DNA of 64,000 nt, taken from NCBI GenBank assembly GCA_002897115.2, contig BCIH01000001.1, forward strand, positions 2,307,057-2,371,056, written 5' to 3'. The notes beneath the pieces are model-generated. The model saw nothing but the letters and a program-made list of their open reading frames with translations, did not search any database and was not told the DNA's origin. Source of the DNA: Prototheca cutis. Its lineage: Eukaryota > Chlorophyta > Trebouxiophyceae > Chlorellales > Chlorellaceae. Below are positions 1-64,000 of this stretch, piece after piece; the first letter of the stretch is position 1; each line of letters starts with the position of its first letter. The translations under genes and the position numbers were made by a program.

Positions 1-1097
1 CTTTCGTTCCGGGTCGGGGCGGTACCCCAGCAGCTTGCGCTTGGCGCGCATCAGCGCGAAGAAGGTCACGAGCATCATCGAGAGCGCGCTGAACATGAGC
101 GCACCCATGCGCTGGCCCCGCGTGCGGGCCACGTAGATGGGCATGGTCTCCAGGTACTCGAGGTACCCGGGGTCAAGCCCATGCTGGCGTGCGCCGTGAA
201 GCAGCAGGCCCGCATAGCGCTTGCTGGGTAGAATGCGCCGGCCCTGAGCATGTGTGTGCGGGAAGTTAGTTTGCTTGATTGGAAGGCAGGCGTGTGTCTG
301 TGCTGCCTGATAAGTTCTTTTGGTCATTAGTATTGACGCTTTGCTGACTGCCATGGGCGTGGTTGCCATACGAAGCACCCTCCCCATCTTTCAAAAAAAG
401 GATAAAAATGGCGTCACCCCACCCACTCCCCCCACACACAAAGCAGCCTACATTATTGAAGTGCAGAGTGCGGGGTGAGGTGATGAGGGTGAAGGCTTGC
501 AGCTTGCGACCATCGTAGGCCTCGATGGTGACTTTGGCAATGGAGTAGTCGGCGTCGTCACACCCTGCGCCGCCCTCCGTCTCGCAAATGTACGCCCACT
601 GCGTGGCCGTCACGCGGTGCGCCACGCCGTGCACGCACACGGAGTTTGAAGTCTTGCATGTGAACGTCCGTGAGTGGCTCTTCGGCAACGGTGGTGACGT
701 GGTCTTGGTCGTGTAAGCGGTGGTGGCTGAGTCGGGACCATCCGCTGTGGGACTGCTGTCGCGGGTGGAATTGTCGTCGGCGGGACTGTCCGAGTCTCCT
801 CTATCATCGCTGGATCCATCGGCCTTGGCCCCATCCTCGGCAGCAGCACCCCCCGCGGCGGCGGAGAGTTCCTCTGGAGGCACGGGTTCTACGCTGGCCA
901 TGGCCGGCTCGCGATAGGGCAGGGCTGGCAGCGTAAAGGCGAGGCGGTAGCCCGGCAGCCGGGCGGGCACGCTCTCGGCAGCGTGCACCATCCGCCGGAC
1001 CCGAAACACCTCGTCGCACATGTTGCTGCCATAGGCAAAGTACCAGATGTCGGAGGGCTCGCCAAAGTGAACGGAGGGGCCATCGATGATGTGGATC
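1..1097 (-). CDS. Gamma-glutamylcyclotransferase-like protein with C-terminal membrane segment (partial)
   Basis: Seen: two joined exons, 1097-452 and 243-1, phase 0 across a GT-AG intron; the reading frame runs off the window at base 1. The first exon here holds the family signature YFAYGSNM near its start, followed by a 'PARLPGYRLAF' stretch. A low-complexity Ser/Asp/Thr insert of about 80 residues splits the domain, then comes a VHGVAHRVT segment. The last exon continues with ILPSKRYAGLL, typical of the family, and a hydrophobic stretch (ALMFSALSMMLVTFFALM) that looks like a transmembrane helix followed by Lys/Arg. Known: this fold (GGCT/AIG2-like) releases 5-oxoproline from gamma-glutamyl amines or peptides. 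Inferred: membrane-anchored cyclotransferase. The 5' exon with the start codon lies upstream of 1097 and could not be resolved; the acceptor at 1099-1098 requires two bases from it. Confidence 0.72.
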
Positions 1098-1824
1098 CTG
1101 CGAGCAAGGGGACAAGGATGCGTCAGTTTGATGGGGGGTGGCTGGGTTAAGTGGGGCCACCGCGCTTGTACCATTGTACCGGTCCGGTCTAGCACGACAA
1201 CGCCCGGCTAAACACAGGGGCCAGCCAGCTACGCACCCTGTTTTTTCTTCAAATTCGTTGATCGCCTCCTCAGCTGCCCTGTTTGTGGGAGTGAGGCACT
1301 CCTCTTCCGGGCCGCTGTGCGGCATGGCAGCGGGAGGGGTTTCCTTGGGTTGTCGCGCAGGAGAGAGGGGATGACCGGCGTTCGTGTCCGCCCAGGGAAT
1401 TGTAGCCTTGCGACCAAACTCCGATGCACAAATAATGATATTGCAATGCAGTCTAATCCTCGTGGAGGCGACACGCGCTCTGACATGCAAGGATCCCAGG
1501 CGTGCATTTACGTGTGTGGGGGGTCATCCCTTCCGTCATTTGGGCACACACCGCCGACTGCTGCTCCCCCAGGAAAAGCGAGTGCGACCTGCCCAACCAT
1601 GCATGTACCCACCGTGGCGGAATCCTTCCATCCTACTCGCGCACATCATTACTGCACTGCAATACATTGAATACATATAATTTGGCGTCCTTTTCTGGGA
1701 TTGTCATTATTTCAGGTGTGGTTGCGGGGAGTGCCGGTGTGGCAGGCGGTCACAGCGGCGAGCTTGCACTAGCTCTCCTGCGCCTATTCCCAACACAAGG
1801 TCCAGCCTCACTGGTTGATTCGAC

Positions 1825-2913
1825 ATGGCGGTCGAGTCTAGTACGTCCACGATTGGGTAAGAAGGTTTGCAGGACATCGAGCCGAGGCAACGCTGTTACC
1901 GGGCATGGCCCGCAATGGTCCGGCATGAAACCTGGGGGGCGTGGTACGGCCCTTGGCCCAGACCCTCCATGCAGGGACCCGACTCATTCTTTTCTTCCCA
2001 TCATCGTGCCTTTCCCAGATTCCAGCCAGACGAAAGCTACGTCCAAGCCAAGAGCGCGGTGGACGTGGGCGCACAGCTTGCAGCCGGCGGCGACGGGCAG
2101 CAGCTCTGGCTCATCCAGGTCCCACACCACGTGAGTCCCGAGAGGGGGATCATGGCCAGAACAGGGATGCTTGTAGGTGGTCGATGCTGTGCATGCGTGC
2201 GGCCGTGCCGCAGTGCATGGGATGGACGTGCGTTCGTCTGCTCGGGCCCGGGCCCATGGTCGATCCCTTCCCCCTTTCTTCCTGGCTGCCCTAGTTTCCT
2301 CTGGATGCGCGGGTGAGCTGGAGTGTGGAGCCCAGCACTGACATGGACAACCTGCATGCCACAGCCGAGGTGGCAGGTGCGTCGCTGAGAGGGTTTGGTT
2401 GGTCAGCTGTCGCGGTTGCAACTCCGGCATTTCCCTCCGAGCAGGCGCCACCCACTTTATACCACACACGCACACGCACACGCACACACACGCACACACA
2501 CACAACCAGGTCTGTCGTACGTACTGGAGGCCGAGCCTGGCTCGCGGCAGGTGTACGTGCCACCGGCAACGGCCAACGGTGCAGCACTGAGGATCGAGCG
2601 CACACTCAAGATCCGGCGCAGCACCAATGCCGAACTGGAATTTTGCGGGGGCAAGGGAGCCCCAGCGGAGAAGCGGCGGAAATGGGGGACCGACAAGGAA
2701 ATGACTGAACAGGTTTCATCAGTGCGCACAGAGCCAGAGGCGGCAGCGGTGCAGAAGGAAGAGGCCCAGGCGCCGGCCCGAACAGAAGGTGCAAAGGAAG
2801 GCCGCACGGACAAGGGGGACAAGCACAAGAAGGAGAAGAAGGAGAAGAAGGAGAAGAAGGAGAAAAGGCAGAAAAAGGAGAAGAAGGAAAAGAAGGAAAA
2901 GAAAGACAAGTGA
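1825..2913 (+). CDS. RNA polymerase I subunit RPA34-like protein
   Basis: Four exons (1825-1856, 2019-2130, 2295-2376, 2510-2913) join in phase to 209 residues. Seen: a compact N-terminal part with the motif QLWLIQVPHH followed by FPLDARV, then a long Lys/Glu-rich tail of repeated KEKK units ending at the stop. A short conserved part containing 'LWLI-x-x-P' plus a Lys-rich tail is the layout of the A34.5/CD3EAP family, which dimerises with A49 on RNA polymerase I and acts in the nucleolus. The start is the first ATG before a good donor (GG|GTAAGA). Intron 3 ends in a CA microsatellite directly before its acceptor. The assignment rests on one motif and general architecture, so another Lys-rich nucleolar protein is possible. 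Confidence 0.55.
2462..2504 (+). repeat. CA microsatellite at an intron 3' end
   Basis: Imperfect (AC/CG)n tract of about 43 bases immediately upstream of the CAG acceptor of the last RPA34-like intron, where a polypyrimidine tract would normally sit. Confidence 0.8.
2822..2910 (+). repeat. AAG/GAG hexamer-type repeat coding a Lys/Glu tail
   Basis: Purine-only run of repeated AAGGAG/AAGAAG units inside the last exon of the RPA34-like gene. It encodes the KEKK-repeat tail and has almost no pyrimidine on this strand, so it could form triplex or slipped structures. Confidence 0.85.
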
Positions 2914-2949
2914 TTATCCAACTGATGATGATATTGATCAATCAAACGA

Positions 2950-2954
2950 TGTAA
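2950..2954 (+). terminator. Candidate TGTAA polyadenylation signal
   Basis: TGTAA, the usual green-algal polyadenylation signal, lies 37 bases after the stop of the RPA34-like gene. Confidence 0.4.
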
Positions 2955-3192
2955 AAGCGGTTCTTGCTCGGTGTCTGTGTGCTTGGTGCCCAAGTGCGAA
3001 GGGCAGCCGCGGCCCTAAATTTAACCTTGACTGGTGCACAGCCATGCATTCCCCTCCAGGCCTCCAAAAAAGGGACGTTTCCCTGTGAGCAGACAATCGT
3101 GATACTCACGGACAAATATCATGTTGATGCATGAACACCACCAGGTGGCCCATCCCCGCGCTGGCGATTGCTGAGGCCCTGTCGCGGCAGCC

Positions 3193-5466
3193 ATGTTCTC
3201 CGGTGCGGTGAAGATAGCGGACGTCAGCGACTTCATCAATCCGTCGCAGGACTGCGTTGTGAGCATCCAGGGCAACTCTGCTCAACAACCCAGCAACAAG
3301 GAAGAGAATGTGCGAGTGGTGGTGGGAGGGCCGTGGCACCTGGGCCGCAAGTGTGTATGGAGGGGTGGAGATCTGGGGAGGTGCAGGGGTTGCTGAGGGG
3401 CATCGTTTTCTGGTGTGGAAAGTCTGATTCCCTTAACATACTCGCATGCAGGGGTCTCTGGTGCGCTTGCAGAAGAGTCGGAGGCGGGAGGAGACCTCCC
3501 CCCTGGCTCAGGTGGCTCAGCCCCCGGCACAGCCTCCGCCGGTGACCATCTCGCTGAACGACTGCCTGGCATGCTCGGGCTGCGTGACCACGGCCGAGAC
3601 GGTGCTGCTCCAGGCCCAGTCCACGTCCCAACTCGTGCAACGGCTGTCGGACGGGCGTAGCACGGTGGTGGTGACCCTGTCGCCGCAGTCGGTTGCGTCG
3701 CTGGCAGTGGCGGCGGGGGACTGCCCCGCCGCGACCCTGGAGCGCCGCCTGGCAGCCGTGCTCCGAGCCCTGGGCGTCCGCGCCGTGTTCTCCTCGGCCC
3801 CGGCCCGCGATCTGGCACTCATGGATGTCCAAGCTGAACTTGTCGAGCGCCTCCGGGGGCGGAGTGCGGGTCGGAAGCCGAAGGTGGATGTGGCAGGGCA
3901 GGGTGTTCCGGCGCTTGGAACAATGACGGGAAACATGCCGCCGACACCGGGGTCCAACACCATGGGGCCCCCATTTCTGCCCTTGCTAGCATCGGCGTGC
4001 CCCGGCTGGGTGTGCTACGCAGAGAAGACACATGGCTCCTGGGTGCTGCCACACCTGTCTCGGACGGCCTCGCCCCAGGCCATCGCCGGGCGCCTGCTCA
4101 AGCGCTGGTGGGCACCCGCCGCGGGTGTGGACTCGCCTGGCGAGCTCTTCCACTGTGCCATCATGCCCTGCTACGACAAGAAGCTCGAGGCCGCAAGGGC
4201 TGACTTTTTGGTGCTTGGTGAGTGTTGGTCCATGTGCATGTGCTTGCACCGCCGTCGCAGCAGGGGCATAACGCACCACACCACACTACACACAACACGC
4301 TGTTATCCACCACGCAGGCACGCAAACGCCTGAGACAGACTGCGTGCTGTCCACCGCCGAGCTGGCGGCGTTTCTGGAGGAGCAGGGTGTGGAGCTTGGG
4401 TCGCCGGTGCCCGGGGAGATCCAGCCCCTGGACGCGCTGCCGTGCTGCCCGGCGCGGAAGCTGGGTCATGAAAGGCAGCCAGCTGTGAGCGGGCATACTA
4501 CGCCCGCTGACCAAGGGTCTTGTTCAGACTCCGAGCAGCGGACGGCGGCATGGTGGAGCGGCCGGGCGGGCAGCTCCGGCGGCTACCTGGCAGCTGCGTA
4601 CGAGGCGGCTGCGCGGGAGCTGGGCCGGGGTCAAGGCGACGCTGCGCCCATGCAGCTCAAAACTGGCCGCAATGCAGGTTGATGGGTCTGGCATGTTGCG
4701 GTGCGGGAGAATGGACCTGCACGGTGTCAGGGACAAGGGTTGGCGCAGGGCGGGGCCCTGTACCGCCTGGGATGCATGGTACCAATCAGATGGCAAGAGC
4801 GAGGGCTGAAGCCTCTGGTGCGATATGGGTGGATGCACATCTCGCTCCAAAACCCTGAAACCTTCTGTTTATCGAAAAACAACGCAGACATTCAGGAGGT
4901 GACGCTGGAGGTGGAGGGCCGGCCCGTCTTTCGGGGGGCTCTGTGTTATGGCTTCCGGAACATCCAGGGTCTCGTGCGGCGGATGCGCCAGCGCACGTGT
5001 CCTTATGACTATGTTGAGGTCATGGCCTGTCCTTCGGGTAGGTGGTGGCGTGCGTGTCGTGGACATGGAGGTGGTGGCTTGAAGTTCACCCAAAAAAGGA
5101 CGACGACTCCACTGAGCAACATCCTACTTGCTTGTTTCTGCGTACAACATTGCCATTGTCGGGGCATCACCATTCGGGAGTCCTAATTCTGGGGAGAACA
5201 CTCTTCTTCATGCAGGCTGTCTGAATGGCGGCGGGCAGATTCGGCCGCGACCAGGCCAGTCGACGGCAGACCTCGTGGAGCTGGTGGAGACGAGGTATGG
5301 CCAGCTGGCAGCTGCTGCTCCCATGGCGCCAGATCTCGCCGTCAGCGGCATGGTGGTCGGGTTTCGGGAGGCGATGGGGCAGCAGCCGGGCTTAGCGGCG
5401 GAGATGCTGCACACTCAGTACCACCACGTGCAAAAGTCGACCGGAAGCGCCCTCAAGGACTGGTGA
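3193..5466 (+). CDS. NAR1: Cytosolic Fe-S cluster assembly factor NAR1 (iron-only hydrogenase-like)
   Basis: Five exons (3193-3309, about 3452-4217, 4318-4677, 4888-5037, 5216-5466) join in phase to about 547 residues. The N-terminus MFSGAVKIADVSDFINPSQ with Cys21 matches NAR1. CLACSGC (Cys77, 80, 83) completes the first 4Fe-4S site. The hydrogenase-like core has ACPGWVCYAEK, AIMPCYDKK, ETDCVLST, YGFRNIQ and VEVMACPSGCLNGGGQ, which supply the other cluster ligands. The protein ends in KDW; a C-terminal Trp is the known CIA targeting signal. Known role: it passes Fe-S clusters to the CIA targeting complex in the cytosol and nucleus and is not a hydrogen-producing enzyme. Uncertain: an in-frame alternative acceptor at 3473, and a possible unrecognised intron in 4460-4530, where the sequence before SSGGYL is unlike the family. 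Confidence 0.93.
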
Positions 5467-5608
5467 GGCGGCGACAGCGGTGGCTCAACGACACCGGGCC
5501 ACAGGTAACGGACCCCTCCCAAGCCGCGGATGCTCTCTTGTATGACTGAATGCATTCGTGATCTGTCGAATCTGAAAGACCGATTGAACAACAGGAGGGG
5601 CGCTACAT

Positions 5609-5613
5609 TTACA
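5609..5613 (-). terminator. Candidate TGTAA polyadenylation signal
   Basis: TGTAA on the minus strand, about 50 bases after the stop of the 84-residue gene; it supports that gene being real and transcribed in this direction. Confidence 0.4.
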
Positions 5614-5661
5614 AGACCATGTCTTCACACGAGTGCATGGAACCAGGAGCTAGGCGGTTAT

Positions 5662-5976
5662 TCACTTGCATCCCTTGCTGCCGCCAGTGGCCTTGGGCTG
5701 GGTGCCGGTCTGGCCAGCGGGAGCGTTGTAGTCACCAGCAGCCTGTCGGGGCGGGTGGTGGTATACTGCGAACGTCAGCGCGGTGATCGACACGGGGGCC
5801 CCAACCCCGAACCTGCCACGATCGCCACCATTGTCACGTGATCATACCGAACCGCAAACACGACAAGATCACAAATCGCCCATTGCCTGAGCCCTAGCGG
5901 GGAAACTTCCCTTGTCGATATATCCACCAGACTTGGCGGTGGCGCCCTGAGTACGTGAGGTTGCCTTGGACTCCAT
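5662..5976 (-). CDS. Small conserved-looking protein, 84 residues, unknown function
   Basis: Not recognised. Seen: exon 1 5976-5873 and exon 2 5812-5662, joined through a 60-base intron (GTGATC...GGCAG) that keeps frame and gives an uninterrupted 84-residue protein. Without splicing the reading frame stops at the exon junction. The N-terminal half is hydrophilic (MESKATSRTQGATAKSGG), the centre has one hydrophobic stretch (DLFGVGAPVSITALTFAVY) that could span a membrane, and the tail is Gly/Pro/Gln-rich ending in SKGCK. The composition change at the junction, the good splice signals and a TGTAA 50 bases downstream argue for a real gene. It converges on NAR1. A small single-pass organellar or membrane-complex protein is a guess only. 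Confidence 0.5.
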
Positions 5977-6856
5977 TGCGGGCCTGTCGTGCCTGCAGTT
6001 GGGCATATCCAGCGATGGTGTGTGATCACGGCCGGTGGCGGAGTCCGCCTCCCATACAGGCAACTCAAAGTCCTGGTTACCTGGATATTCGCTAATATGT
6101 TTTGGTGTGCTTCTGAAAATGGAATGTGCAGTCGCTATGTATGGTGCGACGGGCGACAATGTCTATTCCGATCCGACTGGCTCTGAGGAAAGAATGGCCC
6201 CATGCTAAGGCCCTTCAACCTAGGTGTGCAATTACACCTCAGCGTATCTGCATCTGCAACCAATGCGCTCCACACGATCGTGCCTCCCGACCTCGGCAAC
6301 GGCCACCGATGATGGCCGACGTCCGGCGTCGAGGTACTGCGGCGCTCACGACGACGGGAAACACCCTATGGAGTCGCTGATGTCGTTGCTGCTTTCAGGG
6401 TAACCCACAGCCATGCTGATATCATTAAGGCGCCTTGGATAAGGCATCATGCCAATCCTGGAGCCCTAAGGCGGCTAGTGAGATGGCTGTCCGTGCAGGA
6501 ACATTCATCTGCGAGTTGCCAGTCTGAAATAACTGGCTCGAACTCGAGCCCGCGCTCCCACAAGCCGCCGAGCCGCCAATGCTCTTGAATCCGCGGGTAC
6601 GTCCCGTCCATGGATAGTGTCAGGCCCAGTCATCGAAAGCATGCAAAATCGCGAGCAGGGGAAGGGCCCAGGACGACGATGACCCGGTTCGGTGTGGCGC
6701 CAGCACTGAGAGCGTTGCCTGGGTCAGCCATCGCAGCGCATGTCGACTGATATTTCCACATTTTGGAGCCGATGAATTGTTGGATCGAATAATAGCTACA
6801 ACCCGTCCACTTTGCAATCTCGAACCCGGGATTCCACGCCGCAAGTTGATGTGTAG
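5977..6856. other. Intergenic, no gene seen
   Basis: About 880 bases upstream of the 84-residue gene. Lower GC than the surrounding exons; only short chance reading frames without domain-like sequence. Confidence 0.5.
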
Positions 6857-7440
6857 TACGCAGGGCAACGCTCGAGATCCGTTGACTCCCATGTGAATAG
6901 GATGGGCATGTCTACCAAACAAAATGCCTGTTTCATCACATTCCCTGGGCGCATCGTTCAGAGGATGGGTTGGGTTCCTTCTTGGCAGCAGGACAGGTCA
7001 TGCAGGGAGCAGACGCCCGAGGTGGTGTGCCACGGACTGCTGCGCTGCACCAACGAGGAGTGCCAGCCCCCGAATGGCAAGCATCATCTCTGGAACAGAG
7101 ACTTGATGGCATGTCTGAACATGAGGCACATCGGGCAGGTCCCCTGCGGAAGACCGGCGAGCGGCCTCGGCGCTTCCAGCACCGCAGTGCTGATGAACGT
7201 ATATCCATCTATCATGGGGGATAATAGCCTTCCCAACTGGGGGTCGAAACCTCCAGGGCTCCTTCCCTCTCCCGGCAAGGGAAAGCAGCCCCGGAGGTGG
7301 TCCATCATTGAGGTGGTCCACCTTCCTATTGCCCTGCGGAGTGTGAAAAATTTCGGCCATCCGTGATGCCCAGCAGCCCCCGGGGTGATGTGACGCTGTT
7401 GCTGGCTGAGCTGGTTGCATTATTTTTGCCCTGCATGGTA
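6857..7440 (+). mobile_element. Terminal-inverted-repeat element, copy A, with TnpB/Fanzor-like C-terminal remnant
   Basis: Homologous along its length to copies B and C. The right end is TTTTTGCCCTGCATGGTA; the left end is an eroded version starting TACGCAGGGCAA. Inside, a reading frame encodes CHGLLRCTNEEC, then HHLWNRDLMACLNMRHI. This resembles the zinc ribbon and final RDxxAxxN catalytic motif of TnpB/Fanzor RNA-guided nucleases. The frame shifts soon after the motif (GQVPCGRP in place of the VQxLxKTGERP seen in copy C), so the copy is decayed. No upstream RuvC-like parts are present, so this is a non-autonomous deletion derivative. An identical 11-base repeat, TAGTACGCAGG, occurs at 6854-6864 and 7439-7449. 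Confidence 0.7.
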
Positions 7441-8180
7441 GTACGCAGGAATTATGGAGGATCTCGACACGGACGACAGCGAACCCTGCATGTTGCCCCC
7501 CGCGCCACCGGACGAGTCGACGACGATCGCTGGGAATATTCTGTGATATGTCGATGCAAGGTTGCAATGGCGTCACAGAGATCAGCTGCACCTATGATCA
7601 TTGGGCCCGACTGGGCTGCACTCAGTCGGCAACGCCTTGCATGGCCCTGGCCCAGCCGATGACCCATTCCACCCCCCGGCTCCATGGCATCGTGGACAAG
7701 GCCGTGTGCTAGGAATATTGTGGATGGCCAATGCGACCGACAAGGTGGCCTGCGCCGAGGGTGGAGGACGTGCCATGGGGTTTCCACTCATGCATGACTG
7801 GCGTGTTTGCTGCACAGTGACTTGGGGGGTACCTTTGGTGGCCCAGCCACTCGTTCCTATGCTGGTGTTACATGGATGGACAGCCATCTTTCCATTCCGA
7901 ATGGATGGTCAGAGTCTCGGCATGGAAGGTGTTTGGATCGTCTGTGACAAAGGACGTCAGTCAAGGGGAAATAGCACTCGAGCGTGACTGGGAAAAGCGG
8001 GGATGGGAGGGGGTTGGCAGATGGAAGCGGCGGCGGCTTGGCCTGAAAGGAGTGCCTGGCACTGCCTCGCCATGAAGCAGCGCAAGACCTCCCGACACGC
8101 ACAAGAGGCTTGCGCCCAGAGTGCAGCTCACGGGGCCGACCACTGATCAGCTCATCAAGCCTCAGCGAGAACACCATCTT
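7441..8180. other. Intergenic, one short acidic open frame
   Basis: Downstream flank of element A and 3' side of the PPPPES protein gene. Holds a 30-codon frame at 7454-7546 (MEDLDTDDSEPC...) described under findings; otherwise nothing recognisable. Confidence 0.4.
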
Positions 8181-9562
8181 CTAGCGGCGGCCGACAGCAC
8201 TGGGAGGAGGAGGAGGGGGGCTCTCCGGGGGCGGGGGGCTCTCCGGGGGCGGGGGGCTCTCTGGGGGTGGGGGCGAGGCCTCTGCGGAGCCAGTGGCGGT
8301 GTAGGTCGCGACACTTTCGGCGCGCGGGCCGGTTGCTGACGTGGCGTTGTAACCGCCGCTGTTGGGCGCAAGGGCAGTGACGTTTGTCTCGGACTGCATT
8401 ATGCAATGTATGTGGGGGTGGGGACGGTTGGGAGGGGAAGTTGTGGCATGAGTGTCGGAAGTGAGACTGAACAGCATATACACATGGGCCCTACCAAAGA
8501 ATGTGTGGGTGGGGGAAACAAACACGAGTCAGACGCAACCCCATCAGCAACACACTACACACGCACGTGAGCACCAGAGCTGTCGACACCGACGGAGCCC
8601 AGGGCGCCGGACTGAACGGTGCCTGGCACAGTGGAGGTGGCAGTGGCCTGACCGGTGGAGGTGGCAGAGCTGCCGTTGCCAGCGGCGGCCAGATTCACAA
8701 AGGACGAGGTCACCGCGGCGGTGAAGTTGGTGGCATTGGCCTGTGCAGCAAGATAGTGTGTGAAAGGTTTGGTGAGTAAATTGGCCGAACAGGGACCTGG
8801 TCGTCGTCGAGATGAGCCACCCCCCCCNCCCCCCACCCGCACACACACACACACAATGCACCTGGCCATTGGTGAAGCCGACGGTCTGGGCAGAGCCTGG
8901 GGTCACGGTGGAGGCCAGCGCGGTGCTAGAGGTGGGGTCCACGCCCACAGCCTGGGTACCGATCAGGCCGGTCGTGACGGCGTCGGAGGTGCCGAGGGCG
9001 CTGCCCTCCACGGTGGTGGCGTAGCCCAGGCCGGTGGCCCCGGCATTGGCGGTGCTCGCGACGAGGCTAGAGCCTGCGATACAAAGAAATATGAATGTTT
9101 CCGAGTCCACAAAGGGAGATTCCATGTCTTACATCCGCAAAAACACCGTGATGCCTCGACACCATCGTACCCGAGCTGGGCTCCGTGAAGGCGATGGTGG
9201 CGGAGTTGGACGTGGCTGTCCCGCTCGCCGTGCCGGAGGAGGCCGCCGAGAACGAAGCCAGAAGCTTCCTGTAGAATTCATTATAAAGCAAACCCCTGGG
9301 CATTTGGCGGTGAACGGTTGCTCCCCATGCAGGTCGACCTCGCTCAGCCATCCCCAAGGCAGGAACCTTAACATCGCACATGCACGCCCGACCCACAACT
9401 CCTCGGCGCCATTCCCGCTTAGGGAACCCCAACCCTACGGCTTTATGCCACAACAAGGGTAATAAGGCACTACTATGGCCTCGCGGCCCACCTGTTGGAG
9501 GCCTCGACCTGGCAGATCGCCAGGCCGAGCACAAGGAGCAGCGCAACGGCGTTCGTCCTCAT
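8181..9562 (-). CDS. Secreted Ser/Thr/Ala-rich, PPPPES-repeat (hydroxyproline-rich-type) protein
   Basis: Five exons (9562-9492, 9268-9171, 9073-8862, 8740-8567, 8393-8181) join in phase to 255 residues. Seen: an N-terminal signal peptide (MRTNAVALLLVLGLAICQVEA), a body almost wholly of Ala, Ser, Thr and Gly with N-glycosylation sequons (NAT, NFT, NGS, NVT), and a C-terminus of three ESPPPP units followed by SPPPPPPSAVGRR. No enzyme motif is visible. Known: Pro-rich Ser-Pro modules in algae are hydroxylated and arabinosylated in extensin/HRGP-type wall proteins. Inferred: extracellular matrix or wall-associated glycoprotein. Small blocks of similar composition encoded by separate exons suggest growth by exon repeat. 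The function is otherwise unknown. Confidence 0.7.
8208..8273 (-). repeat. 18-bp tandem repeat encoding PPPPES
   Basis: Three near-identical 18-base units (GGGGGCGGGGGGCTCTCC on the plus strand) code the PPPPES repeats of the secreted protein. Confidence 0.85.
8820..8856. repeat. C-run plus CA microsatellite with an N
   Basis: Intronic CCCCCCCNCCCCCC followed by (CA)n, just inside the donor of intron 3 of the PPPPES gene; in the sense direction it reads GT repeats then a G-run. Confidence 0.85.
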
Positions 9563-10173
9563 GGCCTGCGCAAACACAGTGCGTTACTGTGTGTTGAGAT
9601 GAGTCGAGCCCAGTCAAACCGTGCCCGTGTACATGAAAAAACTCCAAGTGTTATGAGAGTGAAAGTGGTTTTGTTTGCCCTCAGTGTGGGGGATACATGG
9701 CCGTCCGAATACCCATCGGAGGCGTCCTTGGATAAAGCTATCTTGCCCGTCCAGACCTCGACCACCCTTCCCCTTCTTTGAACATGCCCCAGAGAGTACG
9801 TTTGGCTGTTCTGATCATCGTTAAAAAATGATCGGGCTCCATAGAAAGTGCCGATGGGACACATCGCTTTGGCCCGGCGATGCGCAAGGGATGCAAGGCA
9901 AGGCAGCCAGGTGATGGTTCCTCCTACATGCCGCGCGTGGCAGAAGCAGTACACACGCGCACGTGATCAGCGGTTTACCATCAAAACGTGATGTGATGCC
10001 ATCCATTACAACAGTTTAGGGAAGTTCGACACAAGGACTGCGCGATGCATAAGGATGGTTCAGGCGCGGAGATGCCAGATCGCGGGGTCCCTCTTGTCCA
10101 AGTCATCGCTTGTGCGTGGATGCATAAACCGTAACATTGTCACGCAACGGCGAGGGAGACAGGACACTGTGCA
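9563..10173. other. Intergenic, no gene seen
   Basis: Between the 5' end of the PPPPES gene and the 3' end of POP1. No supported coding sequence. Confidence 0.5.
10006..10010 (-). terminator. Candidate TGTAA polyadenylation signal
   Basis: Minus-strand TGTAA about 165 bases beyond the POP1 stop. Confidence 0.3.
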
Positions 10174-13033
10174 TCAAGGATTCGAAGGGTTCGACCATGA
10201 AGAAATACGGATTTCGTGCATAGCGCCTGTGCCCGGACATCGAGCGAGGCCAATGCGGCCACAGCCGCGGAAGTCAGCGGAAGGCAGGCAGTACGCAGTG
10301 GAGAGTTTCCTTGCGCCGATGTATGACGAGGTCACAAACCCCACATGGTGGACAGTAACGGGCGCATCTTGTCCAGCCATGGTCACGAGCTTGACAATGT
10401 CGGCGTTGGGATCGCACGCGAATCGTGCCTTTCCGGGGACCACGCCACGGCCCGCGGGGCCGTCGGGCGCCCTCGAGCAGACCACGTACAGCTGGGTGCC
10501 CTGGATCAGCTGGGGACCAGAACCCAGCATCTCGATGCACACTCGAGCAGGAGAGCGCGCCAGATCTCCCTGCTGGTCTCGTGCCCGACCACCCTGCCAG
10601 TGACCTGCGCTGGGCAGGGCCACGGCCACCCCTCGCCTCGGCAGCTGCCGCTTGTTCGGCGGCCTCCTAGAGAGAATTTCTGCATGCTCCCTGGCCTCCT
10701 CAGCAGCCAGCTCAGCATATGCCTGGGAAGAGGGACTTGGAGCGGAGTGTTGGTGTGTATGTGGGGTTGGGTGTGGGTGAGAAAGGGGGCCCAGACGGTG
10801 AATGCTGTGATGCCCAGTCGCACCGCATGGCATTCCCACGGTTTTGTGGGGCCGTGTTTTACTCGATGGAACAAGCCAGGGGATCCCTGTCCGCATGAAA
10901 TGCCTGCATCCAGCAAATCTGCATGCTCTCACCGTGGTACTGGGGTAGTCAAAGGGGAAGGAGAGCTCGTCCTGCATGGCAGAAAGCGCCCGCCACTCAT
11001 CAAGCCCGGTCACGGCGGCGCCAGCTTGAACAAGAGCCGCCCACCACGTCAGGACCCAGGCCCCAGGGACAATGAGCGACAACCCTGTTGCATGCATGGA
11101 TGAAAGGATGGATGGATGGAAGTTTGTCGGGGTGGCATACAGAGTGTGTGCTGGGGAGGGGGGGGGGGGGCCTGAGCGCGCAATTCCCCTCCGGCATCCT
11201 GCACCCAGAGAGAAAATGCACTGCAGCATCCAGTGGGCCAGTTTTCTGGGCAGCATTTTCTAGGGCAGCGTCAAATGTACACAGATAGCTTCCCATGGGA
11301 CACGAGCAGGCACTCCCCACCCATGCCCATCCTGCACAAATCGTACCGCAGAATTGCCGGCGAGGATGCGACCCGGCACGCATGATGACCGCCATCCAGC
11401 AGCCCAGTGCCTGGGCATCTGATGGCGTGGAATCCAGCGCGGCAGTTGCCGGCGCCGCCGGGTCCCAGGGCGACTGCACCAGGCCTTCCACACCCTCTTG
11501 GCCGCGCCAGCGCTGCAACTGCACCTCGGGCAGCGGAGGCCAGTGCTCTCCCGCCCCAGGCCGTGGCGGCTCGGCCCAGGAAACTGCGCCTCTTGTTGCT
11601 GTTGTTGTAATGGGAGGTGCTGCAGTCTCGGCACGTGAGTCTGGGAATGTATTGGAGGTACTAAACGTGCGGGGATGTCCCGTGGTGCCTCTCCCACCAG
11701 TCCTGGAGACACAAGGCTCAGCACCAGCCACAGCACCCCGGGGCAGCCTCGGGTCCAGAGCCGCAACAACCACGGCACTGCCGTCGGCCAGGCTCGCCAA
11801 CCACTGTGCTGTCAGGGGTTCGTTCATCAAGGAACCCTCACAACTCCGGCCATGACCGGGGTCCAGCAGCCTGGCCCCCCGCGCGGCTGAGGCAAGCACG
11901 ACCCCCGAGCCCAGACCCCTCAGCTCCAGCCGGTTGAGCAGTGCGGGCGTGGGTCGCAGCCCCCGCGCACGAAGCAGGGCCGCTATCTCCCGCGCTGCTG
12001 CCGCGTGCACCCAGCACATCACCACTACCCCTTGCGTGGTTGGCAGGTTCTGGGCAGGTCCCTTGGTTTCCCCTTTGATGGTTCTGGGATGAATGCCACT
12101 CTGGGGCCCTGAAGGAGACGTGGCAAGTACGGTGAACACAACGGGTGCCACCAGACGTCCCTGTGGATCATGCAGATCCAGATAGACCTCGCCGCCGCCA
12201 CGGCCAGTTGCCGCGCGGGCCAGCAGCGACTGCAGTTTTGAGACGTCCGAGGGGCCCAGCAGAGGGCGCAGCGCATTGAGGGCCACCATCGCGGCGATAT
12301 CGTCCCCAGTCGCTCCCACTTCCTGCGACAGCAAAAGCAGCGGTGCGAGGTACCCGGCGTCGTGCATGAGGCAGGCCCGGCCCTGGCGCAATTTGGCGAC
12401 CATCGCGGCGCCGCCGCGGCCGCGCCCCACCGTGTGCAGCGGCAGCTGCCAGCCCCACCGCGTGCCCATGACGCAGCGCTTGGCATGCCAGCCGTGCGTT
12501 GCCAGCAGCCGGGCGCGGGGTGCTGCTGCCGGCGGCGTTGGGGGTGCTGTGTGTTGAGCCGAGCCTGATTCTTCGCTTTGGCCATCGGCGGCGGCGGCCT
12601 TTGCACCACCTGCAGCACTTGCAGTGCCACGTTCCACAACGCAGTCGAGGTCGGTCTCTGTCCAGGCAGCGGCCGAGGCCCAGGCGGCCCTGAGCCGGCC
12701 TGGGCGACGCCGCATGCGGCGGTTGGTCGGTGCCTGAGTGCCGGCGGTCGCGCTTTTCTTATTGGAGGCCCTCGCAGCCGCCAGCTTGGTGTTTGGCCGG
12801 CGGATGTGCTGGTACCGGTTGTGACTGGTTGTTCGACGGCGCAGGCCACGAGGGAGAGCCCCCTTGCCCACGCCAGCCGCATCGTTCTCCGTGAGCGCCC
12901 TGCACAGGCCCCGGATCTGCGCAGGCGGCGTTGGGGAAGACGAGGGGTGCTCACCGGGTGGGGATTCGTGATGCACCCAACCATCCACGTTCACATGGAA
13001 CTGAATCACTGTGCAGCTGCAGGCTCTGGGCAC
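10174..13033 (-). CDS. POP1: Ribonuclease P/MRP protein subunit POP1
   Basis: Known role: POP1 is the large protein subunit of RNase P and RNase MRP, which process pre-tRNA and pre-rRNA in the nucleus and nucleolus. Seen in order: GALPRGLRRRTTSHNRY and NRRMRRRPGRLR (basic N-terminal POP1 motifs), THGWHAKRCVMGTRWGW (the hallmark 'WHAKR' block), LMHDAGYLAPLLL, the POPLD-type region LLNRLELRGLGSGVV, GAWVLTWWAALVQAGA, LSFPFDYPSTT, LSRRPPNKRQLPRRG, and a C-terminal VGFVTSS block. The N-terminal half is one long open frame; the C-terminal blocks are split by introns, for example exons ending at the GTGAGAGC donor near 10933 and beginning at the CAG near 10723. Not all junctions between 11000 and 11900 could be settled, and the first Met is only the most upstream in-frame one. 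Confidence 0.82.
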
Positions 13034-13743
13034 CAGGGCGCGCCCGGCTGTAAGAGCTGGCTGCCACAGGTGACACCTTGCTACCCTTTCCTAGCCACAT
13101 CCTACCCCATCTCAATCAACAACCAAGAGCACGAGCACAGAGTTACAACCTCATATGCCACAGGCATCGTCACCCACCTCCTGTTCTCTCGAGGCTGCAA
13201 ACCGGAGCACGTCCAGCTGGCGGGGCAGCTGCACGGGGGGAGTGGGTCCTTGCGACATGCTGGCTGGCGCCGCAAGGGCACTCGCTCTCAGGCAGCCTTG
13301 TCCTGGCTTTCGAATGCAGGTCTACATCATGCTCCTCTCGTCCATTTATTATTGAAAATCAGTATACTGAATTAAGAATAAGCCGGTGCATTGCGCGAGG
13401 AGGCCGATGTCGTGGCGTGGCGAGATGTGACGGGGTATACTCGCCCGTCGTCATGAAATGAAATGCGGCGGTATGACCAAAAAGCTTTCGAACGGAGGGC
13501 CAGGCAGCTGGAACCACGAGACTGACGAAGCCACAGGACCACTGCGACCCACATGCACTTACAAGACTGGACATGTTCTGTTCTTATTGAACACGTACTC
13601 TCGCCAGTGCCCGACTCTTGTGGCTACCAGGGCGTAACTGGGCTGCTGCTGGCCATCGACCCTCGAAAAAGGGCACGAGCATGTCGGGTACCGAGTGCAC
13701 GACCTGGGCAACGGCCGCGTCATGAACAGGCCTCTGATCACTC
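13034..13743. other. Divergent intergenic region between POP1 and the p31comet-like gene
   Basis: About 710 bases separating two head-to-head genes, so it should contain both promoters. No coding sequence supported; no clear TATA box identified. Confidence 0.45.
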
Positions 13744-14044
13744 ATGACGCTGTCGCGTCGACGTGCCAGGGGCCCATGCCCTGTGGAGCTCGAGCTGCTG
13801 CCCAGTGTCTGCCTGGATACCGCCTCCTGCGCCCGGCTCCTGCGGGACATCGTCAAGCACATCATGTACATGCGGGGCCAGATCCCGGCCCTCTACGACC
13901 ACCTCGTGAACCAGAATTTTGACCATCAAGTCCAGTACAAAAGGAGATCCAGTCGGGAGCAAAAGGTTAGCCAGCCGAGTGGTCATTGGGTGGCTATTGC
14001 ATGCTGGGGTCTTCTGGCAGAGTGGATGGAGGTGATACTCTCTC

Positions 14045-14118
<74 letters not shown>

Positions 14119-14757
14119 CGTGCGTGTGCGTGCGTGTGCGTGTGTGCGCGTGTGCATTGGGGGATACGGTTGCAAAAATGCAAGCAAGCGCGCACATCAA
14201 GAGCGCAAGCAACCCCACATTTGATTGGCGGAAACTCCCCTCTTACCCCCATCTCACAGTCGGTGGCCGCCCTCTCGGCCTTGCTGGGCAGCATCACAGA
14301 GGCCCTGTTCCATACGGGTGTCACCACCACCTGCGTTCTAGCGCTGGGCCGCAGCCTGGCCCGCCCGCGTGAGACGCTGACCCTGCGCTTCTGGCCTGGT
14401 GAGGGCCGGTCCCAGCCCGGCACCGACGCCGGGGGGCTGTCCCGCACAGCCCTCCGCCAGCTGCTGCTCCAGCTGGGGGCGCACGAGTCGGCTGTGCAGG
14501 GCGCGTGCCGGCTCTTCCTCCTTGTCCGGCCCGAGAGCATCGCCGGGCACGCCGCTGACAGGCCGGCGGCGGCGCCGCCCCCGGGCTTTGTGCCGCGCCG
14601 GGCGGGGCTCCCGGCTCAGCGGCGCGGCCTGGCCTGCTCCGCACGGGTCGGCGCGGAGTCGTCGGGTACTGATGCGGAAGGCGGCAATCATGTGGGTCTC
14701 CAGGTGCCCTGGTTCCAGGCCACCGCCATCGTCAAGGGCGTCACCGGCGCGGCATGA
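13744..14757 (+). CDS. p31comet / MAD2L1-binding protein-like
   Basis: Two exons (13744-13965, 14260-14757) join in phase to 239 residues. Seen: CARLLRDIVKHIMYMRGQIPALYDHL, a central helix typical of p31comet (LL-x-x-I-x-x-x-R-x-Q-I-P), then LTLRFWPGEG, RLFLLVRPES and a C-terminal PWFQATAIVKGV, matching the 'W-x-x-x-x-x-I-K-G' end of the family. Known: p31comet has a HORMA-like fold, binds closed MAD2 and works with TRIP13/PCH2 to switch off the spindle checkpoint and remodel meiotic HORMA proteins. A Pro/Ala/Arg-rich insert of about 30 residues lies before the last motif. The intron carries a pure GT microsatellite. The family is fast-evolving, so the call is moderate. Confidence 0.55.
14046..14155 (+). 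repeat. Long (TG)n microsatellite in the p31comet-like intron
   Basis: About 68 bases of pure TG dinucleotide grading into TGCG repeats; potentially left-handed (Z-DNA) forming and likely polymorphic. Confidence 0.95.
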
Positions 14758-15161
14758 GTGAGATGTCTGGCATGGGTGTGCTGGACATACCCATTTGAAT
14801 GAATGCACCGTGTGCACAACGCACATGGATCGGTTGGCAGTGCATTTCTCGGTTTACTGTTTCCTGTCCCTGGCGCCCCTGTGCCCCTCCTCACCCCCTA
14901 CTGTCTACCCTTTCTCTCGATCCAACTGTGGCACAGCATGGTCTCTAGTGCGTACAGCGAGTACTGTCACATTGACAAGCACGTGGCGGTCACACGGTAT
15001 GAACATTGCTGGCGCATGCTGCTGCTGCGTTCACCACCGCGTCATTATTCTGTGTCCATCAAGTTGGAGGACCCGAGGAAGGAAGCTCACACAGTCGAGG
15101 GGCCCAGGAAGACGCCCCGCGGTCACAATCCCCCTAGAACGCCCATCGCAATAGCCCCCTC
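14758..15161. other. Convergent 3' intergenic region
   Basis: 3' flanks of the p31comet-like gene and of aspartate aminotransferase; no coding sequence supported. Confidence 0.5.
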
Positions 15162-17086
15162 TCAGTTGGAATAGTTGCGGACGGCATCGTCGATGGCCTG
15201 GGCGAGCTGCTTGCAGCTGGCGGCGTTGAGGCCCGCCATGGAGATGCGGCCATCGAGGGTGAGGTAGATGTGGTGGCGCGCGGTGAGGCAGTCTGCAACC
15301 TGACGCCGTGTCAGCCCTGTGTAGGAGAACATGCCGATCTGCTTCTCGACGTGGTCCCAGGTCCCGGGGGTCCTCAGGGCCACCAGCTCGGCCGCCAGGC
15401 ACGCGCGCATGTCGATGATGCGGTCGGCCATGGCCTTGAGCTCGACCTTCCACCGCGCAAAGAGCTCCGGGTCGTTCAGGATGAGCCCCGCGATCTCCGC
15501 GCCGTGGCGGGGAGGGGAAGAGTACATGGCCCGCACAACGCGCTTGAGCTGCGACTCCACGCGCCCAGCCTCCTCTGCGCTCGTGCACACCACACTCAGA
15601 GCGCCCGCACGCTCGCCATACAGGCCCATGTTCTTTGCAAACGACTACAATGTTCACGTTTTGGGGGGTGTTTTGGGGGAAATTTCATGGACGATGACGA
15701 TGGCGACGTCGGTTGGGATAGCCACCCACACAAAGCAGTAGAAACACTCGACCAACCAGACAAACACCAAAAATAAAAAGAACTTACCTGCGCGAGGAGC
15801 ATTTCCAGGCCCACGTCGGCAAACATGCGGATGGCGGCACCGTCGTGGTCCAGGTCGCCGCTGGCAAAGCCCTGGTAGGCGGAATCGAAAAACGGCAGCA
15901 GTCTACGTTCACGAACCACAGCGAGGATGCCGGCCCACTGGTCAGGCGTGGGGTCGACGCCCGTGGGGTTGTGGGCGCACGCGTGGAGGAGCACGATTGC
16001 CCCCTCGGGCGCGGCGCGGAGATCCGCGACCAGGCCGTCATAGTCCAGGCCCCGCGTGGCCGGGAGGTAGTAGCGGTACGGCTGGACCTCCAGGCCCGAG
16101 GCTTCAAACACGGCTCGGTGGTTGGCCCAGCTGGGCGTGGGGATGAGCACGAGCTTGGGGCCGGGGTAGTAACGCTGGAGGAATTCGCCGCCGACACGCA
16201 GCGCGCCCGTGCCGGACAGCGCCTGCACCGTCGCATTGCGCCGCGCCGCCAGCACACTGCTCTGCTCGCCAAAGGCCAGCCGAGCAGACGCCGAGCAAAA
16301 GGCGGGGACACCCGCCTGGCTCAGGTACTCCTGTTGGTTTGTGGGGTGTTTGGGAGGGGGAATTTGTTTGTGGTGGTTGGTGTTTGGCCTTTTCATTGCA
16401 TCCGTGGGCCTCTGCACATGCATGCTCATGTGGCAGCCAGACCCACACGCAAATCCTTTACCTTGTCCTGCTTGGGATCATCTAGGAGCCGGCGCTCAGC
16501 CTCCTTGACCACTTGCAGCACCAGGGGCTTGCCCTCCTATATAGTAAAACGAAAGAAAACCGGGGGATAAGCTTTGCCATGTGCGACAGACGCGCCACAC
16601 ACAGACGCACGCACGCATGCATCCACCCTTCGGAAGCATGCTGGTTAGGCCACCGCATCCAGGGACAGCTGCTGACTTGAGCCAACACGGCATCGACATG
16701 GAAACCCACCTCGGTGCGATAGGCTCCCACCCCGAGGTTCAGCGCCCTGGGGTCCTTGTCCTGCTTGTAGGCCACGCTGATGCCCAGGATGGCATCCGCG
16801 GGCGCCTGCAGACGGGAGGGGGGTACCGGAGAAGACCTGCGCGACACCGGACACCAATCTGCCAGGAATCCTACATTCCGTGTGACGGTACATTATGGGA
16901 CTTGGGCCCGAACCCTGGCGCATGCAGGCCCCGGCGGCATGTCGGGGGCCTTCCAAAGCCGCACACCTCGGGGACATTAGCGAAGGAGGACATGGGCCGG
17001 ACGTTGCAGTTCAGAGCCTCGAGAACGCCTGAACCTTTGCGAAATGCCAGGTGCTGGGCCACTCGAGCAATGCGTGCCTGCGCCAT
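15162..17086 (-). CDS. Aspartate aminotransferase, mitochondrial type
   Basis: Five exons (17086-16967, 16805-16710, 16536-16462, 16330-15788, 15644-15162), all phase 0, give 438 residues, the usual length of the mitochondrial enzyme. Reaction: L-aspartate + 2-oxoglutarate to oxaloacetate + L-glutamate, with pyridoxal phosphate, linking the TCA cycle to nitrogen metabolism and the malate-aspartate shuttle. Seen: an Arg/Ala-rich targeting-like N-terminus ([18 protein letters not shown]), [53 protein letters not shown], and [14 protein letters not shown] with the Schiff-base lysine at about residue 282, ending near [25 protein letters not shown]. Another in-frame ATG at 17119 would add 11 residues; the later one gives the cleaner presequence. 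Confidence 0.95.
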
Positions 17087-17821
17087 CGCGTTCGCTTTGC
17101 TGTCGCTGGGTGTGCTCATGGCGACCACAGCCTCGGTGATGCCAATAATAAAGCGCGCAGCCCACAAGCAGGCCGCCTCCTCCGGATGGGAACTTGCCCA
17201 CGGCACCCGTCAGGAATGTAAAATAAATGTTGGACGTGATGCTGTCGAGCCATGAAGGCGATCGTGCGGCAACGCCTTGGATAATCTGCCGTCGTGACTG
17301 TCCAACTCAGCTTCGCCCCGGGACTCTGTGTCGGGACTTCGTTCGTCCAATCGCCCCGCCCCATTGACGTGCCAGCACTCGATATGACTCATCCAATGCG
17401 ACATGATTGGCCTTGTACGGGACATGAGTTCATGCTGGAGTATTGATGTGCTGCGATTCCAAGCGAGAGCGCAGGTTGCCCACGAATGGCTGCCGGTTAG
17501 CCTCGGGACCGTCGTCCCCCGTGGGGGTTCCCAACGGTGTCACCGGACACAGAGGATACACGTCCTGCTCATGAACTGGCCTCCACAGGCATGGCACAGT
17601 GCCGCATGTGTGATCTGATATTGCCGCAAAGCCATTTGGGATTGCGAAAGTCGTCGCGGCGAGAGCGAGTCTCCGGAACGGCATTGCGCTCCCTCGGAAC
17701 CTGGATGGCTCCGTGAAGAACGAGGGGCAGGAAACAAGTAGCATGACTAGCTGTTGATTGTTTCTTTTCAATTACACCCAGTGCTAGCAGCGATTCTCGT
17801 AGGAGCTACTCGGTCCCTGAG
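17087..17821. other. Divergent intergenic region between aspartate aminotransferase and ABCA genes
   Basis: 735 bases between two head-to-head starts. No supported coding sequence. Confidence 0.5.
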
Positions 17822-20800
17822 ATGGCCTGTCCCCCAGGGGAGGTTCCCCGCAAAGATTCCCGGGTCCCCGTCCGGCACCGGGGTCCCCTGATTCAGGGAC
17901 CCAAGCTGCTGTGGGCCCAGTTTGCCGCCCTCACAAGGAAGAACTGGCAAATCAGGTGAATTTCAGACATGAATGACATGCTTATTCCCATGAATGCATC
18001 CCAAACAAGGATTGTTTGTGGCTCGATGTGGGTGCTGCCGCCAGTCTAACACGGGCTGCTGTAGTCCCTGTCAGTCTAATGCTGCTTTGGACCCGACACC
18101 CACCCGCCCACTTGGCCGGCAGGGTGCTGGAGTGGAAGACCAACTTGCTGCTCCTGGCTCAGGCCGTGTTGTTCATCCTGCTCATCTGGGGGGTGGACAA
18201 GGCGCTGACGGCTTCCCGGCAGCGCCAGCCAGCGTACAGCTCGCAGGAAGGCCCCGACCCCGTGGCCATCACCCAGATCCCAGACTGTTCCACAAACATC
18301 TACCTTCGAAAGGACCGGGCATGTCTGACTGTCCTGTATGCACCCCAGGTTGTGTGTGTGTGTTTGGGGGGGGGGGGGGGGTCCCTGGGTCTGTGACATC
18401 AGTGGACACCAGAGCACAAAAGATTGCTGGAACTTTGTGTGCTTAATGCCCTTCGAGCCGGCCTCAATGATAGACAGACTCTTCATGCCTCCAAACTCTC
18501 CCAATCCTGCTCAGGGTGTGGCCGCCTCAGACGAGATTGTGGCTGCAGTGGCAGCAAACAATGTGCCTCCAATTCCACCAGACCATGTCCGGGGATTCGC
18601 CAGCGAGGCGGATGTTGATGCCTTTCTGCTGGCTAACCCAGAAACGGTTCGTGTTGGGGCCGGGGGGGAATGGTGTGTGCTCGGCTGCTTGCATGCACAT
18701 ACGGGAACCAGGGTCAGGCACAACCGGGGAGCAGTCCAGGGAGTTGTGACAGATTCACTTGCTGCGCTCTCACACTGTGGGCCAACCTCGCCATCCCCTC
18801 TGCAGGTCCTGTCTGCAGTCATTTTCAGCACCGACAGCACTGGCATCATGGGCTTTTCCATTCAAGTGAACAGCAGCGTGCAGTGGTTCAAGGGCGACTG
18901 GCAGCACCCCAACACCTACGTGCAGGTGTGTCGAGGTTGGTGTAAGAGTTGGGAAGGCCCCTTGGAGGGTCAGCCACATGACAGTTGACGCTCCCCCTGC
19001 GTTCCTTTGGGAGGATTGAACTGCCCTGGCGTGTCCTATTGATGGCCGACCACTGTGAAGCATGGGAACAATGAGCATATTGGGCATTGCGCCATTCCGC
19101 AATCTGTTCCTTGCCTGCAGCTTCCGCTGCAAAGTGCAGTGGAGCGTGAGCTCGTCCGGAGGAGCCTGAACACCACAGACCTCACATGGGAACCGGCACT
19201 CTCGACATTCCCCCACCCCACCGCCAAGGTACAGGCTCGCGGTTGTGGACAGAGACTAGCGACTGCTGTTTTGTGCAGTATTGGCATGCTGGACGAGTTC
19301 ATCAGTCAATGCAGGATGTGGTCCGGATTTAATAACACAGGCGCCTGGAAAGGAAATTGCTGATCGGGAGTCAGTTGTTCCGCCTCGAACATGCCCCTCT
19401 CCCACCTACGTGCAGTCTCCTTCCATGGTTGGGACGATCGCGCCGACCTTTCTTTTTGCCAGCATCATGTTCCAGGTTTGCCTGCAGGGGATGGGTCGTT
19501 GATGTTGAGCGTGGTGGATTTGACAGGTTGCTCGGTCACCGCTGCACCATGCTCTCCTTGTGCTGTTCACTGCCAGGCAGTGAGCATTCGTGGACACTGG
19601 CCGGGGGACACGAGTGTCCCCCATGCTGTGATCCCAATCTGCAGTTTGTGCTGCTGCTGCACGATGTCGTGTCGGAGGAGGAGAGCGGTGTCCGGAGGGC
19701 AATGGCCACGATGGGTCTGCGGGACTCGGCATTCTGGGCGTCCTGGTTCCTCTACGAGGTCTGTGGGTTTGAGAGATGCTTGGGTGCATGGGCGGTTGAG
19801 CAGGACTATGGGGGTGCTTCTGCTGAGCTTTGGCTCTGGAAATGATTGCGGGAGTGCAATGCCGGTGATCAATCATCCCCACTCAGACTGAGACGGTCTT
19901 CCCATGAAACATCTTGTGCAGGGCATCCTTGCCTGCATCGGTGGCATGCTGCTCATCGGCTTTGGCTATGCCTTTAAATTCCCCCTGGTACGACAGTTGG
20001 ATCGACGAGTGTGTGGCGGCATTGTGGGCGGGGTGAGAACCATCTGACGCAACCACCCTCTCCCACATTTTGATCGCTTCTGTGCAGCTGACGGAAAACA
20101 GCTTTGCGCTGTCTTTCCTGCTCCTGGTGCTGGTCTCTCTGGCCATGACGTCCTTTGGGTTCTTCCTTTCCACCTTCTTGAGAAAGGTGCAATGTGGGTT
20201 GGGTGATCTTCGGGAGATGTCTGGGCTGTGATTGAAAGCAGTAAAAAAAATGGGCTGATTTTTAGTCCGGCGGCTAAAATCAAAAACCAGCAGTCATCGA
20301 CTGGATTTCGAGGCCCCAGACGATCCCGCCCAATCCTGTCTTCGACCCCAACTCACCCGTCCCGCCAGGCAGCCTCAGCCGTCCCCGTTGGATTTGTTGT
20401 GTTTGTGGTGGCCTGGATCTTCCTGATCGTCATAGCCTTTGGGTTTCCCTACTCGTCCAAGTATGGCCCCGCGGGACTAGTCATCTTCAGCCTCTTCCCT
20501 TGGAGCCTGCTGTCCAAGGGAGTCCAGGATCTGGCCGATTCTGCCACAGGTGGGTGTGCACGTGTGTGGCCTGTACTCCTTTCTTCCTCCATGCGTGCCA
20601 TCAGGCGACTGCATCATTCAAACACCCGACTGCATGTAGGAACAAGAAGCCCACAGGATGCTTTCGCTGCTGACAACCCCAAACCCCCAATGCCCTCCTT
20701 TCTTTCCAACATTCCAGGGACCACGGGCCGAGGCATCCCATGGGCCCACCGAACCTCCTACTGCATCTCTGGCAGTTTGTCCCCGGAGCAGTGGGATGGC

Positions 20801-21880
20801 GGGTCTTATTATTCCACCGACTGCGTCATGTCGCTCGGCACAGTCCTCTGGGTGCTGGCAGTGCAGTGCGTTGGGTACGCGGCACTGGCGCTGTATTTGG
20901 ACAATGTGCTCCCCGACTGCCACGGCGTCCGCCGGCCCTTCTGGTACTTTTTGCAACCTTCCTACTGGGCGGCGCCATACGTACGTGGGTTGCTGTGGGG
21001 CACCCTTTTGGGTATGCCTTTGTGAATCCATTTCCGTTCGGTGTGGAGGGATGGAATGTTGTCGGAGTGACGGTTGTAGTCATGGGGGAACTCGTCATGT
21101 CCTCTCCATGTGCATATTTTGTGGGAAGCCGAACCCACAGTGGTAGCGAGCTTGAGTTGAACCCCACCCTGTCACCCCTGGCACTCCCCCACTCCCATGT
21201 TGCAGAGGCAGGATGGGACACGGTCGCGTCGGGCGCTGGAAACCTCGACTCAGGAGAGCATGGGCCTGGTCGTCGACCATGACGTGGCGGAGGAAATGGA
21301 AAGGATGAAACAGCGCTGCCAGGAGCACCTCACGGCCATGGGCTCTGCAAAGACTGCCGGGTCGGGCGAAGGTTCGCCGCAGTCTTCCCCAGAAACGGAC
21401 ATTGTGCCGGAGGCATCACAGGCGGCCTATGCTGTTGAGCTGTATGGCCTGCGCAAGGAATACCATGGAGGCCTGTTCTCTCGCAAACCCTTTGTGGCCG
21501 TCAGGAGCAGCTGGCTTGGTGTACTGGCAGGTGGGTGGGTGGAGTGAGGGGCTGTAGCAGGGTGTGTGTGTGGATGATGGCAGTCGTGGGATCGCCCAAC
21601 GCAAAGACAGGCTGCATACCACTGAGGTTGCGAATCACCCCCCCTCTCGATCACCTCTGCCTGTGCAGGCGAATGCTTCTGTCTGCTGGGCCCAAACGGT
21701 GCTGGAAAGAGCACGACCATCAACTGCTTGACTGGGGTCCTTCCCTTTACCTCAGGCACGCTGCCTTGTTGGTTGCTCTTGTTGTTGGGGTGGGGTGTGG
21801 CGATGGTTCAGAGCAACGGAATAGGAATGCTGGCTCCCCACTAATCTGAACCCCCCCCCCCCCCGCGCCCACACCAAAAA

Positions 21881-21911
<31 letters not shown>

Positions 21912-24232
21912 CAAAAAACACATACAAACAGGTGATGCCCTGGTCTATGGGACCAGCATTGCTACGGGCAGTGGCATGAGCCGGGTGCGGCCGATCATGG
22001 GCGTGTGCCCCCAGTTTGATGTGCTCTGGAACCAACTGACGGGCCTGGAGCACCTGCACATGTTTGCGGCCATCAAGGGCATCCCTGCGTCAGAACGTGA
22101 CCACGAGGTGGCCAAGCTGCTGGAAGAAGTGAAACTCACAGAGGCGGGCCGCGTGCGGGCAGGGGCGTACTCGGGCGGCATGCGCCGCCGTCTCAGCGTG
22201 GCCATTGCACTGCTGGGAGACCCCAAGGCATGTCGGGTTTCGATATGCATTTGTGTGCTTGGGGTTTGCTGAGGTGTGGGTGTGTGTATTGGGGGAGGGG
22301 ATGTCAAAGAATCAAACCCGCCTCACCCCAACATCTTCCGTGCTTGCCTGCACCCAACCACCTCCCATGCCTGCCCACGACCAAGCAGGTGGTGTTCCTG
22401 GACGAGCCGACGACGGGTCTGGACCCCATCTCGCGGCGGCATCTGTGGGATTTGATCGACAGCTGCAAGCGCCAGCGCGCCATCGTGCTGACCACGCACT
22501 CCATGGAGGAGGCAGATATCCTGGGGGACAGGTGTGCGGATGCTGGGGCTGGGTGGGTGGGGCGAGTTTGCAGTTTGAGCGCATGTGCATTCTGCCAGCT
22601 GCTCTGGAAACTGCTGAAGGCAGGAGCTGCTGCCCTGGAAAACAGCAGCAACTTCTCAACCAGCACACAATTACCTTCGAGTCATGCATCGCCATGCTGG
22701 CTCCATAAATGGCAGCCCAATCCCCACCGTACCCACCTTGCCCCAACGATCCAGGATTGGGATCATGGCCCGCGGTCGGCTGCGGTGTGTGGGCACCAGC
22801 CTGCGCCTGAAGACGCGGTTCGGGTCTGGCTACCGCATCTCGGTGCGTGTGGCAGCCGGCGGCAGGCGCGAACACGCCCGCAGCGAGCCGGAGCTGTCGA
22901 GCGAGCCAGATGGCGAGTTCCTCATCCCAGCAGGCGGCCCGGCCATCAGCGGGCCTGGCGACGAGATCCAGCCAGCAGCAGGGACCGATGCAGAGCTGTC
23001 AACCGGGGACGAACAGACGGCACTGGGTGCCCTTCAGGCCGCCCGCATCAAGGCCGTCTTCCGGGACAGGCTCGGCGTGGATGCAGGTGAGTCGGAGTTT
23101 GAGGGATCACATTGCTACAGATTTGGGTGAACAGCCACCTCCCGCTGCGTGTTGGCCTTGCGTAGTTTCTTATTTGCATGTATGGCGGCACGCCTGTGGT
23201 AGCATCGGGCATCACCTGATGAATGGAAATCATCGCTCTTTCCGTCCAAGCCATTTCCCAAGGACAAAACCTTACTCCTCTGCAGCCGACGAGTCGTTGG
23301 AGTACGTCCACTTTATGTGCCCCTATGAGAACGAGGACAAGCTGCCTGCGCTCTTCCACCACCTCAAGGTCTGGGGGGGAGGGTGATGGATCGGAGGCCG
23401 CACTGCAGTAGTGTGATTCGTTGGGTTGAATCCGTGTCCATGCCAAGTGCAGCAGATGCTCTCCAATAACACATCGTACCCACTTGCTGAGGAACCACCA
23501 CCACCACCACATGCAGATCCACCGTCTGGAGCTGGGGGTGGCCGACATCCAACTCCGCCTGACGCCACTGGAGGACGTCTTCCTGACCATCACGAAGAAG
23601 GCAGAGCTGGAGCATGCGCAGGTAAGCACCATGTGGTGTTGGTGCTGTTTCTATCTTGAGTGCACTTTGCATAATGCTTTTGAGCAACTGCAGCATGTAT
23701 GCATGTGTGCATGTATGCGTGCGTGCATGCGGCAACATAACATCACCTGTGGGAGCAGCCTTGCCATGCCACGCTGTCCCAGCAGCTTCCACATGCATGC
23801 TGACCGATGTTTATTCTCACACCGAAATGCTTCCCAGGCCGAGGGCAAGTACGAGATGCTGGACCTGCCCGAGGAGGGCATCACAATCAAGGCATGATTT
23901 TGGACTTGTCAGACTGGGGATTTTGAAGGAATTGGATGGATCTACACATGGGGTCATCCACGTGACACCAAAAAGGTGAGATCAAATCTTGCTCTGCCAA
24001 AACCATCACACCTATCCTGCAGGTACCCATTGGCGCTGAGTTCATCCAGTCCCCTTCAGGCACGCTGCACCACATCCGCTGGTCCCAGGATGCCGACGGC
24101 CGGTTGCACATCCTGGAGCACTGGCCAGACCCGGTTTCCCGTTTGTTGGCCGCGGCCTCGAGCAGCAGCTCAAGCAGCAGTGGATCGAGCACTGGGCTGC
24201 CCTTGTCCACTGCATCTGCCGGGTTAGACTGA
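17822..24232 (+). CDS. ABC transporter, subfamily A half-transporter (ATH/ABCA type)
   Basis: Twenty exons join in phase to 1045 residues: 17822-17955, 18123-18348, 18515-18646, 18806-18925, 19121-19228, 19416-19475, 19645-19758, 19922-19987, 20088-20186, 20369-20549, 20718-20980, 21206-21530, 21669-21755, 21932-22227, 22389-22531, 22755-23086, 23286-23368, 23517-23621, 23838-23891, 24023-24232. Layout is one membrane domain, then one nucleotide-binding domain. Seen: [17 protein letters not shown] at the N-terminus, a first membrane helix, a large lumenal loop, a six-helix-like block, Walker [10 protein letters not shown] (about 617-625), [11 protein letters not shown] (Q-loop), YSGGMRRR signature (about 719-724), Walker [14 protein letters not shown] and the switch His in TTHSMEEAD. 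The tail VPIGAEF...[14 protein letters not shown] is the plant-type ABCA C-terminus. Known: lipid or fatty-acid related transport, for example ABCA9 in plant ER. Three introns use GC donors (21756, 22228, 23892). Confidence 0.93.
18349..18380 (+). repeat. GT repeat plus G-run at an ABCA donor
   Basis: Intron 2 of the ABCA gene begins with the donor directly followed by TG repeats and a run of about 16 G. Confidence 0.85.
21849..21918 (+). repeat. C-run and CA microsatellite in an ABCA intron
   Basis: A run of C bases followed by A-rich sequence and about 14 CA units, inside the GC-AG intron 21756-21931. Confidence 0.9.
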
Positions 24233-24579
24233 GATGGCCAAAGCCATTGGGCACGGCGTTGCGTGCTTGCGACGTAGGTCGACCGATTTGTCCTCCTGAG
24301 CCAACAAGCTTGCCCCCAATCCCCCCCGTATGTCCCTCTGGCCTGCTGCCCAACTCCCCCATCATTCATTGGTCATTTCATTTGTGTGCATCAAAAAAGA
24401 ACGGGCATCGCCCCAAAATCACACAGCATTCGGGTGACGGCAAGGGGCATAAAGGCGAGCCATCTCCCTCCTCCAGACGAGCGCAGTGTCATTGTCGAGC
24501 CCTGCTGGGCCGCCTGTGACGAGCAGACACAACAAAACACAGCACAACAGCAGCAGCACTGCCTGCCTCCGGGCCCTGC
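24233..24579. other. Convergent 3' intergenic region
   Basis: 3' flanks of the ABCA gene and the histidine phosphatase; no coding sequence supported. Confidence 0.5.
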
Positions 24580-27070
24580 CTAGGCCTCCTCATCCTGCAT
24601 GGAGCTGCCGATGCTGACGCCACGGCCGTGGGCCTCCACCCGTTCACCCGCGGGGTCGGTATGCTTGGGGTGCACCACGCACTCCTCCTCATACCGGCCC
24701 TCTGTCAGTGCCAGCGGCCGCAGCACCGCCTGTCGGAACGTGTCCAGCGGGCAGTCGGCCGCGCCACACAGCTCCTCCAGTCCCAAGTGCTCGCCATTGT
24801 ACAGCACCTGGAGCGGTCGAAGGGGAACTTTGATGCGCGTAAAACGTCCTTGGGGCCAACTGTAATCCAAGGCAGAACAACAACATCCAGGCTCGCACCA
24901 CCCACACAGCACTCAACGATCTATTCGGCCAGCAGTGTATTGCATTCTATTCAACTTTCAGCCCACCACAACAGCAGCAGCGCCGCACCTTGACATAACG
25001 CTCGCCCTCGGGCGTGCGCCAGTTTTCAAACACCAAGTTGCTCATGTAAGAGGGCCAGCTCTCAACCTCCTTGCCCAGTGCCACTAGCAGGGGCATGATG
25101 GTCGAATCGTGGCCCGAGTACATGTACATCTTGTGCCCGGCTTGGCCGTGTGCGGCCTCATCCATACGCTGCAAAATGTGACGGGGGGTGGTGGCTGCAT
25201 GGTTTCACGGCTGGCCAGTAGACGTATGCCCTTCCGCCTTGATGGTGGGCACCACCCACCACACGCCATCCCCAGATCCCCTGACACACAACACGCAATC
25301 AAAGCCCCCCCCCCCCCCNNNNNNNNNNNNNNNNNNNNNNNNNNNNNNNNNNNCCCCCCCCCCCCCCCCCCCCAACACACACACAAAACCACACATGCAC
25401 ACCTGTGCAAGCATCATGATCAGGCGGCCCATGCCCAGACGCAGGACGAGCTCCTGCTTGCCGGTGGTCGCTGGTGGCGCCACGACATGCAGGAACCCCT
25501 CCACGGCCAGCTTGTCCACGTTGAGCAGCAGATCTGGCCGCTCCTTCATGCCTGTGACGACATGGATTGGGGGAATGATGGGGTGACTTTGATAGCCTTG
25601 GCTGCTGCGTGCATGCGGTTCCGATGACACAAGTCCCGCCGAGGCCGACATGATTCACCCCCAATAACCCCCGTTTGGCGTATACCCTTTGGGATGGGCT
25701 TGTCGTGTGCCTGCATGGACGTCAGTGCATCGTGGAGGCTGAGCCAGCTGAGCTTGTGGTCCTCTGGCAACTCCATGGCCCTGGTCACCTCCGAGGCCAG
25801 AGACTGGACTTGCGGGTCTTCCACGCGCTGCTCTGCAGGTTGTAGGAGAAGCATCAAATGTGGTGCCCGGTGAGCAGGCATTTTCTTGTGCAGATTTTTT
25901 TTTTTTGGCCAGCGAGTGTTCTTTTCCGTTGCGGTCCGAGGTGCCACACAGGGACTGGTTTGGCAATTCACAAAACCCAGACACGCACCGGCAGTGACAG
26001 GTCCATCCCCCCACCTCTCGGCCCCAACCCCCGTCCCCCACCCACCCAGCAAACATTCCCTCCTCACCCTTGTGCTGGCGGTGGAGGTCCTTGACGAGGG
26101 CCTTGAGCCGGCCACAGCTGCGGACATTGGCGTACAGCAGCTCGTCCATCTCAGGCGTGGTGATGGTGGGGATGGGGGTTGTATCCCGGGGGTACAGCCC
26201 CGTCAACACGCCAGCCAGCGTCGCGACGGTGCGCGAGTAATTCGTCGTGCGCGGCAGCACAGCATCGACGGCAAACTCGGGGGGCAGGTAGCCCAGCTCG
26301 TCGATGTAGCGCCGGCGCAGCCAGCGCCCGTACTTGAGCGCCTGCTCCTGGCCCTCCAGCGTCAGCTCGCCCTTGCTGCAGTTGCCGTTGTACCTGGTCT
26401 CCACCTGCTTGATCCCAGGGAGGGAAGAAAAGTCGGCTGGATGGCAGCTGGTGGGTGTAGTGAGGGATGCTTGTTTGCCCATGCACAGAGACTTGTGATC
26501 AGGTGGTGGTGGTCAGGAAAGGTGTGCCAACCCCATGGGCAAGCACCCCTCCAACCCTACAGTGTCTGTCTCAAAAGAAACCCACTTTTCACCACTGACA
26601 CAAGATGCGCGTGCCTGCTTGACGTCGTCTGGGTTGGGGCGGCGGGGGCTGCCGTCCTCCATGCGGATGTCCAGCGGCACAGCATCGTAGGCCTTGCCAC
26701 ACACATCCCACTTTTCCACCAGCTCAGGCCAGTAAAGCGCGCCCAGCGGCGTCCGAGCACCTAACGCGTGCGTGTACGCGTGTTTTGGGAGTGTGGGTTT
26801 GGGAGAGGAGATGCTCAGGGACCCGGCGATGCCAGCGCATGCAGACCTGAAAGCAGTGCAGGGTGACTGCACGCAGCATCACAGGCCACCTGGCCAATGA
26901 CCCCGCCGTCAGCGGGGGAACCCACCATGCCGGAAGACCACCTGGACGACCTCCAGGGTGGGTTCCTTTGCGGGTTCCGTCGGTGCCTCTGCCAGTGCAC
27001 CGGCGGCAGCGGCGGCCCCGCCCAAGAGAAGGGCGCCGGCGGCACAGGCTCTGACCACCCTCCCGCTCAT
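24580..27070 (-). CDS. Histidine acid phosphatase (lysophosphatidic acid phosphatase ACP6-like), secretory
   Basis: Seven exons (27070-26926, 26760-26615 or 26624, 26404-26068, 25832-25686, 25551-25403, 25168-24989, 24807-24580) give about 443 residues. Seen: a hydrophobic Ala/Gly/Leu N-terminus that looks like a signal peptide or anchor, VVQVVFRHGARTPLG with the catalytic RHGxRxP (His48), CSKGELTLEGQEQALKYGRWLRRRYI, a second conserved Arg in LPRTTNYSRTVAT, and YSGHDSTIMPLL with the proton-donor HD (about 328-329). The end YVKVLYNGEHL matches the family. Known: histidine phosphatases cleave phosphomonoesters through a phospho-His; eukaryotic ACP6 relatives act on lysophosphatidate. The true substrate is unknown. 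The exon 2 donor is ambiguous: GC at CAG|GCACGC, or GT nine bases earlier. Intron 5 contains an assembly gap. Confidence 0.9.
25308..25385. repeat. Assembly gap (N run) inside C homopolymer
   Basis: Thirty-five N (25319-25353) flanked by C-runs and a CA tract, within intron 5 of the acid phosphatase gene; the real length is unknown. Confidence 0.95.
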
Positions 27071-27812
27071 GGCGACAGAGCGTGGGAAGCCTCTGAGCTA
27101 GGCTGCGTGGTGCCCGCCTGTCCCACGAGCGGCCCAGAGCAATCCTGCACAGTCAAAGCAGGAGAAATGGTCTGGTGCAATCTCGAAAAATGGATGCGAT
27201 GCAACCATTCATGCCCAGTATAATCTTGACCAGGGTTCAGGGTTCAGATGCGATGCCGGCAAGAGAGAGTTACGGGTAATGCGGCGCCCCTTTTAATCCA
27301 GGACCAGGCCCACGGGACGGCGGGCAAACCCCGCAGGGGAGAGCGAATTGTGAGACCAATGATATACCACCCAAACACGGTGATCACGCTTGGGCAGTCA
27401 TGAGTAAGGATCTCCGCATGCATGAACGTGCATCGATGTGTGCCAAACCAAAAAGCAGATGCTCGTTGTTTCCGTGAGCACCCGCGGAACGTGTGGCACC
27501 CCAGGCATCTACACAGCACTCAGCGCTTCTTCGTATACAACAAGTTTCCCATTACTCACCCTTTAATCAAACGGACAAGATCGAGGAATTCAAAGAGTCA
27601 ATTGGAGTGCACGCCGAGTGACTTTGCTTAACCCGAGCTCCGTTCTGCAGATCGGTTTGCAACGCGAAATTGCTGAGGTGGAAAAATCCCGGGAACCCCG
27701 CTCTTCGCGCTGGAATATTACTCCTCGAAACAGCAACCCAAAACGTCGTTGGTCGATTCCGAGGACAGATCGGGAGAGTTTGTCTTGCTGACACGAGCAA
27801 TCAATTGGCAAC
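27071..27812. other. Divergent intergenic region
   Basis: 742 bases between the head-to-head acid phosphatase and peroxiredoxin-thioredoxin genes. Includes AT-richer sequence and a CCAGGGTTCAGGGTTCAG direct repeat near 27231; no coding sequence supported. Confidence 0.5.
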
Positions 27813-30394
27813 ATGCAGCGCAGGGCCGTGTCTCGCTTGGCGGCGTTGGCCAACCGGGCTGCCAGGACCTCCCACAAGGAGCTCAGCCTCAGCAAGTGGG
27901 TGCCCGCTCTGGGATGCATGAGCGGCGCGATTCGCGTCCCGATGGGCGCGATGGATGGTCTGAATGGTGCTGCGATGCCAACGAGGACTTTTGCCAGCGA
28001 TGGTGTTCGCGACAACAGTGAGGTCTGGTACCCAGAAGTCGAGGCTGAGGTGAGTGGGAGGCGCGTGCCTGCCTGCCTCGATGCCATGCCTGATCGCGAT
28101 GCTCGGTTGGGGTTTCTTGTCGTGAGCAATGCTTCCCATTGTGCACAGGTTGGCGCGCCTGCTCCGGATTTCACCTGCCAAGGCAAGGCAGATTTTTTTT
28201 GGCGGAGTGGGTTGTGGGCGACTGGAGTTGGGGGATGAGAGGTCCCACTTGGGCCTGGTATGTTTGTGCAGCCGAGCTGGCCGGATGCATGATTAAACAG
28301 CAGTGCCTTGATGCATTTCATTTACCAACACACATGCAGCTGTTGTGGACGGTGAGATCAAGGACGTCAAGCTGTCAGACTACAAGGGCAAGTACGTCAT
28401 CCTGTTCTGGTACCCCAAGGACTTCACATTTGTGTGCCCCACCGAGATCATCGCCTTTTCCGACCGCGCCAAGGAGTTCGAGGGCCTGAACACCCAGGTT
28501 GATGAATGATTGCTTTGTCGGATAGTGTGCGTCGGTTGTTGTATGGGGCTGGATGGTGGTGGTTTGAAGGGTGGGTTGGTGGCTACATGGCATATCTCTT
28601 TCAGATAATTTGCTACGTCTGTCCCCATCCATCCATGCACTGCTGTTAGCCCCGCTGTCCACTGCCTTCCCCACCACTGCAGCTCATTGCTGCCTCCACG
28701 GACACGCCCGAGGTGCACCTGGCGTGGATCAAGACGCCCCGCAAGCGTGGCGGCCTGGGCTACATGCAGATCCCCATCTTGGCCGACGTCACCAAGGTAG
28801 ACCTGGGTGGTTTGGCGCTTGTATCAGCTGTACATCCCCTGCTTCCGGATTGAGGAAGGCGCCCCAGTCGTCCTTATTAAAACCTCTCTCCCGTTGCCCC
28901 TCCCCACACACAGTCCATCGCCGCCCGGTACGGCGTGCTCAAGCGTGACGCCGGCATCGCACTGCGTGGGCTGTACCTGATCAACCCCGAGGGCGTGATC
29001 GAGCACATCACCATGAACAACTTCCCCATCGGCCGTAACGTCGATGAGGCCAAGCGCACCCTGCAGGTATTGGTTCGGTGTAGGGTCGGACGACTGTGGT
29101 GATGCGATGGGCAAGGGAGTGCAGCGAATAGATATGCCCGGATAGGGTTGAGCCACAGCGTGTCTTGTAAGCACATAGCGACCGGATTCCCACGGCAACA
29201 GCATCTCCGCTTCCGCGCGCCCTTGCCACAAACTGCAGGCGGTGCAGTTTGTCGCAGAGCACGGCGAGGTGTGCCCCGCCAACTGGAAGCCCGGCGCGTC
29301 GACGATGCAGGCCGACCCTGAAAAGTCGCTCGAGTACTTTGCCCATGCTGAAGCGGTGTGTGCATTGCTGGGCTTGGGTGGTTGTTATGGGGAGGACAGG
29401 CTCATGTGTTTAGGTGATGAGCATAGTGTCTGAATCGACGCTCATGATGCCCAATGGGTTCACCACTCATTGCTCAGCCATCTCCCGATGCCTTTGCAGT
29501 CCAAGGACGACGAGGAGGCCGAGTCCAAACTGATCCATGTGACCAGCAAGAAAGACTTTGAGTCCAAGATCGCCTCGGGCAAGGTGAGTGTGTGCATGTG
29601 TGTGGGGGTTGCTGGGATGAACGTCCATGGGTGCATCTCAATGCTGGCGGTGCACGTTTTGGGTATCAAGTTGGTTCCTGGTCCATACGGCGGGTAGGGC
29701 CCCAACGAGCGTGCGCGGTCTCATCCTGCCATTGCCCTCCCAACACAAAAACACAGGTTGCTGTCAAGTTCTGGGCACCCTGGTGTGGCAAGTGTAGGAT
29801 GATTACGCCCTACGTCGAGGAGCTCCAGGCACGTTGAAAGGGGTGGGGGGTTTTGGACGTGGCCTTGTGCCGGGCGGGTCATGCTCGGTGGGGCTCCCTG
29901 CATGTGGGTCAATGAGAACTTGGAAGGGGACAAGGACGTGATGCAATGTCGCGACAGGCGCCAAGACAGGACCGGGATCAATTCTGGAGCAAAGCCCTGC
30001 CCAAGCAGAATCGACACCCTCAGCACTCGCATTACCATACTCCCCATACGCATGTGCAGGAGAAGAACAAGGATGTGATGTTTGTTTCCTTTGACACGAC
30101 CGAGGAGAAGCTGGAGAGCTTCTCTGACGAGCTGGGTGTCAAGGCGCTGCCGGCCTTCAAGTTTTACAAGGCAAGGCAAAGATGTTTGGTTGCGTGTGGA
30201 CGGGGTTTATGGCATGGAGCACGGCACTTGAGAGCGTGACTGTCGCGCTGCACCACGCAGTCCTTGCAAGCCTGAATGGGACTCCAAGCCCACCACATGC
30301 AATAACACAGGATGGCAAGGAGGTCCTGGACGCAGTGACGGGCTACAAGAAGGCGCCACTGGCTGCCTCTATCAAGAAGCTGTCCGAGATGTGA
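27813..30394 (+). CDS. Peroxiredoxin-thioredoxin fusion protein, organelle-targeted
   Basis: Ten exons (27813-28049, 28149-28182, 28340-28497, 28683-28796, 28914-29066, 29239-29355, 29500-29583, 29757-29828, 30060-30170, 30311-30394) join in phase to 387 residues. Residues 1-79 are an Arg/Ala-rich presequence, probably mitochondrial. Residues 80-271 are a typical 2-Cys peroxiredoxin: [13 protein letters not shown] (peroxidatic Cys about 123), RGGLGYM, VCPANW (resolving Cys about 244) and an EYF motif (265-266). Residues 272-387 are a thioredoxin domain: [12 protein letters not shown] (Cys309/312), ALPAF with the cis-Pro, and a C-terminal helix. Known: peroxiredoxins reduce peroxides and need thioredoxin for recycling. 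Inferred: the fused domain reduces the peroxidase part within the oligomer. Introns starting at 28183, 29829 and 30171 have GC donors; reading through breaks the frame or the domain. Confidence 0.92.
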
Positions 30395-30734
30395 ACAAGA
30401 GGAGGGGCAGCACGGTGTCTTCATTCCTGGGAGCTGTTTGTTTAAAGTGGATATGGCCTCATACATCGCAGTGACCCGAGAAGGAGGTGTAAATGAAGAG
30501 TTTTCAGACGCAAGCAGGGAGTCGGGGATGTCCTCTCTTCATTCTTGGGGATGGGTCGTGGGTGGTCCCGTGCTGTGCGTGCTGCGCAGTTCTCATGTGA
30601 GCGGCCTTTGGGCCAACTTGCCAATCAGGCGTCTCAACAGTCATCCCAGCCATATCAACCCCGCCCGAACCTGACGGGACTGGTCCCAAACCACTCGATT
30701 AAAATCGGAAATCTCGTAGAGGGAAGGGTTTACG
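30395..30734. other. Intergenic, 3' and 5' flanks
   Basis: Between the peroxiredoxin-thioredoxin and succinyl-CoA ligase genes on the same strand; contains the TGTAA at 30488, no coding sequence. Confidence 0.5.
30488..30492 (+). terminator. Candidate TGTAA polyadenylation signal
   Basis: TGTAA 94 bases after the stop of the peroxiredoxin-thioredoxin gene. Confidence 0.45.
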
Positions 30735-31779
30735 ATGCTGCACGCCGTCTCCCGTGCCGCCCGGTCCGTGGCTCCGCGGGTCCTGGCCCCTGCCCAGGCC
30801 CAGCAGCTGCGCTTCCTCAATGTCCATGAGTACCAGGTGCGAAGCTTGATGTCGTGCATGGGTATGGGTTTGGAGCTGACTGGGCCCCCAGCCGTGGCGG
30901 GATGAGAGCAGGTTGCCTGCCGTGCGCGGTGGTACTGGCGCGGATGGGCGACCCGGCATCACCGGACACCGCGCCACCCCGATCGCTCCTCCCCCGCGCA
31001 TCCCACTACCACAGGGCGCTCAGCTGATGAGCGAGTACGGCATCGTGGTTCCCGAGGGCATCCCCGTCAAGTCCCTGGATGAGGTCCCCGCTGCGGCCAA
31101 GAAGCTGGCCGACGACAAGGGCGAGGTTGTGATCAAGTCCCAGATCCTGGCCGGCGGCCGCGGTCTGGGCACCTTCACCAATGGCTTCAAGGGTGGTGTG
31201 CACATCGTCAAGGTCGAGGACGCTGAAAAGACGGCGGAGAAGATGCTGGGTCAGACACTGGTGACCAAGCAGACGGGAGCCAAGGGCAAGCCCGTCAACA
31301 CGCTGTACCTGGCCAAGAAGATGGCTCTGGAGCACGAGATGTACTTTGCCATCCTGCTGGACCGCAAGTCTGCTGGCCCCATGATCATTGCCTGCTCCGA
31401 GGGCGGCACGAGCATCGAGGACCTGGCCGAGAAGTACCCCGAGAAGATCGTCAAGGTCCCCATCGACGTGTTCCAGGGCATCACGCGCGAGCAGGCGGAG
31501 CGCGTGGTGGAGGGCCTGGGCGTCCGCACCGACAAGGCCGCGGCGGCGGCGCAGATCGAGGCACTGTACAAGCTGTTCGTGGAGAAGGACTGCACCATGG
31601 TGGAGATCAACCCACTGGCCGAGACCAAGACCAGCCTGATTGCCGCCGACGCCAAGCTGGGCTTTGACGACAACGCCGCGTTCCGCCAGCCGGAACTGTT
31701 TGCCATGAGCGACCCCAGCCAGGAGGATCCGCGCGAGGTGCAGGCCCACAAGTACGACCTCAACTACATCGGCCTGGAC

Positions 31780-31811
<32 letters not shown>

Positions 31812-32319
31812 TCTGGCCATGGCCACCATGGACATCATCAAGCTCCGCGGCGGCGCGCCCGCCAACTTCCTGGATGTCGGTGGCAACGCGTCGGAGGAGC
31901 AGGTGGTGGCCGCCTTCAAGCTCCTCACCTCTGACCCCCAGGTCAAGGCCATCCTGGTCAACATCTTTGGCGGCATCATGCGCTGCGATGTCATCGCCTC
32001 GGGCATCGTCAACGCCGCCAAGCAGGTCTGTGTGCCTTTTTCCTTTGGAAGAGGGAAGGGAGGGGTTTTTGAGGGGGGAATACGTGTGCATTGTCGGCCG
32101 TGGTTGCTGGGCAATGGGTCCGCCGACCAAGCCTCATGCCAACCTTTCCCTCCCCTGCACGTCAAACCTCAGGTGGGCGTCAAGGTGCCGCTGATCGTGC
32201 GCCTGGAGGGTACCAACGTCGAGGAGGGCAAGCGCATCCTGCGGGAGTCTGACGTTGACATCATTGCGGCCAACGACCTCGACGATGCCGCTGCCAAGGC
32301 CGTTGGCTCGCTGAAGTGA
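30735..32319 (+). CDS. SUCLA2: Succinyl-CoA ligase (ADP-forming) beta subunit, mitochondrial
   Basis: Three exons (30735-30836, 31015-32025, 32173-32319), all phase 0, give 419 residues. Reaction: succinyl-CoA + ADP + phosphate to succinate + ATP + CoA in the TCA cycle, with an alpha subunit encoded elsewhere. Seen: a short Arg/Ala-rich presequence ([16 protein letters not shown]), [17 protein letters not shown], the ATP-grasp region [90 protein letters not shown] and [18 protein letters not shown]. All hallmark motifs are intact. Strong bias to G/C-ending codons in the large exon suggests high expression. Confidence 0.97.
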
Positions 32320-32960
32320 GCCCCGTGCCCGTCTGTGCTGATTCCCCGTTTTGCATCGATGTATCACATTTTCAGAAATAATGATGATGAGTTTGGTCGC
32401 TTTTGAGCTGCGAGGTGCAAGCATCCTGTTTTTGGAAGACCACAGGTGGTCAGGGGACGGACAGTGCCTGCAACGCACTGCATTGTCGTCGTCGTCCCTT
32501 GGGGTGCGAGTGTGCTGGCGAATGCGGGGACTTAGCACGAGCTCATTGGCCAGTGCTGCACGCTACACACCAGGAGAGCTCCTCGTTGTGACATTGGTAA
32601 ATATTCAAAATGTACTAATTCATTGACATTGGTCAGCTTGGACTGACAGAAGCGCTGTTCTGTGCGCGGGCCGACGGGTCCGAGAGATCCCCAGGCTGTC
32701 CAATGCTAGGGCAACCCAGGTTGATGGTGAAACTCGACTGAGGATCCGCTGCTGTCGATGCTGAGGACATGGCAACGTGCCTTTGCATGCCTACATGAGA
32801 CGAGCCTGGTGGAGATGAGGGCGAGCGCATGCTACGGAAGCCAGCCACGGACGTGCTCCGCACAGAGTGAGATCAATGGCAGTGCCTCCTTGCGTCGCCG
32901 GCACGTGGCATGGCATTGGACCGAGCAATCATGGGCGATGCAGTACTTATTCATTGTGTC
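32320..32960. other. Intergenic or unresolved 5' part of the next gene
   Basis: 3' flank of the succinyl-CoA ligase gene followed by sequence that may hold the first exon of the unknown gene; nothing could be supported. Confidence 0.4.
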
Positions 32961-32970
32961 CTGTGATGTA

Positions 32971-34208
32971 GGGCCTCTGTCTGGAGTTGCTGGAGTTCAT
33001 CATGGAGGGCGACCACGTCAACCTGTCAGGCCAGGCAGCCGGCTCCAGTCCACGACGGTTGCGGCCCCAGCTGCGACCCTCTCCAGCACCTGGATCACCT
33101 ACTGGAAAGAGGTCGATCAGGTTCACCGACTGGCAGACACATGGAATGCTCTCCGCATGGGCAAGCATTGGCAGCGAGCGGCCTCAGATTCAGCGGCGGC
33201 ACAGACCTTGGTCGACAGTAGCAGGGTTTCCACAGCTGCTGATGCCAGTGTAGAGGAAATGACCTGGTTGGCTTCATTGCCAGACGACCCAGTGTCTTTC
33301 CAGGTACATTTAACGGGGCACGCTGGCTTGCAATGCTTGGAATGGATTGTCAGTGTTTCGGCCACTTGGTAAGCTCTCACGACGGTGCCTGTGATTGCTG
33401 AACGAACACCTGGCCCAATCGCAGGTTGACGCATCCAAGGATACCAATGCTAGTGTCATGCTGCGGATCAACCGGCAGCCCCTGCTGGCCAGACCCGCCT
33501 GGATCACCGTGACGCCATCGTCGGTCCACGGCACTCGAGAGTGAGCACGAAGCTGGTTGGGCCGGGGGATTGCGGCGTCTTCAGTTGGCCCAACGTGAAC
33601 GGGTTATTTCATACCAAGCCGCCGGCACAGAGCACATAGCAAGCACTCTGCCCTTCATCCACAGGCTGTATGCGTCCATGGACGTGCTCTCGAGTCAGGA
33701 TTTGGTGAGTGGGGGCCAGCAGCCTTTCTGCAAGGTGGAGGGCTTGACAATGCTGACACCAGACCAGCAAAGCGGCGATTTGATGTATTATTTCGTTGGA
33801 CTGGTGGGCGACGTGGGACCCACGGAGAATGACATCCTGTGGCCCAATCAGGTAATCGGATCGTGTTGCGGGTGTGGGTCCATGTAGACGTGCGCAGCGC
33901 CGGACAGTACCGCCGCCATTTGTCTTCGAGAGTGGCTCGACACCCTGGCGATAATCTACTCATCATGCTTTCATCCATAGGTTTTACACCGGGACCGCGT
34001 TCTCTTCAACGTCAGGAATGGCCTTGACGTTGCGAATTTCCTGAGCATGCCCACAGTGGATGATGTCCTAGCGCACGGACTCAATTTGAGGCGGCTGGCC
34101 ACAGATCGCGGATACAATCCTGCTTGGTGCTGGCAAGTTCTTCGATTGAGATGGGGAAAGGCCCTTCTCGACAGACTTGGCGTGCAAAAATCGCAGTTCT
34201 ACAAGTAA
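32971..34208 (+). CDS. Unknown multi-exon gene (5' end unresolved)
   Basis: Not recognised. Seen: four phase-consistent 3' exons, ending at 33303 (start unclear), then 33425-33540, 33665-33851 and 33981-34208 (stop TAA). Translated pieces look like real protein: TWITYWKEVDQVHRLADTWN, DASVEEMTWLASLPDD, LRINRQPLLARPAWITVTPS, LYASMDVLSSQDLVSGG, DLMYYFVGLVGDVGPTENDI, and a final exon with VLFNVRNGLDVANFLSM and AWCWQVLRLRWGKALLDRLG. An upstream exon near 32971-33030 (GLCLELLEFIMEGDHVNLSG) is likely but its joining is uncertain. No signal peptide, known motif or catalytic signature was identified. Possibly lineage-specific. Confidence 0.45.
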
Positions 34209-34594
34209 AATTTGTATTTCAGTTCGCGTGGCGAGCCCACCCCAGTTTTGTTGCTGCATGGCTCAGCTCGCAGGCCTAGACTGTTCACTTGTAATACATC
34301 ATGAAACAACTATGAAAGGAAGGACTCCCCACCGCAGGCGGCGCTACTTGAGGAATGGCAGAACCTGCACGGCATTGCGATCAGATCCTGCAGAAGCACT
34401 AACAAATCTCTCCAAGCTTTGGCTGCACAGCTTGTTGGACGACCCCAACTCATCTATGCAGTGGGGCCAGGCCCTGTCAGAGTCGCTCGCCAGGCCGACG
34501 TCTTGCAATGGATTCATTTTCTCTGCGCCAAATACAGATGTGAGGGGCTCTCATCATTCTATCCGGTTACCAACGAGTACGCTCCATCCTTCAC
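34209..34594. other. Convergent 3' intergenic region
   Basis: AT-richer flank between the unknown gene and the Furry gene; no coding sequence supported. Confidence 0.4.
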
Positions 34595-37500
34595 TCAGCA
34601 CATTGATACCCTGCAACACAGCCAATCCACGAGCGTACCTGATTGATGAAAAGCAGCCTTCATGACCTGTAGCACCCACGGCCCAACATCCGTCGACACG
34701 AACGGTGAGAGGACTTGGCAGAACCGATCTTGATCCATCTCATCAAAGGTGCGACCAAGGTCCAAGTCTTCAACCTGCCGAAAGAGGGGGTACCAAAGAC
34801 TGAGCTTCGCAATTAAAAAGGCGCTGCCTATCATCAACCTCGCCAATGATGCAGCCCAACCAACCTGGAACAGCGACTGCAAGATTAGCAGTCCAGCAGC
34901 CAGATAATCTCCACTGCCGCGCTCCACAGCTTCCACAAAACGCTGGAGGACCCATCTTCCATATGTTGGCATAGCGTGTCTGCTGAATACGTCCATGAAA
35001 TCGCCAATCCAAGATATGTCCGTTTCAAGCTCAGTGAGAGCCTCAGCTATAGCCATGTACGCATATGCCAGATCTCGCCAGCCATGTGCATCGCTTGCCA
35101 GAGCCAGACTCTGCAGAATGTCACAGGGTGACGCCTTGCGTTTATCAGTGCCCACCATACCAATTTGGACATGTTCCAACAACGCAACACCTCTCGAAGA
35201 ATTGCACACCTTGACCAGCGCCTCGATCTCCTCGCCGCACGTTCCAAGCCTCATGTGGACGATGATTGAAGGAAGAGTTGAAGCCATTGTCAGCACGGTG
35301 CCCAGAACAGTATTGCCGATCACAGCCGAAAGAGAGTCGCCGTCGGGGCTGCAAATCTTGCTGTCTGCAAATTGGTAACTGAGCAAGCAGTCCTGCATGG
35401 ATGTCCTGCTTGCTTGCGTCACCTTTTCCTTTGCTATCTGGCTCGCCAGAGCTGCTAGAACCTGCAATCCAAAATGAAGCCAAACGGCGCCGTGTCAATC
35501 CAGCACTTCTGCTCGATGCCACTCTCAGATGATAGGCTTGCATGTACCAAGGAAGAACAAACTCGGGCATCCTCAGAAACAAACTTCACTACACCTTCAA
35601 TGACAGCATCTCGGTGTCTGGATGGAACAGTCCCTTGATGACAAGTTGCTGCAGGCACACCAGATGGCCGGTTTCATCAGACTCTGTGAAATCCCTGAAC
35701 AGGTTGTCACCAAGCTCCCAGCTCGTGGTGACGGAGTACGAGGCATCATATGTCCCGCTCATCACCGCAGTGGAAAGACCACAGGACGACAGGGCCAGTA
35801 TGCTGCTGCGAATGAAGATATCATTCAGATCCAGATTCTCCAATGTCTGCATTTTGTGAGAGGGAAAAGAAATGTTTCCAACTCATGCAAACGGAACCTC
35901 TTCTGAATACTTGAGAGCAGAAACTACCCATATGACCTACCTCGTAGAGAATCTCCATGGTCAATTCGCCAATCTTCACCACACTGCTATTCAGCAGCGA
36001 AATTGACGCTAGGAAGAGCTGTGGATACAGCATGAATTTTTCCGGTTCAATATTGGACAGGAGCTCCTTCAGCGTACACAGGACCTCCACAGCTGTATCC
36101 AGCTTCTGCAAAGCCCAGAAGGAAATTTAATCTCATCCAAAGCATTTCACAATAAAATGAAGTATACCAATGGCCATAGTTTTCCGCACCTGCAGGTCTG
36201 CGTTCATCATGCACTTCTGCAGTGCCGCCAGCATCGCGTTGCAGGATAGGCTGCTCAAGGTAGGTCGCAGAGCGCAGAAAATCTGCATGCCAGCAGAGGG
36301 CCATGTTTGGCATTAAATGTACCTACAGACGCTTCAATTGCGCTCCTATCCTTCAGCAGTCTCCAAAAGCAGCTTGACAACCTTCAGGCAGCATACCTGA
36401 TGAGATCTGCTTGCAAGATGTCTCGAGTGCGCAGCACAAGCCCACTTCAATGCTTCGCCCCACCAGCGCTCTCGTAGGTCGGAGTCGAAGTGGAAGCATT
36501 GCACAACTGCAAGATGAAGCAAATATCCAAGATCTCGAACTACACCAAGGTCCATCGGCTACTGAAACATGGCCACATGCAAATATCGCTGCAAGCCTGC
36601 ACAGGACGACCGACCCTCTCTGCGCAGCTTACCTTGATTGACGAACGACGCAACGGATGCAGCGCTGGGAATGAATGGACAAGCCAGAGTAGGTCGCTCG
36701 CGCGGCCAGAGCGCTTCTCCTTGTTTGCGTTGCAGTGACTCGATAAAGGAGGAAAGCAGGCTGTATTCTTGAGACTGCTTGTCTGCTGCAGATCCCAGGT
36801 GCTTGAGAGCCAAGCTATTCAACAAGAAAATGATGAGGTGAGCAGCCTCGCGTCGTACCACTGCGCTTGAACTGTCTGCATGATCGAGACAACATCAAAT
36901 CGTCGGGAATGTTTGGGATGCAACTTCAACTCCACTCCATGTGAATTCAGCTCGTGGACCAACCTACCAGCGTTCAACGTGGCGATGTGCAGAAGAACAT
37001 GTAGATGTGGGCGGAACTCCTCGTCCTGTTCCATTGCGATCTCACTGAGTAGCACCAGTGCCACCTCGGCTTTGGTGAGATAGGACCTGAAGCACGACAA
37101 AGGGCGAGGCAGAGCTCGATGCACACTACATTCAACTCGGGTGCGTTCATGTTTGCACTGAGTACCATACAATGCTATCTCCACGTACCTCTGCGCTTCC
37201 ACTGTCTGCTTCCTGTCATCAACGGAGGCAACACGCGCCACAGATGCTTCACCAGCAAAGCTGGTGGATGACGCTTCCGACCTCCCTGATCTCCTCCGGA
37301 GGTATTGGTCCATGCTGGTCGACCTGTTGCTTGAAAATGTGCTTTGGTATTCCAGAATCTGCAGTGGAAGTGTAAGAATGTTCACACACTCGCAGTTTTG
37401 CATAACTAAGAAAGCGGTGCTTTTCTTGGAATAGAACGACCCTGCCTAACGTACCTTGGGCGTGTGAGGAGTGGACGCTGCCTTTGAATCTGGTGACGCC

Positions 37501-40500
37501 TGCTCCTCTTCCAGCTGAGTCTCCAGTTCATAAACCAAATGCTCAATGGTCTGACGAGATGCTACTCTTGACAGAAACAGCGCTGCCTGCTTTCCAGTCT
37601 TGAAGGTCGAGTCTTCTCCTGCATGAATAAGCCCGAGGGAAAATTGTCTATATTTGGAGAAGAACATGCATTCGTGCGGAGGCCAGGATGCATAAACGTC
37701 CAGACACAAAAATGGGTTCACCTTGCTTGATATTCTCCTGGAGACTCTTTGTGATCAAAAATTCAAGCACTGGAACCACGTTTCTCCTATTCTCCGCAAT
37801 GGTTGCCCACAACTGCTCGATTTGAGAGCCATGGCGGTTGCTCCTCCTCGCAGTGATGTCATAGAGCAGGTTCAGGAACCCCTCCGCCCATTCGCCTTGC
37901 CACTGAGTGCTCAGTGTAATCTTGGCGAGCCATGGGCAAAGACAAGCCAAGGCCTCGGTATCTGCATGATTCATTCGATAGAATGCTCTTCCTTTAGCAG
38001 CCTGGAAATTGCCAGCTCCTCCCACACCAAGAAAATAACCTGCTGTTCCGGGCAATTGTTGTCCCAAAAACGTGATGTGCACCTACCGGTCTCGTTGACC
38101 AGCTGTCTCTTCAGAATCTCCAAAGCCATGTCCTCCCCAACACCTCCATAGCTCTCCGCCAGCTGACTTGACAACGCCAGCTGGTACTTCTTGTGAGAGA
38201 CATTCAATGAGCCCACCACGATAAACCCGCCTCCCGACTGCGGTGATGGGCGGTACACGGCGAGGGAATTTTTTGAGCACTCGCTGAACTTGCTTGGCTG
38301 TGCAGACCATTCCTCCCGACACAACCCAAGCGCACCTCGTCTACTCCGTCAGCACCAGGGATTTCGTTCCCATTGTGGCGTTGAGGAGAGGAGCGATGCA
38401 GGCTTGCCAGCAAAGACCTTGCTGCTGTGCGCACGGATGGATCTGGGTCCACAATCTTGTGCAACACCAAGCTGAGCACCACATGTGTCTCCAGTGGAAG
38501 CACATTGCGCATCACGCTGTACACCTCTGTGAGCACCTGTTGGTTACGATTTGAGAAGCAACCGGTGAGCGCAAGTTGACTCTATCTCTAGGAACGTCAC
38601 CAGAGCTATGGGCGTCGACAAAACTTGCCTTAAAATAGCCTTTAGCGACAGCTGCGTCTTTGGAGTAGCACCGATTCACGTAGATAGCTGTCATCTCGGG
38701 ATTGGACGTGAGGAGGTAGCGCAGTGCCGCACACCCCACCCAGTGAGGAGCGGGTCCCCACGACGTCTTGGAAGACACAGCCTGCGCAACATGCAGAGAC
38801 CATTCCTGGCATAGGCGAATCGGGACCCCCGACAATCTGCTGGTGTACCTTCGAACCCCATGCACAAGGCCCTTACCAGCACGCTCACCGTCTTCTTGGA
38901 CAGCATCCTATCAATCCAACTGAGGATCCGGCCGTTCGGATTCCTGACATCAGAATTGAAGAGCGCCCCTTTGAGCATGGCCGCCATGCCAAGGTAAGCG
39001 CTGTACTCAAGGTTTTCACTTGCCCCTGCGAAGCAAGATCTTACGGGATGATGATCGGGTGCAAGGCATGAGTTCACCCAGCAGTCAAACCCTCCATGCT
39101 GGTATCTCCGATCGTACCAAAAATCTCCTGCTCCAGTAGCCTGGCCGCTTCTGGATCCTTGACCTTGGACTTGACCAGCAGGACCCCTCGCCGGAGCTCA
39201 TTGCGGTATTGACCTGGGGGGTGGTGCAGCTGATCTGTGAGGACGAGAAAAATGAGATCATGAACTTGTACGCCAAGATGAGGGAACCTCCAACGTACCT
39301 GGCGTTCCCTCTTCACAGTACTGTGAGAACATGTCAAAGAGAGTCCGCCGTGTGTCCGCGTTAAAGTCTTGAGGTAATGCGTCGGCCAGTTGGAGTGAGC
39401 AATGCCGGGCCATCACTGCCAAGCAGTGTCTCAGTTGCTGAAGGTCGGGTGACAGCTCTGGGTTCATATTGATATGTCTTGCTGTCTCCGCCACGAACTG
39501 GATCAACTTGCCTCGCAGCATCTGCATTGGATGTTGATTTCATTTGTTGAAGCGTGATGTGGCACTCTGCCAAACGAAGGAGGGAACGAATAAAACTGGC
39601 TTCCATCCCACCTGATTGGTTTGGAGAACCATTGGTGGAAGGTTCTCGCACAATGCTCTGTAGATGTTCGCATGCGCAAGTCGAACATCATCCCTTCTCA
39701 GCTTATTCGTCCTGCCCATGCCTGGCACGGAGACGCTGATGCTCTGCACAGACGAGGGGGTTTGGGGATGGTACTTGTTGGCCCTGGGGGTTCCGCCCAA
39801 AGACGCTGCTCGTCATACAATTCCTCCCAAATCACATCTCACACCTTTTGCATCTGCCTGTCGGCTAGATAGTCCTCAGTCAGGACCATGCACTCTTGGA
39901 CGACCAGGGACTGACAAGTCGTGTGGACATTGCCCAGGGCCATGGCCGCGATGGACTGATGGAACTCGAGGCCAGCACGGACGCTCGACACAAGTAGTCG
40001 GATGAAGTCCCTGCCAAACGCAATGCACGTGGGAGAGGGTTGGCACAATCTGTCGTCCATGGAGCTGGCCGAGTGATGTCCTGCACAGCGGCATCGCCAC
40101 ATGGCATTGCCGGTTCCCTGCCCTACCGTTTGGAGAAAGTACTGTCCCTGGGGTGATCTGGGACGATGGATGGCCCGGCAGCCAAGGCCATGCAATACAC
40201 GGCCGTCTGGGAAGCCTTTCCTTCTTGAGGCAAGGTCTGGCGACCCCCACTGTCCAGCACTGTCATCGCCTTCACTTGAGAGGGGTGCATGAATGTGGCC
40301 TGCTGCTGGCAGCGCGGAAAATTGTTAGTGTCCGTTCCCATCCACACCATTCGCCCACCTGCAGCTTGACAGCGATCTCGTCTTGCGCCTGGGATGCGAC
40401 GTCCGGGAGCCTGGCCCACGTCTCCTTGAAGATCTCACACATGATGCGCGCCCAGCGCAGAATGTTCTACACGGTTGGGTGTGGTGCTGCAGGTTGGCAC

Positions 40501-43500
40501 AGCCCGAGGACGGCAAATGCCTCAGCACTTGGCTGCATGTTCATCACCCATGGCATGAGACGGGCCGCACCTCTGTCGACTGCGTCGTCCGCATGCACTT
40601 TTCAAGCGTCAGCGGCCCCGACGGCAGTGGCCGCCACGCCTTCCACAAATCAGACAATTTTCCGATGTCCCAGTAGTACTTCCACACAACCTGGGGCCCA
40701 ACACTGCAGCGATGGTTTGGGCAAAATGAGTGTATGATGAGCCGTGCACATCCACACTTGTGGTGAAGGTCGCAACCCAGTGCAGCTGCCATCGCACAGC
40801 CAAAGCCCCCTTCAGGACAACCGACCACGCAGCATGCGCCCTTCCACACCCAAACGTACTCTTCCAGGATGTCGGCAAGGAAACAGAATTTGCGATGGTG
40901 CCGGCTCCCTGTCCTCGACTCCTGGCCCGCCTGCGCGCTGCAGTGCAGCTCCCGGGCGCGGCTCGCCAACTGCATCGCCAGGTTCCGGACCTGGATGCTG
41001 TTGGAGCACATCAGACCGAGTGCCGCGGCCTCCACCTGCCGCAAACTGTTTGTCCGGCGAGCGCTGTTGCTCTCCAGGGGCATCTGGAGCCACTTGCCCA
41101 GGAGGTCCAGCAGTATGCTGAGCACCTCCTCAGTTGCCTGTCCATTAGGAGTTGGATTTGGGCCATGGTTTCGGATGCTGCACCAAGGCATACACGCGTG
41201 GTACACAAGCCAAGGTTGCTGCGGAACGGACCCCCGCGATCCCCAACGCAAATCTCATTCCAGCTAGGCAAGCTCACCTCGGGGCTGTCCTCGGGCAGCT
41301 TGAGGCAGAACGTGGCCACCTTGCCCATCATCTTGTCCCTGGTGCCAGGTAGTCCCAGGAGGCACCGATGCATCACCGCAACGGCATTCTGCAGTGGGAG
41401 AGGGCCGTCCCGGGGAGAATCAGTCATGTGCAAGCAAGACACGGACACCAGTCACTCCGTTCATTGGGTTACCCCTACCAACTTACGGCTCGCATGGCGC
41501 CCTCGGCGTGGATCGCATAGGCAGGCAGGTCGTCCCACAGCCTGCCGTCTGCCCAGTGCATTGGCAGGATGAAGGGGACCGCGCGCAATGCTGCAATGAA
41601 GACTCCCAGCACGCCCGTGTGCTGCTGGCTACCGTTGTCACTGGAAGCCCTGCAGAAGGAAAGGTACTAACTTGTGAGCCGCACGCGTGCAGTTTCTTCT
41701 GGACAGGCAGCATCCAGAGCAGGCAGACAACCAGGTCCCCACGCCCACGCACCTGGCCGATCCCGTGAAGCGGCTGTGCCCATGGATGCTGTGGCACTGC
41801 TGGATGAGCCTGCCAAGCGCAGCCTCCAGCGCCGACTGAGCCGTCGTCATGCCCAGCGCGCTCAAGCAGTTGTATCCTGCAAGTGGTGGGAGGCACGGTG
41901 CTCCGGCTCACCAAGCCTGCCAAGTGCACCTTTAACCAACCAGCCACTCCTGGCAAATGCCCCACCATTCAAGCCCAGTCTCACCCTGCTCAACCAACGG
42001 AACCAGGTTGTCCAGCTTGGCCCCATCCACGCTCCACGGCAGGTTGGTCAGGCTGTCCAGCTCCTGCACCAGGATCGTTCGGAATGGGTGGAGGCATCAG
42101 GAGTCATATTCCCGCGGCAGTCTCGGGCCATTCCGGTGCAGCACGTGCCTCACGCACCCCAACACCGTCAACCCACCATCACGTTGGCCGGGATGGGCAC
42201 CATCTTGTTCTCTCCGCCGAGGCGCTCCCCCACCTCGGAGAGGAGCGTGAGCAGTGCCAGGACCCCCGCCATGGCCATTTCCCAGTTCATGGATGCGCCG
42301 TCGTAGGAAAGCAGATCCCGGATCAGGGTAATCCCGTAGTTGGGCAGCTGCTTGGCAATGTTCACGCACAGGATGCGGACCAGCTCCTGCAAGGGTGGTG
42401 GCAAACGCGAATGCGTTGAGCCGTCACGAGGGATGTTTGGCCCCATGTCCTGGGTCCGCCCATCTCTCCCCCCAAAAGGTTGTAGGCACCATTTCACAGC
42501 CCCCCATGCCCAGAATAACGAATGACCCAAACCCCACCTGGATTTCCAGCCCGCTCAGGTAGCCCTTGGAAAAATTTTGGAGGACGCCGCCGCTGGCCCG
42601 GGCAATCCACACAGACACCGACGACTCCTCAGAGCGGCCAAAGCGTTGGAGGTAGGCCGACATGCAGCGACACAGGCACAGCGTCGCAAGCCCCGCATTC
42701 TTCTTGTCCTGCGAGGGAGGTGTTTGATCGCAATGGGGGAAGGATGAGGACGAGCATTTCCCCCTTTACCCAATTGACGAGCTCGAGCACGCAGTCACGG
42801 AGCCCTATGCCATCCTACCCTCGCTTCCTTGCCTTGATCTGGCGTTGCATCAGGTCTACGACGACGTCAATGTTGGACACCATCTGCTTGTCTGGCTCCA
42901 GACACGTCAGCATGGTGAGCAGCGGGTAGCCCGACGGCACCTGCTTGCTCTGCTTGGTCGACCACTTGAGGATGTCCGTCCGCAGCACCGCGATGAGCGT
43001 GAACCAACGCTGCCGCAGGTCAGGGTGGCACTTGACGCCAAACAAGCTGCATCACGATTGCAAAGGATGCGGGTGGGTGGCGCAGGTGAGAGGTGGAAGT
43101 GTGTAATTGGGAGGCACAAGAGCTCCGGAGGCATGGCCATGCCCGTTTGATTTCAGCTTCAAGCAACAACCCGTCGGCTGCCCGCGGGGCACTACACTAG
43201 ACCCCAAGGGAGCCATTCATGCTGCAGTGACCCTCCCTGCAGCACAGGCCAACCTGGCATTGCCCTCATCGACGATGGGCCGCAAGATGGCCGAGAGCAT
43301 GTCGCACAGGGCCTGCTGCACCCTGGACTTCTTGTCGGATGCCACATGCTTCAGCGGATGTGCAGCTGCCAGGAAACCGATCGATGCATCGAGCTGCACG
43401 GTTATGGGGATGGAGGCAACAGAGTGACCACTGCTCCGATTGCATGAGGTGGCGTCGTCCGCCCTCGCACTAGCCCACCTCCCATCCACCAGCCCGTACC

Positions 43501-44605
43501 GGGCCCCCACCTGTGCATCGTTATCCGCCGACAGCCGGACACAGCGGAGACCATGGCACAGGGTCAGCAGCTCCTGCCGCTGCAGGGAATTGGAGTCTGC
43601 CTGGAGGCGGCTTCCGACCTCCTTCAGAAACCTGGCCGTGATGCTCTTCATGTTGTCTGCCGAGAGGACGCCCAGCAGTTCCGCGGCCTTGCTCATGACC
43701 TGCGGAAGTATAGCGGGGTGCGCTGGCTATCATCGACAGATCCACCTCCTTTTCCTGCCCAACCTCCGAGCTCACCCACCATACAACAAACGTGAGTGCC
43801 TGCCATGTCGACGCACCCGGATACGAATGAGCGCCAGCTCGGGGAACCGAGAGTCCACATATTTCTCGCCGTTGATGATCCAGTCAAAGGCCAGGTTCTC
43901 CATCTCCCTGGCCTGTGGCGCCGACAGCACGCCGGGGGATGAACCCAATTGGATAGCGACATCCAGGAACATGGACTCCGTCCAAGTCTGCAAATAGGAT
44001 GGCAGGGGAGCTTGGTGATGAGAGACGGGACTTGTCAATGCACCTCCCGGACCAGACCAGGGCCCGCGGGCAACCGCGAACACTCGGGGGCCACCACACG
44101 CACCCTCTTCCTCAGAATGGAGCTGTCGCTGCGCGTTCCGGGGGCCCCGCTCAGCATGCTGATGCGCCACTGCACGATCTCGGAGAAGGCCGGGCCTCCC
44201 ACTGCTGGCGGGGCATCCTGCACAGGGGTGGCACAATGGGGGACGGTATTCAGATGGCACAGAGCGCTTGGGGAGTACAACGGTCATGGTTTCGCTTTCT
44301 CTTGCCTTGTCGCCCACACTGGCTGGCTAGTGCCTGTCTCTTGGCTCACTGGATTACCTTGAGACTCGACAGGATGCGTGCGTACGCTTGTTCCTCGTAG
44401 ATCTGGCCCGTCTCCTGCGCAGAAAGGCCAGACATGTCGGGCAACACCCTGAGCACAAGGGCACCCATACAACAGACGAGCAACAAGAAAAACTGTCTCA
44501 TGCCCGATACACATAAAACAAACATACCACAACAGCATTGGAAAACGTCTTGAACTGCTCTCCCAGGGCCACGCCGAGCCTTTGCGGCAGTTGAATGCCC
44601 GCCAT
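34595..44605 (-). CDS. Furry / MOR2 / PAG1-type cell morphogenesis protein
   Basis: A very large gene of about 10 kb with many small exons. Exon 1 is 44605-44528 (MAGIQLPQRLGVALGEQFK). Blocks matching the family in order include LAFDWIINGEKY (about 43880), LDASIGFLAAAHPL with QQALCDMLSAILRPI (43253-43395), ILKWSTKQSKQVPSGYPLLT (42890-42990), LDSLTNLPWSVDGAKL (about 42030), YVNRCYSKDAAVAKGYF (38630-38690), RNVVPVLEFLITKSL (about 37760), GEALKWACAAHSRHLASRSH (36405-36470) and EPEKFMLYPQLFLASISLL (about 36010). Known: Furry proteins are HEAT-like scaffolds that activate NDR kinases and control polarised growth in animals, fungi and plants. Exon junctions were not all resolved, so length and C-terminus are approximate; the last frame ends at 34595. 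Base composition is lower in GC in the 3' half (34.6-39.5 kb) than in the 5' half. Confidence 0.85.
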
Positions 44606-44762
44606 GGCGAGCTTCCTCTCGCCCTCTCGATCACGCCAGCTGCAACTAGTGCACTCCCGCAGCAGTCATTATGGACACTACTATTGCAGGACCTCTTTCA
44701 CAAAGCAATAATGGACCCAAATGAAAGCATGGGCGGCCTGTGATGAGTGCCGAGTGTGCCTG
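44606..44762. promoter_or_regulatory. Short upstream region of the Furry gene, bordered by element B
   Basis: Only about 157 bases separate the Furry start codon from the left end of inverted-repeat element B, so the element lies in or next to the promoter. No specific promoter motif was identified. Confidence 0.35.
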
Positions 44763-45387
44763 TACCGTGCAGGGCAAAAATGATGAAACCTTCTCGAGAT
44801 TCGTTGACTCCCACCTGCACAGCAAGGGCATGTCTCCCAAACAAAATGCCTGTTGGACCGCATTTCCTTGCCGCGTCGCTCAGAGAATGATTTAGGTTCC
44901 TTCTAATAGCAGGACAGGTCGGTCCCAGCCCATACCTGCACTACAGGGAGCAGATTCCCACGGTGCGGTGTCATGGGCTGCTGCGCTGCACCAACGAGGA
45001 GTGCCGGCCCCCGAAAGGCGAGCATCGTCTCTGGAACCGAGACTTGATGGCGTGTCTGAACATGAGGCACATCGTGCAGTACCTGCGGAAGACCGGCCAG
45101 TGGCTTCTGCGCTTCCAGCGCCCAAGAGCACGGTGCTGATGAACATGCATCCATCCATCCTGGAGGGTTATAGCCTTCCCAACTGGGGGTGGGAACCCCG
45201 GGGGCTCCTTCTCTTCCCCAGGAAAGGAAAACAGCCCCGGAGCTGGTCCATCATTGAGGTGGTCTACCTTCCTATTGGCCTGCAGAGCGTGAAAATTTTC
45301 GGGCCATCCGTGATGCCCAGCAACCCCCGGGGTGATGTGATACTGGTGCTGGCTGAGCTGGTTGCATTATTTTGGCCCTGCACGGTA
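44763..45387 (+). mobile_element. Terminal-inverted-repeat element, copy B, with TnpB/Fanzor-like C-terminal remnant
   Basis: 625 bases bounded by inverted repeats: left TACCGTGCAGGGCAAAAATG, right the complement with about 3 mismatches in 28. Flanking TA on both sides may be a two-base target duplication. Inside, one frame from about 44952 reads TVRCHGLLRCTNEEC, then GEHRLWNRDLMACLNMRHI and VQYLRKTGQW, ending at a TGA near 45140. The CxxxxxxCxxxxC cluster followed by NRD-x-x-A-C-x-N resembles the zinc ribbon and last catalytic Asp of TnpB/Fanzor nucleases. Earlier catalytic parts are absent, so the copy is non-autonomous. It sits between the FAN1 3' end and the Furry start. Confidence 0.75.
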
Positions 45388-45530
45388 GCAATGATCTGGG
45401 TTCCATTTTTCCAGCACGCCCATGCCAACCCCTGATCAGATGCAAGCGTGCTGCTCGCCTGGACAGCTCGGCTGCTGGTGACCGGCCAAAGCCTCTTTTC
45501 TATACATGACTTAGAACTGGATAAATATCA

Positions 45531-48500
45531 TCATTTTCTGCTTTTCGGCTCTGCAACTCTCAACACCTGGACATCCAATCCAGCACGGGTGAGCGACTGG
45601 GCCCATGCCCGCTGCTGCTCTGACAGCGAGTCCCTGGGCCCCTTGACCTCAACCAGCCTGGCCTTGCCCGAGTTGACGTTCCAGAGCAGCAGGTCGGGCA
45701 ATCCGCCTGCGTGCAATTGGGGGATGATGCGCAGGCCGTGGCGTCGGCGACTTTCGGTCCCATTTGCTGGTACGGTATTTGGCTCTTCCATCTGGGCCTG
45801 AGCGGTGGCGCTCTCGAGGCCGCAATGCACCACACGGGCAGTCCCCCTTGACCCCCACACGCGCATGCGCGCACCTGAGCCAGCAAGGTCCTCGGCCAGC
45901 AGGCGGCAGACGGCAGCCACTCCGGGGCCCCCGATGCAGGTCGCAATGGCCACCAGCTCGTCGGCCGCCCATCGCTCCCAGCTCAAGCCCCGGCAGAGCT
46001 CGCCTGCGTACAGCTCAAACGTCGAACCAATGCGGTCGGCAAAGTCCCCGGCCTCAATCTCACCTAGCCTTTGCTGAATGAGGGCCTGCACTCGGTGGTG
46101 GTTTTGCAGAGGGAGCGTTGTTCCCGGGCAGGTGCTGCAGCGCTGCGTCAGGGACCCGACAACCTCCATCACCGAAGGGCATCCCATGCCCGACCCCTCC
46201 ACTATCACCTTGCGGGACTGGAAGAACGACTCTGTTCCCAGGTCCAGCGGGGCAGTCTGGAACGGGGTCCGAAACACGTCCGGGACCGGACTGAACAGGA
46301 TGTCATAGAGCAAGAGCGCAAAAAGCGTGTTCCAGATGCCGCCCTCAGTGTGGCAGCCGGCCCACTCACCGCCTTGCTCGGTTGCATAGTACTGGGCCAA
46401 ATGGGGTGGGAGGGAAGATTCCGTGAGTGGGCAGCCATCGGCCAAGTAGTTGCTGCCCAGCTCTCGAAGAGAGCAGTCCTGTGAAGAACAGTTTTTCAGG
46501 GTCAAAACCCTGCCCAAACGCACGGCAACCAACAAACAGAGCACAGCGCTTGCCTGCAACGCAAGCTGCTCGACGGAGCAGGGTTCGCCGTCAAACCCCA
46601 TGAAGCGACTCTTCATCCCTACGACACTGGACAAGGGCTTGGCCACGATCCTGACTTCCCGTGGCTCCTGCATCACAGCCTCGGCCCAATGTGGCCGCTT
46701 CCACCGCCGCGGCGGCTTGGCTGCGAGTGCAGCAGGGGTGGCGTCATGGTTTGGCGATAGGACCGGGGAGATAATGCACTGCGACAGGGGTGCGCATGGC
46801 ATGACAACGACAGCCCTCGCCACGCACCACCTGCAGGCGGTGGTGGTGCCCTGCTGTGCCCTCGAAAAAAATCAGGTCCATCGGGCCAAGAACCCAAGAT
46901 ATCGTACCGAGACGTAAATACCTCCGACGGAGCGCCAGGCGCTGTCCTTGGCTCAGCCATTCATCCTCGAGCCCAGCTTCTGTGACTGTGAGCGCCTCTT
47001 CGAGTCGCCCCTGGTGCTCCAGGTCAACTGACAGCCGATTCCACCAGTCCCCGCGACGGTTCCCACAGAAGATGCCGCCTGGCCAGATGCAAGCGATATG
47101 GTTGGTGCCATGTGTGTAGCGGCTCCGGGGCACTTCCTGCTAGACAGCAAATCATCCCAGTTCTCAGAACAGCAACCGTGCATCAATCCCACAACACCAC
47201 ACCTAACAGTTGACGCAGGCGTGCAATCGCGGATTCATATTGCCTTTGGCGCTCCAACAGTGAAATCCCGATCGTTGCCATGATGGCATTGACCCATCCT
47301 AAGAGCAGGCCCGACAAGAGGACAGTTGCTGTAGGTGGGCAAGGAATGGACACAAGACTACTTTTGCAAGTCTCTCCCTCTCCCATCAACCGAGGCCCCA
47401 AGCACACGTGCCTGCCTGGTACCGCAAGAAGAACAGCTCGGCAGACTTCTTCCCCGCAGCGCGTTTCACGGGGCTGGAGATCTTGCCCAGTTCGGCTGGG
47501 CTGAGCGCCTCCCAGACTGGGGTCAGGAGGGTCTCTGCCCGCTCAACATCCATCACCTGCCGTAATGGAAAGCACAAGAAAATGTCACATTGGGGACCTG
47601 ACCACTGGCACCCCAGTCATCTGCAACCGAGCCCGTTCCATGGCCAGTCCTTCCCACCAGCCCCACATGCCTCGAGGGCGTCTAGCAGCTGACTGGCTCT
47701 CCCCACGGCACACTCATAATCCAGCAGCTCTGGCCTGCTGCTCCACACCGGGCGCGTACGGCGTACGAGGTACTGCGGGTAACGCGCCGCGCCGGCCTGC
47801 ACCTCCAGGAACTGGCCAACGGTCTGGCCCTCGGAAAGGAAGAACAGGCGGTGGAGGCGGGTCAGCACGGTCCGCACGGCACGGGGCACCGAAACAATTG
47901 GCCCCGTCTCTGCCAGGACTGCTCTCAGCACTGCCGCTGTGCGCTGCTGCTGTGCCAGCGCACGCAGGTGCGCTTCCAGAGCTGCCCGGTTCTTCCAGAG
48001 CCGGGCCCGGCGGGCGGCCGGATCAGCCGCGCTTTCCGCTGCCAGCGCGCGGCTCGCTGCCTCCAACAACCGGACTGCGGTGCATTCCACGATGCCGTCC
48101 AGGACTGCAGGGGACGCGGATGCCACGGAACACCTGCTATCAAGCACCTCCAGTAGCTGCCCCGACCGGGCCTCCTCGATGGCTTCAGCGACATCGGGCA
48201 CGTCGTCATACTGCAGCTGCTCTGCACGAATCCAGGGCCCCTTGCGAAGGGAGATGCGCAGAAAGAGGCCCTGCGCAGCTCTGCTCATGCCCTGCACCCG
48301 AGATCGTAGTGCGGCCTGTGGTGGGAGCTGGGCAATGCTGTGCAAGAATCACCTGGGAAGCACATGAGCCCACCCTTGTTCCACCGGAATCAAACCAACA
48401 CCGATCACCCCCGAACCCAAGAAGCCGATGTCCCGCACCTCGTAAGCCTGGCGAAAGCGTTGTTCCTCTTCCGCCATAAGATGGGCATCAGCTTCCCAGA

Positions 48501-49921
48501 TAGAGTCCAGGATGCACTGAAACATGCGCCGGAGGTGCTCGCTGGTCGTGACAGGCAGTCCCGCCGCCTTGAGTTTGACCACTGCATCGGCGATGGCCTG
48601 CGCTCGCGTCCCACTGTCGCTGCACAGAATCTGGATCTGCGGAGGTGGTTCGCGGAAAGGGGTCCTTTTTGCTTGGTGCCACGTTTTTCCTCGGGTGCAG
48701 GAAGTACTGGCAGTTGGAACAGGAATATGCCAACCGCAACGTGCCCTGAATTCGGTGGCGACCGGCGATCTTGGGGCCTGGGGCGTCTCCAGCACAGTTC
48801 CCTCGACCTCGACATCCTGTGCTGCCAGATGGGGAGCCAGAATGGCAGCCAGCTCCCTGGGCAAGTGGCCCAAAGCCGTGCCGCTGGCAGCACAGGAGAT
48901 GAGGATGGCGTTCTTGTCTCGCGGGTTGTTCCGCTCGAGCTCTGCCACAACGCCCTGTGATGCAACGTAGAAGTCGCGCTAGCGGTAATGTGACACACGG
49001 ATGGAGCACGTCCTCGATCAGAGTGGAAATTTGAGACTCAACCCCTACTACAGAAAATCACCCCATCCCAGCACCACCAGTCACAGCAAAAATCCATGCA
49101 CCTGGCCTGCTCTGCACGGCTGGGGGTTGTGGAATGCCCGGCCAACAATGCGGGCCGTGAACACGTTTGCACCGCTTGACTCTGTGTCCGCCTGGCAAGC
49201 TGGGTCTCCCACGTCGGGCCCCGCCGCAGCATGCGTCGGGTGTGGCGCTTCCCTTGCCCGAGCCACCGGCGCATTGATGCTCTCTTGGTCATCCAAACCT
49301 CTTTTTGGCTGCTGCCGCTTGGTTGCAAATGCAAAGCTCCTGATGCTCTTTTGCGTCCTGCCTCGCTTCTCAGCCGCTTGCAGCAGGCACTTGTCTGTGG
49401 AGGTAGTGCTCCGATGTGCATTCTATTCATCACGATCACAGGGTTATGCCCATCACGTCATGATCATCGATGTGGGTTACGAGGAATACCCGAAACATCT
49501 CCACCAAAACCTCACCAACATGGGCCTCTACAGCACGGGGTTCCTTCGGCAAGCACCTGCCACAAACTGGGCAGGCGCCGTCTGGCACCGTTGAAGGTGC
49601 AGCTGTCTGATTTCCATTTCCCTCGCATTCCTTTGGGCCATGCACCCCGCTCTCAACGTCGCTGCCTGGTTCTGGTGGGCCCTGCTCTGACCTGGCAACT
49701 GGCTGTGGCCAGCCAACCTGCTGACCGAGGAGCTGCTGAAGGGAACCCAGTCCCCGCAGCATCTCAGGGCCCACACCCCACCATTCTTTGCCGTTGGAAT
49801 AGTAATATCGTGGTGACAAAAGTTGGGGTGAATTATCCATGCAAGGCCGTGATCGACCTCGTACCAGGAATCCTCCGATCTCGAGCCCTGGGTGCGCTGA
49901 TTTTTCTGGGTAGCACCCCAT
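45531..49921 (-). CDS. FAN1: Fanconi-associated nuclease FAN1 (UBZ-HIRAN-TPR-VRR_NUC)
   Basis: Multi-exon gene. Domains in order: a UBZ4 zinc finger across an intron (CPVCGRCLPKEP...AHV joined to DKCLLQAAEKRG, giving CxxC...HxxxC; about 49610-49360); a HIRAN domain (TARIVGRAFH, then NNPRDKNAIL and GHLPRELAAILAPHL; 49170-48820); a helical/SAP-TPR region (VRTVLTRLHRLFFLSEG, 47617-48345; RGDWWNRLSVDLEHQGRLEEAL, about 47000); and the C-terminal VRR-NUC nuclease (EGGIWNTLFALLLYDILF, PLDLGTESFFQSR, GLPDLLLW, ARLVEVKGPRDSLSEQQ), stop at 45531. The PD-(D/E)xK residues are intact. Known: FAN1 is recruited to ubiquitinated FANCD2 and cleaves 5' flaps at interstrand crosslinks. The start is uncertain: in-frame ATGs at 49921 and 49840. 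Several exon edges between 46560 and 47620 are unresolved. Confidence 0.9.
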
Positions 49922-50596
49922 TGTGACAAATGGTCTTTGGGCCCCTCTTTACACCCATCAACCTCGCCTGCTGCACGACAACCTTTATTTCAAGGGGAAG
50001 CAGAGGGGAAACACGACGCGACTGGGCGATCGCTGACGACCGCACCGCACCGGACGTGCCGTCAGGGGCCACCCCGGAACAAGTGGCGCTCTTGTCCGAG
50101 ATGCATACCATAAACATTTCGTCATTATATGCGATGCATATGGCTTAAAGGTATCTCAGGGTCGTTTTACAAGACGATGACTTCCGCCCCTGGCCCCCTC
50201 GGGGGTTCGTCAGCGCTGGAGAACGAGGACGCGCCATCCCTCGAGACGTCAGAGGAGGAAGACGAGGGGGGGAACGGGACGGGCACCTTTCCCACCATCG
50301 AGATTCCACTGAATTCCGTTCTGCCTGATTGCGCTGGCCATGCATTGCCGCCGCGGGGACGACATAGTTCTTTTGCGGCCTGTGTAACAATGCGCTGCGT
50401 GAATAGCGCTCGACAGCGGAGAAGATGAAGTCAGGGACGGTCAGGGACGGAAGTCCACAGACGAGGGAAATTGAAGGGGGGTGGTTGGCAGGAGAGGGGT
50501 GAGGCTCTGCTGAAATTGCAGTCCACGTCATCGTCATTGTCATCGTCACGCCCAGCACAGCACCAGTTTCTACCTCCAATAGTCACCAATTCCAGC
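49922..50596. other. Intergenic, no gene supported
   Basis: Between the FAN1 5' end and the J-domain gene 3' end. An 83-codon acidic plus-strand frame (50177-50428) exists but has no supporting features. Confidence 0.4.
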
Positions 50597-53500
50597 TCAG
50601 AAAAAGGGTGATTCTTCTTCGGCAACCAGAGCGACAAGATACCCAAAGTCCAGTGGCGATTCGGTCACGCCTGATGTCAATTGGCCCTCCGCACCGCAAG
50701 GCTCCCACAGTGCGGCCGCGTGAAGCGTGGTCGGCAACGCTGCGATCAAGGCCGTGCCTCTGCCGGTGACTTGGTCGACGGCATACAGCGCTCCCGCCGG
50801 CACACCCACGCACGTCGAGGCCTCTGGGTCTGCGGCCGCGGCGCGGCGGGCGGCGCGCCAGCCGCCGTCTGCCTCGCCTGGCCGCGCCGAGTACCAGGGG
50901 AGGAGGCCTGACGCGCGGACGCATGCCATGGCTCGCGCTCCTCCGGCCGCCACGGCAGCACCACGACACGCGGCCAGCCGCAGCAGTTGTATGAGAGGGT
51001 TGTCGGTATTGGAGCAGCCGGTGCTGGGGATTGTGCCTGATCCATTGCTGCGCTGCATCGTGACGGTGTCATTGTTGGCCAATGCCAGCTTTTCTTCAGC
51101 TTCCGCAACATCCAGTAGCACGACGACATCTGCGCCCTCCAGGGCCGCATGCTCGTCATCCATCAAGGGAAGGCCTTGAATAGTCGTCACGCGCAACAGC
51201 ATCCCGGGCCGTGCATGCCGCAACCCTGTGGTCAGGGCGGCGACGGCCCGGGCCACAGGAGTCGACGTCGGCCCCGCACCCAGCCCTGCCGAGCCAGTGG
51301 TGGTCAAAAGCACCACGACGACCTCGACAGCAGAACTCACTTTTGCAAAAGACTCCTGCGTGAGCTCCCGTGTTTGACTGCGATGCGCCGCATCCGCCCC
51401 GAGACAGCCACCCAGCAGGGCCAAAGGCGCTGACAGATCCAGGCCCGAGATAAATGGAGTTGGTGCATCTGCTCCCAGTCCATCACCGGGCACACCGAGA
51501 AGGTAGAGTGTCCCCAGTCGGGAAGCCGCACGGAAGCTGGCGTCCTCCAGCCGCAGCGCCGGGTAGCGCATGCTGGCGCGGAGCACGCCGGCGGGGGCGC
51601 CCCATGGATCGCCATGGTCAAACAGGCCTGCACCCGCGATCTCCGCGGTCCACACCCCACCTGCCCCGCCAGCCGCCAGCAGCCCGGGCAGTATATTCAC
51701 TGATAGCAGCCGCGCGGTACTCCCGGTCGGCAGCGGCACCTCTGCCGTTGCGAAGAATTGGAATCGTGGCAGCGCACCGCAAAATACCTCCAGATCCTTT
51801 TCACCTGGCGCACAGTTTTTTTGGGGGGGTTACGTGTGTTTGTTCTGATGATGGGACCACAAGCCTGTCGTGCAGACCAGCGAATAGAGAGACACGTTCG
51901 TCACTCACCCATCTGCCACACAACCCTGTTCAATCCAGGACAATTACTCACCAGAGCGCCGGAATTTGGGATGCGGCTCGGCTTGGAGGGTGATGCAGAG
52001 GTCGCCGGGTTTGGTGTCCACCGTCTCATCGCCATCTCCCTCAAATGTAATAACATCGCCCTGCCGCGACCCCTTGCTGCGGAGGTGCCAGGACGGTGGT
52101 GGTGGGGATGTTCACCTGTTGATGTGCCCTCCCGATAACAGAGGGGCTCCGCGCTTCAAATTCCTCACCTTTCCTCACGAGTAATCCTGATGCGCGTGCT
52201 GCCACACTCACATCCCACACTCATGAAACCCGACAATCAATCAATTCCCGCCCCGGCACAGATACCCACCCACGCACCGTATGACGAGGTAGTAATTGCG
52301 TGTGGCGTCGTACTCGATGCCGTGCTCGTCGACTCTGCGGCGGGTCAGCGTCACCGTCTTCATGCAGCCCGAGTTGAGGGCCTCCAGGGACAGGGTCACG
52401 CTGCGCTGCGTGGGCGCGTGCTTGACGTGCTTGGCTCCCAGCCGCCGCAGCCTTGCCAGCTCAGCGGCGCCCGAAGCCATCATGGCCGCCTCCTCCCTGG
52501 ACAGCACGGGGAGACCCCGGCCGGGGTTGGCACCCTGTTTTGGCGGGTGGTGTGACAGACAGCGCTTGGGGGTGAGTCTTTCGTTGCGGGGCCTGCGCAC
52601 CGGATTCCAGGTGTTCAAACATCGCTGCTGTCTGTCTCCTCTTCTCCAACCCTTCTCCCACACTCACAAATGTATGTTGTTCTCCCAGAACAATGACTCA
52701 CTCCCCCTCCCCCACCTGGTAGTCGCGGACTTTGTCGTAGAGCGCTCGACTCGTCTCGTTGGACAGAATCTCAAAGGCCTCAGCCGCCTCCCTAAACTTG
52801 TCAGCGACCGCCGCCTGTGGGAGGACATAGTAGTGAGGAGAGCGCTAATTGGCTCGGGGGATCAGTGTGCAAAGCCGTGACATGCACCCTGGCATCCAGG
52901 GGGAAACAGAAAATCCCGTCGAAAATTCCCTAAATTCTCCGCCACCTGCTGCTCGGCATCTTCGGCCTTATGTTTGTCCGGGTGATACAGCAGCGCCAGC
53001 TTCTTGTAGGCCGCTTTGATCTCCGCCGCGGAGGCGCAGCTGCGCGGCAATAGGTGTGTCGAGCAGTTCAAATCCAAACCAGGCCGTCAAACCTCCACTG
53101 AGCGACACAGACCCACGCCCAGTCCCTGAACGCAAATCTTGCTCACCTTTCAACGCCCAGAGTGGCATAATAGTCGCGCTGCGCATCGATTTTCCGGGTC
53201 ACGGCCTCACCTTCATCCGGGTTCTGCATATTGTGTGTGGAGTGGAATGGCCAAAATCTGGAAAGATCCTGCGTGGACGCCGCGTTGCCCCCTCAGACCC
53301 AGCACCACCCACAAAATTGCCGAGGAGTGCTTTGCCCCTCTACCCACCTTGGCCTTGATGGTTTCCGGAGCTGCAGACTGGTACCCATCACCTTCGCGCT
53401 TGGCCCTCTCTGCCTCGCGCTTGGCCGCGAGAATCCTGCAGGTGCGTGGTCCAGGCGAATTGCCAGGGCAGCCCCAGCAATTCCCGTCTGTCCTAGCAAG

Positions 53501-53729
53501 GGCATTTGCCACCAAGCAATGACATCGCACTTTGTGCAGGAAAATGCTCGGATCCCACTGAAAACCGCTTCAAAAAGAAATCACACCGTTCCAAAAGCAC
53601 CACTCTGGTCCGACCAACTCACCTCTGCTCCTCGGCTTTGGCCTTCATATCTGCCAGCATCTTCTGGAAGGCCACTGGATCCGTGATCTGCGTGACAAAA
53701 TCATCATTGCTCTTTGTTTCAGGATTCAT
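50597..53729 (-). CDS. J-domain (DnaJ/Hsp40 type B-like) protein with long C-terminal extension
   Basis: Eight exons (53729-53623, 53435-53348, 53223-53147, 53039-52946, 52814-52716, 52534-52278, 52076-51952, 51804-50597) join in phase to 684 residues. Residues 1-80 are charged and helical (MNPETKSNDDFVTQITDPVAFQ...). The J-domain follows: DYYATLGVESCASAAEIKAAYKK with HPD at about 110-112, then FREAAEAFEILSNETSRALYD. Next is a DnaJ C-terminal substrate-binding domain (SVTLSLEALNSG, KGSRQGDVITFEGDGDE, KPGDLCITLQAEPHPKF). There is no Cys-rich zinc finger. The last exon continues with a diverged second beta-domain and then about 300 residues of Ala/Gly-rich alpha/beta-looking sequence not expected in DnaJ. 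Known: the J-domain stimulates Hsp70 ATPase. The role of the extension is unknown. The start is the first Met in the first supported exon. Confidence 0.82.
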
Positions 53730-54223
53730 GGATGCACGCCAGCTCGTCAGAATACCACAACCCCCCGAATTCTCGACCTTGAGCGGGCCATGCGCGCGGG
53801 GTCCCGAGCTCTCATTGCCTGGTCCCGAGAGCGCAATCTCATTGCCTCCAGCACCCCTGTTTTGGATTCAGATAACGTTTAACATACATTATATATTGTA
53901 TAAAGCATGCTATTGTTCCTTCTGTGGCCTACCTGGGTGCTGCGAGCTCCATGGTCGCCTTGCCTCCCAATCCCCTCCTGTGGTCGTTGGGCAACTGCTT
54001 CAGCGACCAGGCCCGCCGGCTCCCGACGCTGAGCTACCCAATCAAGCAAAATGCGAAATTCACAGGCTCATTGAATGTATGTAGGCGCTGCTACCTTGTT
54101 CCACCCCTGCGCTTAGCGCTTTGAGGCTCCCAAGGCACGGGAATCACATGGACGGGATTGCGGGTCAGACGTTTCGCCAGCCGCAGGGCACCACCTTGAG
54201 CCGTCACTGTACGTAGCAGGCTG
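53730..54223. other. Intergenic upstream of the J-domain gene
   Basis: Promoter-side region ending at inverted-repeat element C; includes an AT-rich stretch (53878-53905). No coding sequence supported. Confidence 0.4.
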
Positions 54224-54820
54224 TACCATGCAGGGCAAAAACAATGCCACCAGCTCAGCCAGCAACAGCGTCACATCACCCCGGGGGTTGCTGGGCATCA
54301 CTGATGGCTGTGAATTGTCACCCCCCACAGGGCAATAGGAGGTGGACCACCTCAATGACGGACCACCTCCGGGGCTGCTTTTTTCCTTTCCAGGGAGGGA
54401 AGGAGCTCCGGGGTTCCGACCTCCAGTTAGGAAGGCTGTAACCCCCCAGGATGGATGGATGTATGTCCATCAGCACTGCGGCGCTGGAAGCGCTGAGGCC
54501 GCTCGCCGGTCTTCCACAGGCTCTGCACGATGTGCCTCATGTTCAGACACGCCATCAAGTCTCTGTTCCAGAGACGATGCTCGCCTTTCGGGGTGTGGTA
54601 GTCTTTGTCAGTGCAGCGCAGCAGCCCGTGGCACACCACCGTGGGCGTCTGCTCCCTGCACGACCTGTCCTACTGCAAGGAGCCCAGCCCATTCTCTGAG
54701 TGACGTGGCAAGGGAATGCGATCCAACAGGCATTTTGTTTGGTAGACATGCCCTTGCTGTGCAGGTGGGAGTCTTCTGACGAATCTCGAGAAGGTGTCAT
54801 CATTTTTGCCCTGCATGGTA
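54224..54820 (-). mobile_element. Terminal-inverted-repeat element, copy C, with TnpB/Fanzor-like C-terminal remnant
   Basis: 597 bases in reverse orientation, with the best-preserved ends: both termini read TACCATGCAGGGCAAAAA, the first 18 bases identical and about 25 of 28 matching. The coding remnant reads VCHGLLRCTDKDYH, then GEHRLWNRDLMACLNMRHI and VQSLWKTGERPQRFQR. The second half of the zinc ribbon is lost (the Cys of TNEEC became Tyr), while the NRD motif is kept. It lies about 500 bases upstream of the J-domain gene start. Confidence 0.75.
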
Positions 54821-55339
54821 CGTCATGTCAACAGCACTTTATACAACCCATCCCCTGTCCCAATTGCGTGATGCATTTATGTTACATGATGAATGTAATC
54901 ATTCAAAAAGAATGGCAACCTGCAGTGGAATCGCTCAAAATTCTCAGAAAGCAAGCAAGTGCCAACTCAGGCAGGTGCCTCGACCGGGATTGGAACAGGC
55001 ACACGAAATGACGGATCAAGGGGGCATGCCGCACGGAGAGAGGGGGGCCTCAGAACAGAGAAAAGGTACCCCGGCCCAGCGGCACGCCATTCAATCATTT
55101 GTTTGGTCACCGAGCACAGCATACCCGTGAGCTCGCAACAGGAAACGGCTTGCACCCACAAATCCACAAACACAGAAACGGGTGCTCTCGTCCAGAAAAT
55201 ACACATACAGACTGATACACACACAAAAAGCCCCACATACTCTTGATCACTCACACACTCTTGGCACACAGAAAATACCAATCAATCGGTGGGTATCCAT
55301 TCGTTCTTTGGTGGCGATGCCACGACATGATGATGACTC
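54821..55339. other. Intergenic, no gene seen
   Basis: 3' side of the PLIP-type lipase gene; A-rich and CA-containing sequence, no coding sequence supported. Confidence 0.5.
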
Positions 55340-58008
55340 CTAGCTGCAGACTGGCTGCAGGGCAGCATGGGAGGGGACGTGGGAGGGCGTCCGCTGTGTC
55401 CCCCACGTCGCATGGTGCCTGGCACGCAGGACCAAGCCGGGCTCGCGCGGCGGCGGCGGCACCGCAGCACTTCCTGGGTCCGGCGCCATCACTGGAGCCG
55501 CGGGGTCCTGCACCTCGTCCAAGCCCCCACCACACCCCTGCGGCTGCACAGCCGGATGACGGTACGCGGGCCTGCCACGTTGCCGCGTGCGGCGTGCCAC
55601 CTGGGCGGCACGGGGCTCCGCCGCACGGAGCACCGCACCGCAGGCCCGGGCGTAGTTGTCAGGGTTGTGATATCGTGAGACGGAGCCCGATCCGCCATAG
55701 GCGGCCCGGTCAGCCAGCGTTTCCAACGGATGCACCGCGTTCAAAAAGGCCCACACCGCATCGTGCACGGGCGTGGCATCGGCATCGGCGGAAGCAGAGG
55801 CAGCGGAATCTGGCGCGGCTTCATGCCGACCATCCCCAGGTCGTCGCTCCAGGAAACGGAACAGGCCGGGCATGGCGGGCAGGAGCGGGTGGTACCCCTC
55901 ACGTGCGCTAAACGTCTGCTCCGCAAGTGGCTGCAGCACGTAGAAACGACCCACATGCTGATACATCCTCTGCGATGATGGTTTGAGTGGTGTGGTGGGG
56001 CGTCGTGGGTGGCCAAGTGACAGCCCTCTCTTCCATGGGGCGCTTCCCTCCTTCCACCTTCAAAAAGCCACACACACGAATGATGCCACACACACCTGCT
56101 GGGTACGGTCGGCGAGACCGGCATGCGAGCGGAAGCTGGCACCCAGGCGACGGAGGACCTCGGCGACGGGGGAGTAGTCGCAGGCAAAGGCCTGAGGCAC
56201 GATGTCACGGTGCATGACCACGGAGCGTGCGGCCCCAGGGTCCAGGCCCAGCATGCGCAGCGGGCACTGGCCGCGTGCCGGCAGGAGCACGGCAGGTGCG
56301 CCCAGCGCGTAGACGGGTGCCAGATCCTCGGGCCGCATCTCTCCACGGGCGATAAACATCAGCGCCAGCACCAGCGCCACGCTGCCCCCGATGCTGTGCC
56401 CCGTAAAGGACACTCGTCGTTGTCGGTGGCGTCGTGGGGCGGGTGCGTTTAGGCCAGAGGAGGTGACAGCCTTGTTTGCTTGCCCAACAAACTCCTGAAA
56501 ACCATCGCCGCATGCCTCACCCCCAACACCATCTTCCTCCCCATCGTTGCGCTCGTCCCCGCGCAGGTAATCCCTGACCAGGGGCAGGAACACGGGGTAG
56601 AGGCGGGTGGCCACCTCGTAGGCTCCCCGGTGAACGCAGGTGCCAAGACCGGCATGCTCAAAGGGCACGGGGTCAAACCGCAGGTTGACCCGCCAGTGCT
56701 CCAGGCTATCGGATCCCTGCAGCACAAAGTACCGCACGGCGCCCTGGGCATCGTCGGCCACAAACCAGGGATTACTCCACTGCGTCCCCCCAGGCTGTGA
56801 CAGGGCGGGCAGCTCGGAGAAGGCGGGGGAGGGCGCGGGGGTGCGCATAGCGCCGGGTCGGCCGCCGGGCCAGGACAGCTGGCCGCCACGAGTACGAGTG
56901 GGCAGGGTGAGCGGTGGCGCGACGGCAGCCGCCTCGGGTGGGGCCACGTCAGCGGGGGAGAGACCGTGCCCGTGCGCCGGGCCATGCCGAGTTGCCGCAC
57001 GAGAGGCAGCCTGGACCGACAACTTTGCCGCAGAAGATCTGGGACGGCCCTCACCTGAGGCCACACCACCACCGCCCGAAGAGTACCAGGGCAGGCAGCT
57101 CAGCGTAAAGGCCGCAATATTGTTGGCAAAGGGTACGGTCGCTGGCCCGGCGGCGGGTATGGGGCTGGCCGAGTCCTTGGCAACGCTGCCGACGACGGCA
57201 GCGCCACTGATGGTAGCGGCACAGCCGTCGCCCATGTCGTCCATGTTAACAACGCCAGACACAGCATCACATTCCCCATTATCGGCACCAGATTCCTGGA
57301 ACAGGGCACTGGCGCGGCGCTGGAGCATGGCCAGAGCGCCAGGGGCCATGCCATCTGCCTCATCCGCAACACCGCCCGCTGGCGATGGAGCCACCGAACT
57401 CCCCACACACGAGGATGAGCTGGCCACCAGGTTCAGGCCGTGGCGCCGGGTCAGGGCCTCGGGGCGCAGCGTGGACAGCGTGTAGCTGAGGGAGCAGAGG
57501 GAAGAAAGGAGGCGGACCAGGCGGACCTCCTGCAGGCTGGCCGGGCGCAGCACATGCGTGATGTCTGCCAGCTTGTGCTTGGGGGCCGTCAGCTCGCCCT
57601 GCAGCAGGCATGGGCATTTGAATGCGCTTGACAGGCGCCCATGCGAGCGAACGAGGCATTCTGGCACGCTCCAGCTGCTCCCCAGATCCCGGCCCGTACC
57701 TGCACGGCCCGCTCCACGGTGTCCTCGGCGAGCTGCTGCAATTCCTGTGATTCTAGCGACTTTTTAGACGATGCAGGCCAGAGATGCTGGAACAGGGAGC
57801 GGGGGAAGCCCGGCCTGGCTCCCGCGCCATGTTGCTGATGCGGCGCCGCAGACTCCGTCACGCTCGACACCGCATTGCTGGGGCGGGCCAGGGTGGAAAG
57901 AGCACCCACCCTCACACGGTGCCTCCCCAGGCGCGCATGCGGCTGGGGCCTGCCCAGCACACACGCGCGCCCTGGTGTGGCGCTGCGGGTGCCCACCAAG
58001 AGTCCCAT
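55340..58008 (-). CDS. Plastid-lipase (PLIP)-type class 3 lipase
   Basis: Three exons (58008-57700, 57598-56096, 55969-55340), all phase 0, give 813 residues. Known: plant PLIP1-3 are plastid phospholipase A1-type enzymes that release fatty acids from thylakoid phosphatidylglycerol or galactolipids. Seen: an Arg/Ser/Ala-rich N-terminus of about 60 residues suited to a transit peptide, LQEVRLVRLLSSLCSLSYTLSTL, a low-complexity middle of about 250 residues, then the lipase core: NPWFVADD, VRYFVLQGSDSLEHWRVNL, FEHAGLGTCVHRGAYEVA, FTGHSIGGSVALV (nucleophile elbow GHSxGG, about 503), PVYALGAPAVL with a following MHRDIVPQAFACDY, and a C-terminal AFLNAVHPLETLADRAAYGG typical of PLIPs. The catalytic Asp and His appear retained. 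The low-complexity insert makes it longer than plant PLIPs. Confidence 0.9.
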
Positions 58009-58632
58009 CAGCAGTGCAGCGCCCGCATGCCGTGCCTAGCTAGCAGCCAACATAAACATATATATCGTGAATGTGGGCGCTCACAAGGCTCGCCCGCGGC
58101 TGAACTGGGCTCACGACACATGCGTGACCGGTTCAGGAACACGGGACTCGCCTCTACTCCGAAACCGCCGTGGGAGCATGCAATCACGTGATTCTCGTTC
58201 TCGATTCGAACCAGTTTCCCGAGCAGCCTGCCTCCGGGGTTTTCACTCTGAGCCGAAACACTGCGTCCTAAACAGCATGTCCACAATCATCAATGGATGG
58301 AATTCCTTCTCTACTCAGTATTCAAAGTAGTCAAGCATGTGTACGTCACGTTTAGGGGCAGCGGATCTCGCCCGCGGGGAGGGGGGTACACAGAGCGGAA
58401 CAGGATATACAAATTCTTAGCAGAACTTCGCTGGAAAATGAATCAAAGTCAAAGCCCCAAGGGCGAGCTCCTAGGCCAGAGGCCCTGGGACCCAGAGGAG
58501 AGCAGAGCATGGGAGTCCTTGGCCAAAAAGAGAATGGATGGGGTTGAATGCTCCGGGCTGTTTGGTGTAAGGGGCGGTGGTGGATGGCCCCGCCAGTCTG
58601 GGAGCATTCTCGGCTCCGTCATACCGTGCGCC
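58009..58632. other. Intergenic, no gene seen
   Basis: 5' side of the lipase gene and 3' side of the DOMON-b561 gene. A GATTCGAACC-like string at 58204 was checked as a tRNA T-arm and does not fold. Confidence 0.5.
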
Positions 58633-61600
58633 TCAGACCTGGCTGGCCTTGAGGTCGTCCACGGACGCGCTCGCATCGGAGGAGGCCGTGCATCCGGGGC
58701 ACGACGGCGCAGCGCTGTGGGAGGCGAGCCGGCGGTCCACCGACGGACCCTCGCAATCCGCGGTCGGATTGTGCGCCATGAGGAACTGGCCGCCCTTTGC
58801 TGTGCTGCTCCCGGAACGGTGGTTCGCCCTCCGGATCTGGACCTCGCGGACCAGGGCCACGAGGGCGATGACACCAAGGAAGCCAGACATCACCGCATAG
58901 GGCCAGACCCCCAGGTCGGCCATCTTCAGATAGCCACTGTGGGATTTTTTTTAATTTTGGGAGGGGAAACGAGGGTGGAGAATTGGCGGCGGGGGGATGG
59001 GGGGGGGGGGTCTGTACCTCGAGGATTTTCAAGATATATTCCCCCCATCTCCCAATACCACCACAATTACCAGCCCCACAAGCCCAAGGTCCCCCCCCCC
59101 CCCAAAAAAAAAGAAAAGAAAAAAAAGAAAACCATCACTCACTAGTAGATATTGGCGATGGCAATGACAAATGTGGCTCGGCCCAGGAAGCGGTGGCCGA
59201 TGCCCCAGACGTTGCGCCACCTGTGGTCGTGCGCTGGCTTGAGCACGCCACCCATAATCTGCGAGCCGGGTATTGTGCGGTGGGGGTTGGGTGCGGCAGC
59301 AATGCGGGCACTGAACCAGGGATGCGCGGGCAGTTGGGAGCCCCGCTCAACAGAAACAACTTGCCACCACGGGCACTGCCGAGGGCAACAACAAGAACAG
59401 CACCCCCGCAACCCAGCAACAAAGCGATCCCAAAACAGAGTTACCTGGACGAATGCCAGGACAACAATGGTCATGCCCAGATCGCGGTGGGTGGCGACTT
59501 GGGGCGTGATGGCCGTCCACCCGCCGGAAATTTTGAATCCGATGCCGAATCCGGCAAACACCAGGCACAGCGCGAGGGTCATGATGACCCGGTGCGCATG
59601 GAACCAGAGAGGGTCAGCGAATTTGAACGAGCGCGCGAGGAGGATGCCCGTCGGCGCCAGCACGCCCCAGCCCACTGTCAGCAGGCCAGCGTGGACTTTG
59701 ATGAGGCTGTAATTCAGGGTCGTGGCCGAGACGGACCCTGAACCGGACGATGCCGAAAGGTCCAGCGTCCCTGCGCCGTAGGTGCTGTGCATCTGGATGC
59801 TGCCGTCGGAGCCGACGGGCCCCGTCGCCGCGATGATGTTCTGGGAGACATCCGTGGTCGCGAACAGCGACCGCCTGCGGCGTGCAGACTGCCCCGGGAG
59901 CGACGCCAGAGCGACGGAAAATGTGCCAGCCATGCCGGCACTAGAATCCAGCATCGTCGCGTTCAGGTCGGTGAAATCGATTTTGGAGGGTGGCGCGACG
60001 TCAGCCACATCCATGGCGGCCAGGTAGTACCCGTCAATCTTCACGCCGCCGGTGCAGGTGGAACAAGACGACAGAATGACCGCGCTGGCACCAACCATGC
60101 GCCCCGCGGACGTAGGGAATCCAACCGCAACCCATCCGTCCGTCAACGTCGTGTTGAGTGCCCAGGATACCATGCCGGTTGACTCATCCAGGTTCCACAG
60201 CACGTTGAACCCAGAACTGATGGCCGACAGCTCGGCACATGCCCCGAACGACTGTGTTTCGCTGCCCACCCCAGGCAGCGTGCACGAAGCTGACGCCATG
60301 CCTGGCGACGACCCCGGAGGGGGCGACGTTGCAGTGGGGCTGGGTGACGGCGCCGCAGACGGTGGGGAGACTGCCGAGGGGCTGGGCGGGTCTACCGCGC
60401 CAGGCGACGGCGGTGGGCTCCCTTCGGCGACGGGCGAGGGACCCGCAGAGCTGGGCGCCACGGCAACCGAGGCGCTGGCAAGGTTGGCACTCATCCCGCC
60501 ATACGGGTAATTGCCTGTAGCGTGCGAGCCCAGCACGCCCGTGCTCACCAGCGGTCCGATCGCATACACGCCGTCCAGCGACCCAACAGACAACACCGAC
60601 GATGCAGTCTCATTCAGCGGCACAGAGAACGCACCGAACAGGGTGCCGTTGGACCCCGCGGCGGCCCGTGCCTCGCGCAGTGCAAACGTCCCATTGGCAG
60701 CGTTGACCCCGGTGCTGGAGTAGGCGGGCAGGCTGTAGCCCGAGATGGTTGCGCCGCTGGGCACGTCGGCATTCGCAGCTATCACCGCCACCTTGGACCC
60801 CACCATCGACTGGTCGGTGCCGGCCAGCCCAAACGAGGCCCAGCCATCGCCCGCGTCTGCACTCAGACCCACCGACAGCCAGGCGCTGCCATCGGAGCCC
60901 GTGTAGACCGAGGTAAACACCTCAAAGCCAGGGGTCACCTCCTGGCATGCCGCAAAGCTCAGCGACATGCCCTGCAGTTCCATGGTGCACGACGAAGGGC
61001 TCGGGGACTGCAACAGCCCCCGGCGCGGTGTCACCTGGTCAGCCGCACCAACAGCGCCGGCCTCTGAACCAGCCGCCAGACGGGTCGCTACCAGTGCCGC
61101 GACAGGGCCAGCGGAGACCGCGCCGGGGACCGCCACGCTCAGCACTGCAGCGGTGCGCTCGCTGGCCTCCAGGTGTCGGGGGTGAACCATGACGGTCGCC
61201 ACGGGCTCGGGGGTGTCGACACGCACCGTCCAAGTCCGCTGTTTGCCGTCGGAGCTCCCTATCTGCTCCGTTGGCACACGCTTGCCGCCGACCCGCCAGC
61301 TCCTGTGAGGGTGCACGGGCCGAGGGTGATGGTGTCACACGGGGATCCTATGGACCCGTTCTCGACGTAACAGCGCACATGGGCGCATGGCATGCAGCTG
61401 TGGCCATCCCCACGCCAGCCCCAGCTAGGCCGCCCAGGATTTACACACCCACCTCCACTCCTGGGCCCAACGGTCATAGCTGGCCATGTCCGGGAAGAAG
61501 AGCGCCACATAATGGTCTCGCGACCTGCGGTACAGTCGCAATATTTGAGCGTTCTCACATCCTAGTAATGTGCGACTGTTCAAAGCGGCCCTGCCAATGG

Positions 61601-61906
61601 CTTCCCCGTGGCCTCGCGGTGGTCTCGATCGCCTCCCACGGCGCACCATGGAATGCCCTCCACCTGGAAGCCGGATGGGATGGCAACGCCGCGTACTCCG
61701 TCCTGCGCACGGACAGGCGGTCATTGCGTGTCAATATTCATGACTGGGGAGGGAGAATGCAAGGACGCACAGCACTCCTGCCGTCGTCAGGCACCGAGTC
61801 GTGCCTGTGAAAGATGCTCCTGGTGCGGGCGGTCTGGCCCCGCTGCCGCTAGGCAGGCCACAGCGAGCGCCTGCAGCAGCGCTAGAAGGGTCCTCGTTAA
61901 CCTCAT
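58633..61906 (-). CDS. Tandem-DOMON cytochrome b561 membrane oxidoreductase
   Basis: Exons: probable signal-peptide exon 61906-61805 (MRLTRTLLALLQALAVACLA), then 61702-61664 and one ending 61453 (joining unsettled), large exon 61302-59445, then 59258-59143 and 58936-58633. Seen: a first DOMON domain (FAACQEVTPGFEVFTSV, SADAGDGWASFGLAG), a Ser/Pro-rich linker, a second DOMON (NVLWNLDESTGMVSWALNT, TDGWVAVGFPTSAG), and a cytochrome b561 core with four candidate haem histidines: KVHAGLL, FHAHRVIM, THRDLGM and IGHRFLG. A last membrane helix (VWPYAVMSGFLGVIALVALV) precedes a cytosolic tail. Known: DOMON domains bind haem or sugars, and b561 moves electrons across membranes (ferric or ascorbate reductases, FRRS1-like). 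Inferred: a plasma-membrane or vesicle redox protein. Exon 1 appears to end at a GC donor (CACAG|GCACGA). Confidence 0.85.
58995..59120. repeat. G-run and C-run/A-rich low-complexity tracts in an intron
   Basis: The last intron of the DOMON-b561 gene contains runs of G, C and A; in the sense direction a T-rich tract and a G-run follow the donor. Confidence 0.85.
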
Positions 61907-62741
61907 ACGCCTCGTAATTGCATTCGATGGGTCCAGAGGTGAATGTGCGCGACTTGTGGGTGGAATGATGGCAGTCCAGCTTCGCAAAACCGAGGGGCTG
62001 GTACAAAATGGCAAGCACGCGAGGAACCCACTCGGTGCGAGGCCTTTGGAATGAAAGGGTGTTCCAGAAATTATCCTGATAATATTCTTCTGACAGTCTC
62101 AGCAGCTAAGAGCAAGTCATGTGCCTGAGTTGGGGTACCTCGGGGAGTCAGAACACGGCTTCATGACCGGCTTCTGGTGGTGCGACTGGAAGGCTGTGGC
62201 GCTGGTACGGTGAGCCGGGTGGCGCGCTAACGCAGGAGACGCGTAGCGCCCGCGCATTCGCGCATGTCCTCTTATACGGTGATAATTCACCATCCAACGA
62301 GGACATTGGACTGTGCCATGACCCCGATCGCTTCCATCACATTGGCCGGCGAGCGTACTGCAGTTGGACCTCCTGTCCGACTCGTCGCACACTCCGAGGC
62401 AGAGTCAACTTGGCTCGCCTTGCTCGCCAACCGCCTACTGGCGCAGCACATATGTTGAAACCAGAACTCTCAAGCCTTTGGGGACGTGGGCACAGTCGAC
62501 GCGCCTCAAAGCCATTTAATAATTTCCTCGCCAATACTCTGTAGAGCAGCGCATTGTGTTTCGGGGGGGGGGGGGNGNGGGCGCCGCCACTTTAGGGTTT
62601 CACGTGATTTCCATCCCACCGCACCTGCGATCGCAGTCGTTCAACTTGCACCGACTTGTCCACCTGCTTTGCCTTTATTGCCTTTACCGCCATGTTTCCT
62701 TTCATGACACGGTTATACCTTGCTCAAAATGTTATCAATGA
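61907..62741. other. Intergenic between tandem DOMON genes, with N-containing G-run
   Basis: 835 bases; G-run with Ns near 62564-62580. No coding sequence supported. Confidence 0.5.
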
Positions 62742-64000
62742 TCAGGGCAAGCGCTGCTCGGTGACAGAAGCCGCCGTGACGGTATTCCAGTTGCCAACTT
62801 CCGGTTCGCGGAGGGTGTCCACAGGAGGACGCTCTTCCTCCGGCTCGGGCACGGGCACCAGCATTTCCTTTGGAGGGTCTTCGACGGCATCCAGGGCATA
62901 ATTAAACACCGGGGACACCGAGATATCGATCCCGCCGTAGGGATAGTCGACGACCGGATCGAAGTGGGCACCCAGCACCCCCGGAGCATCCAGCGGCCCC
63001 CTCGCGAACAAAAAGTACTGGGGCTCCGCTGCCAACTTGATGAACGTGTCGTTGGCAGGCATCGTGAACACGCCAACCAGGGTCCCGTCTGCAGCCACAG
63101 GCGAGGTTGGCAGGGTGTGATGGCAGCTAGAGAAGCCAAGTGACGTCAGGGTTTGGAAAGCGACCTTGGCCCTCTGTGCTGAGCTCCTTCCGAGATACAC
63201 GTGGATATTGATCTTGCAAAACAAGCCACCTGGTTCCAGCCCACATCCTTTGCATTGCAACACGAAATGTAACAGATGCTCCCACGCTGCGCGTCACCTG
63301 GGAGGCATTCGGCGGCAGCGCCGGGGATCACGAAGCTGCCGTTGGCGGCATTGATGCGCTGAGCCAGTGGGGAGAAGAGCGTGAAGCGCGAGATGGTTGC
63401 CCCCGAGGGCACGCGGTCATCGGTGGCCACGACAGCCACCTCGCCTCCGGCCATGGACTTGGTGTGGGAGAGCCCAAATCCGGCCCACCCGCCGTCGGCC
63501 TGTGCCTTTAGGCCCATGCGCAGCACGCCTCGCCCACGCGTGTCAGTCTCCAGGCTGGTGTACACCCAGAAATCGTCGAGGTAGCTGCGTGCACGCTGGC
63601 AGCTTGAAAAGGGATACCACCTGCCCTGCACCTGCAGCCGGCACGACGGGTCCTCCAACAGCTCCCGGGCCCGGGCAGTGGTGGAGGGCAGGGCGTCCAC
63701 GGCCCTGACGGCCGTGGAGGACCTGGCCTCCACGGCAGTTGCCGCCCCACGTGGACCCCGATACCCGGGGAACGGAGCGTGAACCAGCAGCACCAATGTG
63801 CTGCCGTCTGGCTTTTCAGCCGGCGCACCCTCGATGTCAATCTCGGCCAGCTCAGCGCCATTGGAGCCCGCGAGTTTGACCCTGGGCACGGGGCGGTCAA
63901 GCCGAACCCTCAACGTCCACTCCTCGCCGCCGTGACCGTGATAGATCATCGTGTACGGCAGCCGCGAATACTGCCTCCCATTTCTGGATGTTCAGTGTTC
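62742..64000 (-). CDS. DOMON-domain protein, paralogue of the neighbouring gene (5' partial)
   Basis: Exon 63088-62742 joins in phase (G|AC) to an exon ending at 63298 that runs to or near the window edge. Seen: EEWTLRVRLDRPVPRVKL (compare RTWTVRVDTPEPVATVMV in the neighbour), then a DOMON domain (CRLQVQGRWYPFSSCQ, QADGGWAGFGLSHTKSMAGG, DDRVPSGATISRFTL, INAANGSFVI) and DGTLVGVFTMPAND, DYPYGGIDISVSP. Each block lines up with the first DOMON of the upstream-strand neighbour (DGWASFGLAGTDQSMVG, ADVPSGATISGYSL, VNAANGTF, GNYPYGGMSANL). After the DOMON a Pro/Glu-rich tail (VPVPEPEEERPP) leads to the stop, with no second DOMON and no b561 helices. Inferred: a duplicated, shortened, soluble or secreted relative. 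The 5' end lies beyond the window. Confidence 0.75.

Follow-up and report, generated by a model that had tools for sequence, protein, structure and literature searches.

Background

Spu-1, the element of Spizellomyces punctatus associated with SpuFz1, is among the closest described counterparts of the element reported here. It is reported to have 134 ghost loci, of ~550 nt, with no transposase described between its repeats; a CA dinucleotide is conserved upstream of its left repeat, and its measured TAM is CATA (PMC10432273). Some Tc1/mariner elements are described as encoding only Fanzor1, with terminal inverted repeats (TIRs) and TA duplications (Bao and Jurka 2013, PMC3627910). In the green alga Auxenochlorella, the most abundant repeat is reported to encode a Fanzor, in an element that its source calls uncharacterised (PMC12636532). 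Ghosts, Fanzor1 elements flanked by TA, and Fanzors in algae are already on record (PMC10432273, PMC3627910, PMC12636532); what this analysis adds is thus a new family, together with a predicted TAM. No published description of this Fanzor1 family was found in the literature searched. The family has clear sequence links to solved nucleases, and it comes with a predicted TAM (TGTA) and many ghost loci, all within a small genome. Should the asymmetry of its flanks reflect Fanzor action, the role of Fanzors for eukaryotic transposons could be tested in one organism.

As in the published account of Spu-1, a single Fanzor1 frame lies between inverted repeats, ghosts occur with both ends, a dinucleotide is conserved upstream of the left repeat (here at the level of the family), and no transposase was matched for the element in the Pfam families searched. 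Unlike Spu-1 as described, the dinucleotide is TG rather than CA, the 0.6-kb ghosts retain C-terminal codons of the Fanzor, and the host is a green alga, Prototheca cutis. The protein is distant from SpuFz1 and, unlike it, has a Gly/Arg-rich insert. The likeness to the Auxenochlorella Fanzor repeat is by description alone. Compared with the Fanzor1 elements of Tc1/mariner type in their published description, no mariner-type transposase was matched here, in searches with weak controls, and the ends are consistent with a TA duplication.

Three short copies in the window

The window, a 64-kb stretch of DNA (C1:2307057-2371056 of a 19.9-Mb assembly), contains three copies of one repeat: copy A (6857–7440, + strand), copy B (44763–45387, + strand), and copy C (54224–54820, − strand). 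Their positions and strands are those of the preliminary description. The copies are 86.9% (A–B), 88.6% (B–C), and 87.6% (A–C) identical over 574–589 aligned bases, and the local alignment of B with C scores 719, against a maximum of 32 among 50 shuffles. Each is a ghost of ~0.6 kb. As in ghosts of the Spu-1 type, the ends are kept and the Fanzor gene is lost, with copy A having a decayed left end.

The TIRs of copy B, both annotated on the + strand, are located at 44763–44790, starting with TA, and at 45360–45387, ending with TA. They match each other at 25 of 28 positions, as do those of copy C, so that the earlier figure for both copies holds. The left end of copy A matches at 8 of 28 positions without gaps and is thus decayed, and its right end is intact. 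The sequence GTACGCAGG occurs both at this decayed left end (6856–6864) and immediately to the right of the right end (7441–7449), a pattern that would fit a rewriting of the left end from the empty target site.

The frame CHGLLRCTNEEC...LWNRDLMACLNMRHI, previously read in these repeats, is present in copy B. It belongs to a relic of the Fanzor1 3' end that runs to the stop codon (44969–45139, + strand) and contains a zinc ribbon (CHGLLRC...C) followed by WNRD, which holds the RuvC-III Asp; the relic was assigned by its frame and by its relation to the long copies described below and to SpuFz1. A relic also occurs in copy A and, with altered zinc-ribbon residues, in copy C. Because the window copies retain just the terminal zinc-ribbon/RuvC-III part of Fanzor1, they cannot be nucleases. 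Downstream of the relic, copy B has a conserved right end in common with the long copies (45217–45387, + strand). Rfam and tRNA scans of the 64-kb window gave no match.

Long copies carrying the Fanzor gene

Longer Fanzor-bearing copies, predicted earlier to lie elsewhere in the genome, do exist. At L044 (C4), the Fanzor gene lies between both standard ends in 4.3 kb, including an assembly gap of 2401 N. The copies at L046 (C20) and L047 (C7) are nearly gap-free and have ordinary right ends, with a left end that is variant in L046 and degraded in L047. By alignment, the element in L046 is 3432 bp. A further locus, L024, is a 2.2-kb internal deletion that keeps both standard ends.

Copy B aligns to positions 5–161, 2925–3204, and 3259–3429 of the 3.43-kb copy in L047, and the deletion junction of the window copies joins element positions up to ~161–170 to position ~2924 onward. 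These alignments, together with ends common to the long copies, show the window repeats to be internal-deletion derivatives (ghosts) of a ~3.4-kb element with homologous ends, as had been proposed. The parent had been called an autonomous Fanzor-bearing transposon. Its Fanzor gene was found; no transposase was matched in the Pfam families searched, so that 'autonomous' is at most a putative label for the long element.

A second type of left end, approximately TACAKTNACGGCAGAAAATG, occurs with an ordinary right end in L002, L006, L039, L043, and L046, and left ends are more variable than right ends. In the left part of L024, L044, L046, and L047, a stretch of ~110 bp is duplicated ~280–290 bp apart.

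A 290-amino acid C-terminal query gave 56 matches in the genome at E≤1e-30. Seven loci are free of stops from residue 1–2 to 289–290 of this query, and one further full-length match has a single TGA. Four long copies differ by a pairwise dS of 0.03–0.06, with dN/dS of 0.13–0.69 (285 codons, small counts), the low dS indicating recent spread. Between the long copies and one paralogue at L048 (see below), dS is 0.42–0.48 and dN/dS 0.56–0.60. The window ghosts are 11–13% apart from one another.

The Fanzor1 protein

The 708-amino acid frame of L046 has three collinear stretches of match to PpFz1 of Parasitella parasitica (PDB 9cf0; E=4.6e-60) and two to SpuFz1 (PDB 8gkh; E=2.3e-30), and the proteins of both L044 and L046 are collinear with these two solved RNA-guided Fanzor1 nucleases. 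GtFz1 is matched at E=0.12. Six PDB sequences in all were matched at E≤1; the three besides PpFz1, SpuFz1, and GtFz1 are unrelated, and none is named Fanzor2 or TnpB. The extended frame, which had been called TnpB/Fanzor-like from its C-terminal end, thus proved to be a Fanzor1 and not an unrelated transposase. Against PF07282, the L046 frame scores 21.5 bits (E=2.7e-4), under the cut-off of 26.3, and profile searches with two L046 frames returned PF07282 or nothing.

Catalytic residues are conserved. In the alignment, SpuFz1 residues D383, E541, and D606 correspond to Asp in IDPG, Glu in LIDEFRTS, and Asp in WNRD; the SpuFz1 report assigns these three residues and N385 to the active site (PMC10432273). 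At the position of N385, the element family has Gly and the L048 paralogues have Asn. Fanzor1 proteins are described as having a DPG motif in RuvC-I and a displaced (alternative) RuvC-II Glu (PMC10711439); the long copies have both, in IDPGRGD and LIDEFRTS. They also have a C4 zinc finger (CPAC...CHGLLRC..C) followed by the RD of WNRD. By its sequence relationships, the long-copy protein is shown to be a Fanzor1 homologue with conserved catalytic residues, and by analogy with its solved relatives we infer that it would bind an omega-RNA and act as a nuclease. At the position of the TDG motif of the WED domain, L046 and L047 have SDG and an L048 paralogue has TDG.

PpFz1 (PDB 9cf0–9cf3; described in PMC11423790) is the best solved relative. 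The protein here differs from PpFz1 in lacking a segment of ~110 residues between aligned stretches (985–1096 of the PpFz1 chain), which seems, from that description, to be the site of the RuvC insertion (FRI). It also differs in having ~150 Gly/Arg-rich residues before RuvC-I. This insert is shared with a relative in public protein sets (P0001) and contains a PAKRKFP motif, a possible nuclear localisation signal. Nine relatives were found in these sets at E≤0.001, including three Rhizopus proteins; P0001 is 73% identical over 53% of the query, and P0002 48% over 40%.

Upstream of the Fanzor1 frame is a frame of 220 amino acids, for which a phmmer search against the PDB gave no match. It resembles the N-terminal part of P0002 (BLASTP, 25% over 83 positions, E=5e-6 for that pair), and judging from the sequence, a GT-AG intron is likely to lie between the two frames.

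Size classes across the genome

The TIR pattern occurs at 206+212 = 418 places in the genome at ≤2 mismatches, and a reversed control pattern at none. The right-end pattern occurs at 279 places at ≤3 mismatches, a few of which may be left ends, given how similar the two ends are. When copy B was used as query in a DNA search, at least 46 matches came from the 40 candidates scored of 378 at first look; in a search with the window-copy module, the best 150 of 372 candidates were scored.

Elements fall into size classes of about 3.4, 2.2, 0.6, and 0.36 kb. Both ends were listed for 43 elements, of which 23 are ~0.36 kb, 17 are ~0.6 kb, and three are longer. As indicated by split matches in the copy B search, the ~0.36-kb class joins the first ~159 to the last ~144 element positions and has no Fanzor relic. 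Inverted pairs of right-end-type sequences ~0.11–0.12 kb apart occur at C2:917813-917931, C5:67192-67313, C7:263340-263448, and C8:807732-807843; from their layout, these are perhaps a still smaller derivative flanked by two right ends.

Viral contigs were searched with one peptide pattern, which gave 23 stretches, none confirmed as relatives, and for an exact TIR match, which was not found; a viral source is possible.

Insertion sites and predicted TAM

TA is present at nearly all listed matches to the end patterns, although TA is itself part of the search pattern. The fetched right ends of L004, L039, L043, L046, and L047 are among those reading TG or CG instead of TA. A search of the available sequences turned up no empty site. 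The possible TA target duplication suggested earlier is consistent with these data.

A dinucleotide preference is evident outside these ends. Among the best-matching of the listed ends, 47 of 87 left ends have TG immediately adjoining on the outside, as do 37 of 134 right ends (read outward), compared with a background of 54 of 663 (8%) in neighbouring flank positions. The left and right frequencies differ (Fisher p=1.2e-4), and do so after collapse of identical 6-mers (39/78 versus 34/129, p=9e-4). Of the 43 paired elements, 19 have just the left TG, three have just its mirror image, CA, at the right, four have both, and 17 have neither (exact McNemar p=9e-4). By left-end type, TG precedes TACCG in 21 of 29 copies, TACTG in 7 of 10, and TACAA in 5 of 9; values are lower for TACCA (7/17) and TACAG (7/19), and TATGG (0/2) and TACTA (0/1) have no TG. 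Of the window copies, B has the left TG, and A and C do not.

Because right-end flanks, too, have TG above background (37/134 versus 8%), part of the motif is plain target preference: the preferred site is to some extent palindromic (TGTACA), with a bias to the left in addition. The paired test (19 versus 3) rejects symmetric target preference as a full account of the left TG. In Spu-1, the conserved CA and the TA together give the CATA TAM; by analogy, the left TG and TA predict TGTA as the TAM of the long-copy Fanzor1. At the left junction of copy B, this predicted TAM is made up of the flanking TG and the terminal TA (44761–44764, + strand).

Conservation and folding of the right end

Across 17 copies, pairwise identity is 0.90–0.945 in the last 75 nt. 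In the first 150 nt, taken in blocks of 25 nt, it is 0.69–0.89; variation among left ends and imprecise start points account in part for the low value of the first block. The relic coding block at positions 276–300 is as conserved as the right end (0.954).

The right end can be folded with a stem closed by the terminal repeat and TA, and in 19 copies the pairs of this fold form in 98.4% of cells. One pair is changed on both sides, and in 23 to 75 of 500 shuffles the values are as high as those observed. With this single two-sided change and a modest excess over shuffles, the fold gives weak comparative support to the omega-RNA envisaged earlier next to the right end, and is suggestive of a scaffold there. 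In copy B, the hypothetical scaffold would occupy 45276–45387 (+ strand), with an upstream TGCC.TGCA paired to the terminal repeat and TA.

Origin and spread of the element

The three repeats are very probably non-autonomous ghosts of a ~3.4-kb DNA element whose sole recognised gene is Fanzor1. This degree of confidence applies to the Fanzor1-ghost origin, and the RNA-guided steps are less certain. A putative cut-and-paste transposase, acting in trans, would move long copies and ghosts through their ends and insert them at TA sites, with some preference for sites resembling TGTACA. On the pattern of the solved relatives, the long-copy Fanzor1 would then bind an omega-RNA from the right end, the 3' extension of which would be the DNA to the right of the insertion. 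It would cut the matching empty site beside the TGTA of the left flank, and repair would copy the element back in.

A rival account, which we regard as a serious contender though somewhat short of probable, is that the short copies are ordinary MITEs of a cut-and-paste transposon. On this view, the Fanzor relic would be debris carried along as a passenger, the need of the transposase for the right end would alone explain its retention, and the left TG would reflect a preference of the transposase for certain ends. The inverted repeats with TA at both ends, the two dominant size classes (23 elements of ~0.36 kb and 17 of ~0.6 kb among the 43 pairs), the absence of the relic from the 0.36-kb class (by its split matches), and the TG enrichment at right-end flanks all fit this account. 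However, the left-biased motif parallels the CA/CATA of Spu-1, and the last 75 nt are better conserved than the first 150. Genome searches with PF13358 (DDE_3) and PF03184 (DDE_1), in unspliced sequence, also gave no match at E≤0.1, although the control searches matched 3 of 14 and 1 of 14 genomes, respectively, and are thus weak. The equivalent search with PF01359 gave no match either; as its control matched 0 of 14 genomes, this null is uninformative.

Ghosts in which the right end is retained could act in trans as a source of additional guides. We tentatively consider a stronger version, which is possible but rather doubtful: that the ghosts constitute a bank of guide loci acting in trans across the genome, in which each right end yields an omega-RNA with the adjoining DNA as its guide, and that one pool of Fanzor1 cuts those empty alleles that match, at TGTA, such that this retention filter, and not the transposase, produced the excess of TG at left ends. 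If true, a TAM could be read from insertion-site asymmetry alone.

It is very unlikely that Fanzor spreads the element by itself, cutting TGTA targets into which repair copies the element. The left-flank TG and the failure of three transposase families to match are in its favor, but the latter was weakly tested (controls of 3, 0, and 1 of 14 genomes, unspliced), the flanks have in common TG next to the ends and no guide-length sequence, and TA with inverted repeats points to a DDE-type step. Lastly, a chance frame or a fragment of an unrelated zinc-finger gene as the source of CHGLLRC...NRDLMACLN, suggested by how short and interrupted the fragment is within the window, is ruled out for practical purposes by the long copies, which extend the frame without break to the 708 amino acids related to Fanzor1 at E=4.6e-60.

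Other genes in the genome and window

At least 150 scored matches, many of them above the cut-off, came from a genome search with PF07282 and represent two Fanzor-like families; none of the listed matches lies in the window. The second, distinct TnpB/Fanzor-like family occurs at L025, L026 (2272–4788, + strand), L028, and L029, with frames of 839 amino acids (L026) and 914 amino acids (L025, 196 residues unresolved). It has the motifs GIDPG and WNRDVNAARNI and matches PF07282 at E=1.4e-12, and just three distant relatives of it were found.

Three Fanzor1 paralogues are clustered at L048 (C4:1443500-1452500), without recognisable TIRs. They are 65–69% identical to the element family and ~90% identical among themselves; two have frames of 680 and 685 amino acids, with DPN in place of DPG. 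Another Fanzor1 locus, 54% identical to the element family, is located at C2:1190608-1191282.

The window also contains a succinyl-CoA ligase beta gene (30913–32316). Among the best 120 of its 7264 relatives, those named are mostly from green algae (Chlorella, Micractinium, and Coccomyxa), which on this one gene would place the host, probably a green alga, near Trebouxiophyceae. The gene is 67–71% identical to its Chlorella and Micractinium counterparts, and the top record among the listed relatives is from a land plant.
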